Positions 1-64,000 of a DNA stretch of 64,000 bases are shown piece after piece. Origin of the DNA: Ruminococcus sp. (lineage in GTDB: Bacteria > Bacillota > Clostridia > Oscillospirales > Acutalibacteraceae); assembly GCA_017416065.1 (NCBI GenBank), contig JAFQDM010000018.1:24830-88829 (forward strand), given 5' to 3'. How positions within the stretch are numbered: the stretch's first letter is position 1; the number at the start of each line of letters is the position of its first letter. The notes beneath the pieces are model-generated. The model searched no databases, had not been told where the DNA came from, and saw only the letters and a list, made by a program, of their open reading frames with translations. The translations under genes and the position numbers were made by a program.

Positions 1-365
1 TCAAGGTAGGTAACCTCAAAGCCTTCCTTTGCAAGTCCCTCGCAAACGTGGAGCACTGCGTGATGCTCAAACCTGGTGGTGATGATGTGGTTTTTGCCCT
101 TGAGCTTCAGCATTTTGCAAACACCCTTGATTGCCCAGTTGTCTGCCTCTGAGCCGCCTGAGGTGAAGTAGATCTCGTTGGCGTTTTTGGCGCCGATAAG
201 CTCTGCAATCTCAGCTCTTGCAGCCTCAACTGCATCCTTAGCCTTTGCACCTATGCGGTAAAGGCTGGAAGGATTGCCGAACACCTCCGTAAGATACGGA
301 GTCATAGCCTCCAGAACCTTGGGTGACAATGCTGTTGTGGCGGCATTGTCTGCGTAAATCTGCAT
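1..365 (-). CDS. Cysteine desulfurase (NifS/IscS-type), N-terminal part
   Basis: About 121 codons of a class-V aminotransferase-fold protein; the C-terminal part lies beyond the left edge. The ATG at 365 follows an AAGGAG ribosome binding site. Visible family marks are the N-terminal YADNAATT segment, the SGGSEADN motif and the conserved histidine in FEHHAVL, which packs on the PLP ring. Members take sulfur from cysteine to feed Fe-S cluster or thio-tRNA synthesis. The PLP lysine and active-site cysteine loop are outside the window, so the subtype (IscS-like or dedicated) cannot be decided. Confidence 0.9.
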   Translation of the reverse strand, partial: MQIYADNAATTALSPKVLEAMTPYLTEVFGNPSSLYRIGAKAKDAVEAARAEIAELIGAKNANEIYFTSGGSEADNWAIKGVCKMLKLKGKNHIITTRFEHHAVLHVCEGLAKEGFEVTYL

Positions 366-404
366 ATATGATTCTCCTTATTATTAAAGTGGATTTATAT
401 TGAA

Positions 405-425
405 GATCTCCGTTTTATGGAGATC
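405..425. other. Intergenic hairpin between rnhA and the desulfurase gene
   Basis: A perfect 7-bp inverted repeat (GATCTCC / GGAGATC) with a 7-base loop lies between two minus-strand genes. No run of T follows on the minus strand, so it is a poor intrinsic terminator; it may be a processing or attenuation structure. Confidence 0.4.
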
Positions 426-438
426 CGTTGACCTTTTG

Positions 439-885
439 CTACATAAACCGCTGTGATTGTGCAACCGCCAATTTGTCGCACCGTTCATTCTCAGGATGAC
501 CTGCGTGACCCCGCACCCAGACGATGCTTACCTTGTGGGTGTCGTAAAGCTTCAGAAGCTTTTCCCACAGATCGGGGTTGAGGGCAGGATCCTTTTTGTT
601 GCGCATCCAGCCGTTTTTCTGCCAATTCTTTGCCCAGCCCCGCTCCAGAGCGTTGCACACGTACTGAGAGTCGGAGTAGAGGGTTACCTCACAGGGCTCC
701 TTTAAAAGCTCAAGGGCGCTGATGACAGCCATGAGCTCCATACGGTTGTTTGTGGTGTTTGCTTCTCCGCCGGATATCTCTTTCTCCGTGCCTTTGTATC
801 TGAGGATTGCTCCCCAGCCGCCGGGCCCGGGATTACCTGAGCAGGCGCCGTCGGTAAAGATCTCAACTTGCTTCAAAGCGTTCAC
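439..885 (-). CDS. rnhA: Ribonuclease HI
   Basis: A 148-residue protein of the usual length for the compact bacterial RNase HI, which cuts the RNA strand of RNA-DNA hybrids (R-loops, primers). The four metal-binding acidic residues are visible: D12 (FTDGACSGN), E50 (RMEL), D72 (YSDSQ) and D137 (NERCD). The catalytic histidine H127 (RGHAG) and the Trp-rich basic protrusion around residues 84-95 are also present. A likely promoter lies upstream at 963-990. Confidence 0.97.
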
Positions 886-962
886 CTTCTTTCTGTAAAT
901 AAAAGGCGATTTATCACAGCTTAGTTAGCCTGTGCTAACAAGTATGATAAATACCACTCTTT

Positions 963-990
963 ATTATACCACCAAAATCTGCGTTTGCAA
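963..990 (-). promoter_or_regulatory. Sigma-A-type promoter for rnhA
   Basis: Read on the minus strand: TTGCAA, a 16-base spacer and a consensus TATAAT. A short hairpin (GTTAGC/GCTAAC) lies in the following leader. Between here and the rnj promoter at 1127 nothing else is evident. Confidence 0.55.
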
Positions 991-1126
991 CCTTTATTTT
1001 TCCTCAGCCTGGGTGTAATTTATGATGTTTTAAGGGTGGATTCTTAAAGTTTTACTTTTGTGCAAGGAGATTTGTATATACCGCAGACTAATTTGGGAGA
1101 ATAATCCTTAAAGATGTTCATTTGCC

Positions 1127-1155
1127 TTGACATGGATTTACATAAAAGTTATAAT
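1127..1155 (+). promoter_or_regulatory. Perfect consensus sigma-A promoter for rnj
   Basis: TTGACA at 1127-1132, exactly 17 bases, then TATAAT at 1150-1155: a 12/12 match to the vegetative consensus. Transcription would start near 1162, giving a leader of about 160 bases before the RNase J start codon. Confidence 0.85.
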
Positions 1156-1185
1156 AAATTATGTATATTATATTAGGATAATATG

Positions 1186-1285
1186 CCTTGATTGAGAAAA
1201 CTCAAGGTCAATTGCACATAAATTACTACATAGTCCACGGCTTGCAGATGACAAGTATCGGTATCGGAAACCGATATATCTGCAA
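1186..1285 (+). promoter_or_regulatory. Structured 5' leader of rnj
   Basis: Two inverted repeats lie in the leader. The first pairs CCTTGA (1186-1191) with TCAAGG (1202-1207); a competing TTGAG/CTCAA hairpin overlaps it. The second is a long two-part stem: TTGCAGAT (1242-1249) pairs with ATCTGCAA (1278-1285), enclosing TATCGGT (1256-1262) paired with ACCGATA (1270-1276) around a 7-base loop. There is no U tract, so these are not terminators. They could control message stability or translation. Confidence 0.6.
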
Positions 1286-1325
1286 CTGACCGGGATTGAA
1301 AGCAAAAGAAATACGGAGGTAAATT

Positions 1326-3206
1326 GTGAGTAAAGAAAAAAACGCTTTAACTCAAAACAAAAAGCAGAGTACATCTGCAACAACACAAAAGAAAAGTAAT
1401 TACAAAAAACCTGCTCAGAATAAAAATGCAAAAAAGACCGCACCTGCAACGGAGAAAAAGCCGAACGGCACAAAGGGCGGCTACAAAAAGCAGTATAAGG
1501 CATCAGGCAGATACTCTGCAAAGAAGAAGGCACCTGCTCTGCCTCAGTTTCCTCCCGTGCGCGTGGCGTTTCTGGGCGGACTTAACGAGATAGGCAAGAA
1601 TATGACACTCTTTGAGTGTATGGGAGATATGGTGCTGCTTGACTGCGGTATGGCATTTCCTGACGGAGAGATGCTGGGTGTTGACCTGGTTATCCCTGAT
1701 TTTACCTATGTGGAAGAGAACAAGGATAAAATAAAGGGCATTGTTATTACCCATGCCCACGAGGACCACATAGGCGGTCTGCCTTATCTGCTCTCAAAGG
1801 TTAATGCTCCCATATATTCCTCTGACCTTACCTGCGGACTCATTGAGAATAAGCTCAAGGAGCACAGCCTGCCAAAGCCCACAGAGTTTGTAACTGTAAA
1901 GCCCGGTCAGAAGATAAAGCTTGGCTGTATGGAGATAGAGTTCATACACGTTAACCACTCCATTCCTGCGGCTATGGCTGTGGCTCTGCATACTCCTGCA
2001 GGCACCATTATCCACACAGGTGACTTCAAGGTTGACTACACTCCCACCTGGGGAGAGAGCATAGACCTCTCTGCCTTTGCAAGGCTGGGGGACAAGGGCG
2101 TGCTGTGCCTGATGGCAGACAGCACCAACGCTTCCCGCCCGGGAAGTACTCCCACAGAGCAGACTGTGTCCGAAAGCTTTGACAGCCTCTTTAAAAAGGC
2201 TATGAACAAACGAATTATAATTGCAACCTTTGCTTCTAACGTAGGCAGGGTGCAGTCCATTATTAATTGCGCCAAGAAGTACGGCAGAAAGGTTGCCTTC
2301 TCAGGCAGGAGCATGGTCAACTATATGTCTGTTGCCTCTGAGCTTGGGTATCTGGAGATTCCCGAGGGCATCCTCATTGATATTGATATGCTCTCAAGAT
2401 TCAGCCCAGAGCAGGTGGTGCTCATAACTACGGGCAGTCAGGGTGAGCCTATGTCTGCTCTTTCCAGAATGGCGTACTCAGACCACCGCAAGGTTTCTGT
2501 GGGTGAGGGGGATTGCATCATTATCTCTGCAAATCCCATCCCCGGCAACGAGCGCACCGTGGGCAACGTTGTGGATGAGCTCCTCAAGCGAGGCTGTGAG
2601 GTTATCTACGAATCTATGTACGAGGTTCATGTTTCCGGTCACGCCTGCCAGGAGGAGCTGAAGATAATCCATTGCCTCACAAAGCCCAAGTATTTTATTC
2701 CCGTGCACGGTGAGCAGAAGCACTTGAGAAAAAGCCGTGACCTGGCAGTTTCCATGGGTATGCCCAAGGAAAACGTATACATCGGTGACGTAGGAAGCTG
2801 TGTTGAGCTTCACAGAGATTATATGAAAGAGGCAGAGCCCGTGCAGGCAGGCAAGGTGTTTGTAGACGGTCTGGGTGTGGGCGATGTGGGAAGCATCGTT
2901 CTTCGGGACAGACGTCACCTTGCTCAGGACGGACTTATCATTATTGTTGCATCTCTTGACGTGTACGACGGACACGTTATAAGCGGTCCCGACATTGTTT
3001 CCCGCGGATTTGTTTACGTTAAAGAGAGCGAATCTCTTATGGATGAGATCAAGCAGATCGCTCTGGATGTGCTGGAGGATTGTGCTGACAGAAACATCCA
3101 CGAGTGGGGTACCATAAAGAACAGGATCAAGGAAGGAGTCTCAAAGCATATCAGCAGCAAGACCCGTCGTTATCCTATGATCCTGCCTATATTGATGGAG
3201 GTCTGA
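1326..3206 (+). CDS. rnj: Ribonuclease J
   Basis: A 626-residue metallo-beta-lactamase/beta-CASP ribonuclease with 5'-3' exonuclease and endonuclease roles in mRNA decay and rRNA maturation. The GTG start at 1326 follows a strong GGAGGT site. The metal motif HAHEDH is at about residues 143-148, and HTGDFK and the C-terminal HVSGHA motif are present. Residues 1-75 are a Lys/Ala/Thr/Gln-rich, low-complexity, strongly basic extension that the family core lacks; the core starts at FPPVRVAFLGG. Only one RNase J gene is seen in this window. Confidence 0.96.
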   Translation: MSKEKNALTQNKKQSTSATTQKKSNYKKPAQNKNAKKTAPATEKKPNGTKGGYKKQYKASGRYSAKKKAPALPQFPPVRVAFLGGLNEIGKNMTLFECMGDMVLLDCGMAFPDGEMLGVDLVIPDFTYVEENKDKIKGIVITHAHEDHIGGLPYLLSKVNAPIYSSDLTCGLIENKLKEHSLPKPTEFVTVKPGQKIKLGCMEIEFIHVNHSIPAAMAVALHTPAGTIIHTGDFKVDYTPTWGESIDLSAFARLGDKGVLCLMADSTNASRPGSTPTEQTVSESFDSLFKKAMNKRIIIATFASNVGRVQSIINCAKKYGRKVAFSGRSMVNYMSVASELGYLEIPEGILIDIDMLSRFSPEQVVLITTGSQGEPMSALSRMAYSDHRKVSVGEGDCIIISANPIPGNERTVGNVVDELLKRGCEVIYESMYEVHVSGHACQEELKIIHCLTKPKYFIPVHGEQKHLRKSRDLAVSMGMPKENVYIGDVGSCVELHRDYMKEAEPVQAGKVFVDGLGVGDVGSIVLRDRRHLAQDGLIIIVASLDVYDGHVISGPDIVSRGFVYVKESESLMDEIKQIALDVLEDCADRNIHEWGTIKNRIKEGVSKHISSKTRRYPMILPILMEV

Positions 3207-3218
3207 TGAAGACCTTGC

Positions 3219-3240
3219 GGCAGGAGGCTTAAGCCCTGCC
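3219..3240 (+). other. Hairpin in front of the gdpP ribosome binding site
   Basis: GGCAG-GA-GGC-TTAA-GCC-CTGCC forms an almost perfect stem with a 4-base loop, ending two bases before the GGAGG of gdpP. It also hides an AGGAGG sequence at 3222-3227. It may modulate translation of gdpP or mark a processing site between rnj and gdpP. Confidence 0.5.
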
Positions 3241-3254
3241 TTGGAGGAATGAGT

Positions 3255-5195
3255 ATGAAGAAAAAAGCGTGGCATATTATCCCCTTTGTCATCTTGTTTT
3301 CGGCAGTTACGGCAATCTTTGCGCTTATATCACTCAGCTTCAGCACCACTCTGTTTTTTATTGAGCTGTTCATAGCTCTGGCAGGGGTAGCGGGCTCGCT
3401 TGTGGTGTATCTGTACTTTACAAAGTACGTGAGGGACACGGTGAAGAGTGCTGTTGCAGGCACCCGCGGTGTTAACAAGACTTACCTTGAGCGCTTTGGT
3501 TTTCCCGTTGCGGTCGTAGGAGAGGACAACGAGGTGTTGTGGTACAATTCTGCATTCGGTGCAGCTCTGTGCAAAGAGGCAGACCTGCAGGGAATGGCAG
3601 TGACATCCCTTATATCCCGCCACAGCGTGGAGCAGCTCTGCGGCAGCAAGGGCGGCAACGTTGAGATCGGTGAGCGCAAGTTCACTGTATATGCAAATCC
3701 TCTCGACAAAGGCTACGTGCTCTACTTCTTTGACGACACACACCTGAAGAACATAGAGCACGAGTACTACGAGTCAAGGCAGTCCGTTGCTATGGTAGTG
3801 CTTGACAACGACGATGCCTTTGACGATGATGACGAGGATGAAATAAACCGAATAACCTCCCAGGTGGAGTCTGCGCTTAACAAGTGGGCGGCAGAGAACA
3901 ACGGCCTTTACCGCAGACTTGGCAGAACCAGATATATGATGCTCTTTGAAGAAAGAGACTTAAGACGCATTACAGAGAATAAGTTTGATATTCTCGCAAG
4001 AATAAGAGAGATAAGATCCGGCGACACAGGTGCCACCATCTCCATCGGTGTGGGCAGAGGTGAGCAGACCCTGCGCAAAAGCCAGACTGCCGCAAAGCGA
4101 GCCCTTGAGATGGCTCTGGGCAGAGGCGGTGACCAGGTTGCAGTGCTTACAAACGGAGAATACCAATTCTTCGGCGGAAAATCCACGGGCATAGAGCGCT
4201 ACAGCAAGGTGCGCGTGAGGGTTATTGCAAAGTCTATTATTGAAGCGGTGCAGGAGGCAGACAAGGTTATTATTATGGGACACAAGTTCTCTGACCTTGA
4301 CTGCATAGGCTCTGCCGTAGGACTCTACGGCGGAATCACCGCATCCCTGAAAAAGGATACATACATTGCCGTTGACTACGAGACCTCAATGGCAAAGGGG
4401 CTCATAGATGCCTACAAGACCCACTGCGGAATGGGAGTTTTTCTTTCTCCCAAGGAGGCGGCTTCCCTTGCAACGGACAAGACCCTGCTTATTGTAGTGG
4501 ATACACAGTCAGAGGCCAGGGTCGAGAGCAAGGAGCTCCTTGAAAAATGTCAGCAGATAATTGTGATCGACCACCACAGAATGAGCGTTGACCATTTAAA
4601 GAACACCCTTGTGTTCTACCATGAGCCCAACGCTTCCTCCGCCTCTGAAATGTGCGTGGAGCTGCTGGACAGCTTCCCCGACGTCAACCTTAAAAAGCCT
4701 GAGGCAGAGGCTTTGCTTTCGGGAATTATTCTGGACACGAAGAACTTTGTTATTAATTCAGGCGCCCGCACCTTTGAGGCGGCGGCTTACCTTAAAAAGC
4801 ACGGAGCAGATACCGTATCCGTCAGACAGCTTTTTGCAGATTCCATTGAGATCTACAAAAACAAGTACAGCCTTGTTTCCACAGCAAGGATCTACAAAAA
4901 GTGTGCAATTGTGATCGCTCAGGAGGAAATGAAGGACATCCGCCTTATTGCCTCCAAGGCGGCAGACGAGCTGCTGGGGCTTAAGGGAGTAAACGCCTCC
5001 TTCGTAATGTTCAGAACAGAGGACGGCACGGTGAATATTTCTGCCAGAAGCTACGGCAAGCGGAACGTGCAGGTGATAATGGAAAAGCTGGGCGGCGGAG
5101 GTCACCACTCCATGGCGGCGGCTCAGATAAAGGATATCTCCTTTGAAAACGCAATGAGAAAGCTTGTGGAAGCCATCGACAGCGAGGCACAATAA
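3255..5195 (+). CDS. gdpP: Cyclic-di-AMP phosphodiesterase GdpP (DHH/DHHA1)
   Basis: A membrane phosphodiesterase that hydrolyses c-di-AMP. Order: two N-terminal membrane helices (to about residue 60), a PAS-like region, a degenerate GGDEF domain (about 175-300), a DHH domain with DLDCIGS and IDHHR, and a DHHA1 domain ending in GGGGHHSMAA. ATGs exist at 3249 and 3255. The GGAGG at 3243-3247 is only one base from the first and seven from the second, so 3255 is preferred (646 aa). It lies in the common Bacillota order gdpP-rplI-dnaB. Confidence 0.95.
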   Translation: MKKKAWHIIPFVILFSAVTAIFALISLSFSTTLFFIELFIALAGVAGSLVVYLYFTKYVRDTVKSAVAGTRGVNKTYLERFGFPVAVVGEDNEVLWYNSAFGAALCKEADLQGMAVTSLISRHSVEQLCGSKGGNVEIGERKFTVYANPLDKGYVLYFFDDTHLKNIEHEYYESRQSVAMVVLDNDDAFDDDDEDEINRITSQVESALNKWAAENNGLYRRLGRTRYMMLFEERDLRRITENKFDILARIREIRSGDTGATISIGVGRGEQTLRKSQTAAKRALEMALGRGGDQVAVLTNGEYQFFGGKSTGIERYSKVRVRVIAKSIIEAVQEADKVIIMGHKFSDLDCIGSAVGLYGGITASLKKDTYIAVDYETSMAKGLIDAYKTHCGMGVFLSPKEAASLATDKTLLIVVDTQSEARVESKELLEKCQQIIVIDHHRMSVDHLKNTLVFYHEPNASSASEMCVELLDSFPDVNLKKPEAEALLSGIILDTKNFVINSGARTFEAAAYLKKHGADTVSVRQLFADSIEIYKNKYSLVSTARIYKKCAIVIAQEEMKDIRLIASKAADELLGLKGVNASFVMFRTEDGTVNISARSYGKRNVQVIMEKLGGGGHHSMAAAQIKDISFENAMRKLVEAIDSEAQ

Positions 5196-5234
5196 GCTTC
5201 ACAGATACAGATTCTACAGAAAAGAGGAATATAT

Positions 5235-5678
5235 ATGAAATTAGTATTATTACAGGACGTTAAGTCCTTAGGCAAAAAGGGTCAGCTTGTAAACGCTTCT
5301 GACGGCTATGCAAGAAACTTCCTTATCCCCAAGGGACTTGCAAAGGAAGCAAACGCACAGGCTATGAACGAGTACAAAAACGCAGAGAACTCCAAAAAGT
5401 ACAAGCACGACCAGGAGGTTGCCGCTGCAGAAAGCGCAAAGGCTGTGCTTGACGGCAAAACTCTGGAGATCAAGACCAAAGCAGGAAAAAGCGGTAAGCT
5501 CTTTGGTGCAGTTACTACCAAGGATGTATCCCTTAACATCAAATCTCAGATGGGACTTGATATTGACAAGCACAAGATCTCTATGAACGACATCAAGGAT
5601 CTGGGCACATATACGGCTAAGATCAAGCTCTTCACAGGTATTGCGGCAGAGCTTACGGTTGTGGTTTCCGAGGCTTGA
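5235..5678 (+). CDS. rplI: Ribosomal protein L9
   Basis: 147 residues, the normal L9 length. The N-terminal rRNA-binding lobe shows the signature from [12 protein letters not shown] through [10 protein letters not shown] long alpha-helical linker (about 45-75) leads to the C-terminal lobe. The gene sits 39 bases after gdpP and 35 before dnaB, as in many Bacillota, and is probably cotranscribed with them. Confidence 0.97.
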
Positions 5679-5713
5679 TTTTTTAACTCACTTACAAAAT
5701 AGGAGAATTTGTT

Positions 5714-7084
5714 ATGGCTTTTGAAACTCCTAAAATTCAATACGACGGCCTGAGCCTTCCATACAGCTCAGAGGCAGAGCAGGCTGTGCTGGGTGCTATT
5801 ATTTTTGAGCCTGATTGCATCGGCAGAGTAGCAGAGATCCTGCCCTCATCGGATTTCTTTCACCTGGCGCTTCACAGACTGATCTACAGCACAATGCTTT
5901 CCATGTTCACTCACGGCAGAAGCATTGACTTTGTAACGGTTTACGAGGAATTGCGTCACGAGAAGGAGTTTGACCCTACAGAGGGCAAGACCTACCTTGT
6001 GTCCCTTGTTGACAACTGTCCCTCCACCTCAAACGTGGAGATATACGCAAAGCTTGTCAGGGATAAATACGACATCCGTCAGCTTATCTACGCAGGAAGA
6101 CAGATCATAGACACGGCTACTGCAGGCGAGCACGAGTCAGATATGCTTGTGGACAATGCAGAGCAGCTTATTTTTGATATACGCAGGGGCAAGAATATTC
6201 AGGGACTTCAGCGTCTTGACGAGATCATCCTCCAGACCTTTGACAGGCTGGATGCACTCAACAAGGACGATCCTGCAATGAAGCCTATCTCCACCGGTAT
6301 CCGCGACCTTGACAAGGTTATTACGGGTCTTAACCGTTCAGATCTTATCCTGCTTGCGGCCCGACCCGGTATGGGTAAGACCAGCTTTGCGCTGAATATT
6401 GCAAAGAGCGTTGCAGGTCAGCAGAGGGCCACCGTTGCATTCTTCTCTCTGGAAATGTCCAAGGAGCAGCTTGCTTCCCGTCTGCTTTCTACAGAAGCTC
6501 TTGTTGAGGGTACAAAGCTGCGCACCGGCAAGCTTGATGACAACGAGTGGCAGAGGATCATTGCAGGCGGAGATATCCTCTCAAAAATGGATATGTACCT
6601 TGACGACACACCGGGCATCACCGTGCCTGCCATGAAGGCAAAGCTCAGGCGGCTTCGCAAGCTGGACCTGGTGGTCATCGACTACCTGCAGCTTATGTCC
6701 TCGGGCAGACGCTCCGACGGCAACCGTGTGCAGGAGATCTCAGAGATCACAAGAAATCTCAAGATCATGGCTAAGGAGCTGAACGTTCCCGTAATCTGCC
6801 TTTCTCAGCTTTCCCGAGCCAGCGAACAGCGTACAGATCACCGTCCTCAGCTTTCAGACCTGAGAGATTCGGGTTCTATCGAGCAGGATGCTGATATAGT
6901 TCTTTTCCTTTACCGCGAGGGCTACTACTCAAAGGAGGGCACACCCGAGGCATCTCCCACCGCAGACCAGAACTCTGCAGAGTGCCTTGTAGCCAAGAAC
7001 CGTCACGGCGAGGCTCGCTCAGTCAAGCTCCATTGGCAGGGTCAGTTTATGCGCTTTACTGCTGTGGAGGAAGGTCGTGAATAA
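5714..7084 (+). CDS. dnaB: Replicative DNA helicase DnaB
   Basis: 456 residues. The N-terminal dimerisation domain starts at LPYSSEAEQAVLGA, followed by the linker and a RecA-fold ATPase with Walker A ARPGMGKTS (about 215), Walker B LVVIDYLQLM and the C-terminal RHGEAR region containing the arginine finger. It is the hexameric fork helicase (DnaC in Bacillus nomenclature). Its last eight bases overlap the start of tilS (GTGAATAA), implying translational coupling. No intein or frameshift is visible. Confidence 0.97.
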   Translation: MAFETPKIQYDGLSLPYSSEAEQAVLGAIIFEPDCIGRVAEILPSSDFFHLALHRLIYSTMLSMFTHGRSIDFVTVYEELRHEKEFDPTEGKTYLVSLVDNCPSTSNVEIYAKLVRDKYDIRQLIYAGRQIIDTATAGEHESDMLVDNAEQLIFDIRRGKNIQGLQRLDEIILQTFDRLDALNKDDPAMKPISTGIRDLDKVITGLNRSDLILLAARPGMGKTSFALNIAKSVAGQQRATVAFFSLEMSKEQLASRLLSTEALVEGTKLRTGKLDDNEWQRIIAGGDILSKMDMYLDDTPGITVPAMKAKLRRLRKLDLVVIDYLQLMSSGRRSDGNRVQEISEITRNLKIMAKELNVPVICLSQLSRASEQRTDHRPQLSDLRDSGSIEQDADIVLFLYREGYYSKEGTPEASPTADQNSAECLVAKNRHGEARSVKLHWQGQFMRFTAVEEGRE

Positions 7085-8423
7085 CACAGTCCTGCAGACC
7101 CTGACACGCAAATGCGGAGTAAAGGACGGGGACGTGATTATTGTTGCTCTCTCAGGTGGTGCAGATTCCGTCACTCTGCTGCATACTCTTCTGAGCTTAA
7201 AGGGTCAGTTGCCGCATCTGCATATTATGGCGGCTCACGTAAACCACAAGCTCAGGGGAGAAGAGTCAGAAAGGGATATGGAGTTTGTAGCTGCCCTTTG
7301 CAAAGAGAGAAATATTGAGCTTTTCATCCTTGAGGAGGATGTGGCTTTGCTTGCAAAAGAGCGCAAGCAGAGCATTGAGCTTTGTGCAAGAGAGGTAAGG
7401 TACGGATTCTTTGAGGAATTATCTCAGAAATTCGGTGCTTATATTGCCACGGCGCATACCCTCTCTGATTCACAGGAGACCATGCTCTATAATATGGCGC
7501 GTGGGGCTTCTCTTCACGGACTATGCTCCATTCCGTATAAAAGGGGACGTATAATCCGTCCGCTACTGGATGTTTCCAGAGAGCAGGTTGAGCAGTATTG
7601 TGCAAATGAAAACCTTGCCTTTGTGCAGGACAGCACAAATTTCTGCGAGGATGTGTGCAAGAGAAACAAGATAAGAATGTCCGTTCTGCCTCCCCTTCGG
7701 TCTCTCAATGAGGGATTCCACGGTAATTTCCGCAGATTGAGGGAGGACCTTCTGAACGTGGATGATTTTATGCTGCAGACAGCCGCAAAGGCCGCAAAGG
7801 AGTGCAGGTGCAGCTTTGGCTACAGCGCAGAGAAGCTTCTTCTTTTGCACCGTGCAGTGCTGGACTATGCGCTGATGCATATTATAACGGATTCAGGCGC
7901 CATAGCAGAAAACAGACACATTGCCCTTTGCAGAGATATCCTTGCAAGCGGCGGTGCGGTTATGCTGCCAAAGGGGGCGCAGGCAATCTGCAGTCAGGGA
8001 GTGTTCAGAATCTCTCTGCCTGCAAAGGAGTGTGCTGAATTTGAGCTTACACTTGCACATGGACTCAGCTTTTGCTTTGGGGACAGAGTGTACAAAACTC
8101 AACTTCTCACCAAAGAGGAAATAATTAACAGAAAGTTAGCAAGTTTATGTATTGCTTGTGATAAAATAGATGGTGCGGTTATCCGCACAAGGCAGGAGGG
8201 AGATACCTTTACACTCCAAAAAAGAGGTATCACCAAACCCCTGCGAAAACTTCAGAACGAACTAAAGATCCCTGCTGAACTGAGAAATACTGCCCTTGTG
8301 GCAGCTTTGGGCAGTACGGTGCTTTGGGCAGAGCATATAGGGGTATCTGCTCAGGGTGCGGTGTCGGCAGATACCGCACAGGGTATATTTATAGAAATTA
8401 AGGATGTGGAGAATTATGCATAA
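7077..8423 (+). CDS. tilS: tRNA(Ile)-lysidine synthase
   Basis: 448 residues. It modifies C34 of tRNA-Ile(CAU) to lysidine so that AUA is read as Ile. The PP-loop SGGADS is near residues 26-31 and HVNHKLRGEESERD follows. The C-terminal TilS domain (RTRQEGDTFTLQKRG) is intact. The GTG start at 7077 has a GGAGG six bases upstream inside dnaB. The order tilS-hpt-ftsH is a widely conserved Bacillota arrangement. Confidence 0.95.
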   Translation: MNNTVLQTLTRKCGVKDGDVIIVALSGGADSVTLLHTLLSLKGQLPHLHIMAAHVNHKLRGEESERDMEFVAALCKERNIELFILEEDVALLAKERKQSIELCAREVRYGFFEELSQKFGAYIATAHTLSDSQETMLYNMARGASLHGLCSIPYKRGRIIRPLLDVSREQVEQYCANENLAFVQDSTNFCEDVCKRNKIRMSVLPPLRSLNEGFHGNFRRLREDLLNVDDFMLQTAAKAAKECRCSFGYSAEKLLLLHRAVLDYALMHIITDSGAIAENRHIALCRDILASGGAVMLPKGAQAICSQGVFRISLPAKECAEFELTLAHGLSFCFGDRVYKTQLLTKEEIINRKLASLCIACDKIDGAVIRTRQEGDTFTLQKRGITKPLRKLQNELKIPAELRNTALVAALGSTVLWAEHIGVSAQGAVSADTAQGIFIEIKDVENYA

Positions 8424-8952
8424 GGATTGTGAGCGCATACTGTTTACTCAGGAAGAGATACACCAAATGGTCTGCTCCCTTGCAAAGAGGATCAACGAGG
8501 ATTATAAGGGTAAAAACCTGATCCTGATCGGACTTTTAAAGGGCAGTATTATGTTTATGTCAGACCTTATGAAGGAGATAGAGCTTGACTGCAAGATAGA
8601 CTTCATCTGTGCTTCCAGCTACGGCTCAGGCTCCACCTCCTCAGGCAGAGTTAATATTGTAAAGGACGTTTCCCAGCCCCTTGACGGTCTGGACGTGCTT
8701 ATTGTTGAGGATATTATTGACAGCGGTAACACCCTGAACTTCATCACAAAATACTTTAAGGCAAAGAATGCGGAAAGCGTAAAGATATGTACCCTCCTCA
8801 GCAAGCCTGACAGAAGGGTAGTAGATATTCCCGTAGACTACATAGGGGTAGAGGTTCCCGACGAATTCGTTGTGGGCTACGGTCTTGATTTTGATGAAAA
8901 TTACAGAAATCTTCCGTATATTGGCATACTGAAGCCCTCTGTTTATTCATAA
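8416..8952 (+). CDS. hpt: Hypoxanthine phosphoribosyltransferase
   Basis: Purine salvage enzyme making IMP or GMP from PRPP and hypoxanthine or guanine. The PRPP loop VLIVEDIIDSGNT and the KPDRR and GVEVPDEFVVGYGLDF segments are diagnostic. An upstream ATG at 8404 lacks a usable ribosome binding site. The ATG at 8416, preceded by GGAG, gives 178 residues, the usual length. This start overlaps the end of tilS by eight bases (ATGCATAA). Confidence 0.95.
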   Translation: MHKDCERILFTQEEIHQMVCSLAKRINEDYKGKNLILIGLLKGSIMFMSDLMKEIELDCKIDFICASSYGSGSTSSGRVNIVKDVSQPLDGLDVLIVEDIIDSGNTLNFITKYFKAKNAESVKICTLLSKPDRRVVDIPVDYIGVEVPDEFVVGYGLDFDENYRNLPYIGILKPSVYS

Positions 8953-8993
8953 TGACAGCTTTTCTTAACATACTACACTAAGGAGTGAATGAT

Positions 8994-10991
8994 TTGCAGA
9001 AAAAACAATCAGGCAAAAAATTATTGATCTATTTGGGAATTCCCATCCTTGTTATTCTGTTTGTTTCTCTTGCATTTAGCATGGGAAGCGAGAAGAAGGC
9101 ATACAAATACTCAGACATCCTGGGCTTCTTTGAAGACGGCCAGGTTGAGAGCTTTGTGGTAGATGCAGGCACGGGTGACCTTAAAATGCAGGTGAAGGAT
9201 GAGGCGATCGCCAAATTCAATGCCTCCAAAAAGGACAACGAAAAAACCGAAGCCACCACCCCTGCAACGGAAATCGTTAAGCCTTCTGCTGACAAAAAGG
9301 ATGACGACGGACTGACGGAGGTCAAGTATACCCTTGCAAGTATAGATATGTTCTATATGGATATTGCAGAGTACATTGAGGAATATAACGCCACTCACGA
9401 CAAGCCCCTTGAGTACGACTACACCCCCGCAAAGGATAATTCCTTTATCCTTGACCTTGTACCCGTAATTCTCCTTGTTGTTGTGGGAGTTGTGTTCTGG
9501 GTGCTCATTATGAAGAAGATGGGCGGCGGAATGGGTGGCAAAGAGTTCCAGTTCGGCAAGGCTAAGTTTAAGGATACAAACGACGAAAAGCGCAAGACCA
9601 CCTTTGAGGACGTGGCAGGTGCTGACGAAGAGAAAGAGGAGCTTGAGGAGATAGTGGAATTCCTCAAGAATCCCGGTAAATATAACGATTTAGGAGCAAA
9701 GATCCCCAAGGGTGTGCTTCTTGTGGGCCCTCCAGGAACAGGTAAGACCCTGCTTGCCCGCGCTGTTGCAGGCGAGGCAGGAGTACCCTTCTTCTCCATC
9801 TCCGGCTCTGATTTTGTAGAGATGTTCGTGGGTGTTGGTGCCTCCCGTGTGCGTGACCTTTTTGAGCACGCAAAGAAGCACTCACCCTGTATCATATTTA
9901 TTGACGAGATCGATGCAGTGGGCAGACAGAGAGGAACGGGCCTTGGCGGCGGACACGACGAGCGCGAGCAGACCTTGAACCAGATGCTGGTAGAGATGGA
10001 CGGCTTTGGCGCAAACGAGGGTGTTATTGTTATTGCAGCCACAAACCGACCCGATATTCTGGATCCTGCGCTCCTTCGTCCCGGCAGATTTGACAGACAG
10101 GTAACCGTTGGTTATCCTGATATTTTAGGCCGAGAGGCTATACTCAAGGTCCACGCAAGAAAGAAGCCCCTGGCTCCTGACGTGCGCCTTAAGACCATCG
10201 CAAAGACCACCGCAGGCTTTACGGGTGCAGACCTTGCAAACCTGCTCAACGAGGCAGCCCTCCTTGCTGCAAGACGCGGCAAAAAGGCCATCACCATGCA
10301 GGAGGTTGAGGAGGCCACAATTAAGGTTGTGGTGGGTACTGAGAAAAAGTCCAAGGTTATGTCTGAAAACGAGAAGAAGCTCACAGCATATCACGAGGCA
10401 GGTCACGCAGTTGCAACCTTTGCCTGCGAGACTCAGGACCCTGTGCATCAGATATCCATCATCCCCACGGGTATGGCAGGAGGCTACACAATGCATCTGC
10501 CCTCTGAGGATAAATCCTACCAGTCCAAAAAGGGTATGGAGGAGGATATCGTGGTGCTTCTGGGCGGTCGTGTGGCAGAGGCTCTGGTGCTTGGAGATAT
10601 CTCCACAGGTGCCTCCAACGATATTGAGCGCGCAACCTCCACAGCCCGTGCCATGGTAACCAAGTACGGTATGTCTGATGCTTTGGGTTGCATCAACTAC
10701 GCATCAGGCGGCACAGAGGTGTTCATCGGCAGAGATATGGGTCAGGTGAAGGACTACTCTGACGAAACTGCGGCTAAGATCGACGCAGAGATCCACCGCA
10801 TTGTGTCCGAGGGATACACTAAGTGTGAGAAGATCCTCTCCTCCAATATGGATAAGCTCCATCAGGTATCTGCTTACCTTATGAAGCACGAGAAAATGTC
10901 CGGCGAGGATTTTGCCGCAATGATGAACGGCACTTTCTCAGAGCCTGCAGAGGTTCCCGAGGAAGAGGAAGCAGACCTTTCTGAAGAATAA
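8994..10991 (+). CDS. ftsH: ATP-dependent zinc metalloprotease FtsH
   Basis: Membrane AAA+ protease that degrades misfolded membrane proteins and regulators. A TTG at 8994 lies eight bases after AGGAG and is the likely start (665 aa); the GTG at 8985 lies within that site. Order: first membrane helix (about 10-27), an extracytoplasmic domain, a second helix (about 150-172), Walker A GPPGTGKT, the second region of homology ([20 protein letters not shown]), and the zinc motif HEAGH at about 467. The C-terminal tail is acidic ([11 protein letters not shown]). Confidence 0.96.
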
Positions 10992-11001
10992 TACTAACCT
11001 G

Positions 11002-11027
11002 AGGCGGAGGGCGGCAGCTTTCCGCCT
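11002..11027 (+). terminator. Possible weak terminator after ftsH
   Basis: AGGCGGA pairs with TCCGCCT around a 12-base loop; the following TTGATTTGTGATTTTT is an imperfect U tract. It may separate ftsH from uvrA or only attenuate. Confidence 0.5.
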
Positions 11028-11073
11028 TGATTTGTGATTTTTGGTGTATGAAAAATGAGAGGAGTGAAATTGT

Positions 11074-13893
11074 ATGAACGAAAAATATCTTTCCGTCAGA
11101 GGTGCAAGAGAGCACAATCTGAAGGAGGTTGACGTGGATATTCCCAGAGACAAGCTGGTTGTTATGACGGGTCTCTCAGGCTCAGGCAAATCTTCTTTGG
11201 CCTTTGATACCATCTACGCTGAGGGTCAGCGCAGGTACGTTGAGTCCTTGTCTTCTTATGCCAGAATGTTTTTGGGTCAGATGGACAAGCCCGACGTAGA
11301 CTCCATAGAGGGGCTTTCTCCTGCAATCTCCATAGATCAGAAGACCACCTCCAAGAATCCCCGTTCAACCGTGGGCACGGTTACGGAGATATACGACTAC
11401 CTTCGTCTTCTTTACGCAAGGCTTGGCGTGCCTCACTGTCCTGTTTGCGGCAGAGAGATAAAGCAGCAGACCGTAGACCAGATAGTGGACAGGGTGCTGG
11501 CTTTGCCTGAGGGCAAGCGGATCCAGGTTATGGCGCCTGTGGTCAGAGCCCGCAAGGGTGAGCACGTAAAAGAGCTGGATTCTGCCCGTAAGGGCGGCTT
11601 TGCAAGGGTCAGGGTGGACAATATAATCTACGACCTGAGCGAGGATATAGTTCTTGAAAAGAATAAAAAACACAGCATTGAGATCATAGTTGACCGACTT
11701 GTTATCAAGGAGAGCATTCGCTCCAGGCTTTCTGACAGCGTGGAGACTGCCTCCAAGCTTGCAGGCGGACTTATTGTTGTGGCGGTTGAGGGGGAGGAGG
11801 ATATCCTCTTTTCTCAGAGCTACGCCTGCCCCGAGCACGGCGCAAGCATAGACGAGCTTTCTCCCAGAATGTTCTCATTTAATGCGCCTCAGGGTGCGTG
11901 CCCCAAGTGCACGGGTCTTGGCGTTTTTATGCGCATTGACCCGGACAAGGTAATTCCCGACAGGGAGAAATCCGTGGCTCAGGGGGGCATCAAGGCAGGC
12001 GGCTGGGCCATGGAGGGCAACACCATTGCCGCCATGTATTACACAGGCCTTGCAGAGCACTACGGCTTCTCTCTGGATACTCCCATCAAGGACCTGCCTT
12101 CAGAGATAGTTGATATACTTCTTTACGGCACAAAGGGAGAGAAGATCCGCCTGGTGAGAAACGGACTTTACGCAGGGGGTGAGTATTACGCTCCTTTTGA
12201 GGGTGTGATAAATAACCTTGAACGTCGCTTCAGCCAGACCTCCAGCAACTGGGTAAAAGAAGAGATAGAGGCATATATGTCTGCAATTCCCTGCGATGAA
12301 TGTGCAGGCAGAAGACTTTCCAAAATGTCCCTTGCGGTAACCGTTGACGGACTGAATATTGCAGAATTCTGCGATATGTCCGTTTCAAAGGCACTTGAGT
12401 TTATGAACAGCCACGAGCTTTCAGAACGGCAGATGCTCATTGGCGGCGCCATTGTTAAGGAAATCAGGGAAAGGCTTGGATTTTTGCAGAGTGTGGGACT
12501 GGGTTACCTGACCCTTTCCCGCAGTGCAGGCACCCTCTCAGGCGGAGAAAGCCAGAGGATCCGCCTTGCAACCCAGATAGGCAGCTCACTTGTGGGTGTG
12601 CTCTATATTCTTGACGAGCCCAGTATTGGTCTGCATCAGAGAGATAACGAGAAGCTCCTTGGTACCCTCAAGCACCTGCGTGACCTGGGTAATACGGTTA
12701 TTGTGGTTGAGCACGACACAGACACCATGCTGGCGGCAGATCACATCATTGATATTGGTCCCGGAGCAGGTGTGCACGGAGGTCAGATAGTGGCAACGGG
12801 TACCGTGCAGGATATTATGAAATGCGAAAAATCCATAACGGGCAAATACTTAAGCGGCGAGCTTGCGGTAGAGGTGCCCAAAAAGCGCAGAAAGGGCAAC
12901 GGCAAGCACCTGAGGGTGGTTGGTGCCTCTCAGAATAACCTTAAGAACATCAACGTCAAAATTCCCCTTGGAGAATTTGTGTGTGTCACCGGTGTTTCGG
13001 GCTCAGGCAAATCCTCACTTGTAAACGAGATACTTTACAAAAGGCTTGCCCGTGAATTAAACGGTGCAAAGACTACCCCCGGCAAGCACAAGGCTCTGGA
13101 GGGAATAGAGCATCTGGATAAGATAATCAGCATAGACCAGAGTCCCATCGGAAGAACTCCCCGTTCAAACCCTGCAACCTACACGGGAATGTTTACGGAT
13201 ATCAGAGATCTTTTTGCCAAGACTCAGGAGGCAAAGCTGAGAGGCTTTGGCTCAGGGCGATTCTCTTTTAACGTTAAGGGTGGCAGGTGCGAGGCCTGCG
13301 AAGGCGGCGGAATCGTTAAGATAGAGATGCACTTCCTGCCTGACGTGTATGTGCCCTGCGATGTTTGCAAGGGCAGAAGATATAACAGAGAGACCCTTGA
13401 GGTCAAGTACAAGGGCAGATCCATTCACGATGTGCTGGAGATGACGGTGGAGGAGGGGCTTGAGTTCTTCTCAAGCATTCCTAAGATCTACCGCAAGCTG
13501 CAGACTCTCTACGACGTAGGCCTGGGCTATATCAAGATCGGCCAGCCTGCAACCACACTCTCAGGCGGTGAGGCACAGAGGGTAAAGCTTGCAACTGAGC
13601 TTTCCAAACGCTCCACGGGCAAGACGGTGTACATCCTTGATGAGCCCACCACAGGTCTGCACTCTGCAGACGTGCACAGGCTCATTGACGTGCTTCAGCA
13701 GCTTGTGGACAAGGGCAACAGCGTGATAGTGATCGAGCACAACCTTGATCTTATCAAGACTGCAGATCACATCATAGACTTAGGTCCCGAGGGCGGCGAC
13801 GGCGGCGGAGAGATACTTGCCGAGGGTACCCCCGAGAAGATTGCAAAGTGCGAGAATTCCTACACGGGAATGTTCCTGAAGGGTCTCCTTTGA
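11074..13893 (+). CDS. uvrA: Excinuclease ABC subunit A
   Basis: 939 residues, full length. The damage-recognition ATPase of nucleotide excision repair has two ABC modules, each with Walker A (GLSGSGKSS near 33; GVSGSGKSS near 645) and a signature motif ([26 protein letters not shown]). The zinc-module cysteines CPVC, CPEH...CPKC and CEAC...CDVC are present. An AGGAG site precedes the ATG. No uvrB or uvrC is present in this window. A strong terminator follows. Confidence 0.97.
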
Positions 13894-13936
13894 GAGTAAA
13901 AAAGCAGAGAAAAAATAAATATTTCAACTTTTTTCG

Positions 13937-13975
13937 GAGAAATTGCATTGTTTTATGCAATTTCTCTTTCTTTTT
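13937..13975 (+). terminator. Strong intrinsic terminator after uvrA
   Basis: GAGAAATTGCAT pairs with ATGCAATTTCTC (12 bp) around a short loop and is followed by TTTCTTTTT. It lies only 25 bases before the start codon of the phage-like cassette. I see no promoter in those 25 bases. Confidence 0.85.
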
Positions 13976-14000
13976 GGGGCAAGGGTGGGAGGTGTAATCT

Positions 14001-16166
14001 ATGATTACAATTCTGAATGGAAAACTTACCATTCCCGAAAGCGAAAGATTCATCGGATTTGCAGGGGATAATCTTGCGCGCACAATTGAATTTCTTCTTT
14101 GCGGTCAAAAGGAAGCAGACCGCATCTACCGTCTCTACCTTACCTTTGACGACGGTACCGTTAATCATTTTGTGCTGCCTTCTGCCGTTACCAAAGACGG
14201 AGTACTCCTTACCTGGGATGTTCAGAAGGGACACATCTTCAAAAGCGGCAACGTTCGCGCTCAGATCAAGGCTTTCTCCGGTACCGGAGTTGTGTATCAC
14301 ACAAGGCCTGACACGTTCATTGTCGGAAACAGCGCCGAGTTTTCCGACTTTTTCGGCACGGAAAATTCAGAGTTTCTTGAGTATGAGGAAATGCTCAATA
14401 ACCTGAAGGCTCAGGTGCAGGAGATATGCACCCTGGCACCTTACATAGGTGAAAACGGCAATTGGTATATCTACGATGCAACCAAGGGTGAATACGTCGA
14501 CAGCGGACGCTCTTCCTATGCAGAGGGTCAGACCATAACGGTGGACCAGACCTACTCACCCAAAAGCGAGAATCCTCAAAGCGGCAAGGCTGTGGCTCAG
14601 GCTGTGGCAGGGGTGAAGCTTTCCGAGGGCTCGGTGGAGCTTAAGCATTTTTCAGATGAACTGCTTATCCCCGAAGACAAGCTTGAGGGAATCTATTGGG
14701 AAAATGAGAATATGCTCTCCGTTATGTCCTATGAATTTCTGGATGAGCTGATGCAGGCAGAATGCGACAAAACAGGCGGCTGGAGCAAGACCGTCTTCCG
14801 CCTCGGATTTATTAGCTCCTTCCCTCAGTACAGCCTTGTGGGCTCAGATGAGTACATAGGAATTACGGATACGGTTTCAGACAAGCTGTTGCTTATTAAC
14901 ATTGCCAAGGGAGAGCTGTATACCTACAAAAAGGGAAGCGGTACAATTGTGAAAACCACCTCTTCTTCAGAGCTTTCCGAAGGCTGTGTGGAGCTTAAGC
15001 ATTTCTCAGAAGAGCTGCTTATCCCCGAAGATAAGCTGGAGGGCATTTATTGGGAGAATGAGAATATGCTCTCCGTTATGTCTTATGAATTGCTCAATGG
15101 GCTGATGCAGGCAGAGTGCGACAAAACAGGCGGCTGGAGCAAGACCGTCTTCCGCCTCAGATTCATAAGTGCCTTTCCTCAGTACAGCCTTGTGGGTTCG
15201 GATGAGTACATTGGAATCACGGACACGGTCTCAGACAACCTTTTGCTTATTAACCTTGTAAGCGGTGAGCTTTTCACTTACAAAAAGGGCAGCTCCTCCA
15301 TAGAAATATCCGCATCATCAGGCGCACAGGTGGACCTTGACTACAACCCCGACAGCGAAAATGCTCAGAGTGGAATTGCGGTGGCTCAGGCGCTGGAAAA
15401 CGCAGAGGCTAAAATAGCGGAAGGCTCAGTGGAGCTTAAGCATTTTTCAGAAGAACTGCTTATCCCCGAAGATAAGCTTGAGGGCATCTATTGGGAGAAT
15501 AAGAATATGCTCTCCGTTATGTCCTTTGAGCTCTTAGACGGATTGTTGCAGACAGAATGTGACGAAACGGGAGGCTGGAGCAAAACCATCTTCCGCCTTA
15601 AGTTTATCTCCGCATTTCCTTATTACGACATTTTGGGTTCAGATGAGTATATAGGAATTACGGATACGGTATCAGACAATCTTTTGCTTATTAACCTTGT
15701 AAGCGGTGAGCTTTTCACCTATGTAAAGGGCAGCAGCTGTATTCTGAGAGCAGGTGCAGAGGCTGAGGCGGACAAGACCTTTGTAAATGCAGGCACCTTT
15801 GCAAGTTACTCTGAGCTTGACAGCTATGATTTCGAAGCAGGCAAGCTGTACTTTTTTGAATTAAACGGTTACTTCCCGAATAATATTGTCAATATCTCCA
15901 ACCCGAGCAATCAGATCAAAGGGTATTTTACCGGTATGTATAATTCGAGTTTGAAGCAACTCTGGTTCAGAATACCATATAGTGATTCTACAACCTATTA
16001 CCTTCACAATATTGGTAACGAGTCAATTGCCACTCACGTTTCTCACACCGATGAATATAACTCGGATAACGGAAACCAGCCCATTTCGGGCAAGGGAGTT
16101 GCACAGGCGCTTTCTCCCATATACAGTATGCTGAGTGGAGTGGAACAGCTCCTTGCAGGAATATAA
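14001..16166 (+). CDS. Phage tail-fibre/baseplate-type protein with triplicated domain
   Basis: 721 residues. The N-terminal 115 or so residues (from MITILNGKLTIPESERF to YHTRPDTFIV) resemble the immunoglobulin-like N-terminal domain of phage baseplate upper/tail-fibre proteins. The fibre linker motif YSPKSENPQSGKAVAQA occurs at about 185, again near 448 (YNPDSENAQSGIAVAQA) and in altered form near 686. Three closely similar repeats of about 116 residues (207-324, 325-440, 472-587) each begin with EGSVELKHFS or a close variant. The C-terminal 130 residues are unrelated to the repeats. The function, probably surface or receptor binding, is inferred from motifs and from the lysin and holin neighbours. 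A GGGAGGTG site precedes the ATG. Confidence 0.7.
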   Translation: MITILNGKLTIPESERFIGFAGDNLARTIEFLLCGQKEADRIYRLYLTFDDGTVNHFVLPSAVTKDGVLLTWDVQKGHIFKSGNVRAQIKAFSGTGVVYHTRPDTFIVGNSAEFSDFFGTENSEFLEYEEMLNNLKAQVQEICTLAPYIGENGNWYIYDATKGEYVDSGRSSYAEGQTITVDQTYSPKSENPQSGKAVAQAVAGVKLSEGSVELKHFSDELLIPEDKLEGIYWENENMLSVMSYEFLDELMQAECDKTGGWSKTVFRLGFISSFPQYSLVGSDEYIGITDTVSDKLLLINIAKGELYTYKKGSGTIVKTTSSSELSEGCVELKHFSEELLIPEDKLEGIYWENENMLSVMSYELLNGLMQAECDKTGGWSKTVFRLRFISAFPQYSLVGSDEYIGITDTVSDNLLLINLVSGELFTYKKGSSSIEISASSGAQVDLDYNPDSENAQSGIAVAQALENAEAKIAEGSVELKHFSEELLIPEDKLEGIYWENKNMLSVMSFELLDGLLQTECDETGGWSKTIFRLKFISAFPYYDILGSDEYIGITDTVSDNLLLINLVSGELFTYVKGSSCILRAGAEAEADKTFVNAGTFASYSELDSYDFEAGKLYFFELNGYFPNNIVNISNPSNQIKGYFTGMYNSSLKQLWFRIPYSDSTTYYLHNIGNESIATHVSHTDEYNSDNGNQPISGKGVAQALSPIYSMLSGVEQLLAGI
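14619..15760 (+). repeat. Three near-identical coding repeats of about 350 bp in the fibre gene
   Basis: Units begin at about 14619, 14973 and 15414. The first two are directly adjacent; the third follows a 96-base spacer that holds another copy of the fibre linker motif. Long stretches are the same at DNA level (around the ELLIPEDKLEGIYWEN and GSDEYIGITDTVSD segments), which suggests recent duplication and possible copy-number change by recombination. Confidence 0.85.
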
Positions 16167-16178
16167 GGGGGTGGTTTT

Positions 16179-16664
16179 GTGAGCATTGCAAATGAGATAA
16201 GCAGGATCAAAAATGCAAAGGAAGTTATAAGGTCAGCAGTTGAAAAGCGAGGTGTCACACTGGAGGACAGTGTGCTTGTGGATTCTTATGCGGCGGTGAT
16301 AGAAAGCGCTCCGTATGCTGTAAAGGGCTCCTTTACTCCCGAGGCGGACACTCAGGTGTTTTCCATCAGCGGTCTGCCCTTTGCTCCAAAGTCGATATAT
16401 TTGGTGAGCAACGAGCTGTACAGCGCAGGGGTGGAAAACGGAGTAATTCTTCTCACAAACGGAGACGGCCTCAGGGGCAGTTGTGTATCCTACGCAGACG
16501 GAACCAGATTGACCTCCTTTATATCAGAGAATTCCTCTTTGGATGTATGGAGTGCAGACGGCTACGAGATCGACCTCTCAAAATCATCCTCGACAATTTC
16601 AGGCTGGGCATTCAAGGCAGGCTACACTTATGAATATTATATAACGGGAGGATTTTCAGAGTGA
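16179..16664 (+). CDS. Phage tail-associated protein, small
   Basis: 161 residues, GTG start after a GGGGGTGG site, 12 bases behind the fibre gene. The N-terminus (SIANEISRIKNAKEVIRSAVEKRGV) is a helical segment of the kind often found in small tail proteins encoded next to phage fibre genes. The rest (from about residue 45) is beta-rich and ends in GWAFKAGYTYEYYITGGFSE. The exact function is unknown to me; assignment rests on position between a fibre gene and a lysin. Confidence 0.55.
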   Translation: MSIANEISRIKNAKEVIRSAVEKRGVTLEDSVLVDSYAAVIESAPYAVKGSFTPEADTQVFSISGLPFAPKSIYLVSNELYSAGVENGVILLTNGDGLRGSCVSYADGTRLTSFISENSSLDVWSADGYEIDLSKSSSTISGWAFKAGYTYEYYITGGFSE

Positions 16665-16828
16665 TCTACTACGCAAAAGACAACAAACTGTTTTGTACTG
16701 AGGTGGCGGTCTCAGACCAAAGCTTTACTCAGATTACGCAGGAAGAATACACCGCGCGGCTGAGTATCGCTGTGAGATCCCGCGAAAAAGGAACTCCCGT
16801 TACAGATTCCCACCTGTGGGAAGACTGA
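16661..16828 (+). CDS. Small phage-type ORF of 55 residues
   Basis: A GTG start at 16661 overlaps the stop of the previous gene as GTGA. A GGGAGG site at 16646-16651 sits nine bases upstream. The product starts MIYYAKDNKLFCTEVAV and ends HLWED. Size and place, between tail-fibre and endolysin genes, are those of the small XkdX-like proteins of Bacillota phages, but I see no diagnostic XkdX motif, so homology is unproven. The 4-base overlap and good site support real translation. Confidence 0.6.
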   Translation: MIYYAKDNKLFCTEVAVSDQSFTQITQEEYTARLSIAVRSREKGTPVTDSHLWED

Positions 16829-16841
16829 AAGGAGGGATAAA

Positions 16842-17801
16842 ATGGCAGAAATAAAATGTATTGACGTTTCCGAATGGCAGGGAAAGGTGGACTTCAAAAA
16901 GGTGAAAGCCGCAGGCTACTCCCATGCGATTCTGCGTGCAGGGTTTGGTCGATCAAGCTCTCAGGTGGATGCAGAGTTTGAGCGTAACTACAAGAACGCT
17001 AAGGCGGCAGGAGTAAAGCTGGGCGTCTATTGGTACGCCTACGCGGTGGATAAGGCAGATGCCGTAAAAGAGGCGAAGGCGTGCCTTGAGGTAATAAAAG
17101 GTAAGGTGCTGGAGCTTCCCGTGTTCTACGATATGGAAGAAAGCTCTATGAAAAGCCTGGGCAAAACAGCCCTTACCGCCATGGCGACCGCTTTTTGTGA
17201 AGAGATCAAAAAGGGCGGATTTGCCTGCGGTGTTTACGGCAATCCCGACTGGTTTACAAACTATCTTGATTATAAAACCCTCAGATCAAAATATCCCATC
17301 TGGCTTGCACAGTATTACAAAGAAGCTCAGCTTGAGTGCGACGTCTGGCAGTATACCTCAGAGGGTAAGGTGAACGGCATCTCAGGCAATGTAGACCTTA
17401 ATATCATCTACAACGAGGAGATCATCCAAGAGGAAAAGACCGCAAAGCCGAAAGGTCCTGCTCCTAATGCAGAGCTTAAAACGGGCGATGGGGGAATTGG
17501 AGTGCTGTGCTTTAAGTACCTTGTGCAGATTGCAGATGATATGGGTCTGCTTCAGTACGGAATGACCCTTGGAAACAATAAGTATTCCAAAGGTACACAA
17601 AACGCGGTGAAGGCTCTGCAAACGCAGATGGGACTTAAATCTACGGGTACGGCAGATGAAAGCTTTGTCAATAAGCTATACAAGCTCATAACCGAGAACT
17701 ACCCTCTTGCAGGGGATGCAAACGGTGACGGCAAGGTGGATGTAAGGGATGCAACAGAGATACAGAAGCTGGTTGCAGGAATTGAGGCGGCAGATGAATA
17801 A
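16842..17801 (+). CDS. GH25 endolysin with a C-terminal dockerin repeat
   Basis: 319 residues with no signal peptide, as expected for a holin-dependent lysin. Residues 1-200 form a GH25 muramidase: D8 in CIDVSEWQG and the D97-x-E99 pair in FYDMEES are the catalytic acids, and the domain closes with QYTSEGKVNGISGNVDLNI. Residues about 210-285 look like a peptidoglycan-binding helical domain (NKYSKGTQNAVKALQ). Residues 291-314 (GDANGDGKVDVRDATEIQK and following) are one calcium-binding dockerin repeat, very like those in the secreted dockerin proteins elsewhere in this window; a normal type I dockerin has two. The gene overlaps the holin start by eight bases. Confidence 0.88.
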   Translation: MAEIKCIDVSEWQGKVDFKKVKAAGYSHAILRAGFGRSSSQVDAEFERNYKNAKAAGVKLGVYWYAYAVDKADAVKEAKACLEVIKGKVLELPVFYDMEESSMKSLGKTALTAMATAFCEEIKKGGFACGVYGNPDWFTNYLDYKTLRSKYPIWLAQYYKEAQLECDVWQYTSEGKVNGISGNVDLNIIYNEEIIQEEKTAKPKGPAPNAELKTGDGGIGVLCFKYLVQIADDMGLLQYGMTLGNNKYSKGTQNAVKALQTQMGLKSTGTADESFVNKLYKLITENYPLAGDANGDGKVDVRDATEIQKLVAGIEAADE

Positions 17802-18288
17802 ATTTATTTTGGCATTTGGCGAAAACTACTCAACCCTGAAGATATATGTTACTTCAGCTATTGCGGCTGCAGGAGGCTTTGTTGCAAAGGCCTTGGGGGG
17901 AATAGACCCCCTGCTTACTACCCTTGTGACTCTTATCATCCTTGACTACGTGACGGGATTTATAAGAGCCATCTACAAAAAGGAGCTCTCAAGCTCCAAA
18001 GGCTTCAGAGGAATTATTAAGAAGGTTTTTATCCTGCTTACTGTGGGGCTTTCCGTAAGCCTGCAGAACGTGGTCCCTCAGGGAATACCCCTCAGAGAGA
18101 TCACCGTGCTGTTTTTTATCTCAAACGAGGGGATATCTATCCTTGAGAACACGGCAGGAATAATCCCACTTCCCAAAAAACTGCGCTCAGTGCTTGCGCT
18201 TATAGAGGAAAAGTCGCAAGAGCTCTCAGAGAATGAGGCAGAAAACTCCGATATCGAATCATCGAAGCAGGCAGAAGAACAGGGATAA
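17794..18288 (+). CDS. Phage holin (holin 4 / TcdE-like family)
   Basis: 164 residues from the ATG at 17794, which has a GAGG six bases upstream and overlaps the lysin stop as ATGAATAA. Three or four membrane segments lie at roughly 16-36, 38-58, 76-95 and 102-120. The family marks DYVTGFIRAIYKKELSSSKG, GIIKK and ISNEGISILEN are present. The C-terminal tail is charged and Glu-rich. The holin would release the signal-less lysin across the membrane; related holins (TcdE) also release toxins in Clostridioides. A strong terminator follows. Confidence 0.88.
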   Translation: MNKFILAFGENYSTLKIYVTSAIAAAGGFVAKALGGIDPLLTTLVTLIILDYVTGFIRAIYKKELSSSKGFRGIIKKVFILLTVGLSVSLQNVVPQGIPLREITVLFFISNEGISILENTAGIIPLPKKLRSVLALIEEKSQELSENEAENSDIESSKQAEEQG

Positions 18289-18316
18289 AACGTGATAATT
18301 AACTGACTTAAATAAA

Positions 18317-18360
18317 GAATGGCAGTTTCCGCATATGGGGACTGCCATTCCTTGATTTTT
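18317..18360 (+). terminator. Terminator after the holin gene
   Basis: GAATGGCAGT (18317-18326) pairs with ACTGCCATTC (18341-18350), followed by CTTGATTTTT. It closes the phage-like cassette; the thyX -35 element overlaps its tail. Confidence 0.85.
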
Positions 18361-18380
18361 GTGTAATAGTGTGATATAAT
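18352..18380 (+). promoter_or_regulatory. Promoter for the thyX operon
   Basis: TTGATT at 18352-18357, a 17-base spacer and TATAAT at 18375-18380. It shows that the dTMP/folate gene group is transcribed separately from the phage-like cassette. Confidence 0.7.
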
Positions 18381-18452
18381 GCATCTAATAATGGATAAGT
18401 GTGTAAATTCAAGGATAGCATATATATAAACCCACAAGAAGGAGAGATATCT

Positions 18453-19253
18453 ATGGCAATCAAGGTAACGCTTCTGGCGCATACACCGTCGCCCGAGGAG
18501 TTGGTGGCGGCTGCGGCAAAGCTCTGCTATTCCCCCTCAGATATAAGCAATATCAGAGACGGACTTAACGAGGAGAAAACAGCATCTTTCATCAAGATGC
18601 TTGCAGAAATAGGCCACGCAAGCCCCACAGAGCACGCAAGCTTTACCTTTGGAGTGGAGGGAATCTCCCGTGCATGCTCACATCAGCTTGTGCGTCATCG
18701 TATTGCCTCCTACAGCCAGCAGTCCCAAAGATACGTAGACGGCAACAGCTTTGAGTTTGTAACCCCTCCCGAGATCGAGGACGACCCTCATTGCTTGGAG
18801 GTCTACGGCAACGTTATTGAGCTTCAGAAAAAGGCATATGCAGAGATCCGGGATGCTTTGGTTGTAAAATACATCCGTCAGGTGTCTGACAAAGAATACA
18901 AAGGCACAGATGCGCAGATCATTGCCGCATTCAAGGAAGAGGACAAGGGGCAGTGCTCCGCTTTCATCAAGAAGGCAAACGAGGATGCACGCTACATTCT
19001 TCCCAATGCCTGCACAACCAAGATAGTCTGCACCTTCAACGTGCGCAGTCTGGAGAATTTCTTTGCTCACCGCTGCTGCAACCGTGCTCAGTGGGAAATA
19101 CGTGAGGTTGCATCTCAGATGCTTATGCTGTGCAAGGAGGTTGCTCCCAATATGTTTGCAAACAGCGGTCCCTCCTGTATGCGCGGTAAATGTCCCGAGG
19201 GCAATATGTCCTGCGGAAGAATGAAGGAAGTCAGAGAAAAGTATGGAAAATAA
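18453..19253 (+). CDS. thyX: Flavin-dependent thymidylate synthase
   Basis: 266 residues from the ATG at 18453 with AAGGAGAG upstream; a longer in-frame reading from 18399 has no site. The ThyX signature RHRIASYSQQSQRY (RHR, seven residues, S) is present. It makes dTMP from dUMP using FAD and methylene-tetrahydrofolate and, unlike ThyA, leaves tetrahydrofolate. The next gene is a thymidylate kinase, which fits dTTP supply. The ending RGKCPEGNMSCGRM is cysteine-rich. Confidence 0.96.
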   Translation: MAIKVTLLAHTPSPEELVAAAAKLCYSPSDISNIRDGLNEEKTASFIKMLAEIGHASPTEHASFTFGVEGISRACSHQLVRHRIASYSQQSQRYVDGNSFEFVTPPEIEDDPHCLEVYGNVIELQKKAYAEIRDALVVKYIRQVSDKEYKGTDAQIIAAFKEEDKGQCSAFIKKANEDARYILPNACTTKIVCTFNVRSLENFFAHRCCNRAQWEIREVASQMLMLCKEVAPNMFANSGPSCMRGKCPEGNMSCGRMKEVREKYGK

Positions 19254-19932
19254 TCAGAGCAAAAAAGGACGCATAATAGTTATAGAGGGTCTGGACGGCT
19301 CAGGCAAGGCAACTCAGTCAAAGCTTCTTATGGAGAAGCTTCAGGAGAAATATACTGTAAAGAAGCTGTCTTTTCCTGACTACGAAAGCCCTGCTTCTCA
19401 GCCTGTGCAGATGTATTTAAACGGAGAGTTCGGCAGCGATGCAGGCTGTGTGAACCCCTATGCCGCCGCATCATTTTACGCGGTGGACAGGGTTGCAAGC
19501 TACCTTAAAAGCTGGAGGAAGGACTACGAGGAGGGAGTGCTGTTCGTTCTGGACAGATACACCACCTCAAATATGGTATATATGACCTCAAAGCTTCCAA
19601 AAGAGGGCTGGGATTCCTTCCTTTCCTGGCTTTCTCACTATGAATACGATCTTCTGGGTCTGCCCAGGCCCGACGGAGTTATTTACCTTGATATGCCCAC
19701 GGAGGTTTCTCAGAAGCTTATGAGTGGCAGATATCACAGCGACGAGTCAAAGAAGGATCTGCACGAAAAAGACGTGGAGTTCCTTAATGCTTGCAGAGAG
19801 AGCGCTCTCTATGCGGCAAAGGCTCAGAGCTGGCAGGTCATCCCCTGCAGTGAGCAGGGTGCTCCCAGGAGCATTGAGGCAATCGCTTCGGATGTATACT
19901 CAACAGCATGCAAGCTTTTGGGCTTAGAATAA
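19243..19932 (+). CDS. tmk: Thymidylate kinase
   Basis: 229 residues. P-loop GLDGSGKATQSKLL, the DRYTTSNMVY nucleotide-binding motif and a lid region (RYHSDESKKDLHE) are seen. It phosphorylates dTMP to dTDP and directly follows thyX with an 11-base overlap, so the two are probably coupled. It is slightly longer than the standard Tmk and the P-loop has Lys-Ala-Thr instead of Lys-Thr-Thr, a form that occurs in clostridial members. Deoxynucleoside kinase activity is a less likely alternative. Confidence 0.88.
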   Translation: MENNQSKKGRIIVIEGLDGSGKATQSKLLMEKLQEKYTVKKLSFPDYESPASQPVQMYLNGEFGSDAGCVNPYAAASFYAVDRVASYLKSWRKDYEEGVLFVLDRYTTSNMVYMTSKLPKEGWDSFLSWLSHYEYDLLGLPRPDGVIYLDMPTEVSQKLMSGRYHSDESKKDLHEKDVEFLNACRESALYAAKAQSWQVIPCSEQGAPRSIEAIASDVYSTACKLLGLE

Positions 19933-19943
19933 GGAGAATTACT

Positions 19944-20495
19944 ATGTTTTATTGTTTTTTGGCACCCGGATTTGAAGAAATAGAGGCAATCACCACCGTG
20001 GATATGCTTCGCCGTGCAGGGATTCAGATGAAGACCGTGGCAGTAACCGACGATTCTTTGCTTGTGTGCGGTGCTCACGGTGTAGAAATAAAGGCAGACC
20101 TGCACATAAGCGATGCTGCTGTAGACCAAAACCTTGAGGGAGTGTTCCTCCCGGGAGGTATGCCCGGCACCACAAACCTTGATTCTTCCCAAAAGGTGCG
20201 TGAGCTTGTAAGCTTCTGTGCACAGGAGGGCAGATATGTATTTGCCATTTGTGCCGCACCAATGGTTTTGGGCAGGATGGGTCTCCTTTGCGGCAAAAAG
20301 GCAACCTGCTACCCGGGCTTTGAAGAGGAGCTGAAGGGTGCAGAGCTGGTAAATCTTCCTGCAGTGGCAGACGGCAGGTTCATCACGGGTAAGGGCCCCG
20401 GTGCAACGGTGGATTTTGCATCCCTTATCATTACTGAACTCAAGGGAGCAGAGGCTTCAAAGGCCCTGCGTGATGCTATGCAGTGCCATGAGTAA
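19944..20495 (+). CDS. DJ-1/PfpI family protein
   Basis: 183 residues from the ATG at 19944 (AAGGAG upstream). The glutamate of APGFEEIEA near the N-terminus and the nucleophile cysteine in FAICAAPMVLG are the family marks; TGKGPGATVDFA is near the C-terminus. Members include protein deglycases, chaperones and oxidative-stress proteins (YajL/ThiJ group). The precise role is not readable. It overlaps the next gene by eight bases (ATGAGTAA). Confidence 0.88.
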   Translation: MFYCFLAPGFEEIEAITTVDMLRRAGIQMKTVAVTDDSLLVCGAHGVEIKADLHISDAAVDQNLEGVFLPGGMPGTTNLDSSQKVRELVSFCAQEGRYVFAICAAPMVLGRMGLLCGKKATCYPGFEEELKGAELVNLPAVADGRFITGKGPGATVDFASLIITELKGAEASKALRDAMQCHE

Positions 20496-21069
20496 GGCTA
20501 AAGAAGAGAAGGTAATGCTCAGAGCGCATTACAAGGATATGAGGGAGAAGATGACTGCACAGTACAAGCGCAGTCTTGATATTGAAATAGCAAGCCGTTT
20601 TTTGTGCACCTATGAGTATATGCAGGCAAAGACCCTGCTTGTGTATGTGTCCAGAGCCACAGAAGTGGATACCTTCGGCATAATCAATGCGGCTTTTGCA
20701 AACGGTAAGAGGGTAGCCGTGCCCAAGTGTGAGGGGCAGGGAATAATGAACTTTTACCTTATAAACAGCACGGATGACCTGCAAAAGGGCTATGCAGGCA
20801 TTCCTGAGCCGGATGTAAGCAGATGCACAAAGCTTTCGGATTTTTCGGATTCTGTCTGCATTGTGCCCGGGCTCAGCTTTGACCCCGAGGGCTACCGCGT
20901 AGGCTTTGGCGGCGGATACTACGACCGCTTCCTTGCAAGCTACGAGGGGATCTCCGCAGGACTTTGCTACACAAGCTTTGTCAAGTGGGATCTGCCCCGT
21001 GAGGAGCACGACGTACCCGTTTCAATTCTTGTAACGGACAGGTTTGCCCGTCATACTTCAGAAAAATAA
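20488..21069 (+). CDS. fthC: 5-formyltetrahydrofolate cyclo-ligase
   Basis: 193 residues from the ATG at 20488, which overlaps the previous stop; an internal ATG at 20515 behind GAGAAGG is a possible alternative. Family motifs: VYVSRATEVDTFGI, the PGLSFDPEGYRVGFGGGYYDRFL block and the C-terminal HDVPVSILVTDRF. It converts 5-formyl- to methenyl-tetrahydrofolate, linking it to folate-dependent thyX upstream and to the THF-controlled transporter at 33 kb. Confidence 0.92.
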   Translation: MSKAKEEKVMLRAHYKDMREKMTAQYKRSLDIEIASRFLCTYEYMQAKTLLVYVSRATEVDTFGIINAAFANGKRVAVPKCEGQGIMNFYLINSTDDLQKGYAGIPEPDVSRCTKLSDFSDSVCIVPGLSFDPEGYRVGFGGGYYDRFLASYEGISAGLCYTSFVKWDLPREEHDVPVSILVTDRFARHTSEK

Positions 21070-21097
21070 TATTAAACATACCTATGGGGGTGTTGAT

Positions 21098-22453
21098 ATG
21101 AGTGAAAATACAGATAAAAGAGATTCAATGAGCCAGGAGGAGGTAGAGCGCTACCGCCGTCAGCGGGTTGAGCAGTTCAGACTCAGAATAGAGGACGAGG
21201 CAGAAAAGCCCAAGGCAGAGCCTGTCTCTGATTTTACGGATGAGATAACCTCCTTCAGCGATGAAACCACAAAGGCGCAGATCGAGCGTGCCTCCAAAAA
21301 GGAGCTCAGAAGGCAGAAAAAGGAAGAGAAGAAGGTACAGAGGATCAAGGCAGGCAGAAACAAAAAGGTGTTCAGAATTGCCTGGATCGTTATGGTGATA
21401 GTTCTCTCTGTGGTGATCTCTCATTTCCTGGTTTCAGGCAGTAACGATTTTCTTGCCATCAAGCGGACAGACGAGACCCTTGCCACCATCAGGATAGAAG
21501 CAGGGGATACCCCTGCCAGAATAGGTGAAAAGCTTGCAGACAAGGGAGTTATTGACTCCAAAGCTTTCTTTACCCTGTTTGCAAACATCACGGGCAAGGT
21601 GGATGACGTTGAGCCCGGAGTGTATCACATTCCCTGCAACAAGGATTACCTTGGAATCCTCAACCACCTGCAGTTTACGGGCAACCGCCAGACCACAATA
21701 ACCCTGCAGATCACAGAGGGCACCAATGTGCAGGAGCTTGCAGATATTCTGTACGAGGCGGGAGTTACCTACGACAAAGAGGAGTTCCTCCGCCTTTGCA
21801 ACAGCGATGAGTTTGACGAGGAATTCTACTTTATAGATGCCATCGAGGATGACCCAAAGCGAGTTTACAAGCTGGAGGGCTACCTTTTCCCCGATACCTA
21901 CGAGTTTTACGTTGACGAGGCTCCCGATATTACCATCAGACGCTTCCTCAATAACTTTGAGGCAAGATTCTTTGAGGATGAGTATCAGGTTGACGGCTAC
22001 GAGACCACAATGACCATCAACGGACTCATTCACGATGAGGGCAAGTACACCATTGACGAGTACGTGAACATTGCTTCCATAGTATTGGGCGAATCTGCAA
22101 ACGAAGAGGATATGTACAACGTATCCTCCGTAATCCACAACCGTCTGGATTTTGGCGCAGAGTACGATATCCACTCCCTGGGAATGGACTCAACCGCCTT
22201 CTATCCCTACAAAAACATTGACGCTGTACCAAAGGATATCCGCGACACCTTTGTAAGCGATTACGATACCTACAATAACGAGGGGCTGCCCCCCTCTGCA
22301 ATCTGTTCACCCTCTGCAGAGGCGCTCATTGCAACCCTTGTTCCCGCGGATACAAACTATCTCTACTTCTGCCACAGCGCTTCAGGCGATGCTTACTATG
22401 CAGAAACCTATGGTGAACATCTTACAAATCTTTCCAAAGCAGGACTTAACTGA
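21098..22453 (+). CDS. mltG: Endolytic murein transglycosylase (MltG/YceG family)
   Basis: 451 residues from the ATG at 21098 behind GGGGGTG. A long charged cytoplasmic N-terminus (about 1-105, Glu/Lys/Arg-rich, probably helical) precedes one membrane helix (about 108-128). A LysM-like region (IRIEAGDTPARIGEKLADKG) and the YceG catalytic domain follow, with the glutamate in VLGESANEEDMYNVSSVIHNRL-type sequence. It cuts nascent glycan strands in the cell wall. It abuts the U32 gene as TGATG. Confidence 0.9.
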   Translation: MSENTDKRDSMSQEEVERYRRQRVEQFRLRIEDEAEKPKAEPVSDFTDEITSFSDETTKAQIERASKKELRRQKKEEKKVQRIKAGRNKKVFRIAWIVMVIVLSVVISHFLVSGSNDFLAIKRTDETLATIRIEAGDTPARIGEKLADKGVIDSKAFFTLFANITGKVDDVEPGVYHIPCNKDYLGILNHLQFTGNRQTTITLQITEGTNVQELADILYEAGVTYDKEEFLRLCNSDEFDEEFYFIDAIEDDPKRVYKLEGYLFPDTYEFYVDEAPDITIRRFLNNFEARFFEDEYQVDGYETTMTINGLIHDEGKYTIDEYVNIASIVLGESANEEDMYNVSSVIHNRLDFGAEYDIHSLGMDSTAFYPYKNIDAVPKDIRDTFVSDYDTYNNEGLPPSAICSPSAEALIATLVPADTNYLYFCHSASGDAYYAETYGEHLTNLSKAGLN

Positions 22454-23694
22454 TGACAAATGATTTGATTTTAAAACCGGAGATACTTGCTCCTGCAGGC
22501 GACCCCGAGGCCTTGTCTGCCGCCTTGAGATTCGGCGCAGATGCGGTCTACGTAGGTGCTCAGCAGTTTGGAATGAGGACCTCTCCCAAAAATTTTGACG
22601 AGGTAACTCTGCCCATGGCTGTGCAGGAGGCACACGCCTTGGGCAAGAAATTGTATCTTACCTGCAACGTGCTCCCCCGTGAGCCACAGGTCTCTCAGCT
22701 GCCGGATTTCCTCAGCTTTGCACAGAGCGCAGGAGTAGATGCCCTGATAATTGCAGATATCGGAGTTTTTGAGCTTGCAAAGAAGTACGCACCAAATACA
22801 GCTCTCCACGTTTCCACCCAAGCAGGAATCGTCAACAGCGAGACCGCCAAGGCTTTTTATAATATGGGAGCAGAGCGTGTTGTGCTTGCAAGGGAGCTCA
22901 GCTTTGAGGAGATTGCGCAGATACGTGCAAAGATCCCCAAAGAGCTTGAGATAGAGTGCTTTGTTCACGGTGCAATGTGTGTGAGCTTCTCAGGCCGTTG
23001 TCTTATCTCTGAGTATTTAACAGGCAGAGACCCTAACCGTGGAGACTGTGCTCAGCCTTGCCGATGGAAGTACCACCTTTACGAAGAAAACCGCGAGGGC
23101 AACTTCTATCCTGCGGTTGAGGCCGACGGAGGCACTTACCTCTACAACTCAAGGGATATGTGTATGATAGACTACATTCCGCAGCTTGTGAAGGCAGGCA
23201 TCAGCAGCTTCAAGATCGAGGGCAGAGCCAAAACCGCATACTACAGTGCGGTTGCCACCAACGCTTACAGGCAGGCTTTGGATGCGTATTTTGAGGGTGG
23301 ACTCAAAGAGGATTACAAAACCTCACCCCTTATTAAAGAAGAGCTTGAAAAGATAAGCCACAGGGAGTACAGCACAGGCTTCTACCTGGGCACCACTCCC
23401 GGTCAGACCACCTCCAACGGAGGCTACATACGCCGTTACGACCTTGTGGCTTTGTGTGAGGAGGAGCGTGACTTCGGCGGTATCATCACTCAGCGCAACA
23501 AGTTCTATCTGGGTGATGAGGTAGACATTCTGCCTCCTTCAGGCATACCCTTTACTGTTACAGCCCAAAAGCTTGTGAATGAGTACGGGGAAGAGGTTGA
23601 CTCCACACCCCATCCCATGCAGCGACTGGAGCTTCATTGCGAAAGAAGCATCCCGCAAGGCTCCTTCCTGCGAGTGAGAAAAAAGCAATCATAA
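22453..23694 (+). CDS. Peptidase U32 family protein (tRNA uridine hydroxylation type)
   Basis: 413 residues. The U32 start EILAPAGDPEALSAALRFGADAVYVG and the signature ECFVHGAMCVSFSGRC, followed by cysteines in GDCAQPCRW, are intact. Although named a peptidase, this branch (YegQ/TrhP, YrrO) acts in prephenate-dependent 5-hydroxyuridine formation in tRNA; this assignment is by family knowledge. The start overlaps the mltG stop by one base. Confidence 0.88.
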   Translation: MTNDLILKPEILAPAGDPEALSAALRFGADAVYVGAQQFGMRTSPKNFDEVTLPMAVQEAHALGKKLYLTCNVLPREPQVSQLPDFLSFAQSAGVDALIIADIGVFELAKKYAPNTALHVSTQAGIVNSETAKAFYNMGAERVVLARELSFEEIAQIRAKIPKELEIECFVHGAMCVSFSGRCLISEYLTGRDPNRGDCAQPCRWKYHLYEENREGNFYPAVEADGGTYLYNSRDMCMIDYIPQLVKAGISSFKIEGRAKTAYYSAVATNAYRQALDAYFEGGLKEDYKTSPLIKEELEKISHREYSTGFYLGTTPGQTTSNGGYIRRYDLVALCEEERDFGGIITQRNKFYLGDEVDILPPSGIPFTVTAQKLVNEYGEEVDSTPHPMQRLELHCERSIPQGSFLRVRKKQS

Positions 23695-23718
23695 TATTAT
23701 CATAGTATATTTGCAGCT

Positions 23719-23753
23719 AATCGCTTCTGTTTTCTTACAGGAGCGATTTTTTT
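23719..23753 (+). terminator. Terminator after the U32 gene
   Basis: AATCGCT(T)CTGT pairs with ACAG(G)AGCGATT and runs into TTTTTTT. It ends the thyX-to-U32 operon. The remaining 130 bases before the next gene are AT-rich, with no clear promoter at correct spacing. Confidence 0.85.
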
Positions 23754-23886
23754 GCGAAAAGTCCTCAACAAAATCACTAAAAAATATGTACAATTGTGAA
23801 AACGTATGGTACAATATGATTGGATTGTTATGCAAGTAAATATTGCTGAATAAATCAAAAATATATTAATAAAGGAGTAATTTAAT

Positions 23887-25035
23887 ATGGCAAACAGATT
23901 TGTCCTCAACGAAACAAGCTATCACGGCAAAGGTGCAATACAGGAGATCGCAAATGAGATCAAGGCAAGAGCCTTTAAAAAGGTTCTTGTATGTTCAGAC
24001 CCCGACCTTATCAAATTCGGCGTTACAGCCAAGGTTACGGATATACTTGACGATGCTCAGATCCCATATGAGATCTTCTGTGATATTAAGCCCAATCCCA
24101 CCATTGAAAACGTACAGGCAGGAGTTGAGGCTTTTAAGGCAAGCGGTGCAGATTGCATAGTTGCCATTGGCGGAGGCTCCTCAATGGATACCGCCAAGGC
24201 CGTTGGCATAATAATTGAAAATCCCGAGTTTTCCGATGTGCGCTCCTTAGAGGGAGTGGCTCCCACCAAGCGCAAGTGCACACCCATCATTGCAGTGCCC
24301 ACCACAGCAGGCACCGCCGCAGAGGTCACCATCAATTACGTTATCACCGATGCACAGAACAACCGCAAGATGGTTTGCGTAGACGTTCACGATATCCCTG
24401 TTGTGGCAGTTGTTGACCCTGATATGATGTCTACAATGCCCAAAGGCCTCACCGCCGCCACGGGTATGGATGCGCTCACTCACGCAATTGAGGGCTACAT
24501 TACCAAGGGTGCCTGGGAGATGAGCGATATGTTCCATCTTAAGGCTATTGAGATCATTGCAAAGAGTCTCAGAGGTGCTGTGGAGAATACAGACGAGGGC
24601 AGAGAGGGAATGGCTCTGGGTCAGTACATTGCAGGTATGGGCTTTTCCAACGTAGGTCTTGGAATCGTTCACTCTATGGCACATCCTCTGGGAGCACTTT
24701 ACGACACACCCCACGGAGTTGCAAATGCAATCATCCTGCCTACGGTTATGGAGTACAACGCACCAATGACGGGGGAGAAATACAGAAATATTGCTAAGGC
24801 TATGGGAGTAGAAGGTACGGAAGCTCTGACCATAGAGGAGGCAAGAGCCGCCGCGGTAGATGCAGTCAGGAAGCTCTCTGCAGACGTAGGAATCCCTGCA
24901 GACCTTAAGGATATAGTAAAGACTGAGGACATCGACTTCCTTTCTCAGTCAGCATATGACGATGCCTGCCGTCCGGGCAATCCCCGTGACACAAGTGTAG
25001 AGGAGATAAAGGAGCTTTATCTTAAGCTTATGTAA
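23887..25035 (+). CDS. fucO: Iron-dependent alcohol dehydrogenase, lactaldehyde reductase (FucO)-like
   Basis: 382 residues. The whole protein follows FucO: MANRFVLNETSYHGKGA at the start, the NAD-binding GGGSSMDTAK, the PTTAGTAAEVTINYVITD block, and iron ligands (D in TGMDALTHAIEGY with its His, HSMAHPLGA, and H in DTPHGVANA). FucO reduces L-lactaldehyde to 1,2-propanediol during fucose or rhamnose fermentation. No fucose genes are nearby, so a general fermentative role is also possible. Confidence 0.88.
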   Translation: MANRFVLNETSYHGKGAIQEIANEIKARAFKKVLVCSDPDLIKFGVTAKVTDILDDAQIPYEIFCDIKPNPTIENVQAGVEAFKASGADCIVAIGGGSSMDTAKAVGIIIENPEFSDVRSLEGVAPTKRKCTPIIAVPTTAGTAAEVTINYVITDAQNNRKMVCVDVHDIPVVAVVDPDMMSTMPKGLTAATGMDALTHAIEGYITKGAWEMSDMFHLKAIEIIAKSLRGAVENTDEGREGMALGQYIAGMGFSNVGLGIVHSMAHPLGALYDTPHGVANAIILPTVMEYNAPMTGEKYRNIAKAMGVEGTEALTIEEARAAAVDAVRKLSADVGIPADLKDIVKTEDIDFLSQSAYDDACRPGNPRDTSVEEIKELYLKLM

Positions 25036-25086
25036 AGCAAATTTTAGCCTGTATTAATTATCTTAGATCCACAAGGAGATGTTTTT

Positions 25087-26319
25087 ATGTCTTTTAAAAG
25101 AATACTTTGTGTTTTCCTGACTTCCCTTATGGTACTCTCTGCGTTAACGCTGAATACTTTTGCTGCAGAGAAGAGCACTGATGAGCAGGAAAAGGCTCAC
25201 ATCACATACCAGGGCGGTTCCTACGAAGCCTGTGTGGGCGACACCGTAATATACACCGTTGAGCTTTACGCTCAGGAGCTTTTTGAGAATATCCAGGCAA
25301 CTCTTTATTTTGATTACGAGGGCTTGGAGTTTCGGGATGTTTCTGCCTATTATCCCTCTATGCCCAATCTGGAGGGTACCAGCTGTGTTCTGAACACAGA
25401 GTATGCTGACGGAGTTATCAAGTTCAACGCAAGCCTTATCCGAGGCATAGATTTCAGAGAAGAAAAGGTCCTGCTTAACCTGGGCTTCAAGGTTAAAGAA
25501 GCAGGAAGCTGGGACATCAGACTACAGATGGAGTTTATGACTGTTTTGGGTAATACGGGCAACTACTTCTTCAAAAACGAGCCTCAGATAACCGAGGGCA
25601 TCGGCTTTGATTACAGCATTACCCCTGCAGATCTGGAGAATCCTCCCACCCCTCAGGCTCAGATCTGCGTTGACGACGTAACATACAGAGCCAACGTAGG
25701 AGATGTTCTGGTTTATACGGTCAAGCTTTCTGCTCGGGAGCTTTTTGAGAACATTCAGGGCTCTGTGTATTTTGACAGCGATGTTCTGGAGATTACGGAT
25801 ATCTCCGAGCTTTTCCCCGTTATGCCGAATCTTCAGGATTCCAACGCCGTGTTCAATCCCGTATATGAGGACGGAGTTTCCAGGTTCAACGCCAGCAATA
25901 TACAAGGCATAGATTTCAGTCAGGAGCAGATATTGCTCAACCTTGGCTTCTGCGTTAAAAAAGCAGGCTACTCAAAGATAGAAACGAAGTTTGAATTTAT
26001 GACCATTCTGGGCGGAGAAGACCACTATTTCTTTAAGGGTGAAGCCGTGCAGACAAAGGGTATCAATATTGCAGAGCTCCTTGCTCCGTATCACATCCCC
26101 GAAATCCTGGGAGATGCGGACGGAAACGGTAAGTTGAATGTTAAGGATGCAACCACTTTGCAAAAGTACATTGCAAGTATAATCACTCTTACGGAAAAAG
26201 CCCTCAGTCTTGCAGACGTAAACGGTGACGGCAAGGTGAACGTTCGTGATGCCACAACCATTCAGAAGGTCCTTGTAGGACTCATTCCTGCAGATAAAGT
26301 GGGGCAGATAGTAGGCTGA
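25087..26319 (+). CDS. Secreted protein with two cohesin-like domains and a C-terminal dockerin
   Basis: 410 residues. Signal peptide 1-26 ends in NTFA/AEK. Two repeats of about 140 residues (about 36-175 and 192-330) share VGDTVIYTVEL/VGDVLVYTVKL, LFENIQ, YFDYEGLEF and LLNLGF blocks. This beta-strand pattern is like cohesin domains, which bind dockerins. Residues about 345-402 are a two-repeat type I dockerin (GDADGNGKLNVKDATTLQK; ADVNGDGKVNVRDATTIQK). Together this is the layout of an adaptor scaffoldin. The cohesin assignment is inferred from pattern, not alignment. No catalytic domain is present. Confidence 0.75.
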   Translation: MSFKRILCVFLTSLMVLSALTLNTFAAEKSTDEQEKAHITYQGGSYEACVGDTVIYTVELYAQELFENIQATLYFDYEGLEFRDVSAYYPSMPNLEGTSCVLNTEYADGVIKFNASLIRGIDFREEKVLLNLGFKVKEAGSWDIRLQMEFMTVLGNTGNYFFKNEPQITEGIGFDYSITPADLENPPTPQAQICVDDVTYRANVGDVLVYTVKLSARELFENIQGSVYFDSDVLEITDISELFPVMPNLQDSNAVFNPVYEDGVSRFNASNIQGIDFSQEQILLNLGFCVKKAGYSKIETKFEFMTILGGEDHYFFKGEAVQTKGINIAELLAPYHIPEILGDADGNGKLNVKDATTLQKYIASIITLTEKALSLADVNGDGKVNVRDATTIQKVLVGLIPADKVGQIVG

Positions 26320-26379
26320 GTTTAATTGTTCTTGTCAATTGAATTCTTTTTACTGAAATATTGCAAAGGAGATGTTTTT

Positions 26380-28365
26380 ATGAACACAAAGAAGATATTA
26401 TGTATGCTGATTGCGTTTTTGATGATGCTTTCAGCTTTTTCGGCAAGTGCCTTTGCAGGTGTTTCCCCGAATGCTTCCGAGGCTTCTTCTACTGCGGACG
26501 AAAGCTTTCCTTCTACCTTTGATGAAGATATTGCAAGCTCAGACGAGGAGCCTCGGCGCCTTTTGGGAGATGCAGACTCAAACGATGCTGTGAACGTAAA
26601 GGATGCAACCCTTATCCGCAAATTCATTGCAGACCTGAGCACTCTTGATGAGATCTCTCAGCTTTATGCAGACGTAGACAGAAATGAAGCTGTAAACATC
26701 AAGGATGCCACGGTTATACAGAAATACGTGGCAGGTATAAGCGTTAAAGAAGCCGTAGGTTACCCCTTTGATGCTGACCCTGAAACCTACCGTTACTACT
26801 TCTATATGCCCTATAATTGGCTCAATGAATCTACAGCCACCACAGGCAACACAGCAGGAATCTACTGGTGGGATGGCACAAACAGCCATACCTCTTGGCC
26901 GGGAAGTCCTGCAAAGAAGAGCGACATTGAGGGTGTATACTACTACGATGTTCCCAAGGATGTTACCACTATTATATGGAATAACTTTGTGGATGGCGGT
27001 GCAGACAGCGAACAGCCTGAATATTATAAAGCAAGGCAGACCCGAAACATTCCCACAGAGTACTATGATCCTATGGAGAGCGAGTTTTATCCCGAAGGCA
27101 CTAAAAACTTTGACGGTATGATTTATGTGATAGATTCCTCGCTTAATCCTGTCAGCGACTATGGTCAGAAGTACACCGCATCAGGCGAGTGGTTCTATTA
27201 TTACGGCAATGGCGAGTACGGCACCGCACCTGTAAAAGGAGAAAGCAAAGTCCTCACAGGGGATACGTTTGACTACTCCTCACTTCTCCTTGACAATAAT
27301 TCCTCCGACACATACAGATATTTCTTCTATATGCCCGAGGATTGGCTCAATGAGTCAACTGCCACCACAGGCAACACAGCAGGAATATATTGGTGGGAGG
27401 GCACAGGTTATCACGAATCTTGGCCGGGTGTCCCTGCTATGAAGGCAGATGTAGAGGGAGTGTATTATTACGATGTGCCGATAGATGTGACGACCATTAT
27501 GTGGGATAATTACTTCGACAGCGGTGCAGATCCATCAGCTCCATACTATAACGATTCTCATATGACTAGAAATATAGGAACAGAGTTCTATTACCCGGGT
27601 GAGAGTGAGTTTTATCCCGAAGGGCTTGAGAATTATGACGGAATGATCTATGTAATTGATCCCACAATAATTCCGATTAATGATTATACCAGACCTGTAG
27701 GATGCGGTGAGTGGTTCTATTACTACGGAGGTGGCGAGTACGGCACCGCACCTGTAAAAGGAGAAAGCAAAGTCCTCACAGGGGATACATTCGACTATAA
27801 CTCACTTCTCCTTGACAATAATCCCCCCGACACATATAGATACTACTTCTATATGCCTCCCGAGTGGCTCAACGATTCAACTGCCACCACAGGCAACACA
27901 GCAGGAATCTACTGGTGGGAGGGCACAAACGCCCAGGAGAGATACCCCGGACTTAAAGCTCAGAAAACTGATGTGGAGGGAATTTTCTATTATGATGTTC
28001 CCACAGATGTGCCGAGCATTATCTGGAACAATTTCTTTGATGGGGGAGATGACATTACTGAGCCCTGTTATACTGACGCTATCCCCACGAGAGAGATAAA
28101 AACAGACGGATACGCCCCGGGACAGAGCGAATACTATCCCGAAGGGCTTGAGAGCTTTGACGAGATGATTTATGTAACGAATTTTATAGATTATGATTAC
28201 AATGACTATAGCGGAAAGCTTCAGCTCGGCGGCGAGTGGTTCTATTACTACGGAGGTGGCGAGTACGGCACCGCACCCGTAAGGGGAGAGAGCGAGATCC
28301 TCACAGACTATGCTCTGAACATAGGTTATTTTATTTCTGACAACGAAATCGGTCCTTATACCTAA
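26380..28365 (+). CDS. Secreted protein: N-terminal dockerin plus three starch-binding-like modules
   Basis: 661 residues from the ATG at 26380 (AAAGGAG upstream). Signal peptide 1-26. A Ser/Glu/Asp-rich linker leads to a dockerin at about 63-125 (GDADSNDAVNVKDATLIRK; ADVDRNEAVNIKDATVIQK). Three repeats of about 173 residues follow, each with YRYYFYMP, TAGIYWW(D/E)GT, a WPG or YPG turn, GV/IFYYDVP, IIWNNF and a closing GGEWFYYYGGGEYGT segment. The aromatic/WPG/YYDVP/WNN pattern resembles family 26 carbohydrate-binding (starch) modules; this is inference. No enzyme domain is present. Confidence 0.75.
   Translation: MNTKKILCMLIAFLMMLSAFSASAFAGVSPNASEASSTADESFPSTFDEDIASSDEEPRRLLGDADSNDAVNVKDATLIRKFIADLSTLDEISQLYADVDRNEAVNIKDATVIQKYVAGISVKEAVGYPFDADPETYRYYFYMPYNWLNESTATTGNTAGIYWWDGTNSHTSWPGSPAKKSDIEGVYYYDVPKDVTTIIWNNFVDGGADSEQPEYYKARQTRNIPTEYYDPMESEFYPEGTKNFDGMIYVIDSSLNPVSDYGQKYTASGEWFYYYGNGEYGTAPVKGESKVLTGDTFDYSSLLLDNNSSDTYRYFFYMPEDWLNESTATTGNTAGIYWWEGTGYHESWPGVPAMKADVEGVYYYDVPIDVTTIMWDNYFDSGADPSAPYYNDSHMTRNIGTEFYYPGESEFYPEGLENYDGMIYVIDPTIIPINDYTRPVGCGEWFYYYGGGEYGTAPVKGESKVLTGDTFDYNSLLLDNNPPDTYRYYFYMPPEWLNDSTATTGNTAGIYWWEGTNAQERYPGLKAQKTDVEGIFYYDVPTDVPSIIWNNFFDGGDDITEPCYTDAIPTREIKTDGYAPGQSEYYPEGLESFDEMIYVTNFIDYDYNDYSGKLQLGGEWFYYYGGGEYGTAPVRGESEILTDYALNIGYFISDNEIGPYT
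26779..28350 (+). repeat. Three tandem coding repeats of about 520 bp
   Basis: Units begin at about 26779, 27304 and 27824. Identical DNA stretches occur between units, notably around the GEYGTAPVKGESKVLTGD segment (near 27215 and 27740) and ATTGNTAGIYWW. This implies recent internal duplication of the binding module. Confidence 0.85.
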
Positions 28366-28388
28366 GTGGGCTCAGGCAAATAATGCAG

Positions 28389-28421
28389 AGAACGGCAGTC
28401 TTCGTAGATTGCCGTTCTTTT
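28389..28421 (+). terminator. Terminator after the dockerin gene pair
   Basis: AGAACGGCA (28389-28397) pairs with TGCCGTTCT (28410-28418), followed by TTTTA. Confidence 0.85.
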
Positions 28422-28460
28422 ATATGTAGACTGCTCCTCTTAAACAATCCTCTGCAGCTC

Positions 28461-28489
28461 TTGACAATTTGTGTGCAAAAATATATAAT
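28461..28489 (+). promoter_or_regulatory. Perfect consensus promoter for alaS
   Basis: TTGACA at 28461-28466, 17 bases, then TATAAT at 28484-28489. Transcription would start near 28496, at the 5' edge of the T-box leader. Confidence 0.85.
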
Positions 28490-28495
28490 AATTAA

Positions 28496-28737
28496 AGATA
28501 TGAAAAAGGCAATGACGGGACGAGATACTTTTCACCCTTTCTTCAGAGAGAGCACCCATTTGGCTGCAAGGTGCTTGCAAGGTTTGGTATCAGCCACCCC
28601 TGAGCCCTGTGCGAGGAGCACAGCGTATGGTCTGCGTTAAAGATTTCGAGTGGGCGGATAAGCTTTCTTATTCGTCAATCAGGGTGGTACCGCAGGAATT
28701 TACTCTTGTCCCTTTTGGGGCAGGAGTTTTATTTTTT
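28496..28737 (+). promoter_or_regulatory. T-box riboswitch (alanine) upstream of alaS
   Basis: The T-box core AGGGTGGTACCGCAG is at 28681-28695. Stem I landmarks (AATGACGGGACGAG, CAGAGAGAG) are at 28510-28550. A GCC alanine codon at 28593-28595, in ATCA-GCC-ACCCCTGAG, fits the specifier position. A terminator stem, ACTCTTGTCCC (28702-28712) with GGGGCAGGAGT (28717-28727), leads into a T-rich run. Uncharged tRNA-Ala would stabilise the antiterminator and turn on alaS. Confidence 0.92.
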
Positions 28738-28784
28738 ATAAAACAGTTTATAAAATCAAAGTATATTTTGAAAGGATGGTTTAT

Positions 28785-31415
28785 ATGCAGTGGACAGGTC
28801 TTAACGAACTTCGTGAGATGTTCCTGTCATTTATGGAGAGCAAGGGATGCCTCCGTCTTCAGAGCTTCCCCCTTATCCCCAAGGATGACAACAGCCTTTT
28901 GCTTATCAACAGCGGAATGGCTCCCATGAAAAAGTATTTTACAGGTGAGGTCACACCCCCAAAGACAAGGGTTACCACCTGCCAGAAGTGTATCCGTACT
29001 CCCGATATCGAGCGAGTAGGCATCACAGCACGTCACGGCACGTATTTTGAGATGCTGGGCAACTTCTCTTTTGGTGATTACTTCAAGATCGAGGCAACTG
29101 CCTGGGCTTGGGAGTTCTTCACAGAAGTGCTCAAGATGCCCAAAGAGCTCCTCTATGTTTCTATCTACGAGGAGGACGACGAGGCTTACGACATCTGGAC
29201 ACAGAAGGTTGGAGTTGATCCCTCTCATATGGTTCGTATGGGCAAAGAGGACAACTTCTGGGAGCATGGCTCAGGTCCCTGCGGTCCCTGCTCAGAGATC
29301 TACTTTGACAGAGGAGAGGAGAAGGGCTGCGGCTCTCCCGATTGCAAGGTTGGTTGCGAGTGCGACCGCTTTGTTGAGGTATGGAACCTGGTGTTCACTC
29401 AGTTTGAAAGCGACGGCAAGGGCAACTACACACCCCTTGACCATCCCAATATTGACACAGGTATGGGTCTTGAACGCCTTGCATGCGTAATGCAGGGAGT
29501 AGATAACCTGTTCCTCGTTGACACGGTTCAGAATATTATGAAGCACATCTCCTCAGTTGTAGGAGTTGAATACGGCAAAGACGACAAGAGCGATATTTCT
29601 CTGCGTGTTATCACAGACCACATCCGTTCCACCACCTTTATGATAGGCGACGGAGTTATGCCCTCCAATGAGGGCAGAGGCTACGTGCTCAGAAGACTTC
29701 TCCGCCGTGCCGCACGTCACGGCAGACTCTTAGGCTACAACAAGCCCTTCCTTTATGAGATCTGCTCCACGGTTATCAAGGAGAACGAGTCCGCATACCC
29801 CGAGCTCAGAGAAAAAGAGGATTTCATCACAAAGCTTATCCGTGTTGAAGAGGAAAACTTTGCCAAGACCATCGAGCAGGGCTTTGCTATGCTGGATGCA
29901 ATCATCACAGCAGGCGACGTTAAGGTGCTCTCCGGTGAGGATACCTTCAAGCTCAACGACACCTTCGGCTTCCCTGTTGACCTTACAAAGGAGATCCTGG
30001 CAGAAAAAGGCATCGGCGTAGATACAGACCGTTTCTATGAGCTCCTGGCTGAGCAGAAGAAGCGCTCCCGCGATGCAAGAAAGAACGCAGGTGCAGATGC
30101 CTGGGTTTCTGACAGCGTAGACCTGGCAGATATTGAGGCTACAGAGTTCGTAGGCTATACAGACTACGAGTGCGATACAAAGATCAAGGCTATCATCGTA
30201 AACGGAGAGAGAGAAACAGCCGCAGGCGAAGGCGACAAAGCGGTGGTAGTACTCTCCAAGACTCCCTTCTACGCAGAAAGCGGCGGTCAGGTTGGCGACA
30301 CAGGTGTTATCACCATCGGCAACACAGAGTTTGAGGTTACAAACACAACCAAGGATCACGCAGGCATCTTCCTGCATACAGGTGTGGTGAGAAAAGGCAG
30401 CTTTGCTGTTGAAGACTGTGCAGTGGCTTCCATCAATGCAGACCGCAGACAGTCCATTATGCGCAACCACACGGCGGCTCACCTGCTTCAGGCAGCCCTC
30501 CGCAAGGTGCTCGGCAGCCACATTGAGCAGGCAGGCCAGTATGTTTCCGATGCTTCCTGCAGATTTGACTTCACTCACTTCTCAGCACTCACAGCTCAGG
30601 AACTTCTGGACGTAGAGGCTCTGGTTAATGCAGATATTCTGAATGCACTTGAGGTTATGACAAAAGAGATGCCCATTGACGAGGCAAAGAAGCTGGGAGC
30701 CATGGCTCTCTTTGGCGAGAAATACGGCGACGTAGTCCGCGTTGTAAAGGCAGGCGACAGCTCCATAGAGCTTTGCGGAGGTACCCACGTGGACAATACT
30801 GCAAAGCTGGGTCTTTTCAAGATCCGTTCAGAGTCCTCCGTTGCCGCAGGCGTGCGCCGTATCGAGGCGTTCACAGGCAAGGGTGTGCTTCAGTTTATTG
30901 ACAGCACCCTGGCTCTTGTGGGCAAGAGTGCTCAGGCTCTTAAGCTGAATTCCCCTCTTGAGCTTGCAAACGGATGCGAGAAGGTTTCAGAGGAGCTCAA
31001 GGCTAAGGACAAGAAGATCGCAGAGCTGGAGGCGGAGATCGCAAAGCTTAAGATAGGCTCTATCTTTGACGGTGCACAGGATATTGAGGGAGTTAAGGTC
31101 ATCACCACCCGTATGGACGGCGCAGATGCAGATATGCTCAAGAATATGTGCTCTATGGTGACAGATAAAGAATCCTGCGCAGTTGTGCTTATTGCAAGCG
31201 TTAACGGCGAGAAGCTGACCCTTTGCTGTGCATGCGGCAAGGATGCCATCGCAAAGGGACTCAAAGCAGGCAACATCGTTAAGGCGGCGGCTCAGGTTAC
31301 AGGCGGCAACGGCGGCGGTAAGCCTGATATGGCAATGGCAGGCGGTAAGGATATTTCCAAGGTGCAGGATGCACTTGCAGTTGTGGTTGACACAGTCCGC
31401 GCAACCCTTGCATAA
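28785..31415 (+). CDS. alaS: Alanyl-tRNA synthetase
   Basis: 876 residues from the ATG at 28785; AAAGG at 28771-28775 is adjacent to an upstream ATG at 28776 but well spaced from 28785. The class II catalytic core begins MQWTGLNELREMFLSF and contains TCQKCIRTPDIERVG. The editing domain has HTAAHLL and CGGTHV zinc motifs, and the C-terminal glycine-rich DHHA1-like domain ends GGNGGGKPDMAMAGG. All family parts are intact. It is under T-box control from the leader at 28496-28737. Confidence 0.97.
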   Translation: MQWTGLNELREMFLSFMESKGCLRLQSFPLIPKDDNSLLLINSGMAPMKKYFTGEVTPPKTRVTTCQKCIRTPDIERVGITARHGTYFEMLGNFSFGDYFKIEATAWAWEFFTEVLKMPKELLYVSIYEEDDEAYDIWTQKVGVDPSHMVRMGKEDNFWEHGSGPCGPCSEIYFDRGEEKGCGSPDCKVGCECDRFVEVWNLVFTQFESDGKGNYTPLDHPNIDTGMGLERLACVMQGVDNLFLVDTVQNIMKHISSVVGVEYGKDDKSDISLRVITDHIRSTTFMIGDGVMPSNEGRGYVLRRLLRRAARHGRLLGYNKPFLYEICSTVIKENESAYPELREKEDFITKLIRVEEENFAKTIEQGFAMLDAIITAGDVKVLSGEDTFKLNDTFGFPVDLTKEILAEKGIGVDTDRFYELLAEQKKRSRDARKNAGADAWVSDSVDLADIEATEFVGYTDYECDTKIKAIIVNGERETAAGEGDKAVVVLSKTPFYAESGGQVGDTGVITIGNTEFEVTNTTKDHAGIFLHTGVVRKGSFAVEDCAVASINADRRQSIMRNHTAAHLLQAALRKVLGSHIEQAGQYVSDASCRFDFTHFSALTAQELLDVEALVNADILNALEVMTKEMPIDEAKKLGAMALFGEKYGDVVRVVKAGDSSIELCGGTHVDNTAKLGLFKIRSESSVAAGVRRIEAFTGKGVLQFIDSTLALVGKSAQALKLNSPLELANGCEKVSEELKAKDKKIAELEAEIAKLKIGSIFDGAQDIEGVKVITTRMDGADADMLKNMCSMVTDKESCAVVLIASVNGEKLTLCCACGKDAIAKGLKAGNIVKAAAQVTGGNGGGKPDMAMAGGKDISKVQDALAVVVDTVRATLA

Positions 31416-31439
31416 TTTTAAGCATTTCCTTTGAGAAGA

Positions 31440-31505
31440 AAGCTCCTGAGCCCCTTTGTGTAAAAGGGGGGAAGATTGCCAATGGCAATCAAGAGGGGTT
31501 GTTAA
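31440..31505. repeat. Small palindromic intergenic repeat (MITE-like)
   Basis: Two adjacent hairpins: CCCCTTT/AAAGGGG (31451-31457 with 31463-31469) and GATTGCC/GGCAATC (31474-31480 with 31484-31490), bordered by CTCCTGAG and GAGGGGTTGTT. In reverse it reads AACAACCCCTC...CCTTTTACACAAAGGGG, a layout I recognise from short repeats scattered in gut Clostridia genomes. No other full copy is in this window. Confidence 0.5.
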
Positions 31506-31516
31506 TAAAAAACACA

Positions 31517-31553
31517 GCCAAGGATGATTTTATACCATCCTTGGCTTTTTTTA
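31517..31553 (+). terminator. Terminator after alaS
   Basis: GCCAAGGATG (31517-31526) pairs with CATCCTTGGC (31536-31545), followed by TTTTTTT. Confidence 0.9.
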
Positions 31554-31582
31554 TTGACACCGAAAGTCGCAGTTGCTATACT
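31554..31582 (+). promoter_or_regulatory. Promoter for the dockerin gene at 31630
   Basis: TTGACA at 31554-31559, a 17-base spacer and TATACT at 31577-31582. It begins directly after the alaS terminator. Confidence 0.8.
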
Positions 31583-31629
31583 TAAATTATGGGAATCGAA
31601 GTGGAATTTTTAATAAGGAGTTGTTTTTT

Positions 31630-32949
31630 ATGGCAAAAAAATTACTGTCTGCAATTCTAACGGTTCTGCTTGTTGTGTCTGCTTTTGGCGCAACGTCCGT
31701 CTTTGCAAATGATGAAACGGAGATTTTAACTCCAAAGACGGAGCAAAATACCCTTCCTCAGGTAGCCGAGGGCTGTAATCGCTATTTTTTCTATCTCCCA
31801 AAATCCTGGCAGAATGAATACACACAGACCGCAGGTATCTATTGGTTCGAAGGCACAGGGGCTCACGATAGCTTTCCCGGAGTGGAGGCAATCAAGGCTG
31901 ATGCCGAGGGCGTTTATTATTACGATGTTCCAAAGGATGTAGAAGGCGTAATCTGGAATAATTTCTTCGACGGCGGTGAGGACAGAACAACCGAAGAATA
32001 CTATGCAACTAAGGCTACTGATGGTGCATATATGTACCCCTATGAAAAGGGTGAACACGAGCTGTACCCTGACGGAATCTGCGACTATAACAATATGATT
32101 TTTATTGTTGACTTTAGCCGTTGCGGTTGTTTGCACTGGGATTACCGTACAAACGGCGGTGAATGGTATTATTACTACGGCAACGGCGAATACGGCACAA
32201 CCCCCGAACGCGGAGAGGTAGTATATACAGACCGTTCCATAGGAGAGTATTGTCCTCATCAGCAACCCGAAACTCCGGATAATGACAAATTCGGTCTTCC
32301 TGAGGTGGCAGAGGGTTGCAACCGATATTTCTTCCATTTGCCCGATTCCTGGCTCAATGAGTACTCAGACACCGCAGGAATATATTGGTGGGAGGGTACA
32401 GGTGCACAGGTTGCCTGGCCGGGGCTTAAGGCACACAAGGCAGATGCCGAAAACGTGTATTACTACGATGTGCCTGCAGACGTAAGTCAGATAATATGGA
32501 ATAATTACATACATTTCAGTCCCGATCAGGTGGTTGGTCCTGAGTACGGTGCAACCTGCAAAACTGAATCTGTCAGTCTTGATGGGGGAGCGTACAACGG
32601 TATGATTTTTGTTATTACCGTACAGTATGACGTCGTTTCTAATCTGGGCTCTATTTATGCTGGCGAGTGGAGAGAGTACTACGGCAACGGAGAGTTTGAA
32701 ATGGGCTACCCCTACGTACCTCCGGAGGATCTGTATCCGATAGGTGACGTAAACGGTGACAAGGCAGTGAACATCAAGGATGCAACTCATATTCAGAAAT
32801 TCATTTCAGGGCTTGATGTACCAAAGGTGAATAATGTGCTGGGCGATGTGGACAACTCCGCAGATATTACCGTGAAGGATGCCACCGCCATTCAGAAGTT
32901 TATTGCAGGAATATATACGGGCTATCCCATAGGGCAGTACCTATCATAA
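31630..32949 (+). CDS. Secreted protein: two starch-binding-like modules plus C-terminal dockerin
   Basis: 439 residues from the ATG at 31630. Signal peptide 1-26 (TSVFA/NDE). Two modules (about 42-205 and 222-365) share RYFFYLP, TAGIYW(F/W)EGTGA, GVYYYDVP, IIWNN and EWYYYYGNGEYGT with the triplicated protein at 26380, so the two are paralogues. The dockerin is C-terminal here (GDVNGDKAVNIKDATHIQK; GDVDNSADITVKDATAIQK) rather than N-terminal. Starch binding is inferred from the CBM26-like pattern. A promoter and a terminator make it a single-gene unit. Confidence 0.75.
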   Translation: MAKKLLSAILTVLLVVSAFGATSVFANDETEILTPKTEQNTLPQVAEGCNRYFFYLPKSWQNEYTQTAGIYWFEGTGAHDSFPGVEAIKADAEGVYYYDVPKDVEGVIWNNFFDGGEDRTTEEYYATKATDGAYMYPYEKGEHELYPDGICDYNNMIFIVDFSRCGCLHWDYRTNGGEWYYYYGNGEYGTTPERGEVVYTDRSIGEYCPHQQPETPDNDKFGLPEVAEGCNRYFFHLPDSWLNEYSDTAGIYWWEGTGAQVAWPGLKAHKADAENVYYYDVPADVSQIIWNNYIHFSPDQVVGPEYGATCKTESVSLDGGAYNGMIFVITVQYDVVSNLGSIYAGEWREYYGNGEFEMGYPYVPPEDLYPIGDVNGDKAVNIKDATHIQKFISGLDVPKVNNVLGDVDNSADITVKDATAIQKFIAGIYTGYPIGQYLS

Positions 32950-32954
32950 AAAAC

Positions 32955-32999
32955 AAAACCGCTTTTCTTCACTTTTTGTGGTGAGGAAAGCGGTTTTTT
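32955..32999. terminator. Bidirectional terminator
   Basis: AAAACCGCTTT (32955-32965) pairs with AAAGCGGTTTT (32987-32997); an inner stem continues with CTTCAC/GTGAGG. T-rich on one side and A-rich on the other, it can serve both the dockerin gene (plus) and the folate transporter gene (minus). Confidence 0.85.
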
Positions 33000-33013
33000 A
33001 TTATTATAAAGAG

Positions 33014-33568
33014 TTATTTGATTTTAAGCTTTGGAATCTTACAAAGTACCTTTGAGAAAAAGTAGATGAGCACAGCTTCGATGGGTATGGCCACCAGGGT
33101 CTTGAGTCCTCTCAGCCCTGCCATAAGCAGGAACGCTTTCTGGTACTGTATAAGAAGCCACAAGGAGCCCAGAGCTACCTCGACGAGAATTCCGATGAAA
33201 ACCTCGCTTATTACAATGTTTAAAAGCAGACGCTTTGGCTTGTAGAGGAAGATTCCGTAGATAAGTCCCACAAGTATTCCGCTTACTGTCCAGCCCGGGA
33301 AGTAGTACCCCATGGGAGCAATCAGAAAGCTGAGTATATCTCCCATACCTCCCACTATCATTCCTGCCACGGGTCCGCACAGCATAGCGGCCATGGCTAC
33401 AGGCAAAAAGCCAAAGCCGATCTTAATGTCGGGGGATATGGCAAGGGTAAGGTTGGAGAAATACCCTATCACCACCCTAAGGGCTAAAAGCATGGCACAT
33501 ATGGCCATATTCTGAACCTTTGCGAGCTCCTTTGCGGAGTCTTTGAATTTAGCAAACAGAATGTTCAA
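33014..33568 (-). CDS. folT: ECF transporter S component, folate-type
   Basis: 184 residues, about six membrane helices. The TTG start at 33568 has a GAGGT site six bases upstream. The MAICAMLLALRVVIGYFS helix, with small residues for contact with EcfT, and the GFLPVAMAAMLCGPVAGMIVGG region are typical of S components. Folate is proposed as substrate because the gene lies directly behind a tetrahydrofolate riboswitch. It has no ATPase of its own and would use the EcfA1-A2-T module at 48.4-50.9 kb. Confidence 0.85.
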   Translation of the reverse strand: MNILFAKFKDSAKELAKVQNMAICAMLLALRVVIGYFSNLTLAISPDIKIGFGFLPVAMAAMLCGPVAGMIVGGMGDILSFLIAPMGYYFPGWTVSGILVGLIYGIFLYKPKRLLLNIVISEVFIGILVEVALGSLWLLIQYQKAFLLMAGLRGLKTLVAIPIEAVLIYFFSKVLCKIPKLKIK

Positions 33569-33599
33569 AACAATACCTCATTTCTGCTGCCGTTTACAA

Positions 33600-33631
33600 G
33601 AAAAAAGGACAGAACCACAGAGGCTCTGTCC
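33600..33631 (-). terminator. Regulatory terminator in the folT leader
   Basis: On the minus strand GGACAGA pairs with TCTGTCC and runs into TTTTTT. It lies between the THF aptamer and the folT start and is the likely expression platform. Confidence 0.8.
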
Positions 33632-33647
33632 CGTTACTTCCAATAAA

Positions 33648-33775
33648 CAGCGGGATGCGAAGTCTGTACCGTGTGACGTATCCGTCAGCTTCGTCCTGCG
33701 AACAACTCCCCGTTTCGCAGGCACTAAAGGCAAGGCTTACAGCCTGCCAACGCACAGCTTCTACTCTGTACCCAC
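33648..33775 (-). promoter_or_regulatory. Tetrahydrofolate (THF) riboswitch
   Basis: Minus-strand elements in order match the folT-class THF riboswitch: GUAGA, P2 (AGCUGU with ACAGACU), GCGUU, P3 (UGCCUGCGAA with UUCGCAGGA), CGAAG, a P4 stem (CUGACG with CGUCA), CGGU, and GCAUCCCG before closing P1 (ACAG/CUGU). The L3 sequence CGGGG can pair with UCCCG at the J2/1 side as the pseudoknot. An extra hairpin (GGCAGGCU/AGCCUUGCC) sits between GCGUU and P3. Confidence 0.85.
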
Positions 33776-33776
33776 T

Positions 33777-33804
33777 ATTATATCACTATGTTTCGTTTTG
33801 TCAA
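33777..33804 (-). promoter_or_regulatory. Promoter for the folT leader
   Basis: On the minus strand TTGACA, 16 bases, TATAAT. It starts at the base after the ribU stop codon, so folT is transcribed independently of ribU. Confidence 0.75.
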
Positions 33805-34425
33805 TCAATAATTGCTGATACCCTTGATAAGTATGCTCAAAGGCTTGTAGATAAAGGCTGTGACAGCCGAGACGATAAGTGCCTTGATAAGGTTAAAGGG
33901 CAATACGCACACAAGGCAGAAGTCAAACATACTGTCAACAAAGGGGAAGATAGCGCTTCCCATCTGAATGATTGCTTCAACAGGCATAGAGAAAAGGCTT
34001 GCATAAAGGGGAATCATAATGAAAGCGTTGATGAAGGTTGCAAGCACAGCCATGGAAAGTCCGCCTGTAATAAGACCCACAATAGCTCTCTTTTTTGTTT
34101 TCTTCTGCTTGTAGATGATAGAAGCAGGAATAATGAAAATACATCCCAGAACAAAGTTTGACAGCTCGCCCACACCCATGGTGTTGGTGGTGATGAGCTT
34201 TACAAGTACCTTCACAAGCTCAATTATTATGCCTGCCACAGGACCCATGGAGAATGCACCTATAAGGGCAGGAAGCTCCGAAAAATCAAATTTGTAGAAA
34301 GGCGGAGCAATAAATGGCAGGGGAATCTCCAGCTCAATGAGTATGACCGCACAGGCCGCAAGCATTGCACAGCTGACCATAGTGCGTGTGTTGAGCAGGG
34401 GATTTTTTTTCTTTGTTTCACTCAT
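33805..34425 (-). CDS. ribU: ECF transporter S component, riboflavin-type
   Basis: 206 residues from the ATG at 34425, behind a strong GGAGG. RibU-like layout: a TMVSCAMLAACAVILIELE helix, then PFIAPPFYKFDFSELPALIGAFSMGPVAG, a segment diagnostic for riboflavin S components. About six membrane helices. The FMN riboswitch directly upstream supports riboflavin as the substrate. It shares the ECF energising module encoded at 48.4-50.9 kb. Confidence 0.93.
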   Translation of the reverse strand: MSETKKKNPLLNTRTMVSCAMLAACAVILIELEIPLPFIAPPFYKFDFSELPALIGAFSMGPVAGIIIELVKVLVKLITTNTMGVGELSNFVLGCIFIIPASIIYKQKKTKKRAIVGLITGGLSMAVLATFINAFIMIPLYASLFSMPVEAIIQMGSAIFPFVDSMFDFCLVCVLPFNLIKALIVSAVTAFIYKPLSILIKGISNY

Positions 34426-34446
34426 AATCAAAACCTCCGTAAAGAC

Positions 34447-34473
34447 AAAAATCCCCACAAAATCTGTGGGGAG
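34447..34473 (-). terminator. Regulatory terminator in the ribU leader
   Basis: On the minus strand CTCCCCACA pairs with TGTGGGGAT and runs into TTTTTGTC, just upstream of the ribU ribosome binding site. It is the likely OFF structure of the FMN riboswitch. Confidence 0.85.
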
Positions 34474-34504
34474 GCTTAATGCTTGTAAATAACAGGAAAG
34501 AAGA

Positions 34505-34620
34505 ACCCTTTCTTATCCGGACTGTAACCGTCGGCACAGGATTTGCACCTGTTCAACAGAACTGATCTGCTTGCGGGCTTTACCGCCGGTGGGGAGTTTC
34601 ACCCCGCCTCAAAGATTTCT
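34505..34620 (-). promoter_or_regulatory. FMN riboswitch (RFN element)
   Basis: The minus strand shows the conserved RFN blocks: TTGAGGCGGGGTG, CCCCACCGGCGGTAAAGCCCG, AAGCAGATC, TGCCGACGGTTACAGTCCGGAT and a closing AAGAAAG that pairs with CTTT. Placement upstream of ribU means FMN represses riboflavin uptake. Confidence 0.96.
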
Positions 34621-34624
34621 TGCT

Positions 34625-34656
34625 ATTATATTATTACTATATAGAATTTTTGTCAA
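34625..34656 (-). promoter_or_regulatory. Probable promoter for ribU
   Basis: On the minus strand a consensus TTGACA (34656-34651) is followed at 17 bases by TAATAT; a perfect TATAAT overlaps three bases further on (20-base spacer). Confidence 0.6.
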
Positions 34657-34690
34657 CAATTATGTCTTAACTGTAATAATTGCACAGTAT

Positions 34691-35539
34691 TCAGCGGCAG
34701 GGCTTGTTAAGCTCCAGCCTTATTATCTCGTGGTGGGGAATCCTTTGTTCCTCAGGGGGAAGCTCCATATAATTCCCAAAGGGAATTTTCAGGTATTCAT
34801 CGTACCCCTTCATTGCAAGAAAGCTTCTGCCCTCAAACTCCACCTCTGTTGTGCCTGAGTAGATCAGCTCTCTGGGATAGACCTTTTTCATAAAATAAAA
34901 GCCTGCGCAGAATTCCGCCACGTTTTCGCTTTCTTCAAAATTATAGCGAGTCATTCGCTTTTCTGCAAATCTCCAGATCTTGTATCTTGTTTTGCGATTT
35001 CTGAATATTCCCAGAAGCACACGGCTTCCGAATGCAAGGAGCCCGCCCTGATTCTTTGGCACCATTTGTGCGCGGAAGAGGGAATAAACCATAACCCAGA
35101 AGTACTGCATATACCGTGCAAGCTTCTTTTCGGCAAGTCCGTCAATGGGGAAGATGTCAAGGGGGATTCCGTGGGGAATATCCATATCCTCCTGGTAGTC
35201 CTTCACCATGGTGTGGTCTGTGTCCGTAAGCACGGCAAATATATTGCCGGAGAAGCTGTTTGCATCAGAATCATCCAAAAGCACAAACCGCTGTGAGGGA
35301 TTTTCTTTTCTGTAAAGCTCCAGGAATTTTTCGTAGTCGGGTCTGGGCATAAGCACGTCTGTGTCGTCATCCCAGGGGATGAAGCCTTTGTGCCTTACAG
35401 CACCAATAAGGCAGCCCCCGCAAAGATAGTAGGTAAGCCCGTGCTTGCGGCAGAAGCTGTCAAAGAATGTAAGCCCCTCCAGCTCGCAAAGCTGAAGCTC
35501 ACGAAGCTCCTTGGGGGATAGTTTCAGTTTATCAGCCAT
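34691..35539 (-). CDS. LicD family protein
   Basis: 282 residues. Nucleotidyltransferase-fold motifs LTYYLCGGCLIGAVRHKGFIPWDDDTDV and DIPHGIPLDIFPIDG are the LicD hallmarks; the DDD aspartates bind metal. LicD proteins attach phosphocholine or other phospho-substituents to teichoic acids or surface glycans. The gene lies 38 bases behind a glycosyltransferase gene, with LCP glycopolymer ligase genes 4 kb away, so a role in surface glycan decoration is likely. The donor is not known. Confidence 0.87.
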   Translation of the reverse strand: MADKLKLSPKELRELQLCELEGLTFFDSFCRKHGLTYYLCGGCLIGAVRHKGFIPWDDDTDVLMPRPDYEKFLELYRKENPSQRFVLLDDSDANSFSGNIFAVLTDTDHTMVKDYQEDMDIPHGIPLDIFPIDGLAEKKLARYMQYFWVMVYSLFRAQMVPKNQGGLLAFGSRVLLGIFRNRKTRYKIWRFAEKRMTRYNFEESENVAEFCAGFYFMKKVYPRELIYSGTTEVEFEGRSFLAMKGYDEYLKIPFGNYMELPPEEQRIPHHEIIRLELNKPCR

Positions 35540-35577
35540 ATTATCACCGATAGTATATGAGTATATGTAGTTTAAGC

Positions 35578-36648
35578 TCAGTTTTCCCTGTCTGCTCTGT
35601 TTTTGAGCATTATCTGACGAACTTCCTCAATTCTCTTATAGGGAATATCCTTGAGCTTGTGCTTCCAGAAGGGCATCTTTACAAGTCCCACAAAGGTTCC
35701 TATTCCGTATGCAAGGTGCAGAATGGGGAAGATAAAGGGAAGTACCAAAAACTGGGGCTTGACCTTTTTGGTCATAAAGCAGCCCACTGTGTTTGTAAAG
35801 TCAAACATACCGTAAGCAAGTCCCAGGAACATCAAGGGATATGCATAACCCAGGCAAGCGGCAACCGTAAAGGCTATGAGAGCCATCAAAAATACAAAGG
35901 GTGCAAAGTGGAAGTAAGAAAGACAGCCTCTGCAAACACCAAAGGTAAGACCTATCCAGTATCCGTTGCCGTATTTTTGCTTTATCATACGTCTGAGTGA
36001 GTTTCTTGTGTGCTGAAAGGAGATAATGTCAGGGCAGCTGCACATTTTGTAGCCTGCTTCGCGAATGCGGTAGTGCAGCTCGTTGTCCTCAGTTCTGCCG
36101 AGGCTTTCGTTAAAGCCGCCCACCTTCTCAAAAACCTCTCGTCTGTATGCAGCGTGGAACAGAGAATCGTGGTATTCCTTTTTCTCTGTGGGGCGTCTGT
36201 ACTCGGCAATGGAGCTGCCGAAGAGAGATTCCTCAGCTGCAAGGAGAGTCAGCTTCCAGGAGGTCTCGTTGTCAACAATGTTGGGTCTGCCGCCGCCTAC
36301 TATGTCCTCTCCCTCCTCAAGATTATCCACACATTTGCGGATAAAGTCGCGGGGGATCTGGGCGTGAGCGTCTATGCGGATGATAACATCTCCCGTTGAA
36401 ACGCAAAGAGCACAGTTCCAGGCGCTTGCCTGGTTGTATTTTTCATTCGTTGTAATGATAACCTGCTTAAAGTTATACTGTGTGTTTTTGAAATCCTCCA
36501 TCATGGCACGGGTGTTGTCTGTGGAGTTGCTGTCTACCAGCACAACCTCTATCTTATCGTGAGGGTATGTCTGGGATGCGATATTGCGGAAAAGTCCGTT
36601 GAGAACGTTTTCTTCGTTGTATGCAATTACACAAAGTGAAACTAACAT
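35578..36648 (-). CDS. Family 2 glycosyltransferase with C-terminal membrane helices
   Basis: 356 residues. GT-A fold: VSLCVIAYNEENVLNGLF, VVLVDSNSTDNT, the metal-binding DAHAQ (DxD-like) and GRTEDNELHYRI. Two or three hydrophobic helices lie at about 235-300. The layout recalls ExoA-type transferases that make lipid-linked surface polysaccharides. It starts three bases after the upstream membrane-protein gene and precedes licD in the same unit. Confidence 0.88.
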   Translation of the reverse strand: MLVSLCVIAYNEENVLNGLFRNIASQTYPHDKIEVVLVDSNSTDNTRAMMEDFKNTQYNFKQVIITTNEKYNQASAWNCALCVSTGDVIIRIDAHAQIPRDFIRKCVDNLEEGEDIVGGGRPNIVDNETSWKLTLLAAEESLFGSSIAEYRRPTEKKEYHDSLFHAAYRREVFEKVGGFNESLGRTEDNELHYRIREAGYKMCSCPDIISFQHTRNSLRRMIKQKYGNGYWIGLTFGVCRGCLSYFHFAPFVFLMALIAFTVAACLGYAYPLMFLGLAYGMFDFTNTVGCFMTKKVKPQFLVLPFIFPILHLAYGIGTFVGLVKMPFWKHKLKDIPYKRIEEVRQIMLKNRADREN

Positions 36649-36651
36649 AAT

Positions 36652-37461
36652 TTACTCATCCTCATTCTGCTTCGATTGCAGCTTTATTATCCATTTGGCA
36701 GATACCGCATAGCTTGTCATAACGTAAGGAATTACAAAAAGCAAGGGGATGACCGCCAGGCAGAGAACAAGAAAAGGCAGGTACCGGAGCAAGATCCTGT
36801 GCACGCTTTTCTCGTATCCGCGCATAAACTGCTCTGAGATCCACAGAGCATTCTTTGCAGGAATGTTGTCTATATCGACTATCAGATACATAGTCAGGAA
36901 TTTACCTGCATTCACAAAGCTGAAAAAGTAAATTCCGCCTAAGATCATAGCGTAACTTACAGCATACCACAATATGTTGTAAAAATCAAGTTTATCTTTC
37001 TCTGCGGCTTCTGCAGAGGCTGTAATGAAAATAAGGATACCGGGCAGAAAGCAGATGACTGCCTGCCAGAAATGGCTCAGAGCTATTCTGAGCATACTTT
37101 TAAGCGTGCTCACGTATCTTCCTCTTGCCATATAATGAAAAACCTCATAAAAGCCGGCGCTTTCATTCTTTGCCATGGTGTAATAAAACCTTACTGCACC
37201 CAAAAAAACGGGCAGGGCAAGCACAAGTACACCGATGGTGAAAAATGCAAATAATGCATAGTATAAGGGCAAGGAATCCGCAATTACGGTTATCTCCATC
37301 GTTTCAAAAATAAGGTTCAGTGCGTCTGTCAGCATTGCTGAAAGGTAAATGCAGGTCATAACCACAACCCCAAGCACTGTGGTAACGCCCACGGCAGTAG
37401 GCAGGTTACCCTTTGCAAGGAGCTCCTTTGCCTGCTTGTTTATGATTTTTTCAGCTTTCAT
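36652..37461 (-). CDS. Integral membrane protein of unknown function
   Basis: 269 residues with about six predicted membrane helices (near 22-45, 65-92, 128-150, 160-185, 225-250) and a short charged N-terminus. GAAAGGAA precedes the ATG. I do not recognise a specific family; the loops resemble DUF975-type membrane proteins only loosely. Its position directly upstream of the GT2 and licD genes suggests a part in surface glycan handling. Confidence 0.65.
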   Translation of the reverse strand: MKAEKIINKQAKELLAKGNLPTAVGVTTVLGVVVMTCIYLSAMLTDALNLIFETMEITVIADSLPLYYALFAFFTIGVLVLALPVFLGAVRFYYTMAKNESAGFYEVFHYMARGRYVSTLKSMLRIALSHFWQAVICFLPGILIFITASAEAAEKDKLDFYNILWYAVSYAMILGGIYFFSFVNAGKFLTMYLIVDIDNIPAKNALWISEQFMRGYEKSVHRILLRYLPFLVLCLAVIPLLFVIPYVMTSYAVSAKWIIKLQSKQNEDE

Positions 37462-37491
37462 AGTGTGATTCCTTTCGGATACAAGCGTAGT

Positions 37492-38853
37492 TTATTCTGC
37501 AGTAAACATTCTGTACATTGCCTCAAGGCATATCTGAGCGTGCTTCCAGAAGTTTTCCTCGTTAATTCCTTCGTTGGAGTTGTGGAGCCTTGCATCCTCA
37601 CCGGGGAAGACAGGTCCGAAGGCTACTCCGTTGCCCCCCAGCTTTCTGGCGTATGTGCCTCCGCCTGTGGAGTACATAAGCGGCTCTTCTCCCATAATTT
37701 CGCGGTATGAATCCTTAAGGATACCGATAACGGGCTTGGAGTCGTCAAGACACAGGGGCAGAGTGTGTGAGAGGATCTTAACTTCTACGTCCTCGTGCTC
37801 TGCGGCCTTCTTGACTCTGCGGATGAGCTCCTTGCCGCCGAAGGTAACGGGGTAGCGGATGTCTATTGTAGCCTTTGCTTCCTTTTCGTCTATGCTGATG
37901 GTGGAAAGGCACAGAGTAAGCTCGCCCGACTGGGAATCGCGCATCTTCATTCCCATGGAGGTGCCGTCATTTTCAAGCCTGATGTTGGTAGAAATAAAGG
38001 AGCACAGCTTGCCTAAGGACTCCAGGTTGAAGTTGGAGGCAAGCAGGTCTATCAGGTGCAGGATTGCATTGTGGCCGAGGTGAGGTTCACAGGCGTGGGC
38101 GGCCTTTCCCTTATGGATTATCATAAGCCCGTCTATGTTGTATTTAAACTCAAACTCGCCCTCTCTTGCATCTGCAAGGCGCATAAGCTGGTTGTCGTCA
38201 TTCTCCGTGCAGTTAAGCAGAGCATAGGCAAAGTCAGGCACTGCGTTTGTGGCTGTGCCGCCCTTAAGCTGAGTCAGCAGGTGGCAGTCCTGGTTTTTGG
38301 AGCTTATCTCAAGATGCAGAATACCCTTTTCAGCCGCACAGATTCCGTAGCCCGAATCAGGGGTAAAAGACATATCGGGCATTGCTTCCTTTGAAAAGTA
38401 AGCCACCACGTCTGTCATGCCCACCTCTTCGTCTGTGCCGAAGATGGCGCGCAGGGTGTTTTTACCTTCTACTCCTGCATCCTTGAGTGCCTTCAGACAG
38501 TACAGAGTCAGCAGAGCACAGCCCTTGTCGTCTGCAACTCCGCGTCCTATGAGCCTGCCGTCCTTTTTAGTCAGGGCAAAGGGCTCGCAATCCCAGTTGT
38601 CCCCGGCAGGTACAACGTCAAGGTGGGTGAGGGTTGCGCAGAGCTTGCCCTTATCTCCAAGCTGTACGTGGCCTGCTTTGTTGTCAATATTCTTTGTCAG
38701 AAGTCCAAAGCTTTCTGCCTTTTTAAGCATCCAGTTAAGGGCTTCTTTGCACTTTTTTGGATCCTCCGAGTACACGGAGCGAATCTTAAGCAGTTCGTCC
38801 AGATCCTTCAGTATTTCTTCTTTGTAGTCAAGTATTTTTTCTCCGAAACTCAT
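37492..38853 (-). CDS. pepV: Dipeptidase PepV-like (M20 family, Sapep)
   Basis: 453 residues. M20 metallopeptidase marks: metal histidine and aspartates in THLDVVPAGD and GRGVADDKGCALL, the catalytic glutamate pair in FGTDEEVGMTD, DSGYGICAAEKG, and the late histidine in GPVFPGEDARLHNSNEGI. PepV/Sapep enzymes cleave dipeptides in the cytoplasm. GGAGG precedes the ATG. The gene is 30 bases from the membrane-protein gene downstream and may start that unit. Confidence 0.92.
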   Translation of the reverse strand: MSFGEKILDYKEEILKDLDELLKIRSVYSEDPKKCKEALNWMLKKAESFGLLTKNIDNKAGHVQLGDKGKLCATLTHLDVVPAGDNWDCEPFALTKKDGRLIGRGVADDKGCALLTLYCLKALKDAGVEGKNTLRAIFGTDEEVGMTDVVAYFSKEAMPDMSFTPDSGYGICAAEKGILHLEISSKNQDCHLLTQLKGGTATNAVPDFAYALLNCTENDDNQLMRLADAREGEFEFKYNIDGLMIIHKGKAAHACEPHLGHNAILHLIDLLASNFNLESLGKLCSFISTNIRLENDGTSMGMKMRDSQSGELTLCLSTISIDEKEAKATIDIRYPVTFGGKELIRRVKKAAEHEDVEVKILSHTLPLCLDDSKPVIGILKDSYREIMGEEPLMYSTGGGTYARKLGGNGVAFGPVFPGEDARLHNSNEGINEENFWKHAQICLEAMYRMFTAE

Positions 38854-38882
38854 ATTTGCCTCCGTTTTTGTGTCAAAATATC

Positions 38883-38911
38883 TTTACCAATGAATTTCTT
38901 TAGTATATAAT
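38883..38911 (+). promoter_or_regulatory. Possible promoter for yfbR
   Basis: TTTACC, a 17-base spacer and TATAAT at 38906-38911, in the divergent gap between pepV and yfbR. Confidence 0.5.
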
Positions 38912-38969
38912 ACTCTATAGTATAACACATATCTTTACAAAATGCACCATTTATTTTTTGAGGTATATT

Positions 38970-39548
38970 ATGAGTAATTTTTTTGCAATGCTTTACAGAA
39001 TGAGGTACATCGACCGCTGGGGACTTATGAACAACACAAAGGTAGAAAACATCAGCGAGCACAGCCTGGACGTGGCGGTGCTTTCTCATGCATTGGTCAC
39101 CATCTCCAACAAGCGCTTCGGCACAAAGCTCAATGCGGACCGTGCGGCGGTAATGGGAGTTTTTCACGATGCAAGCGAGATAATAACCGGGGATCTGCCC
39201 ACGCCCGTTAAGTATTATAACGACCAGATCCGCAGCGCCTACAAGCAGATAGAGGGAATCTCCGAGCAGAGCCTGCTCTCTATGCTTCCAAATGATCTCA
39301 GGCAGGAGTACGAGCCCCTTATAAGCACAGATTCTGCAGACAAGGAGCTGCTTTCTTTTGTGAAAGCGGCAGACAAGCTTTCTGCACTTATCAAGTGTAT
39401 ATGCGAGATAAGAATGGGAAACCGTGAGTTTACAAAGGCAGAGCGTACCATACGCGATGCCCTTGAGGGTATGGATTTGCCTGCTTTGCGGGTTTTTATG
39501 GAGGAATTCCTGCCTGCCTACGAGCTGACTCTTGACGAGCTTGAGTAA
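38970..39548 (+). CDS. yfbR: 5'-deoxynucleotidase, HD domain (YfbR-like)
   Basis: 192 residues from the ATG at 38970 (TTGAGG upstream). It parallels E. coli YfbR along its length: FFAMLYRMRYIDRWGLMNN, ENISEHSLDVAVLSHAL (H31), the HD pair H66-D67 in VFHDASEIITGDLPTPVKY, and FVKAADKLSAL near 133. YfbR removes phosphate from deoxyribonucleoside 5'-monophosphates. No other nucleotide gene is adjacent. Confidence 0.92.
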   Translation: MSNFFAMLYRMRYIDRWGLMNNTKVENISEHSLDVAVLSHALVTISNKRFGTKLNADRAAVMGVFHDASEIITGDLPTPVKYYNDQIRSAYKQIEGISEQSLLSMLPNDLRQEYEPLISTDSADKELLSFVKAADKLSALIKCICEIRMGNREFTKAERTIRDALEGMDLPALRVFMEEFLPAYELTLDELE

Positions 39549-39732
39549 TAATGTGACGTTTTTTTGAATATATTCTGAGCAAAATAAAAACTTGTCTGCA
39601 TTTTCTCTGATTTTCGTCAAAAATCAACGCTATATTCTCTTATAGAATTATAATCCTTTGGTAATGATATATAATGTACGATGCCTATTTTTATTGAAGA
39701 TTACTAAGGTTTTGTTTTTCGGAGGATATGGG

Positions 39733-40899
39733 ATGTCAGACGGATACAGACAAAATTCAAATAATAAGGGCGATGAATATTCTGACGGCTACTCAGGTCA
39801 TCCTCATCGCAGATCTTCACATAAGGAATCATCATACGGCGACTCTTATGACAGACGTTCCTCCAATGAGGATGTGATCTGTTCCCACAGTAGGGAAGCA
39901 AAGTCCCGCCGCAAAAAGAAAAAGAGCTATTTAAAATGCTTTGTTTCTTTTGTTCTTGCGGTTTTTCTGATTCTGACGGGGGTATGCTTTGTCTTTGGGT
40001 GGAAGGCTGTCAATTCCGTAAATTATCTGGAGCTTGAGGGTGCTTACAGCGAGCATTATCAGCCCGTGGATTCTGAGCTTTTCAGCCACAAGGACGTGCT
40101 CAACATCCTTATCTTCGGTGTTGACGACGATTCCTCTGACTACGGCAGGAGTGACACGATGCTTCTGCTGTCTGTTGACAACAAGCACTCAAAGCTTAAG
40201 CTCACCTCTTTTCAGAGGGACACCTTCGTATATGTTCCCGACTGTGACGGAGATTACCACACAAAGCTCACCAATGCCTTCAGCTATGGGGGAGTAGGTC
40301 TTGCAATGCGTACCATCGAGGCCAACTACGGAGTCAGGATAGACAGATACGCCACGGTGAATTTTGAGACCTTCAAATCCATTGTTGACGTTCTGGGCGG
40401 TGTGGAGTTGGAGCTTACTGACAGAGAGATACTCTACATCAACTGTCAGGTGGCGCAGAATAACCAGACCGAGTATCTTGATGCTGAGGCAGGCACGGTG
40501 AAGCTCAACGGCGTGCAGGCTCTCTGGCACATCAGAAACCGAGGCGGCGACGTGATAAACGGCGTGGAGTTTTACGAGGGCACGGATTGGGACAGAACAC
40601 AGCGCCAAAGAAGCTTTATGCAGGCACTTATGACCAAGATCCGCAAGGGCTCCGTTGTTTCTGCGCTTAAGGTTGCAGACAGCATAGCTCCTTACGTGAC
40701 CACCAACCTTACCAAGGGGGAGCTTGTTTCCTTGCTTTTTAAGGCTCCAAGGCTTATGAATTATAAACTTGAGCAATGCGCCATGCCTTCTGAGGGTAGC
40801 TGGGGCTATGAGGAGAACTTTGCAGGCTCCGTTATCTACGTCTACGATTGGCAGAGCACGCAGGCAGAGCTTTGCCGCTTTATTTACGAAACTGACTGA
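39733..40899 (+). CDS. LytR-CpsA-Psr (LCP) family protein 1
   Basis: 388 residues from the ATG at 39733, with GGAGG seven bases before. Residues 1-58 are a disordered Ser/Asp/Arg/His-rich cytoplasmic tail (SGHPHRRSSHKESSYGDSYD), then a lysine cluster and one membrane helix (about 60-82). The LCP domain follows: NILIFGVDDDSSDYGRSDTMLL, TSFQRDTFVYVP, DRYATVNFETFKSIVDVLGGVEL, and HIRNRGGD with the lipid-binding arginines. LCP enzymes link glycopolymers to peptidoglycan. Confidence 0.93.
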   Translation: MSDGYRQNSNNKGDEYSDGYSGHPHRRSSHKESSYGDSYDRRSSNEDVICSHSREAKSRRKKKKSYLKCFVSFVLAVFLILTGVCFVFGWKAVNSVNYLELEGAYSEHYQPVDSELFSHKDVLNILIFGVDDDSSDYGRSDTMLLLSVDNKHSKLKLTSFQRDTFVYVPDCDGDYHTKLTNAFSYGGVGLAMRTIEANYGVRIDRYATVNFETFKSIVDVLGGVELELTDREILYINCQVAQNNQTEYLDAEAGTVKLNGVQALWHIRNRGGDVINGVEFYEGTDWDRTQRQRSFMQALMTKIRKGSVVSALKVADSIAPYVTTNLTKGELVSLLFKAPRLMNYKLEQCAMPSEGSWGYEENFAGSVIYVYDWQSTQAELCRFIYETD

Positions 40900-40959
40900 A
40901 CGATCAATTTAATATAACTGCTAAACTTCAGATATATGCTTTCTGAAAGGAGAGGTATT

Positions 40960-42063
40960 ATGGATAATAAGGATATGGAATTTGTTGATATCAACAGTAC
41001 CGCAGGCACGGCTTCAAGCCGCAGTGAGGCAGAGCGCATCAAGCGCAGAAGCCTTATTGTCAGGATCCTAAGCGGTGCTCTGGCACTTGTTTTCGTTTTT
41101 CTGGGTGCCTTGTGTATGAAGGGCTACTCAGCACTCAACTCTATTGTTTACGAGGCATTGCCCAACAAGAATACAGAGCCCACCGTGCAGACAGATGACT
41201 ACGGCAACGAAGTCATCCCCGAATTTGAAATCGACACCACAAGCACCAATTTGCTCAACGACCCCTACGTTCTTAACGTTATGCTTTTTGGTGCAGATAA
41301 ATCAGGAGACGAAGGTCTCAGCGACACAATGATCCTCCTCTCCGTTGACAACCGTCACAAAAAGATCAAGATGACTTCCTTCCTGCGTGATACATACATC
41401 ACCATACCCGGAGTCACTTCCCACAAGCTCAACTATGCATACGCTGTAGGCGGTGCGGCTCTGTCCATTCAGACCATAGAGGCTAACTACGGAATTCAGA
41501 TCGACCGCTATGCAACGGTAAACTTCACGACCTTTAAAGAGATAGTTGATATTCTGGGAGGCATCGAGCTTTACCTTACGGATGAAGAGATACTCTACAT
41601 CAACTGTCAGATGATAGAAAACGGCCAGTCAGGTCTTCTGGATGCTACGGAGGGTATGGTGCGTGTAAACGGCCAGCAGGCCCTTTGGTATGCAAGAAAC
41701 CGAGGCGGCACGTACAACGGAATCTCTTTCTACGGCGACGACTGGGAGCGCACAGACAGACAGAGGAATTTCATCGAGGCAGTTATCAACAACGTGAAGG
41801 ACGCAAGCCTTTCTGAGCTTATCCAGATCGTCAACAAGGTAGGTCCCATGGTTACCACAAACCTGAAGAAATCTGAGATCCAGACCCTTGTTACCTCTGC
41901 ACTTGCATATCTTACCTACGACATCGAGCAGTGCTCTATGCCCTCCGACGGCTCCTGGAGCTACGGTTGGAACGAGGCAGGCTCAGTTATCCTTGTGGAT
42001 GACTGGAACAAAGCAAGAATGGACCTGGCAACATTTATTTACGAGGAATCCGTCGTTCGTTAA
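40960..42063 (+). CDS. LytR-CpsA-Psr (LCP) family protein 2
   Basis: 367 residues from the ATG at 40960, behind GAAAGGAGAGG. One membrane helix near residues 38-60, then an LCP domain closely related to the preceding gene (VMLFGADKSGDEGLSDTMILL, TSFLRDTYITIPG, DRYATVNFTTFKEIVDILGGIEL, YARNRGG). The pair probably arose by tandem duplication. It differs from the first in a short N-terminus lacking the His/Ser-rich tail. A strong terminator follows. Confidence 0.93.
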   Translation: MDNKDMEFVDINSTAGTASSRSEAERIKRRSLIVRILSGALALVFVFLGALCMKGYSALNSIVYEALPNKNTEPTVQTDDYGNEVIPEFEIDTTSTNLLNDPYVLNVMLFGADKSGDEGLSDTMILLSVDNRHKKIKMTSFLRDTYITIPGVTSHKLNYAYAVGGAALSIQTIEANYGIQIDRYATVNFTTFKEIVDILGGIELYLTDEEILYINCQMIENGQSGLLDATEGMVRVNGQQALWYARNRGGTYNGISFYGDDWERTDRQRNFIEAVINNVKDASLSELIQIVNKVGPMVTTNLKKSEIQTLVTSALAYLTYDIEQCSMPSDGSWSYGWNEAGSVILVDDWNKARMDLATFIYEESVVR

Positions 42064-42087
42064 GCTTTATCTCTTTATACAAAAAGT

Positions 42088-42119
42088 AAACCCGAGTTCA
42101 ATTGGACTCGGGTTTTTTT
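42088..42119. terminator. Terminator between LCP 2 and the DUF2804 gene
   Basis: AACCCGAGT (42089-42097) pairs with ACTCGGGTT (42106-42114) and continues into TTTTTT. It lies between convergent genes. Confidence 0.9.
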
Positions 42120-42134
42120 GTGCTCAGATATGTT

Positions 42135-43139
42135 TTATACCATTGAAAATTCAAGGTGGGCAGGCACTGCGTCAAGGCTGATCTTTTCTTCATCTATACG
42201 GTTAATATAGCCCGTAAGCTTGCCGAAGATTATCATCTTTGAGCCGCATTTGCGGCACATAAGGTGCCCTGACTTTATTTCAGGGCGGAAGACAAGCTCC
42301 ATGGCGCTGCTGCCGGCTGTGAACCTCCAGGGCTTATCCGGTCTGTCCTCATTGCCGTCAGCCTTTACAGAGGCAAATTTGTGTACTGTTCCGTCAAGAA
42401 AATAGCAGTTTTCCGATCCGTGGGACGGGTCGCCGATTCCTCCTGCAAGGCAAAGAGAAAACTGTCTGCCATCAATTACTGTGTCTGAATACAGAGCGTG
42501 GTAGCACATTTTTTCCTTAACTGAGTACCTCTGCCAATCAAGGAAAGCTCTGCAGGTGTCTGCGCTCAGATTGTATTCTGCACCTCCGCAGCGGACTATG
42601 CCCGAGGCCTTCATGGCAGGCATAAATCTTTTCAGATAAAAGCCTTTTTTATTATTCTTAATAGGAATTAAAACGTTGAGACTTTCCTGAGTGGTGTCTT
42701 CAAGCATAATGTTGATGTACAGATTTTTTTCTTTGCAGAAGTTTACAAACTCGCATCTGATGTATCTTTTCAGGGCTGTGTTTGAGAAATTCATTCCCAC
42801 CCTTGCATCAGTAAAGGTAACGTCACCGTTTTTGCTTGATGCGGGCATATCCAGCCTGCCGAATGACATATATTTCTTAAGTGTACGGGAGTCGATGGTG
42901 CCGGTTACGTGGTCTGCAACAATGGCAGTCACCGTGGAGTTTATGCCGTCCTCAGCCACGCTGAGGTAGATGGATACTCTGTCATCTGCGATCATATAGC
43001 TGTCGCTCTCGTGCAGATTAAATCTGTTTTTAAGCAGAGACTTGTCCAGGTTAAAAACTGCTTTGCGGCTCCATCCGGGGGTTTGCACCTGACCGTTTGG
43101 CGAGAAAACGTTAACCTCGTTTTTTATTTCATTTTGCAT
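42135..43139 (-). CDS. DUF2804 family protein
   Basis: 334 residues, no signal peptide. N-terminal QVQTPGWSRKAVFNLDKS, a central FNFSN-type hydrophobic stretch, and DWQRYSVKEKMCYHAL and CYFLDGTVHKFASVKAD segments match the DUF2804 pattern I know from Clostridia. A CRKCG pair near the C-terminus is noted. The family has no established biochemical role; a lipocalin-like beta-barrel has been suggested for relatives. Confidence 0.7.
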   Translation of the reverse strand: MQNEIKNEVNVFSPNGQVQTPGWSRKAVFNLDKSLLKNRFNLHESDSYMIADDRVSIYLSVAEDGINSTVTAIVADHVTGTIDSRTLKKYMSFGRLDMPASSKNGDVTFTDARVGMNFSNTALKRYIRCEFVNFCKEKNLYINIMLEDTTQESLNVLIPIKNNKKGFYLKRFMPAMKASGIVRCGGAEYNLSADTCRAFLDWQRYSVKEKMCYHALYSDTVIDGRQFSLCLAGGIGDPSHGSENCYFLDGTVHKFASVKADGNEDRPDKPWRFTAGSSAMELVFRPEIKSGHLMCRKCGSKMIIFGKLTGYINRIDEEKISLDAVPAHLEFSMV

Positions 43140-43259
43140 CAGGGCTCACTCCTTTCGGCTTTATAACTTCTGATTTTTCATTTTAATTATACTCCTTTTC
43201 TGCGTTAATTCAATACCTTTGCATAATTTCTTGCAATACTTATTCCGGAGGGGAATTTT

Positions 43260-43643
43260 TTGAAGAAGATCTGCCTTTTTTATGCTGTTTTACTTGTAAT
43301 TCTTTGCCTTTGCGGATGCCGCAGAGTGGTTGTGACCACAGCAGATGAGCTTGAGATGGTCAATCGTTGTGCACAAACCAAGTCGGGGATGCGCGCAGAG
43401 CTTGATTTTCTTGAGGACATTGCAAGCTTTAAGGTCTACGATTCAAAGGAGAAGCTTCTGACTTGTATCTCAGGGGTATTTGCCATCGACGGCAAAAATC
43501 TCTATATTACCGATTCACACCTTTGCAAAACATATATCTTCGGCTACAAGGTGTACTCAGACAGAGCCGAGCTTGAATATTCGGGAGAAACCCTGACATT
43601 TTATCCGGCTTCAGAGCCGTCGTCAACTGCAGGTGAAAACTGA
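43260..43643 (+). CDS. Small putative lipoprotein
   Basis: 127 residues. TTG start behind GGAGGGG. The N-terminus MKKICLFYAVLLVILCLCGCRR is a lipoprotein-type signal with a lipobox-like LCGC. The rest (about 20-127) is a soluble alpha/beta domain with no family I recognise (ELDFLEDIASFKVYDS, LYITDSHLCKTYIFGYKVYSD). It may be an anchored surface protein. A promoter for the ruv operon follows, so it is not part of that unit. Confidence 0.6.
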   Translation: MKKICLFYAVLLVILCLCGCRRVVVTTADELEMVNRCAQTKSGMRAELDFLEDIASFKVYDSKEKLLTCISGVFAIDGKNLYITDSHLCKTYIFGYKVYSDRAELEYSGETLTFYPASEPSSTAGEN

Positions 43644-43730
43644 AAAAACTAAGGAAACAAGGCACTTTTTGCCACAATTTTTTTAATTGTGTATTTTTTA
43701 TGTAAAAACCTAAAACTTTTGTCAATATCG

Positions 43731-43759
43731 TTGATAATTTCATATAGGTATGTTATAAT
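43731..43759 (+). promoter_or_regulatory. Promoter for ruvCAB
   Basis: TTGATA at 43731-43736, 17 bases, TATAAT at 43754-43759 (11 of 12 consensus bases). Confidence 0.75.
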
Positions 43760-43831
43760 ACATAATTAGCAAATTATGTTGGTGTAGTAGGCTGATTTGC
43801 AGAAGTCATATTTAAAAAAGGAGGGAGCATC

Positions 43832-44344
43832 ATGGTCGTTCTTGGAGTAGACCCCGGCTATGCCATTGTGGGCTACGGAGTGCTTAAATTTCAGGGCATA
43901 AACTATTGTGCTTTGGGTTGCGGTGCCGTGACTACCGATGCAGATACTCCCTTTGATGAAAGGCTCCGCATTGTTTTTGAGAATATGTGTGAGCTTATAG
44001 AGAATACAAAGCCCGATGCCATGGCAATAGAATCCCTATATTTTCAGAACAATCAGAAGACTGCCATTATGGTTGCAGAGGCAAGGGGAGTGATCCTTCT
44101 TGCGGCAAGGCTCAAGGGTGTGCCTGTGTATGAATACACACCTTTGCAGGTCAAAACGGCAGTTACGGGCTACGGCAAGGCAAAAAAGCCCCAGGTTATG
44201 GAGATGACCAAGCGGTTGCTTAAGCTTTCAAAGATGCCCCGCTTTGACGATACCTGCGATGCTCTGGCGGTTGCCATATGCCACGTTCACGCAGCAGGCA
44301 CAAACGTGCGCCTGAGGCTTGTGAATGAAGGCATCAAGAGATAG
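43832..44344 (+). CDS. ruvC: Holliday junction resolvase RuvC
   Basis: 170 residues. Acidic active-site residues: D7 in VLGVDPGYAIVGYG, E in MAIESLYFQNNQKTA, and the DDTCDALAVAICH pair. It cleaves Holliday junctions after RuvAB branch migration. An AAGGAGG site precedes the ATG. It heads a ruvC-ruvA-ruvB operon. Confidence 0.96.
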   Translation: MVVLGVDPGYAIVGYGVLKFQGINYCALGCGAVTTDADTPFDERLRIVFENMCELIENTKPDAMAIESLYFQNNQKTAIMVAEARGVILLAARLKGVPVYEYTPLQVKTAVTGYGKAKKPQVMEMTKRLLKLSKMPRFDDTCDALAVAICHVHAAGTNVRLRLVNEGIKR

Positions 44345-44391
44345 AGTTTATATTCTGCAAGGAATTAATTCAGTACAAAAGAGGAAGCAAA

Positions 44392-44985
44392 ATGATTTAT
44401 TCAGTCAAAGGAAAATATATCCACGGCGAGCCCGGCTTTGCTGTGATAGAATGTGCAGGTGTGGGTTACAGATGCCAGACCACAACTGCCACACAGAGGA
44501 ATATCAAGCTGAACGAAGAGGTTACCCTCTACACTCACCTGAACGTCAGAGAGGATGCAATGGAGCTTTTTGGCTTTTATTCTCAGGCAGAGCTTCAGAC
44601 CTTCCGCACCCTCATAGGAGTTTCGGGAGTTGGTCCCAAAATGGCACTCTCCATACTCTCAGAGCTGAGCACGGAGCAGGTAGTAATGGCGATCTCAGCT
44701 TCTGACGTAAAGTCTTTGACCAGAGCCTCTGGTGTGGGTCCCAAGCTTGCCCAGAGGATCATCCTTGAGCTTAAAGATAAACTCAAAGCCTTTGGAGCTT
44801 CCGACGTATCAATGAGCTCAGGCGGCTCTGTGATTGCCGACACGGGCAACATCTCAAAGGCTGTTGCCGCATTGGCGGTGCTGGGCTACAGCGCCGCAGA
44901 CGTTACCCCCGTGCTGTCACAGCTCAGCCCTGAGCTGAGTGTTGAACAGCTCATTGCACAGACCTTGAGGAGAATGGGTAGATAA
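44392..44985 (+). CDS. ruvA: Holliday junction DNA helicase subunit RuvA
   Basis: 197 residues. N-terminal OB-fold ([28 protein letters not shown]), helix-hairpin-helix motifs ([36 protein letters not shown]), a flexible linker at about 140-155 and the C-terminal RuvB-binding domain ([15 protein letters not shown]). It starts 47 bases after ruvC and ends two bases before ruvB. Confidence 0.97.
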
Positions 44986-44987
44986 AT

Positions 44988-46067
44988 ATGAGTGCTAACG
45001 TATTTACAGACGACTTTGATTTTGAAAACAGAATAGTAGACACGGCAGAGATTCCGGCTGATACTCTGGAGGGAGATAACCCCCTGCGACCCAAAACCTT
45101 TGATGACTACATTGGTCAGGACAAGGTCAAGGAGAATCTGAGGGTTTATATTGAGGCGGCAAAGCTCAGAGGTGAGCCCTTGGACCACGTGCTCCTTTAC
45201 GGCCCTCCGGGACTGGGTAAGACCACCCTCTCAAACATCATAGCAAACGAGCTGGGAGTCAATATCCGCATCACCTCGGGCCCTGCTATCGAGAAGCCCG
45301 GAGATTTAGCGGCATTGCTCACAAACCTTAATCCCGGAGATGTGCTGTTCATAGACGAGATCCATCGTATGAGCAGAGCAGTTGAAGAGATTCTTTATCC
45401 TTCAATGGAGGACTTTGCCATAGATATCATCACGGGTAAGGGTCAGATGGCGGCATCCTACCATCTGCCCCTGCCAAAGTTCACATTAGTTGGAGCTACT
45501 ACCAGAGCAGGTCAGCTTTCGGCTCCTCTCAGAGACAGATTCGGAGTTATCCTCAGGCTTGAGCTCTACAATAACGAGCAGCTTGCAGAGATCATCACCC
45601 GATCTGCAGGAATTCTTGGAATCGCCATTGACGAGGGCGGAGCCATGGAGCTTGCCTCACGCTCAAGAGGTACCCCCAGAATCGCTAACAGACTGCTCAA
45701 ACGAGTCAGGGACTTTGCTCAGGTGGTTTCAAACGGTGTCATCACCTACGAAGTGGCAAAGACTGCTCTGGACAGAATGGAGATAGATTCCCTGGGACTT
45801 GACCAGAACGACAGGCGAATGCTCATTGCCATGATCCGTAACTATAACGGCGGTCCCGTGGGACTGGACACGATTGCTGCCGCAGTAGGTGAGGAGGCGG
45901 TCACCATTGAGGATGTTTATGAGCCGTATCTTATGCAGATAGGCTTTCTGAGCAGAACCCCTCGAGGCAGATGCGTAACCCCCCTGGCTTATGAGCACTT
46001 GGGGCTTACACCTCCTGCTTCTTGTCAGCAGGGTTGCCAGCCTACACTTTTTGACCTTAACAATTAA
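44988..46067 (+). CDS. ruvB: Holliday junction DNA helicase subunit RuvB
   Basis: 359 residues. AAA+ ATPase with Walker [12 protein letters not shown] (near 71), Walker B LFIDEIHR, sensor 1 GATTRAG, and a winged-helix DNA-binding C-terminus ending [13 protein letters not shown]. The N-terminal extension [18 protein letters not shown] is typical. The last 25 or so residues are a non-conserved tail with cysteines (PASCQQGCQ). Confidence 0.97.
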
Positions 46068-46127
46068 CCTTTTGGAATCATTCACAATTGGGATTTTTTA
46101 AATTTTATTATAGACGGAGGATTTATT

Positions 46128-47477
46128 ATGGGAAGACTATTTGGTACAGACGGCGCCAGAGGTGTGGCAAATACAGAGCTCACCTGTGAACTGGCTATGA
46201 ATATCGGCAGAGCAGCCGCAATGGTGCTCACAAGCTCAGAGGTGGAGCATCCCACCTTTGTCATCGGCAAGGATACCCGTATTTCAGGAGATATGCTGGA
46301 GGGTGCTCTGGTTGCAGGACTTTGCTCTGTGGGCGCTAACGTAAAGATCCTTGGGGTCGTGCCCACTCCTGCAGTGGCATACCTTGTCAGCAAGTATAAG
46401 GCAGACGCAGGCATTATGATCTCTGCTTCCCATAACCCTTATGAATTCAACGGAATCAAGCTCTTCAACGATGAAGGCTACAAGCTTCCTGATGAGCTCG
46501 AGGAGCAGATAGAGTCCATTGTTCTGGATAATTCAGAGCCCTACAAGGTATGCTCAGGGGACGACCTGGGGTCTGTGGAGTATGTTGCCGAAGCAGCAGA
46601 TGAATACATAGACCACGTGGTGAGCACCGTTGACTACGACTTAAGCGGAATGCGCATTGCGCTTGATTGCTCCAACGGCTCTTCCTCCAGAACTGCAAAG
46701 AAGCTCTTTGAAAAGCTGGGTGCAGAGTGCCATATGCTCTTTGACCATCCCGACGGAATCAACATCAACGAAAACTGCGGTTCGACCCACACGGAAACAC
46801 TTATGAAATACGTGCGTGACAACGGCCTTGATGCAGGACTTGCTTTTGACGGCGATGCAGACAGATGCCTTGCAGTTGACGACAACGGAGAGCTTGTGGA
46901 CGGAGACTATATAATCGCAATCATTGCCGCAGATTTCAAGAGCCGCGGAATGCTGAAGAACAATACAGTTGTTGGCACGGTTATGACCAATATGGGCTTT
47001 CAGAAATTCTGCGAGATAAACGGTATGAAGTTTGTCTCCACCAAGGTTGGCGACAGATACGTTCTTGAGGCTATGCGCCTTGAGGATTACAACATCGGCG
47101 GTGAGCAGTCAGGCCACGTTATCTGCCTTGATTACTCCACAACGGGCGACGGACAGCTTACGGGCGCTCAGCTTCTGAGCCTTATTAACCGCCGTCAGGC
47201 TCGCCTTTCCTCCATAGCCACACTTATGGAGAGATATCCCCAGATCCTTATTAACGTTAAGGTATCTAACGAAAACAAGAATAAATTCTACACAGATAAA
47301 GAGATAAAAGAAGAGATCAAGCGAGTTGAAAACATTCTTGAGGGCAGAGGCAGGATCCTTGTCCGCCTTTCCGGCACAGAGCCCATCATCCGCGTTATGC
47401 TTGAGGGTGAGGACTATGCAGAGATCTCACGTCTTGCAAACGAGACAGCAGCAGTTATTAAGGAGAGACTTTCCTGA
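46128..47477 (+). CDS. glmM: Phosphoglucosamine mutase
   Basis: 449 residues. It interconverts glucosamine-6-P and glucosamine-1-P for UDP-GlcNAc and hence peptidoglycan. Marks: MGRLFGTDGARGVAN, the phosphoserine loop MISASHNPYEFNG (Ser near 101), metal-binding DGDADR and the phosphate-binding RLSGTEPIIRVM. It overlaps the next gene by one base (TGATG). Confidence 0.96.
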   Translation: MGRLFGTDGARGVANTELTCELAMNIGRAAAMVLTSSEVEHPTFVIGKDTRISGDMLEGALVAGLCSVGANVKILGVVPTPAVAYLVSKYKADAGIMISASHNPYEFNGIKLFNDEGYKLPDELEEQIESIVLDNSEPYKVCSGDDLGSVEYVAEAADEYIDHVVSTVDYDLSGMRIALDCSNGSSSRTAKKLFEKLGAECHMLFDHPDGININENCGSTHTETLMKYVRDNGLDAGLAFDGDADRCLAVDDNGELVDGDYIIAIIAADFKSRGMLKNNTVVGTVMTNMGFQKFCEINGMKFVSTKVGDRYVLEAMRLEDYNIGGEQSGHVICLDYSTTGDGQLTGAQLLSLINRRQARLSSIATLMERYPQILINVKVSNENKNKFYTDKEIKEEIKRVENILEGRGRILVRLSGTEPIIRVMLEGEDYAEISRLANETAAVIKERLS

Positions 47478-48343
47478 TGCGTACAGCAGACAGATTTGTT
47501 GATTATGAACTTTTGGATGCCTCAGGCGGCGAACGGCTTGAGCGTTGGGGAGATATTATCCTCATCCGACCCGATCCCCAGATAATCTGGAACACAGAGA
47601 AGAAGGACAAGCGCTGGAGGAACGCCCACGCTCGCTACATCCGATCCTCTCAGGGCGGAGGCAAGTGGCAGGTGTACAAGAACCTGCCCGACAGATGGAA
47701 TATCAAATACGGCAACCTGAGCTTTAACGTGCGCACTATGGGATTTAAGCATACTGGAGTTTTTCCCGAGCAGGCGGTGAACTGGGATTTTGCCGCAGAT
47801 ATAATACGCAGTGCAGACAGGCAATTGTCTGTGCTGAACCTTTTTGGCTACACAGGCTGTGCCACACTCTCTGCTCTTGATGCAGGGGCAAAGGTCTGCC
47901 ATGTGGATGCCTCAAAGGGAATGGTCCAGTGGGCAAGGGACAACGCTCAGGAAAGCGGCCTTGCAGACAAGCCCGTCAGATGGCTTGTGGATGACTGTAT
48001 AAAGTTTGTTAACCGCGAGCTTCGCCGCGGCAACCGCTACGACGGAATCATTATGGATCCCCCCTCCTACGGCAGAGGTCCGGGAGGCGAGGTGTGGAAG
48101 CTTGAGGAGCAGATATATTCCTTTGTAGAATTATGTGCTCAGCTTCTTTCTGAGGATGCAAGGTTTTTCATTCTTAATTCCTACACGGCAGGGCTTTCTC
48201 CCTCTGTTATGAAGTACATCCTCAGCTCAGTCATTGTGCCCAAAATGGGCGGCAGGGTAACCTGCGACGAGATCGGTCTGCCTGTGAGCAATTCAGGTCT
48301 GGTGCTCCCCTGCGGAAGCACCGCCATATGGCAGAAGGACTGA
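47477..48343 (+). CDS. SAM-dependent methyltransferase, RlmI/RlmK-like
   Basis: 288 residues. A substrate-side N-terminal domain is followed by a class I methyltransferase: VLNLFGYTGCATLSALDAGA (SAM loop), HVDASKGMVQWARDN, and the catalytic MDPPSYGRGPGG motif. The layout matches the rRNA cytosine/guanine methyltransferases RlmI/RlmK, but no PUA domain is present in front. The target is likely rRNA, by inference. Coupled to glmM by overlap. Confidence 0.82.
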   Translation: MRTADRFVDYELLDASGGERLERWGDIILIRPDPQIIWNTEKKDKRWRNAHARYIRSSQGGGKWQVYKNLPDRWNIKYGNLSFNVRTMGFKHTGVFPEQAVNWDFAADIIRSADRQLSVLNLFGYTGCATLSALDAGAKVCHVDASKGMVQWARDNAQESGLADKPVRWLVDDCIKFVNRELRRGNRYDGIIMDPPSYGRGPGGEVWKLEEQIYSFVELCAQLLSEDARFFILNSYTAGLSPSVMKYILSSVIVPKMGGRVTCDEIGLPVSNSGLVLPCGSTAIWQKD

Positions 48344-48391
48344 TTTTACATATTATTATTTGCTAATTACTTTATTTTCAGGAGAAGATAA

Positions 48392-49246
48392 ATGGAATTT
48401 ATAAAAACCGAAAACCTGAGCTTTTACTACGAAAGCGAAGAGGACGAAATACAATTTGATACGGTACAGAATGTCCTCGACGGAGTTTGCTTTTCTGTAA
48501 AGCGTGGGGAGTTTGTGGCTGTAATAGGTCATAACGGCTCGGGTAAATCCACTCTTTCAAAGCATCTCAACGCTATTTTGCTTCCAACAGGCGGCAAGGT
48601 GTACGTAGACGGCACAGACACACAGGAGGAGGATAAGCTCTACGATATCCGCCGCAAGGTGGGTCTGGTGCTTCAGAATCCTGACAATCAGCTTGTTGCA
48701 AGCATTGTAGAGGAAGACGTTGCCTTTGGACCTGAGAATATGGGAGTTGAGCCTGAGGAGATCCGCCGCAGGGTAGACAAGGCTTTGAAGGCTGTTGATA
48801 TGTATGAATACAGACTTCACGCACCTCATAAGCTTTCCGGCGGACAGAAGCAGCGTATTGCCATTGCAGGCATACTTGCCATGGAGCCTGACTGCATCGT
48901 ATTGGACGAGCCCACAGCCATGCTTGACCCTAAAGGAAGGGAAGAGGTGATCTCTGCGATCACAAGGCTCAACCGCGAGCAGGGCATTACGGTGGTGCTC
49001 ATCACTCATAATATGGAAGAAACCGTAGATTGTCACAGAGTGGTTGTAATGGATAAGGGCAGGATACTGCGTGAGGGCACCCCTCGTGAGGTCTTTTCTC
49101 AGGTGGAATTTATCAGGCGCCATCGCCTTGATGTGCCCCAGGCAACAGAGCTCTGTGCAAAGCTTCAGGCAAGCGGACTAAAAATAGACAAGCTTCCTTT
49201 GGATGCAAAGGAATGTATAGATCTACTTTCGGAGGTGCTTATATGA
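48392..49246 (+). CDS. ecfA1: ECF transporter ATPase EcfA1
   Basis: 284 residues. ABC ATPase: Walker [11 protein letters not shown]-loop [26 protein letters not shown] (the Ala/Thr-rich Q-helix typical of ECF ATPases), signature [13 protein letters not shown], Walker [14 protein letters not shown]. It pairs with EcfA2 to energise vitamin S components such as RibU and FolT at 33-34 kb. It overlaps ecfA2 as ATGA. Confidence 0.95.
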
Positions 49247-50109
49247 GTACGTTGCTCCGATGCGATAATTTGTGCTTTACCTACGGTAAGGGCACTCCCT
49301 TTGAGAAGGATGCGGTAAAGAACGTTTCCCTTGATATCAGAAAGGGAGAGGTAATAGGTGTTATAGGCCACACAGGCTCGGGCAAATCGACCCTGATGCA
49401 GATGCTCAACGGACTGATCAAGCCTACCTCGGGTGCTGTGTACCTTGAAGATGCAGATATTAATGCAGACAAAAGCAAGCTGAGGGATGTCAGATTCCGC
49501 GTGGGACTGGTCTTTCAGTACCCTGAAAATCAGCTTTTTGAAGAAACGGTCAGAAAGGATATCTCCTTCGGACCGAGGAATATGGGGCTTCCCGAGGATG
49601 CAATCAAAGAGAGGGTCAAGCGCGCCGCAGAGTTTGCAGGGCTCAAATCTGAGCTTCTTGACCGATCTCCCTTTGATCTTTCAGGCGGAGAAAAACGGCG
49701 TGCCGCCATTGCAGGCGTAATCGCAATGGATCCCGAGATCCTCATACTGGACGAGCCCACGGCAGGCCTTGACCCTATGGGCAGAGACGTGCTCCTTTCT
49801 CAGATAGAGGCATATCATAACGCAAGAAACAACACAGTGCTTCTTGTTTCTCACAGTATGGAGGATATTGCAAGCATTGCAGACAGAGTCCTTGTGATGA
49901 ACAAGGGTGAGTGCGTTATGTTTGACACAACTCAGAGCGTATTTTCTCGCTCAGCCGAGCTGGAGGCTATGGGTCTGCGTGTGCCTCAGATAACAAAGAT
50001 CACAACCGAGCTTCGCAAAAGAGGAGTTCCTCTTTCAGAGGGTATCCTCACCGTGGAGCAGGCTTTTGATGAAATTCGTGCAATCCTTAAAAAGGAGGGC
50101 AGAATATGA
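49243..50109 (+). CDS. ecfA2: ECF transporter ATPase EcfA2
   Basis: 288 residues from the ATG at 49243 (GGAGG upstream). Walker [11 protein letters not shown]-helix [25 protein letters not shown], signature [13 protein letters not shown], Walker [15 protein letters not shown]. It is the second half of the asymmetric ECF ATPase pair. It overlaps ecfA1 and ecfT by four bases each. Confidence 0.95.
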
Positions 50110-50906
50110 TTCGAGATATAACCTTGGGTCAGTACTTCCCCGGTAACGGAATCCTTCACAGGCTTGACCCCAGAGTAAAGGTGCTGATGCTGATTTCTGT
50201 AATCGTGCTTATTTTCTGCACCTTCAACTTCTTTGCTTTATCCGTTGTGGTGGCTTTGGTTGCGGCTTCGGTCATAATGAGCAAAGTTCCCCTTAAGCTC
50301 TACCTTAAGAGTATGAAGGCTATCATCATCGTTATCCTCATCACTTCGCTTCTGAACCTTTTCTACGGAACGGGCGAGGCTATAGCTCAGTGGTGGATAT
50401 TCAAGATAACACAGGCGGGAATCCGCAATGCCGTCTTTGTAGCCGTGCGGATAATCTCCCTTGTAATGGTAAGCTCAGTGCTGACCTTCACAACCTCACC
50501 CACAGACCTGACGGATGCCTTGGAAAGGCTAATGAAGCCACTGGGCATTTTTAAGGTGAAGACCCACGAGATTGCAATGATGATGACCATTGCCCTGCGG
50601 TTTGTTCCCACTTTGCTTGAAGAAACAGACAAGATAATGTCTGCACAGAAGGCAAGAGGAGCAGATATGGAAAGCGGAAACTTAATTAAGCGCATCAAGG
50701 CTCTGGTGCCTATACTTATCCCCTTGTTTGTTTCTGCATTCCGCAGAGCCTATGACCTTGCAATGGCTATGGAATGCCGTTGCTACCAAGGCGGCAAGGG
50801 CAGAACAAGAATGAAGCAGCTCAGAATGCACGGCCGCGATTTTGCGGCGGTGGCAGTAGTTGCGGCAGTATTAGCAGGTGTTATTTTATGCAACATCTTC
50901 CTGTAA
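50106..50906 (+). CDS. ecfT: ECF transporter T component
   Basis: 266 residues with about six membrane helices. Begins RDITLGQYFPGNGILHRLDPRVK, the standard EcfT opening. The coupling motifs are visible as AQKARGADM and AMECRCYQGGKGRTRM (the A-R-G motifs that contact the ATPases). It completes the A1-A2-T module and overlaps truA by 19 bases. Confidence 0.95.
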   Translation: MIRDITLGQYFPGNGILHRLDPRVKVLMLISVIVLIFCTFNFFALSVVVALVAASVIMSKVPLKLYLKSMKAIIIVILITSLLNLFYGTGEAIAQWWIFKITQAGIRNAVFVAVRIISLVMVSSVLTFTTSPTDLTDALERLMKPLGIFKVKTHEIAMMMTIALRFVPTLLEETDKIMSAQKARGADMESGNLIKRIKALVPILIPLFVSAFRRAYDLAMAMECRCYQGGKGRTRMKQLRMHGRDFAAVAVVAAVLAGVILCNIFL

Positions 50907-51688
50907 AGGATAATATAGAGAATAAAGATAATAATGAGCGCCCCCTGCGCAACCTACTGTTTACCCTCAGGTTTGACGGCAGCGCATTTCACGGCTGGCA
51001 GATCCAGCACAATGCCATCACCGTTCAGCAGGTGTTTCAGGAGGCGGTATCAGCGATTTTCGGCAGTTGCCCGGATATTAAGGGTTCCAGCCGAACAGAC
51101 TCGGGAGTTCATGCCAATATGTTCTGCATAAGTATGAAGACCTCCCATCCCATCCCCTGTGAGCGTATGCAAGCGGCTGTGAACAGCCACCTTCCGCCCC
51201 AGGTGGTGGTCACAAGCGTTCGTGAGGTTCCTTTGGATTTCCACGCAAGATACAGCGCCCTTGGCAAGCGCTATGTTTATAAATTGCACAATTCCCGGGT
51301 GCGGGATCCCTTCCTTCGGGACAGAGCTCTGTGGTACCGCAGACCCATTGATGCAGATATGCTGAATACGGTGGCTCAGGCTTACGTAGGCTCCCACGAC
51401 TTCACCTCCTTCTGCACCCTTGATAAGCGCGAAATCGGGGACTTTGTCCGTACAGTTTCAGAGTTTTCTGTTTGGAGAGAAGGAGAAATGGTGTATTTCT
51501 CCGTAACTGCCGACGGATTCCTATACAATATGGTGAGGATCATGGTGGGAACTCTTCTTTTTATCAGCGAGGGCGGTGCACCCGCTGATTCACTCCCAGG
51601 TATTATTTCTGCCTGCGACAGAAGTATGGCAGGCCCCACGGCACCTGCCTGCGGATTGTATCTTGATAAGGTGTTTTACGATATTTGA
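50888..51688 (+). CDS. truA: tRNA pseudouridine synthase A
   Basis: 266 residues from the ATG at 50888 (AGGTG seven bases upstream); a longer reading from 50774 inside ecfT is unsupported. TruA motifs: FDGSAFHGWQIQ, the catalytic aspartate in SSRTDSGVHA, FHARYSALGKRYVYKL and GFLYNMVRIMVGTLL. It makes pseudouridine 38-40 in the tRNA anticodon arm. Linkage with ecfA1-A2-T is common in Bacillota. Confidence 0.95.
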   Translation: MQHLPVKDNIENKDNNERPLRNLLFTLRFDGSAFHGWQIQHNAITVQQVFQEAVSAIFGSCPDIKGSSRTDSGVHANMFCISMKTSHPIPCERMQAAVNSHLPPQVVVTSVREVPLDFHARYSALGKRYVYKLHNSRVRDPFLRDRALWYRRPIDADMLNTVAQAYVGSHDFTSFCTLDKREIGDFVRTVSEFSVWREGEMVYFSVTADGFLYNMVRIMVGTLLFISEGGAPADSLPGIISACDRSMAGPTAPACGLYLDKVFYDI

Positions 51689-51723
51689 TTATATTTGAGT
51701 TGGTTTAGAAAGGAGGCCTTGCT

Positions 51724-52971
51724 ATGGGTAAGATAAAGAAAAAGGCGAGCCATTACCGCAAGCCGGAGAAATCCGTCAAGGATGAACGTCAGGTTATGAG
51801 CTTTGAGCAGCTGCCTCTTGATGAATACGAGAATCAAGAGAAAACCTCACCTCCACTTGATAAAAAAAGAATACTTATTGCAGTGCTTATCCTTGCAGCA
51901 TTGGTGCTCAGCGTTTTGCTGTATTTCACGGGCGGAGCTCTTTCTTCCTGCACGGGATGCTCTGTGAAATCTGAGGGAGAAGAGAGGTTTTCTGCGGGGA
52001 TTACAGGCTCAACTCTTGATGCAGGCAATCTCCGACTTCTGTCAGACGGAGTGTGTTATGCCTCAGATACAGACTTTGTATCTCTTGATAAAAACGGAAA
52101 TATCCGCTACTCTGAGCAGCACGGTCTTTCTCATCCCATACTCAGGACCAAGGGCGGCAAAGCCATTGCCTATGACCTGAGCTCAAACAGCTACTCTGTT
52201 TATTCGGCCTCAGGCAGGGATTTCACCTTAGAAGCGGAGAAGAAAATCTTCCTTGCAGATATAACCTCAGAGGGTATATACGCCCTTGTGACAGAAACTA
52301 TGGGGTATAACGCAAAGCTTTCTGTTTATGACGCAGACCACAGCCTTATGTTTGCCTACTCCTTTGCAGATTACTACGTTACATCAATGGCTCTCAATTC
52401 AAGCGGCACGGGTGCTGTTGTGTGCGGCGCATCTGCACAGGATGGTGTTCGCACAAGCGCGGTCTACGTGCTGGATTTCACCAAAGAGGAGCCTGTTGCA
52501 AAGCATATCATCAGCGAAGATACAGTCTTTGATTGCGACTACCTTTCCTCAAGATCCCTTTGCGCAATAGGCTCAAAGGGCGCGTATATTTGCAGCGGCA
52601 AAGGTTTCTCCCGAATTGAGAAGGTATCCTACAACGGAATGTCGCTTACAGCCTACGACCTTAATTCCGACGTGGGGGTTGCAGTGGTTTCCCTCTCCAG
52701 AAGCGGTGACGGAAGAAACTGTAATCTTGAATATATAAATTCTTCAGGCAAGATAGAGAAAACTATAGAAACCGACCTTGGAGTTACCTCCGTCAGCACT
52801 TACAAGGACCGAGTGGCTGTGTCTGACTACAGAGGCATCAGCCTTTACAGATCAAACGGCAGCCTTGTGACCTCTTACAAGCTTTCTACAAACTGCAAGC
52901 AGGTAAGGCTCTTTAGTGCCTCCGGAGTTTACATACTTGGACTTGACAGCATACTGAGTGTTTCTTTATAA
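51724..52971 (+). CDS. Membrane-anchored beta-propeller-like protein (DUF5711-type)
   Basis: 415 residues. A basic cytoplasmic N-terminus (1-45, start MGKIKKKASHYRKPEKS), one membrane helix (about 48-70), then an extracytoplasmic domain of repeating beta strands (YSEQHGLSHPILRTKGGKA, YALVTETMGYNAKLSVYD, AVVSLSRSGDGRNCNLEY) like a WD/PQQ-type propeller. I associate this layout with DUF5711. The function is unknown. It lies before a CvpA-type membrane gene. Confidence 0.7.
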   Translation: MGKIKKKASHYRKPEKSVKDERQVMSFEQLPLDEYENQEKTSPPLDKKRILIAVLILAALVLSVLLYFTGGALSSCTGCSVKSEGEERFSAGITGSTLDAGNLRLLSDGVCYASDTDFVSLDKNGNIRYSEQHGLSHPILRTKGGKAIAYDLSSNSYSVYSASGRDFTLEAEKKIFLADITSEGIYALVTETMGYNAKLSVYDADHSLMFAYSFADYYVTSMALNSSGTGAVVCGASAQDGVRTSAVYVLDFTKEEPVAKHIISEDTVFDCDYLSSRSLCAIGSKGAYICSGKGFSRIEKVSYNGMSLTAYDLNSDVGVAVVSLSRSGDGRNCNLEYINSSGKIEKTIETDLGVTSVSTYKDRVAVSDYRGISLYRSNGSLVTSYKLSTNCKQVRLFSASGVYILGLDSILSVSL

Positions 52972-52983
52972 TACGGAGGTTAT

Positions 52984-53697
52984 ATGCTCTACGATCTGAT
53001 CTTTGCATCAATAATCATCATTGCCGTTGTAAACGGATGGCGCAAGGGTGCGGCAAAGAGTCTGCTTTCTTTGGTTGCATTTTCTGCGGCAATTGTTTTT
53101 GCAATCTTCCTTGCGCGGCCTTTGGCGCAACTGATTTATACCACGTTCATCAAGTCCTCCTTAGAGAGTAAGATAGCAGGGTTTATTGTGGAGTCCCCTG
53201 CAGGAGCGATTGCATTTGAGGCTGCAGCATTTCTTGCATCCCTGCCAAAAACGCTCCTGGAGATGCTCAAGTATTGGGGCACGGCAGATCAGCTTACAAG
53301 CGGCTCTGCTTCCTATGCACAGTCTGCAAGCACAGCAGTAGTTCAGATAGAGAATGCGGTCTCCCCGGTAATCATAACTGTTATCACCGGGATCGTATGC
53401 GTTCTTTTGTTCATTGTTCTGCGGCTTTTGCTGGGATTTGTTGCAAAGGGGATAGCAAAGATATTCAGAATTTCGCTTCTGAAGTTTCCCGATTCCCTGC
53501 TGGGCGGGGTGTTGGGTCTGCTCAAAGGAGCAGTTGTGATTCTTGCTCTTATTGTATTGCTGAAGCTTTTGTATCCCATCCTCAATGAGCCTGTGCCCTT
53601 TGTATATACAGGTCTTGGAGCTTCACAGATAGCTTCATTTATAGAAGAAAAAGAAATTTTGAGTTTTTTAACTGACAGTTTAATTTACGGAATATAA
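52984..53697 (+). CDS. CvpA family membrane protein
   Basis: 237 residues. Begins LYDLIFASIIIIAVVNGWRKGAAKSLLSLVAFSAA, the typical CvpA opening, with a further helix pair at about 120-150 and the conserved GGVLGLLKGAVVILAL near 178. CvpA-like proteins are linked to colicin V production and envelope stress; the molecular role is unsettled. It starts 12 bases after the DUF5711 gene with an ACGGAGG site. Confidence 0.82.
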   Translation: MLYDLIFASIIIIAVVNGWRKGAAKSLLSLVAFSAAIVFAIFLARPLAQLIYTTFIKSSLESKIAGFIVESPAGAIAFEAAAFLASLPKTLLEMLKYWGTADQLTSGSASYAQSASTAVVQIENAVSPVIITVITGIVCVLLFIVLRLLLGFVAKGIAKIFRISLLKFPDSLLGGVLGLLKGAVVILALIVLLKLLYPILNEPVPFVYTGLGASQIASFIEEKEILSFLTDSLIYGI

Positions 53698-53726
53698 ATA
53701 TAATTGTAAGTTGGGAGATATGAAAA

Positions 53727-54326
53727 ATGGAATGGAATAAGGAAAAAAAGATTGATTTTAAGTACATCTTCACGGTGCCGAACATCCTGAGCTATATAAG
53801 GATTCTGCTCATACCGCCTTTTATGTATTTATTCCTCAAGGGTAAATTCATTGAGTCGGCAGTGGTCATAGCACTCTCAGGGCTTTCGGACTGTGTTGAC
53901 GGCTTCCTTGCAAGGCATCTTAATCAGATAACTCAGCTTGGAAAGATGCTGGATCCCTTTGCAGACAAGCTAACACTCATTGCAGTTGCGGTTTGCTTGT
54001 CTATTATCGAGCCTATGATCTTCCCTGTGGTTACCATCCTTGCACTTAAAGACATACTTATGATGATCGGAGCCTCAGTACTGCTCAAAAAGCGCATTAT
54101 GCCCGTAGCCTCTGCCTGGTACGGCAAGCTGGGCACCATTTGCTTTTATTTTTCAGTAGCGGCAATAGTCGTATTTGATATGATCCTTAAGTTTAAAAAC
54201 TTTGCAGTCATATCATTCATTATGTTGTCAGTAACAGCAGTAATTATGATTTACTCGCTGATCAGATATTACCTGATATTCAGAGCATTGCTTGCAAATG
54301 CAAAAGAGGAGAATGCCGAAAAGTAA
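53727..54326 (+). CDS. pgsA: CDP-diacylglycerol-glycerol-3-phosphate 3-phosphatidyltransferase
   Basis: 199 residues, about five membrane helices. The CDP-alcohol phosphotransferase motif (D-x2-D-G-x2-A-R-x8-G-x3-D-x3-D) is complete as DCVDGFLARHLNQITQLGKM with LDPFADK following. It starts the pathway to phosphatidylglycerol. IFTVPNILSYIRILLIP at the N-terminus is typical of PgsA. Confidence 0.93.
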   Translation: MEWNKEKKIDFKYIFTVPNILSYIRILLIPPFMYLFLKGKFIESAVVIALSGLSDCVDGFLARHLNQITQLGKMLDPFADKLTLIAVAVCLSIIEPMIFPVVTILALKDILMMIGASVLLKKRIMPVASAWYGKLGTICFYFSVAAIVVFDMILKFKNFAVISFIMLSVTAVIMIYSLIRYYLIFRALLANAKEENAEK

Positions 54327-54358
54327 AAAGGCATCTCATTAAATAAAGGAGAAATTCT

Positions 54359-56701
54359 ATGTTATGTACCAGATGCGGCAAGCGTACCGCAGTAGTTTTT
54401 GTTTCCAATAATCAGAAGAATAGTGACACAGTAGGATATTGCCTCTCCTGCGCAAGAGAGCTGGGCATTAAGCCTGTAGAAGACATTATGCGCAAGATGG
54501 GAATTACCGACGAAGACCTGAAGGCAATGGAAGACCAGATGGGCTCCATGATGGAGAATATGGCAGATGGGGGAGATCTCTCTCAGATGATGGAGAATAT
54601 GAACCTGACCGAGCCTATGAGCCTTGACGATTCAGATGACTCAGATAACGCCGACGGAGAGGACTTTACCCCCGGCGGTGCACCTGCATTTCCTTCCTTC
54701 TTCAATAACTTCTTTGGCGGCGGAAAGCCCCAGGATGCACAGCAGGGCGATCCCAAAAAGGCAAAGAAGCAGGAGAAAAAAGAGAAAAAAGAAAGAAAGT
54801 TCCTGGGACTGTATTGCGAGGACCTGACCAGAAAGGCAAGAGAGGGCAGAATTGACCGCATTATCGGCAGAGATAAAGAGATAGAGCGTGTTATCCAGAT
54901 TTTGTCCCGCCGTACAAAGAACAATCCCTGCCTTATCGGCGAGCCCGGTGTTGGTAAGACCGCCATAGCAGAGGGCCTGGCACTCAGAATTGCTCAGGGT
55001 AACGTGCCCCAGCGCCTTAAGCATAAAGAGATCCATCTCCTTGACCTTACGGCACTTGTGGCAGGAACTCAGTTCAGAGGTCAGTTTGAGAGCAGAATCA
55101 AGGGACTCACCCAGGAGGTCAAGAATCTGGGCAACATTATCCTGTTTATTGACGAGGTGCACAGCCTTGTGGGCACAGGCGATGCAGAAGGCTCTATGAA
55201 CGCAGCAAACATCCTCAAGCCCTCCCTTTCTCGCGGAGAAATTCAGGTTATCGGCGCCACCACCTTTAACGAATACAGAAAATATATAGAGAAGGATTCT
55301 GCTCTGGAGCGTCGCTTCCAGCCTGTTAAGGTAGGCGAGCCTTCCATTGCAGATACAATTGAGGTGCTGGAGGGCATTAAGGAATACTACGAAAAGCACC
55401 ACAATGTTTCCGTTGCTCCCGACGTTATCCGCAAGGCCGTTATCTTCTCAGAGAGATATATCACGGACCGCTTCCTGCCCGATAAAGCCATCGACCTTCT
55501 GGACGAGGCAAGTGCCTGTGCAGGACTTCGCAACAAGGAGCGCGAGCGCTATGACAAGCTTTGTGAGGATAAGCACAATCTGTCCCTTTTGCAGGAGAAG
55601 CTTACCACAAGTGAGCAGGTTGACTACGAGCGCCTTGCAAGTGTGAAGAGTGACCTGGCAAGGGTAGAGCAGGACATAGCGGCTATTCCCGAGGAGGCTC
55701 TTTCTACTGCGGTTACTGAGGAAGACCTTGCAAAGGTGATCGAGCTGTGGACGGGAATCCCCTCAACCCACGTGCGTGAGAACGAGCTTGCAAAGCTTGC
55801 TAACATAGAGTCACAGATGAAAGAAAAGATCATAGGTCAGGACGAGGCAGTGAATGTTCTTGCAACTGCTGTCAAGCGTTCAAGAGTTCAGATCTCTCCC
55901 AGGCGCAGACCTGCTTCCTTTATATTCGTAGGTCCCACAGGAGTTGGTAAGACAGAGCTTGTAAAGGTGCTGTCCTCGCTTCTTTTTGATACCCCTGAGA
56001 CCCTCATCCGCCTTGATATGTCTGAGTTTATGGAGAAGCACTCGGTCTCCAAGATCATTGGTTCTCCTCCCGGATACGTAGGCTATGACGAGGCAGGCCA
56101 GGTTACAGAGAAGGTCCGCCGCCGTCCCTACTCTGTGCTCCTTTTTGACGAGATCGAGAAGGCTCACCCTGATGTTCTCAATATTCTGCTTCAGATCCTT
56201 GACGAGGGCAAGCTTACAGATGCCCACGGCAGAGTTGTGAACTTTGAGAACACGGTTATAGTTATGACCTCAAACGCTGGCTCTGACAAGAAAGAAAATG
56301 CCCTGGGATTTGCCAAGAGTGAGGCAGACGCCACAAGAGAAAAGGTTATGAAGGCACTTTCTGAATTCCTCAGACCTGAGTTTATTGCCCGTGTAGATGA
56401 GATCATCGTCTTCCGCTATCTTGAGAAGGAGGATCTGAGAAAGATCGCCTCTCTCATGCTTTCGGAGTATGTTGATACTCTGAGGGAGAAGGGAATATCC
56501 TTTACCTTTGACGATTCTGCCTGCACAGCCCTTGCAGATAAGATCAAGGACGGCAGAACAGGTGCCCGTGAGCTTCGCTCCATTATCCGCAAGGAGGTAG
56601 AGGAGAAGATTGCCGAGGAGATGATAATTCGCGGCGAAGGCGGCATTGCGGGAATCCACGTTGCAGCCGCAGATGGAGAGATTAACCTCAGCATTCTCTG
56701 A
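54359..56701 (+). CDS. clpE: Clp ATPase, ClpE-like with N-terminal zinc finger
   Basis: 780 residues. N-terminal CTRC...CLSC zinc finger (4-32), as in ClpE. A Met/Glu/Asp-rich linker ([18 protein letters not shown] and [13 protein letters not shown], about 58-100) and a Lys/Glu patch ([15 protein letters not shown]) precede two AAA+ modules: Walker A GEPGVGKT and GPTGVGKTE, and the sensor regions. A short coiled-coil middle domain lies near 395-440. It probably works with ClpP in heat or stress proteolysis. No double Clp_N repeat of ClpC is present, which favours ClpE. No CtsR box was seen upstream. Confidence 0.88.
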
Positions 56702-56730
56702 TGTTTATATTAAAGCTTAATATTCCATAG

Positions 56731-56770
56731 AAAAAGCAGAGTGATTTTTTAAGAAGTCACTCTGCTTTGT
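56731..56770. terminator. Bidirectional terminator between clpE and the EamA gene
   Basis: AAAGCAGAGTGA (56733-56744) pairs with TCACTCTGCTTT (56757-56768) around a T/A-rich loop. It lies between convergent genes. Confidence 0.85.
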
Positions 56771-56788
56771 TATTGTACGTTATTATTT

Positions 56789-57682
56789 TTATCTGTTTAC
56801 TCCCAGAACTCCCAGAATGATCAGCACACAGCAGATCACCTCCGGTACAGACATCATGGGCTCCTTCAGAATCAATATGCCTGCCAACACAGACACAACC
56901 GTGATAAGGTTAGAAAAAGAAGCAGACCTTACGGGAGTTATAAGTCCTGTTGAGTAGTTGTAGAGCATAAATGCAAGGATAGAGGATACAACGGAAAGAT
57001 AGAATATTGCTCCCCAGAATTCAACGTGCACAGATGCGGACGCAAGCTCAGGGAGATATTCACCTCTTAAAGCGCCAAAGGCTATGGCGTTGAAGCCTAC
57101 TGTACCCACCAGGAACATTATGTAGGTTCTTTCAAAGGGAGAATAGTCCTTGGAGGTACTGCGGCTCAGAATGTTAAACACAGCGGCACAGATAGTTGCA
57201 CCCAACAGCAAAAATATGCCGAATACCTTGTTTTTTACTCCGTTGTCAGAGAGTATGCTGATTACAGCAATGGAAACAAGGGACAAGGCAGAAAAGAACA
57301 CCTGTGCTTTTGTGGGCTTTTCTTTGAGGAATATGGTAGCAAGGATCATCACCGCAACAGGCTCCAAAGAGATTATGATTCCCGACATGGCGCTGGAGGT
57401 GTTGTCTATTCCGTAAACCTCAAAGACGAAGTATAAGAGGGGCTGTGCCAATGACATAAGCAGTACCTGCTTCAGAGGCTTACCCTTAAAGCTCAGCTTT
57501 ACCGCGCCGAAAAGCCAAAGCAGATTCAAAGCGGCAAAAGCCACCGTGAACCTTACGGCAATGACAATTAGCGGGTGTGCATACCCAAGGGCTACCTTAG
57601 AAAAAAGAAAGCTGAAGCCGAATATGATGTTTACCGTAAGCGCCGCAAGACTGCCTTTTATCTGATTTCGTTTTTCCTGCAT
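56789..57682 (-). CDS. DMT-superfamily (EamA) transporter
   Basis: 297 residues from the ATG at 57682, with AGAAGG upstream. Earlier in-frame ATGs (to 57751) would overlap the neighbouring gene and lack a site. Ten membrane helices arranged as two EamA repeats (NIIFGFSFLFSKVALGYAHPL; the second from about 150). Members export amino acids or metabolites; the substrate is unknown. It is 32 bases downstream of the ABC-F gene. Confidence 0.88.
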   Translation of the reverse strand: MQEKRNQIKGSLAALTVNIIFGFSFLFSKVALGYAHPLIVIAVRFTVAFAALNLLWLFGAVKLSFKGKPLKQVLLMSLAQPLLYFVFEVYGIDNTSSAMSGIIISLEPVAVMILATIFLKEKPTKAQVFFSALSLVSIAVISILSDNGVKNKVFGIFLLLGATICAAVFNILSRSTSKDYSPFERTYIMFLVGTVGFNAIAFGALRGEYLPELASASVHVEFWGAIFYLSVVSSILAFMLYNYSTGLITPVRSASFSNLITVVSVLAGILILKEPMMSVPEVICCVLIILGVLGVNR

Positions 57683-57714
57683 AGTCTGCCTTCTTTCAGT
57701 TGCTGTCATTTGAA

Positions 57715-59271
57715 TCAGAAAATCTTGGTTGTCCATTTGGTGCAGTCCCACACCTCGTCCGCAACGTCAAGGTAGAACTCAGGCTCGTGGCAGATTATCA
57801 GCACGCTGCCCTTGTATTCCCTCAGTGCGCGCTTGAGCTCCTGCTTTGCATCCTGATCAAGGTGGTTTGTGGGCTCGTCAAGGAGGAGTATGTTTGTTTC
57901 CTTGTTAATAAGCTTGCAAAGCCGCACCTTTGCCTGCTCACCGCCGGAGAGCACCCTCACCTGGCTTTCAATGTGCTTTGTGGTAAGCCCGCATTTGGCT
58001 AAAGCGGCTCTGACCTCGTGCTGATTCAGAGAGGGAAACTCCTTCCATATCTCCTCAATGCAGGTGGTTGTGTTGTTGCCTGCAGCCTCCTGCTCAAAGT
58101 AGCCGATAAGCAGGTTGTCGCCTCTTTCAACAGTGCCTGAAATAGGCGGAATAAGCCCCAGAATACTCTTAAGCAGGGTGGTTTTGCCTATGCCGTTTGC
58201 ACCTACAAGGGCAATCTTCCTGCCTCGTTCCATAGAAAGGGTCAGGGGAGAGGAAAGGGGCTCGTCGTAGCCTATCACCAGGTCTTTTGTCTCAAAAATA
58301 AACTTGCTGGGAGTTTTGCCCACCTTAAAGTTAAACTCAGGCTTGGGCTTTTCCTGTTGGAGCTCAATAACGTCCATTTTATCCAGCAGCTTTTGTCTGG
58401 ACATAGCCATATTTCGGGTGGATACTCTTGCTTTGTTTCTTGCCACAAAGTCCTTCAGCTCGCTTATCTCCTGCTGCTGACGCTTGTAGGCGGCTTCAAG
58501 CTGTGCTTTCTTCATTGCGTGGACCTCTTCAAAGTGGTGGTAATCTCCCACGTAGCGGTCCAGCTTCTGATTTTCCATATGGTAGATGATGTTTATTACC
58601 TCATTAAGGAAGGGGATATCGTGAGAAATAAGTATAAATGCGTTTTCATAGTCAATAAGGTAGCGCTTGAGCCAGGCGATATGTTCCTCGTCAAGATAGT
58701 TTGTAGGCTCATCAAGGAGCAGAATGTCCGGTTTTTCAAGCAGAAGCTTTGCAAGGAGCACCTTTGTTCTCTGTCCGCCACTCAGGTCAGTAACCTCCCT
58801 GTCAAGTCCCAGGTCTGCAAGCCCCAAGGCCCGTGCAACCTCCTCAACCTTTGCGTCTATAACGTAGAAGTCGTGGGCTGTGAGCATATCCTGAATGGTG
58901 CCCAGCTCCTCCAGCATCTCTGTCATTTGCTCCTCGTCGGCAGTTCCAAGCTCATCGCAGATTTTGTTCATCTTTTCTTCCATCTCAAAAAGGTAGGAGA
59001 AAGCGGATTTCAGCACATCCTCAATGGTCATCCCCTGCGTGAGCACCGTATGCTGGTCAAGGTAGCCCACTCTAACGTTTTTAGACCACTCGATCTTGCC
59101 CTCGTCAGGCATAAGCTTGCCGGTTACAATATTCATAAAGGTAGATTTTCCTTCTCCGTTTGCGCCTATAAGCCCAATGTGCTCACCCTTGAGCAGGCGG
59201 AAGGATACGTCATCAAATATAGCTCTGTCACCAAATCCGTGAGAAAGGTTTTCAACATTAAGAATACTCAT
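57715..59271 (-). CDS. ABC-F family ATPase
   Basis: 518 residues, two ABC domains and no membrane part: Walker A GANGEGKST and GANGIGKTT, signatures LSGGQRTKVLLA and LSGGEQAKVRLC, Walker B ILLLDEPTN in both. The linker between them (about 240-300) is helical and charged (KAQLEAAYKRQQQEISELK). ABC-F proteins act on ribosomes (translation rescue or antibiotic resistance); the short linker without a long extension resembles the YbiT housekeeping group. CGAGGAG precedes the ATG. Confidence 0.9.
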   Translation of the reverse strand: MSILNVENLSHGFGDRAIFDDVSFRLLKGEHIGLIGANGEGKSTFMNIVTGKLMPDEGKIEWSKNVRVGYLDQHTVLTQGMTIEDVLKSAFSYLFEMEEKMNKICDELGTADEEQMTEMLEELGTIQDMLTAHDFYVIDAKVEEVARALGLADLGLDREVTDLSGGQRTKVLLAKLLLEKPDILLLDEPTNYLDEEHIAWLKRYLIDYENAFILISHDIPFLNEVINIIYHMENQKLDRYVGDYHHFEEVHAMKKAQLEAAYKRQQQEISELKDFVARNKARVSTRNMAMSRQKLLDKMDVIELQQEKPKPEFNFKVGKTPSKFIFETKDLVIGYDEPLSSPLTLSMERGRKIALVGANGIGKTTLLKSILGLIPPISGTVERGDNLLIGYFEQEAAGNNTTTCIEEIWKEFPSLNQHEVRAALAKCGLTTKHIESQVRVLSGGEQAKVRLCKLINKETNILLLDEPTNHLDQDAKQELKRALREYKGSVLIICHEPEFYLDVADEVWDCTKWTTKIF

Positions 59272-59337
59272 ATTTACTCCTCGTACATTTATAATAGCAT
59301 CTTTTGGGAGTATATCATATTTTTCCTTTTATTACAA

Positions 59338-59369
59338 CAAAAAACAGCGATTGCTTTCGCAACCGCTGT
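59338..59369 (-). terminator. Terminator after the DUF3021 gene
   Basis: On the minus strand ACAGCGGTTGC-GAAA-GCAATCGCTGT forms an 11-bp stem with a stable GAAA loop and is followed by TTTTTTG. Confidence 0.9.
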
Positions 59370-59383
59370 CATAAGCAGAACTT

Positions 59384-59779
59384 TTAGTCTTTGTTTTTAA
59401 GGCTTTCTGTGATTTCTTTAGCTTCTTTTTTTGCGTTTATCATTGCAACGGAGTAAATAACTGCGTAAACGACAACGAACACGGGCAGTATAGCCAAAAG
59501 CATAGAGAAGAAATTGTCGCTGTAGCCGTTTATTGTGCAGGCTGTGCAGGTGACTGCAAGGCATCCCACGCAATGAATCGCTGTGGACAGAAGCAGATTT
59601 GTTTTGCAATTATTGAAGATAAGGCTCAGCACGCCGAAGAGGGCAGAAGCCGTAAGCCATACAAGCACTTCCTTTACGGCAGAGTTCCAACCGCCGATAA
59701 GTATCATACAAATGAGAGTGATGGGCATTCCTATACCTATACCCGTGATGCAAGCCAGAATGATGTTTTTGATTTTCAT
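59384..59779 (-). CDS. DUF3021 membrane protein
   Basis: 131 residues, four membrane helices (about 6-28, 36-56, 66-82, 92-112), with a charged C-terminus (KKEAKEITESLKNKD). DUF3021 proteins are usually encoded just behind a LytTR regulator, as here (12 bases), and are thought to act as membrane partners controlling it. Cysteines cluster in helix 3 (CVGCLAVTCTAC). GGAGG precedes the ATG. Confidence 0.85.
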   Translation of the reverse strand: MKIKNIILACITGIGIGMPITLICMILIGGWNSAVKEVLVWLTASALFGVLSLIFNNCKTNLLLSTAIHCVGCLAVTCTACTINGYSDNFFSMLLAILPVFVVVYAVIYSVAMINAKKEAKEITESLKNKD

Positions 59780-59791
59780 AATATAACCTCC

Positions 59792-60229
59792 TCAGATCTT
59801 ACTTTTGAATTCTTTCATATATTTTCTTGAGATAGTCAGTATCTCTTTGCCTGATTTAAGCTTTAAGGAATAGTTTCCGGAGAATTCCGCAGATACTGAT
59901 TTTACGTAATCAATATTCACTACCACGCTTTTGCTTATCTGCGCAAAGGGCAGGGTTTTAAGTGCGTCCGTCAGCTCGTAAAGCTTTTGTTTTGTCTGGT
60001 AGGTGCCGTTTGTTGTGTGTACGTTCACCTTTCCCTGAAAAGCCTCAAAGTACATAACTTCCTTTGCATCTACAAAGAATTGTTCGTCTTCTTTTGTAAG
60101 TACCAGCTTTCCGCTGTTGTTTTTGGTCTTTATAAAGGTAAGCAGAGCCTCAACCTGAGGGTCTGAAAGATCTCCTTTGATAATTACCTCTGTTTCCTGC
60201 AGATTGGCAGGCTCAAGAGTTATTTTCAT
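59792..60229 (-). CDS. LytTR-domain transcription regulator
   Basis: 145 residues from the ATG at 60229 behind AAGGAGG. The C-terminal half is a LytTR DNA-binding domain: VMYFEAFQGKVNVHT, FAQISKSVVVNIDYVKSV, GNYSLKLKSGKEILTISRKYMKEFK. There is no receiver domain; the first 50 residues are a short non-catalytic region. It pairs with the DUF3021 membrane protein in one operon from the promoter at 60258-60286. Confidence 0.92.
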   Translation of the reverse strand: MKITLEPANLQETEVIIKGDLSDPQVEALLTFIKTKNNSGKLVLTKEDEQFFVDAKEVMYFEAFQGKVNVHTTNGTYQTKQKLYELTDALKTLPFAQISKSVVVNIDYVKSVSAEFSGNYSLKLKSGKEILTISRKYMKEFKSKI

Positions 60230-60257
60230 ATCCGTTCCTCCTTTGTGTAACAACCCT

Positions 60258-60286
60258 ATTATATACTATTAATATATATTTGTCAC
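60258..60286 (-). promoter_or_regulatory. Promoter for the LytTR-DUF3021 operon
   Basis: On the minus strand GTGACA, 17 bases, TATAAT (11 of 12). Its -35 overlaps the last bases of the small membrane-protein gene. Confidence 0.75.
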
Positions 60287-60459
60287 ACCTTTTTGCTTGT
60301 AAATAAACTCAGCCCCAAAGCAGTGACTCCAATTGCAAGCAGCGTAAGTGCTGAGGTTGTTTCAATTTCTTTCAGTACAAGCAAAACCGTTGTAGCTACA
60401 CCCATTGCAAGCCCAACTGCTTTGAAAACCGTGTTTGCAGTCTCTTTTATCTTCTCCAT
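60283..60459 (-). CDS. Small two-helix membrane protein
   Basis: 58 residues from the ATG at 60459; GGAGG stands eight bases upstream, and a GTG at 60468 is too close to it. Two hydrophobic segments (AVGLAMGVATTVLLVL and ALTLLAIGVTALGLSLF), with a charged start and a KK-V end. No family recognised. It lies upstream of the LytTR pair but is separated by their promoter. Confidence 0.6.
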   Translation of the reverse strand: MEKIKETANTVFKAVGLAMGVATTVLLVLKEIETTSALTLLAIGVTALGLSLFTSKKV

Positions 60460-60607
60460 AGTTTCCACCTCCGTTTTCGTTTGTTCCTCTGTTGTGTCTG
60501 TATTATAGCAAATAGGGGAGGTTTTGTGTGGAGTTTTTGAATAAGTGGTATTTTTTCGAGGGTAAGAGGTCAGATTTGATGTGTAAATATAAATGAAAAT
60601 CCATCGT

Positions 60608-60865
60608 TGTTACATACCAAAGGTGTGTAACAGTAATATCCCCAAGGGAGATTATATGGCAAAAGCCTATGGCTTTTATATCGATTTTGCCTTGTGCAAA
60701 AATATCGCTGCAAACTGAAAAGTTTGCAATATCGCCAAACAAATCGGATGATGGGTACTTCTATATAAAGGTATCGTACATCTCGTCAACTGCGGCGTGC
60801 ACAGTTTGCGAAGTATCATCAGCGCGACGGGCTAAAAACAGTCCACCGGACTGTTTTCTATACGC
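60608..60865. repeat. Hairpin-rich non-coding element
   Basis: A chain of short inverted repeats: TGTTACATACC/GGTGTGTAACA (60608-60632, 11 bp, loop AAA), AAAAGCC/GGCTTTT (60661-60677), TTTTGC/GCAAAA (60685-60701), GCAAACT/AGTTTGC (60710-60727, loop GAAA), ACAGTCC/GGACTGT (60838-60854). The word AATATCG recurs. It looks like a mobile palindromic repeat of the kind found between genes in gut Clostridia. The flanks (60460-60607 and 60866-60892) show nothing further. Confidence 0.55.
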
Positions 60866-60892
60866 CCTTTCGATTCCCATCAATATTTAAAA

Positions 60893-60925
60893 CAAAAAAG
60901 AGTACCCAAAAGGATACTCTTTTTC
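60893..60925. terminator. Terminator downstream of tRNA-Gly
   Basis: AAAAAGAGTACC and GGATACTCTTTTT form a stem around a short loop, with T runs on both strands. It follows the tRNA-Gly gene on the minus strand. Confidence 0.75.
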
Positions 60926-60929
60926 TTGG

Positions 60930-61000
60930 AGCGGATGATGGGAATCGAACCCACACGATCAGCTTGGAAGGCTGAAGTTCTACCACTAAACTACATCCGC
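60930..61000 (-). tRNA. tRNA-Gly (UCC)
   Basis: The minus strand folds as a full cloverleaf: acceptor GCGGATG/CATCCGC, D arm with AGTGGTAGAAC, anticodon loop CTTCCAA with anticodon TCC, and T arm GTGGGTTCGATTCCCAT. Discriminator U; CCA is encoded (60927-60929). Confidence 0.96.
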
Positions 61001-61066
61001 ATATTTGCAACGGTAGATATTATATCACATCTACCATTGCTTTGTCAATTAATAATTTTAAAAAAT

Positions 61067-61477
61067 TTAAACATTTCCGGGGTTGCTTCCGTCAATTCTG
61101 TAAATATCCTGATCATCTATATTAATATTAGGAAGCATTATGGGCTTGATTCCTGCATTTGCCGTGATGGTTGTCACCATAGCACGTGCAAGGGGATAGA
61201 GAATCTTAAAACTTTCTGTGTGTATAAGCTCTCTTTTTTCGTCAGGGTTATATGCCAGGATTCCTACCAGAGTTACCTTAAGGTTAAGCTTGCTGTCTTT
61301 GGAAGTATCTCCAACCTCAACCTCGAGCTCACCCCTACATATATTGTTTGAATTGTCAGAGGGATACTTTACGTTGTATGAGAACTTGTTTCCGATCTTG
61401 ATCTGAACGTTGGGGTCCAGCCTGTTGGTAAAATTAATATCAGAAAATGTGTATGCTTTTAATTCACAGCATGACAT
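61067..61477 (-). CDS. SecB-like chaperone
   Basis: 136 residues from an ATG behind AAAGGAG. The SecB-type closing segment is visible: FKILYPLARAMVTTITANAGI then KPIMLPNINIDD, comparable to the FPYAR...GGFPPLLLPPVNF motif of SecB. The N-terminal half is beta-rich (KLNLKVTLVGILAYNPDEK). SecB-like proteins in Gram-positive bacteria either act in export or serve as chaperones of toxin-antitoxin systems; no toxin-antitoxin pair is adjacent here. It starts 205 bases from, and diverges from, a secreted dockerin gene. Confidence 0.75.
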   Translation of the reverse strand: MSCCELKAYTFSDINFTNRLDPNVQIKIGNKFSYNVKYPSDNSNNICRGELEVEVGDTSKDSKLNLKVTLVGILAYNPDEKRELIHTESFKILYPLARAMVTTITANAGIKPIMLPNINIDDQDIYRIDGSNPGNV

Positions 61478-61604
61478 ATTAATCTCTCCTTTGTTATTTA
61501 TATTGACTTGCTTATAAAATTATACCACAATAAGCAAAAAATGCAAGTAAACAATGTAATTTTATCCATTAGACAAAAATTATTTAAAAAATATAAAAAA
61601 ACAC

Positions 61605-61633
61605 TTGCAATATTAGAAAGGAAGTCGTATAAT
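61605..61633 (+). promoter_or_regulatory. Promoter for the DEAT-repeat dockerin gene
   Basis: TTGCAA at 61605-61610, 17 bases, TATAAT at 61628-61633. The region 61478-61604 is very AT-rich with no other clear feature. Confidence 0.7.
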
Positions 61634-61682
61634 GTAAAGCGTGATGTATTTTCATACAAAAAATTATAGGAGATGATTACAC

Positions 61683-62402
61683 ATGAAAAGACAGTTTGGT
61701 AAAATCCTTGCTATCCTTATGGTAGCAGCAATGGTAGTTTCTATGGCTTGCTTTATGTCTTTCGCAGCAACTGATGTTGTTCCCGAGGGTACAGTAGTTG
61801 CTACAGCTGATGAGGCTGCTACAGCAGACGAGACTACAACTGATGAAGCTACAACAGACGAGACTACAGCTGATGAAGCTACAGCAGACGAGGCTACTAA
61901 GGACGAGACTACAAAGGACGAGGCTACAATTGATGAGCCCACAGCTGACGAGGCTGTTACTCTCCTCGGTGATGTAGATCTCAACGGTAAGGTAAACGTT
62001 AAGGATGCAACTCTTATCCGTAAGGCTATTGCAGACCTCGCAACTCTTGACGAGCTCCAGACATTCCTTGCAGATTCTAACGAGGATGGCGTTGTAAACG
62101 TTAGGGATGCTACAGAGATCCAGAAGTACTGCGCAGATCTTCCCTGCAACGATCGCATCGGCACACCTGTAACTTTCGTTCCTGCAACTAAGGACGAGGC
62201 TACAACTGACGAGGCAACAAAGGACGAGGCTACAACAGACGAAGCTACAACTGACGAAGCTACAACTGACGAGGCTACAGCAGACGAGGCTACAGCTGAT
62301 GAGGCTACAGCAGACGAGGCTACAGCTGACGAGGCAGTAGCAGACAAGGCTACAGCTGATGTTGCTCCTGTTGCAAAGGCAATCGCTTGGATCAAGGACT
62401 AA
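61683..62402 (+). CDS. Secreted dockerin protein with acidic DEAT pentapeptide repeats
   Basis: 239 residues. Signal peptide 1-28 (MVVSMACFMSFA/ATD). Residues about 40-90 and 165-230 are tandem five-residue units of the form (A/T/K)DEAT. Between them (about 93-155) is a two-repeat dockerin (GDVDLNGKVNVKDATLIRK; ADSNEDGVVNVRDATEIQK). The C-terminus is a short APVAKAIAWIKD. There is no enzyme or binding domain. The acidic, Thr-rich arms should be disordered and might be O-glycosylated. A promoter and a terminator make it a single-gene unit. Confidence 0.8.
   Translation: MKRQFGKILAILMVAAMVVSMACFMSFAATDVVPEGTVVATADEAATADETTTDEATTDETTADEATADEATKDETTKDEATIDEPTADEAVTLLGDVDLNGKVNVKDATLIRKAIADLATLDELQTFLADSNEDGVVNVRDATEIQKYCADLPCNDRIGTPVTFVPATKDEATTDEATKDEATTDEATTDEATTDEATADEATADEATADEATADEAVADKATADVAPVAKAIAWIKD
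61800..62345 (+). repeat. Two arrays of 15-bp coding repeats
   Basis: The DEAT arms are encoded by degenerate 15-base units such as GCTACAACTGACGAG: roughly ten units at 61808-61957 and roughly thirteen at 62190-62345, separated by the dockerin. Every unit keeps the frame, so gain or loss of units would not disrupt the protein. Confidence 0.8.
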
Positions 62403-62426
62403 TATCTGCTAATTAAACTGTTACAT

Positions 62427-62456
62427 AACGGAGCTGATTATTCAGCTCCGTTTTTG
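62427..62456 (+). terminator. Terminator after the DEAT-repeat gene
   Basis: AACGGAGCTGA pairs with TCAGCTCCGTT around a 4-base loop and is followed by TTTG. Confidence 0.9.
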
Positions 62457-62562
62457 TTTGCAGTACAGTATATAAATTATGTGCAGGTTTTTAAAGATTA
62501 AGCAAGCTTACTATTGCTTTTTTTCTTCTCTTGTGATATTATATTATGGTTGAATTTCATAT

Positions 62563-62635
62563 TGGGCTGTAGCCAAGCGGTAAGGCAACGGACTTTGACT
62601 CCGTCATCCCGTGGGTTCGAATCCCGCCAGCCCAG
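62563..62635 (+). tRNA. tRNA-Gln (UUG)
   Basis: Cloverleaf with acceptor TGGGCTG/CAGCCCA, D arm GCCAAGCGGTAAGGC, anticodon arm CGGAC-TTTGACT with anticodon TTG, and T arm GTGGGTTCGAATCCCGC. CCA is encoded at 62636-62638. Confidence 0.96.
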
Positions 62636-62637
62636 CC

Positions 62638-62670
62638 AAAAATCGACAGGTCAAAACCTGTCGATTTTTT
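62638..62670 (+). terminator. Terminator after tRNA-Gln
   Basis: AAAATCGACAGGT pairs with ACCTGTCGATTTT around a short loop and ends in T residues. Confidence 0.88.
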
Positions 62671-62671
62671 A

Positions 62672-62745
62672 TCCATTGCGAAAGCAATGGTATATCATCA
62701 CGCGGTACGCTTGCTTTTCATCACCAAGGCGTATATCACCGAGCT
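62672..62745 (+). repeat. Degenerate copy of a hairpin-array intergenic repeat
   Basis: CCATTGC-GAAA-GCAATGG is followed by GTATATCATCACGC, then CATCACC-AA-GGCG and GTATATCACCGAGC. The alternation of small hairpins with GTATATCATCA words is typical of a repeat family I know from gut Bacillota intergenic regions; this copy is short and damaged. The remaining bases to 62809 show only the ribosome binding site of the next gene. Confidence 0.55.
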
Positions 62746-62809
62746 TAATTATATCTGTTATTGTAAATTAATGTGTATTAAAACTTATTTGTATTATCAG
62801 GAGTTATTT

Positions 62810-63658
62810 ATGAAGTGCTTAAACGATAATTATTTATTTTCAAACGGTGTCCGTATTCCTTGCATTGGTTTTGGTACTTATAAGTCAAAAAACGGAGAGG
62901 AAGCCTATAATGCGGTTTCAGAGGCTATCTCTTGCGGATACAGACACATAGATACTGCCGCCCTTTACGGTAACGAAGAAAGCGTAGGGGAAGCAGTCAG
63001 AGCTTCGGGGGTTCCTCGTGAGGAAGTGTTCATTACCAGCAAGGTCTGGAACACAGAGCGGGGATATGATAAAACTATGAGGACCTTTGAAAAGAGTCTT
63101 AAAACCCTAAAAATGGATTATCTTGACTTATATCTGATCCATTGGCCTGCAAACTCCCTGCAATATGATGACCCTGACGCTGTTAATATAGACACATGGC
63201 GTGCCCTTTGCAGCTTGTATAAGCAGGGTGCTGTCAGATCAATAGGTGTTTCTAACTTTAAACCACATCATCTAACACCCTTGATGGAGACAGAATTTGT
63301 TCCTATGGTGAATCAGATCGAGTTTCATCCGGGGTTTATGCAGGAAGAAACGGTGACTTTCTGCAAGGCTAATAACATTCTTGTGGAGGCATGGAGTCCC
63401 ATGGGCAGGGGAGAGATATTTAATAATCGGGTCATCACCTCCCTCAGCGCAAAGTATGGCTGCACAAAGGCACAGCTTTGCATCCGTTGGTGCTTACAGC
63501 ATAAGGTACTGCCTTTGCCTAAGTCCGTTACTCCTGAGCGAATCCGCAGTAATACGGATGTTTTTTCATTTAATATTTCAGATGATGATATGAAGCTTCT
63601 TGACTCCATAGCGTTTTGCGGAGGCTCCGGCCATAATTCGGATACTGTAAGCTTCTGA
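62810..63658 (+). CDS. Aldo/keto reductase
   Basis: 282 residues from the ATG at 62810 (CAGGAG upstream). AKR catalytic tetrad: D in HIDTAALYGNEESVG, Tyr in the same block, K in FITSKVWN, H in DLYLIHWP. NADPH-binding PLPKSVTPERIRSN is near the C-terminus. It reduces aldehydes such as methylglyoxal or 2,5-diketo-gluconate-type substrates; the exact substrate is unknown. Confidence 0.93.
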   Translation: MKCLNDNYLFSNGVRIPCIGFGTYKSKNGEEAYNAVSEAISCGYRHIDTAALYGNEESVGEAVRASGVPREEVFITSKVWNTERGYDKTMRTFEKSLKTLKMDYLDLYLIHWPANSLQYDDPDAVNIDTWRALCSLYKQGAVRSIGVSNFKPHHLTPLMETEFVPMVNQIEFHPGFMQEETVTFCKANNILVEAWSPMGRGEIFNNRVITSLSAKYGCTKAQLCIRWCLQHKVLPLPKSVTPERIRSNTDVFSFNISDDDMKLLDSIAFCGGSGHNSDTVSF

Positions 63659-63666
63659 TTATAAAA

Positions 63667-63710
63667 AATGCCCCTGCCTTAATAGGTAGGGGCATTGCTG
63701 CTTTTTTCAT
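63667..63710 (+). terminator. Terminator after the aldo/keto reductase gene
   Basis: AATGCCCCTGCCT pairs with AGGTAGGGGCATT around TAAT; GCTGCTTTTTT follows. Confidence 0.85.
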
Positions 63711-63822
63711 TTTGTGTTGTTTTTGGCTGTGTTTAATGATGCTATTATGAGCATTTATCTGTTATCCGGAAACAAAAAGAGAAAAGAGAATGAAGGCAAA
63801 AATAATAGTGAAAAGAACAAAA

Positions 63823-63855
63823 AAACGACAATTTTCTTGCGAAAAAAGTCGTTTC
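63823..63855 (-). terminator. Terminator after tRNA-Lys
   Basis: On the minus strand AAACGAC pairs with GTCGTTT and runs into a T stretch, downstream of the tRNA-His/tRNA-Lys pair. Confidence 0.7.
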
Positions 63856-63862
63856 CATTTGG

Positions 63863-63935
63863 TGATCCATCGGAGATTCGAACTCCGGACACCTTGATTA
63901 AAAGTCAAGTGCTCTGCCAACTGAGCTAATGGATC
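63863..63935 (-). tRNA. tRNA-Lys (UUU)
   Basis: The minus strand gives acceptor GATCCAT/ATGGATC, D arm GCTCAGTTGGCAGAGC, anticodon loop CTTTTAA with anticodon TTT, T arm CGGAGTTCGAATCTCCG, discriminator A, and an encoded CCA (63860-63862). Confidence 0.96.
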
Positions 63936-63941
63936 AAGTGG

Positions 63942-64000
63942 GGTGGCTAGCCGGATTCGAACCGGCGGTCTCCAGGGCCACAACCTGGCGCTTTAACCAA
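63942..64000 (-). tRNA. tRNA-His (GUG), 5' part missing
   Basis: The minus strand shows the 3' portion: anticodon loop TTGTGGC (GTG), T arm GCCGGTTCGAATCCGGC, acceptor 3' strand TAGCCAC, discriminator C and an encoded CCA (63939-63941). The acceptor 5' strand and part of the D arm lie beyond the right edge. Confidence 0.93.

Follow-up and report, generated by a model that had tools for sequence, protein, structure and literature searches.

A fibre-and-lysis cassette between uvrA and thyX in a Ruminococcus genome, probably one locus of a dispersed gene-transfer-agent-like particle

The cassette between uvrA and thyX

The window, i.e., the whole stretch of 64,000 nucleotides of Ruminococcus sp. 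DNA analysed here, carries five genes between uvrA and thyX, preceded by a hairpin leader (Table 1). All five frames are intact at the coordinates given in an earlier, sequence-only reading of this DNA, and the genes follow each other at 12 nt, a 4-nt overlap, 13 nt, and an 8-nt overlap, which bears out its description of intact genes that overlap or lie no more than 15 bases apart. The ATG at 17794 was taken as the start of the holin, which the ORF list starts at the ATG at 17749. The source metagenome-assembled genome (MAG), G000, is 85% complete, and the cassette lies on its contig C15.

Table 1. Leader and genes of the cassette, in window coordinates
Feature	Position	Strand	Remarks
Leader	13937..13975	+	Hairpin, core TTGCATTGTTTTATGCAA at 13943-13960, then T-run; same element 5' of terS on contig C22
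Shine-Dalgarno of fibre gene, GGGAGG	13987..13992	+	
Putative fibre / receptor-binding-like protein	14001..16166	+	721 aa
Gene 2, putatively tail-associated	16179..16664	+	Same-site homologue in L102 and L103
55-aa ORF, GTG start	16661..16828	+	Same-site homologue in L102 and L103
GH25 endolysin	16842..17801	+	PG_binding_1 and one dockerin-like repeat
Holin, Phage_holin_4_1	17794..18288	+	

In Pfam, the lysin matches Glyco_hydro_25 (4.6e-33), PG_binding_1 (2.1e-5), and half a dockerin domain (1.6e-3, under the cut-off of that family), and the holin matches its family at 2.9e-32. The large protein matches a single family, the functionally uncharacterized phrog_25888 (1.9e-6), and for gene 2 no family match reached significance; "fibre" and "tail-associated" are the names we infer for these two products. 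The fibre consists of a conserved N-terminal domain of ~145 aa, a middle part in which we read three repeats of ~95 aa, and a C terminus which changes fast among genus mates and which, in our reading, looks enzyme-like (SGNH-type) in some relatives. Neither the fibre nor the lysin starts with a signal peptide obvious to us.

The search of related genomes for the cassette between uvrA and thyX, which the sequence-only reading had proposed, found full cassettes at this same site in relatives, while in ten genus mates the uvrA-thyX gap measures just ~140 to 310 bp. No complete prophage was seen in the uvrA-site loci mapped, and phage structural genes lie elsewhere in the genome, as described below, which speaks against the recent prophage deletion considered in that reading. 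The fibre is present in 39 of 60 genus genomes, or 44 of 60 once a second fibre family is counted, the two families sharing a weak profile likeness (probability 35%). Its location differs between clades, indicating relocation between sites, and in some clades fibre and lysis genes are split into further loci. The lysis genes are swapped between genomes, both for the lysin type (GH25, CHAP, and Amidase_3) and for the holin type (Phage_holin_4_1, phrog_937 "hemolysin" with an XhlA look, phrog_443, and phrog_297). Among 40 fibre-less uvrA loci, the perfect palindrome of the leader occurs in 6 of the 10 with a downstream lysin-type match and in none of the other 30; fibre and lysis genes thus appear as separable parts under the same signal.

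Head genes on a second contig and the leader they share

Contig C22 of the same MAG holds a compact cluster of 16 named genes, including terminase, portal, capsid, and baseplate genes, in the order terS-terL-portal-protease/scaffold-decoration-capsid-connectors-LysM-gpD-gpV-gp25-gpJ-gpI, followed by housekeeping genes. Matches include Terminase_2 (4.5e-16), Terminase_6N (4.8e-22), Baseplate_J (4.6e-49), portal phrog_30703 (8.5e-119), and major head phrog_3922 (2.1e-93). When 59 genomes each were searched for the families PF06605 (tail), PF04984 (sheath), and PF05065 (capsid), this MAG gave no match; its capsid belongs to another Pfam family, PF25209. The absence of capsid, portal, terminase, and integrase genes reported in the sequence-only reading holds locally, since none was seen around the cassette, but terminase, portal, and capsid genes are present on C22, and its phrase "without a phage" has to be given up, as these structural genes stand behind the same leader. 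By eye, no integrase and no replication genes were seen in the cassette, the cluster, or the flanks read. The cluster is collinear in the genus mates fetched, and of the 60 genus genomes, 56 have terL, one of them as a phage-type match; the gene is single-copy except in G030 (two) and G058 (two contig-end pieces). Several genus mates also have other phage genes. Two records filed as bacteriophage are, judging by the neighbouring genes, host chromosome with such a cluster.

The core of the leader is an 18-bp palindrome, TTGCAT-N6-ATGCAA, located 5' of terS as well as of the fibre gene in the window. A score of 11/12 or more is reached at 49 of 52 testable terS genes of the genus and at 35 of 38 fibre genes, while none of the six foreign or phage-type terS genes exceeds 9/12. 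The terS genes of G018, G038, and G053 and three of the 38 fibres lack the leader or have a degenerate one. These fibre leaders and alignment A1 take in 38 of the 39 fibre genomes, since the ORF call of G056 (L084) gave no complete N terminus, and the terS leaders of G044, G058, G091, and G029 were too short and left out. According to our sums, TTGCAT-N4..7-ATGCAA occurs 138 times in 36 genus genomes versus 15 for the reversed control, and 22 versus 16 times in 23 other genomes. The core hardly varies, the N6 and the distance to the Shine-Dalgarno both being fixed; in 33 of 35 fibre leaders, the Shine-Dalgarno-like motif begins 25 to 26 nt downstream of the palindrome. The pair flanking the core covaries A-T/G-C and is paired in 74 of 83 cases, a count in which related sequences enter many times (G002 was too short for it). 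We rejected the idea that the leader is a plain uvrA terminator, because other loci have it too, including the gap between terS and a gene on the opposite strand in G016, G025, and G011. From its sequence, it may act as an operator/promoter or as an attenuator. The leader also precedes further phage-type genes: in G000, DnaD-like ORFs on C4 and C25, such leader-bearing DnaD-like loaders being shortened to their N-terminal ~115 residues, and in G016 a MuF-ribonuclease protein followed by barstar.

A different role for the cassette would be that of a holin-lysin secretion module (TcdE-like, type 10 secretion), along the lines of the holin-type secretion raised in the sequence-only reading; the fibre-like protein, having no leader peptide, would be exported as an adhesin or an enzyme. 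This would agree with the missing signal peptides and the enzyme-like C termini noted above, and the locus resembles the Clostridioides difficile PaLoc with tcdE/tcdL, where a large protein goes with a holin and a lysin gene and the site is a short gap in relatives. The locus here, however, is not a toxin locus and has companion capsid and terminase genes, which share its leader, and different genomes use different lysin and holin types, a replacement pattern as in phage lysis. Secretion readings were dropped after the terminase and capsid genes were found, and we deem this one very unlikely; release of particles by lysis would fit the gene content better than the secretion of dockerin proteins.

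Inheritance, selection, and the nature of the putative particle

Distances for TerL and for the fibre follow those of UvrA (Spearman 0.49 in 47 genomes and 0.47 in 35 genomes, respectively), both above all 999 permutations, and the nearest neighbour is the same as that of UvrA for 27 of 47 TerL and 16 of 35 fibres. For this comparison uvrA was fetched for 51 of 60 genus genomes, with no match at the cut-off used in G023, G047, G040, and G052; the tree omits G028, whose contig starts inside uvrA, and the TerL comparison omits the phage-type G030p and G051. The cluster genes are under purifying selection, with dN/dS of 0.02 to 0.23 in five close pairs. For the first 190 residues of the fibre, dN/dS is 0.06 to 0.26 in six close pairs, rough values given that dS frequently approaches or exceeds 1. 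Both sets of estimates leave out pieces whose matched stretch contains a stop, e.g., terL of G025/G056. The N-terminal fibre domain is an open frame in all 39 genomes having it. Together with the full cassettes at the same site in relatives, these values sustain the earlier proposal that the frames are kept by selection. Inheritance is thus vertical under purifying selection, although the fibre also recombines, as indicated by G032 and G034, whose TerL are 99% identical yet whose first 190 fibre residues differ by 26%.

Could the cassette and the head cluster be independent, slowly decaying prophage remnants? The other phage genes in several genus mates and the varying fibre sites would be expected in that case, but no decay was seen, cassette and cluster share a leader, and the system is genus-wide, nearly always single copy, collinear in its cluster, and under purifying selection, making such an origin extremely unlikely. 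Frame decay and patchy presence were not found, except that 16 of 60 genomes have neither fibre family, a gap not shared by terL; several of these genomes are rated nearly complete yet have terL (G022, 99%; G046, 99%; G053, 97%), and G057, 100% complete, lacks both fibre families and terL. Similarly, we give hardly any credence to the cassette equipping unrelated resident phages, a satellite, or islands with fibres and lysis functions: the fibre is modular and phage genes occur in some genus mates, but own head genes exist, three alignments of the fibre N terminus, used in pattern scans of IMG/VR, retrieved no relatives, and 50,697 phage records gave one weak partial match.

A further reading is a killing particle of the PBSX/tailocin kind, where the same dispersed genes would kill neighbours with no gene transfer. 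The fast change of the fibre C termini and the MuF-ribonuclease and barstar genes behind the G016 leader argue for it, as does the PBSX-like order of the baseplate genes. Lysis genes of XhlA/holin/lysin type are another feature in common with PBSX of Bacillus subtilis. Unlike PBSX, the loci here are dispersed, and a contractile sheath was not found: PF04984 is absent from G000 and was detected in only one of 36 genus genomes searched, G026, on a different contig from its head cluster. In 24 of 24 clusters the con2-lysM gap is 816 to 970 bp with a longest ORF of 272 aa, leaving no room for a sheath or tape measure. Selection keeps terminase, portal, and capsid, unneeded by a pure tailocin, and inspection of the four gene-linked leader sites in G000 revealed no toxin downstream. 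On balance, we consider a killing particle unlikely.

A probable dispersed gene-transfer-agent-like system

We conclude that the cassette probably represents "operon II", with the fibre and lysis genes, of a domesticated phage particle whose loci are dispersed and which is of gene transfer agent (GTA) type. In G000, phage-derived packaging and capsid genes lie on the host chromosome (C22), and the loci are several and dispersed, comprising the cassette (C15), the head cluster (C22), and the DnaD-like ORFs (C4 and C25), whose joint expression is suggested by the shared leader. Particles would be produced, package DNA, and transfer genes. A common signal would activate the leader, probably in only a small number of cells; the product of operon I would be a small capsid whose tail is very short and has no sheath, and the terminase of this operon would fill the capsid with host DNA. 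The conserved fibre N terminus would be the attachment part, a putative link to the particle, and the variable C terminus would select the recipient surface, while the holin and GH25 lysin would lyse the producer cell, setting the particles free.

The closest layout is that of FpGTA of Faecalibacterium, described in the excerpts of its report as two chromosomal operons, operon I with TerS, TerL, portal, scaffold, and capsid (10.5 kb) and operon II with baseplate, tail fibre, receptor-binding protein, holin, and endolysin (5.5 kb), without identifiable tails and with replication genes not found (PMC12946183, Nat Commun, 27 January 2026). The same excerpts call FpGTA the second Gram-positive GTA, after PBSX, and mention GTA-like packaging, of 4.6-kb fragments, in Ruminococcus callidus, naming no GTA operon for that species (PMC12946183). 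Both systems belong to Gram-positive gut Clostridia and keep the head genes in one operon and the fibre and lysis genes in another, a likeness of gene content and layout. As far as those excerpts go, the genus studied here differs in having the baseplate genes (J, I, gp25, gpV, and gpD types) in operon I, a shared leader, and fibre and lysis genes further split in some clades. The alphaproteobacterial RcGTA and CcGTA resemble the system proposed here in having dispersed loci under common control but belong to another phylum, whereas the baseplate genes here are of contractile-tail type. According to excerpts of its report, CcGTA is driven by activation and anti-termination (PMC11150451), a possible parallel to our hairpin and T-run leader. 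New here are a second genus studied in depth, the shared leader, the fast-changing fibre and its relocation between sites, and the presence of this leader at truncated DnaD-like proteins and at a MuF-RNase/barstar pair.

More tentatively, and with less than even confidence, all of this could be read as a genus-wide GTA with a dispersed chromosomal regulon, its genes for head, fibre, lysis, and accessory functions all starting with one palindromic leader from which the whole regulon is readable. The truncated leader-bearing DnaD-like DNA-binding proteins would then be its regulators, recipient range would depend on the modular fibre, and some species would carry a MuF-RNase/immunity pair as a passenger.

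Gram-positive GTAs are almost unknown. If our interpretation is true, a species-rich genus of gut ruminococci has a dispersed DNA-packaging system in nearly every species, and the leader could serve as a simple probe to find the parts of this system by sequence and as an entry point to its regulation. Since host-chromosome clusters of this kind have been filed as bacteriophage, some caution may be in order with virus catalogues and prophage counts in gut Clostridia.

The fibre/lysis cassette and its relatives

As the sequence-only reading had described, the five frames of the cassette are intact and closely packed. The labels fibre and tail-associated (gene 2) are deduced from position and conservation pattern, with no curated family behind them. 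The fibre harbors three repeats of ~95 aa each (read by eye), while the lysin combines GH25, PG_binding_1, and a single dockerin-like repeat, shorter than the canonical two-repeat dockerin, and the holin belongs to Phage_holin_4_1. A single terminal dockerin-like repeat is also present in the GH25 lysins of four other genomes (G028, G045, G020, and G010). The MAG holding the window, which lies on contig C15, comprises 1.86 Mb in 36 contigs and is rated 85% complete.

Relatives of the fibre N-terminal domain were detected in 39 of the 98 genomes searched, namely the window's own genome (G000) and 38 of its 59 genus mates, with one match per genome and none in the 38 genomes of other genera. The domain carries no stop codon in any of the 39 genomes, and the suggestion that the cassette is a recent remnant is not borne out. 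The fibre C-terminal parts vary among genus mates, some having the look of an SGNH hydrolase (read by eye). The fibre adjoins uvrA in 11 genomes, G000 included, and an aromatic-biosynthesis operon in 10, with other neighbours in the remainder (neighbour names read by eye). In ten genus mates, among them G026, whose fibre is at another site, the uvrA-thyX gap is about 140 to 310 bp.

A GTDB scan returned 26 loci, probably overlapping with the 98-genome set and not independent of it, whose titles all read Ruminococcus, Oscillospiraceae, Clostridia, Clostridiales, or Eubacteriales; 14 name an animal, a ruminant every time. The order uvrA-fibre-GH25-holin-thyX was found in 8 of these loci, and homologues of genes 2 and 3 occur at this site in two. 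The lysis genes are variable among genomes: the lysin may be of the GH25, CHAP, or Amidase_3 kind, and holins of several types occur.

Coordinates and order of the features discussed
Feature	Location	Remark
Fibre repeats	window about 14630-15770
Dockerin-like repeat	window 17709-17777	C-terminal end of GH25 lysin
Further palindrome	window 43219-43236	one mismatch
Head/baseplate cluster	C22 of G000, about 44.9-56.1 kb (L225)	leader-bearing
Cluster order, first half	C22	terS, terL, portal, protease/scaffold-like, decoration, capsid, two connectors
Cluster order, second half	C22	246-aa protein, LysM protein, gpD-like, gpV-like, gp25-like, Baseplate_J, gpI-like, 156-aa protein
DnaD-like ORF 1	L205 3422-3781	with L208, on contigs C4 and C25 of G000; leader-bearing
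DnaD-like ORF 2	L208 3334-3687	with L205, on contigs C4 and C25 of G000; leader-bearing
MuF-ribonuclease fusion	L211 (G016:C9) 2075-2985	followed by Barstar

A leader palindrome shared by phage-type genes

Irrespective of the gene's site, a hairpin and T-run lie 5' of the fibre start. The palindrome TTGCAT-N6-ATGCAA is matched at a minimum of 11/12 in 35 of 38 fibre leaders; in 33 of these 35, an SD-like motif lies 25 to 26 nt 3' of it. The same minimum is reached 5' of 49 of the 52 terS genes of the genus that could be tested, with a perfect palindrome in 40 cases; the three that fall short are G018, G038, and G053. The half-site spacing is six bases in all 35 and all 49. The score reaches at most 9/12 at the six clusters of other genera or phage type. 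Among 40 fibre-less uvrA loci, ten have a lysin-type match 3' of uvrA on the same strand (that of G002, part of a 502-aa protein, being doubtful), and a perfect palindrome occurs in 6 of these ten versus 0 of the remaining 30. Because the stem flanks covary (A-T in 45 and G-C in 28 of 83), the leader is likely to be a constrained hairpin; its invariant core and fixed spacing would also be compatible with an operator in the DNA close to a promoter.

A pattern search of G000 yielded six sites, and none with the reversed control. Two are within unrelated reading frames, and the other four stand 5' of phage-type genes, namely the window fibre, the terminase cluster, and two DnaD-like ORFs. The further palindrome in the window is probably due to chance, at least two matches being obtained in 9 of 100 shuffles.

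Of 20 stretches chosen around listed palindromes, 14 lie 5' of terminase, DnaD-like, second-fibre, or MuF genes; the others comprise one DUF6291 gene, two sites inside genes, and three without clear assignment. Comparison with PHROGs covered the DnaD-like pair of G000, the other genes being named by resemblance. In both ORFs of this pair, the match to a DnaD-like helicase loader covers just the N-terminal ~115 residues of the latter; they may be shortened replication initiators, candidates for regulators. In G016, the palindrome also stands 5' of the MuF-ribonuclease fusion. This fusion (Ribonuclease, 3.9e-13; Phage_Mu_F, 9.5e-6, under its cut-off) and the Barstar that follows (3.6e-20) apparently form a toxin-immunity pair within the particle's regulon. 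The second fibre family (L223, L224, and L369-L377) stands behind the palindrome in G007 and G015, and its later part matches tail-fibre PHROGs (1.6e-26); N-terminal relatives are also found in G033, G036, G059, and G018.

The head/baseplate cluster and its inheritance

The cluster on C22 consists of 16 named genes with unbroken frames, and genes resembling alr and polA come next. Names were assigned by position to gpD, both connectors, and the 246-aa protein, for which no family matched. The genes with a match are arranged identically in every one of the 26 same-genus clusters mapped, two of which are truncated at contig ends. In the other 24, terL to gpJ spans 9,456 to 9,964 bp, and the position of a tape measure or sheath offers only 816 to 970 bp, with no ORF of >272 aa. 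With an E-value limit of 1e-30, we identified terL in 56 of the 60 genomes of the genus (55 without G051, which has a 51% phage-type match only) and in 5 of the 38 genomes of other genera.

Protein distances for the N-terminal part of the fibre correlate with those of UvrA (Spearman 0.47, 35 genomes), a value reached in none of 999 permutations, and the nearest neighbour is the same for 16 of the 35, against 1.1 on average and 7 at most after permutation. When the clade that diverges most is left out, the correlation is 0.38 (28 genomes; permuted maximum 0.29). The two trees have most clades in common, the imperfect fit reflecting fibre replacement in some pairs, e.g., G032/G034. TerL follows UvrA likewise (Spearman 0.49, 47 genomes having both; permuted maximum 0.24; nearest neighbour 27/47). 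For the head-cluster genes, dN/dS is 0.02 to 0.23 in five close pairs, dS being saturated for gpW of G025/G056 and several dS values exceeding 1.

Among the IMG/VR matches listed, 596 of 600 encode a TerL relative; of the 80 loci retained, most lie on contigs of 4 to 15 kb, and the leader scores 11/12 or better in 9 of the 46 having enough upstream sequence. Related capsids and head clusters also occur in MT835508 and MT835952, which come from human faeces and are entered in INPHARED as "Bacteriophage sp."; given neighbours such as ribosomal-protein genes (names read by eye), both read as bacterial chromosome.

A putative gene transfer agent

Most likely, these genes specify a particle like a gene transfer agent (GTA), in which operon I, the head/baseplate cluster, would provide the head and a short baseplate, and the window cassette would supply fibre and lysis functions; we infer co-expression, particle production, packaging, and transfer. 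PMC12946183 describes the GTA of Faecalibacterium (FpGTA) as two operons with the same division of labour, 40-nm capsids, and about 9-kb DNA, and reports GTA-like packaging in Ruminococcus callidus as well. Titles and abstract openings of the open-access papers found on GTAs (Ruminococcus, Firmicutes, Clostridia, rumen, PBSX) mention neither the leader nor a GTA operon of this genus. In light of this and of the FpGTA precedent, the kind of system is already known, and the variant appears to be new.
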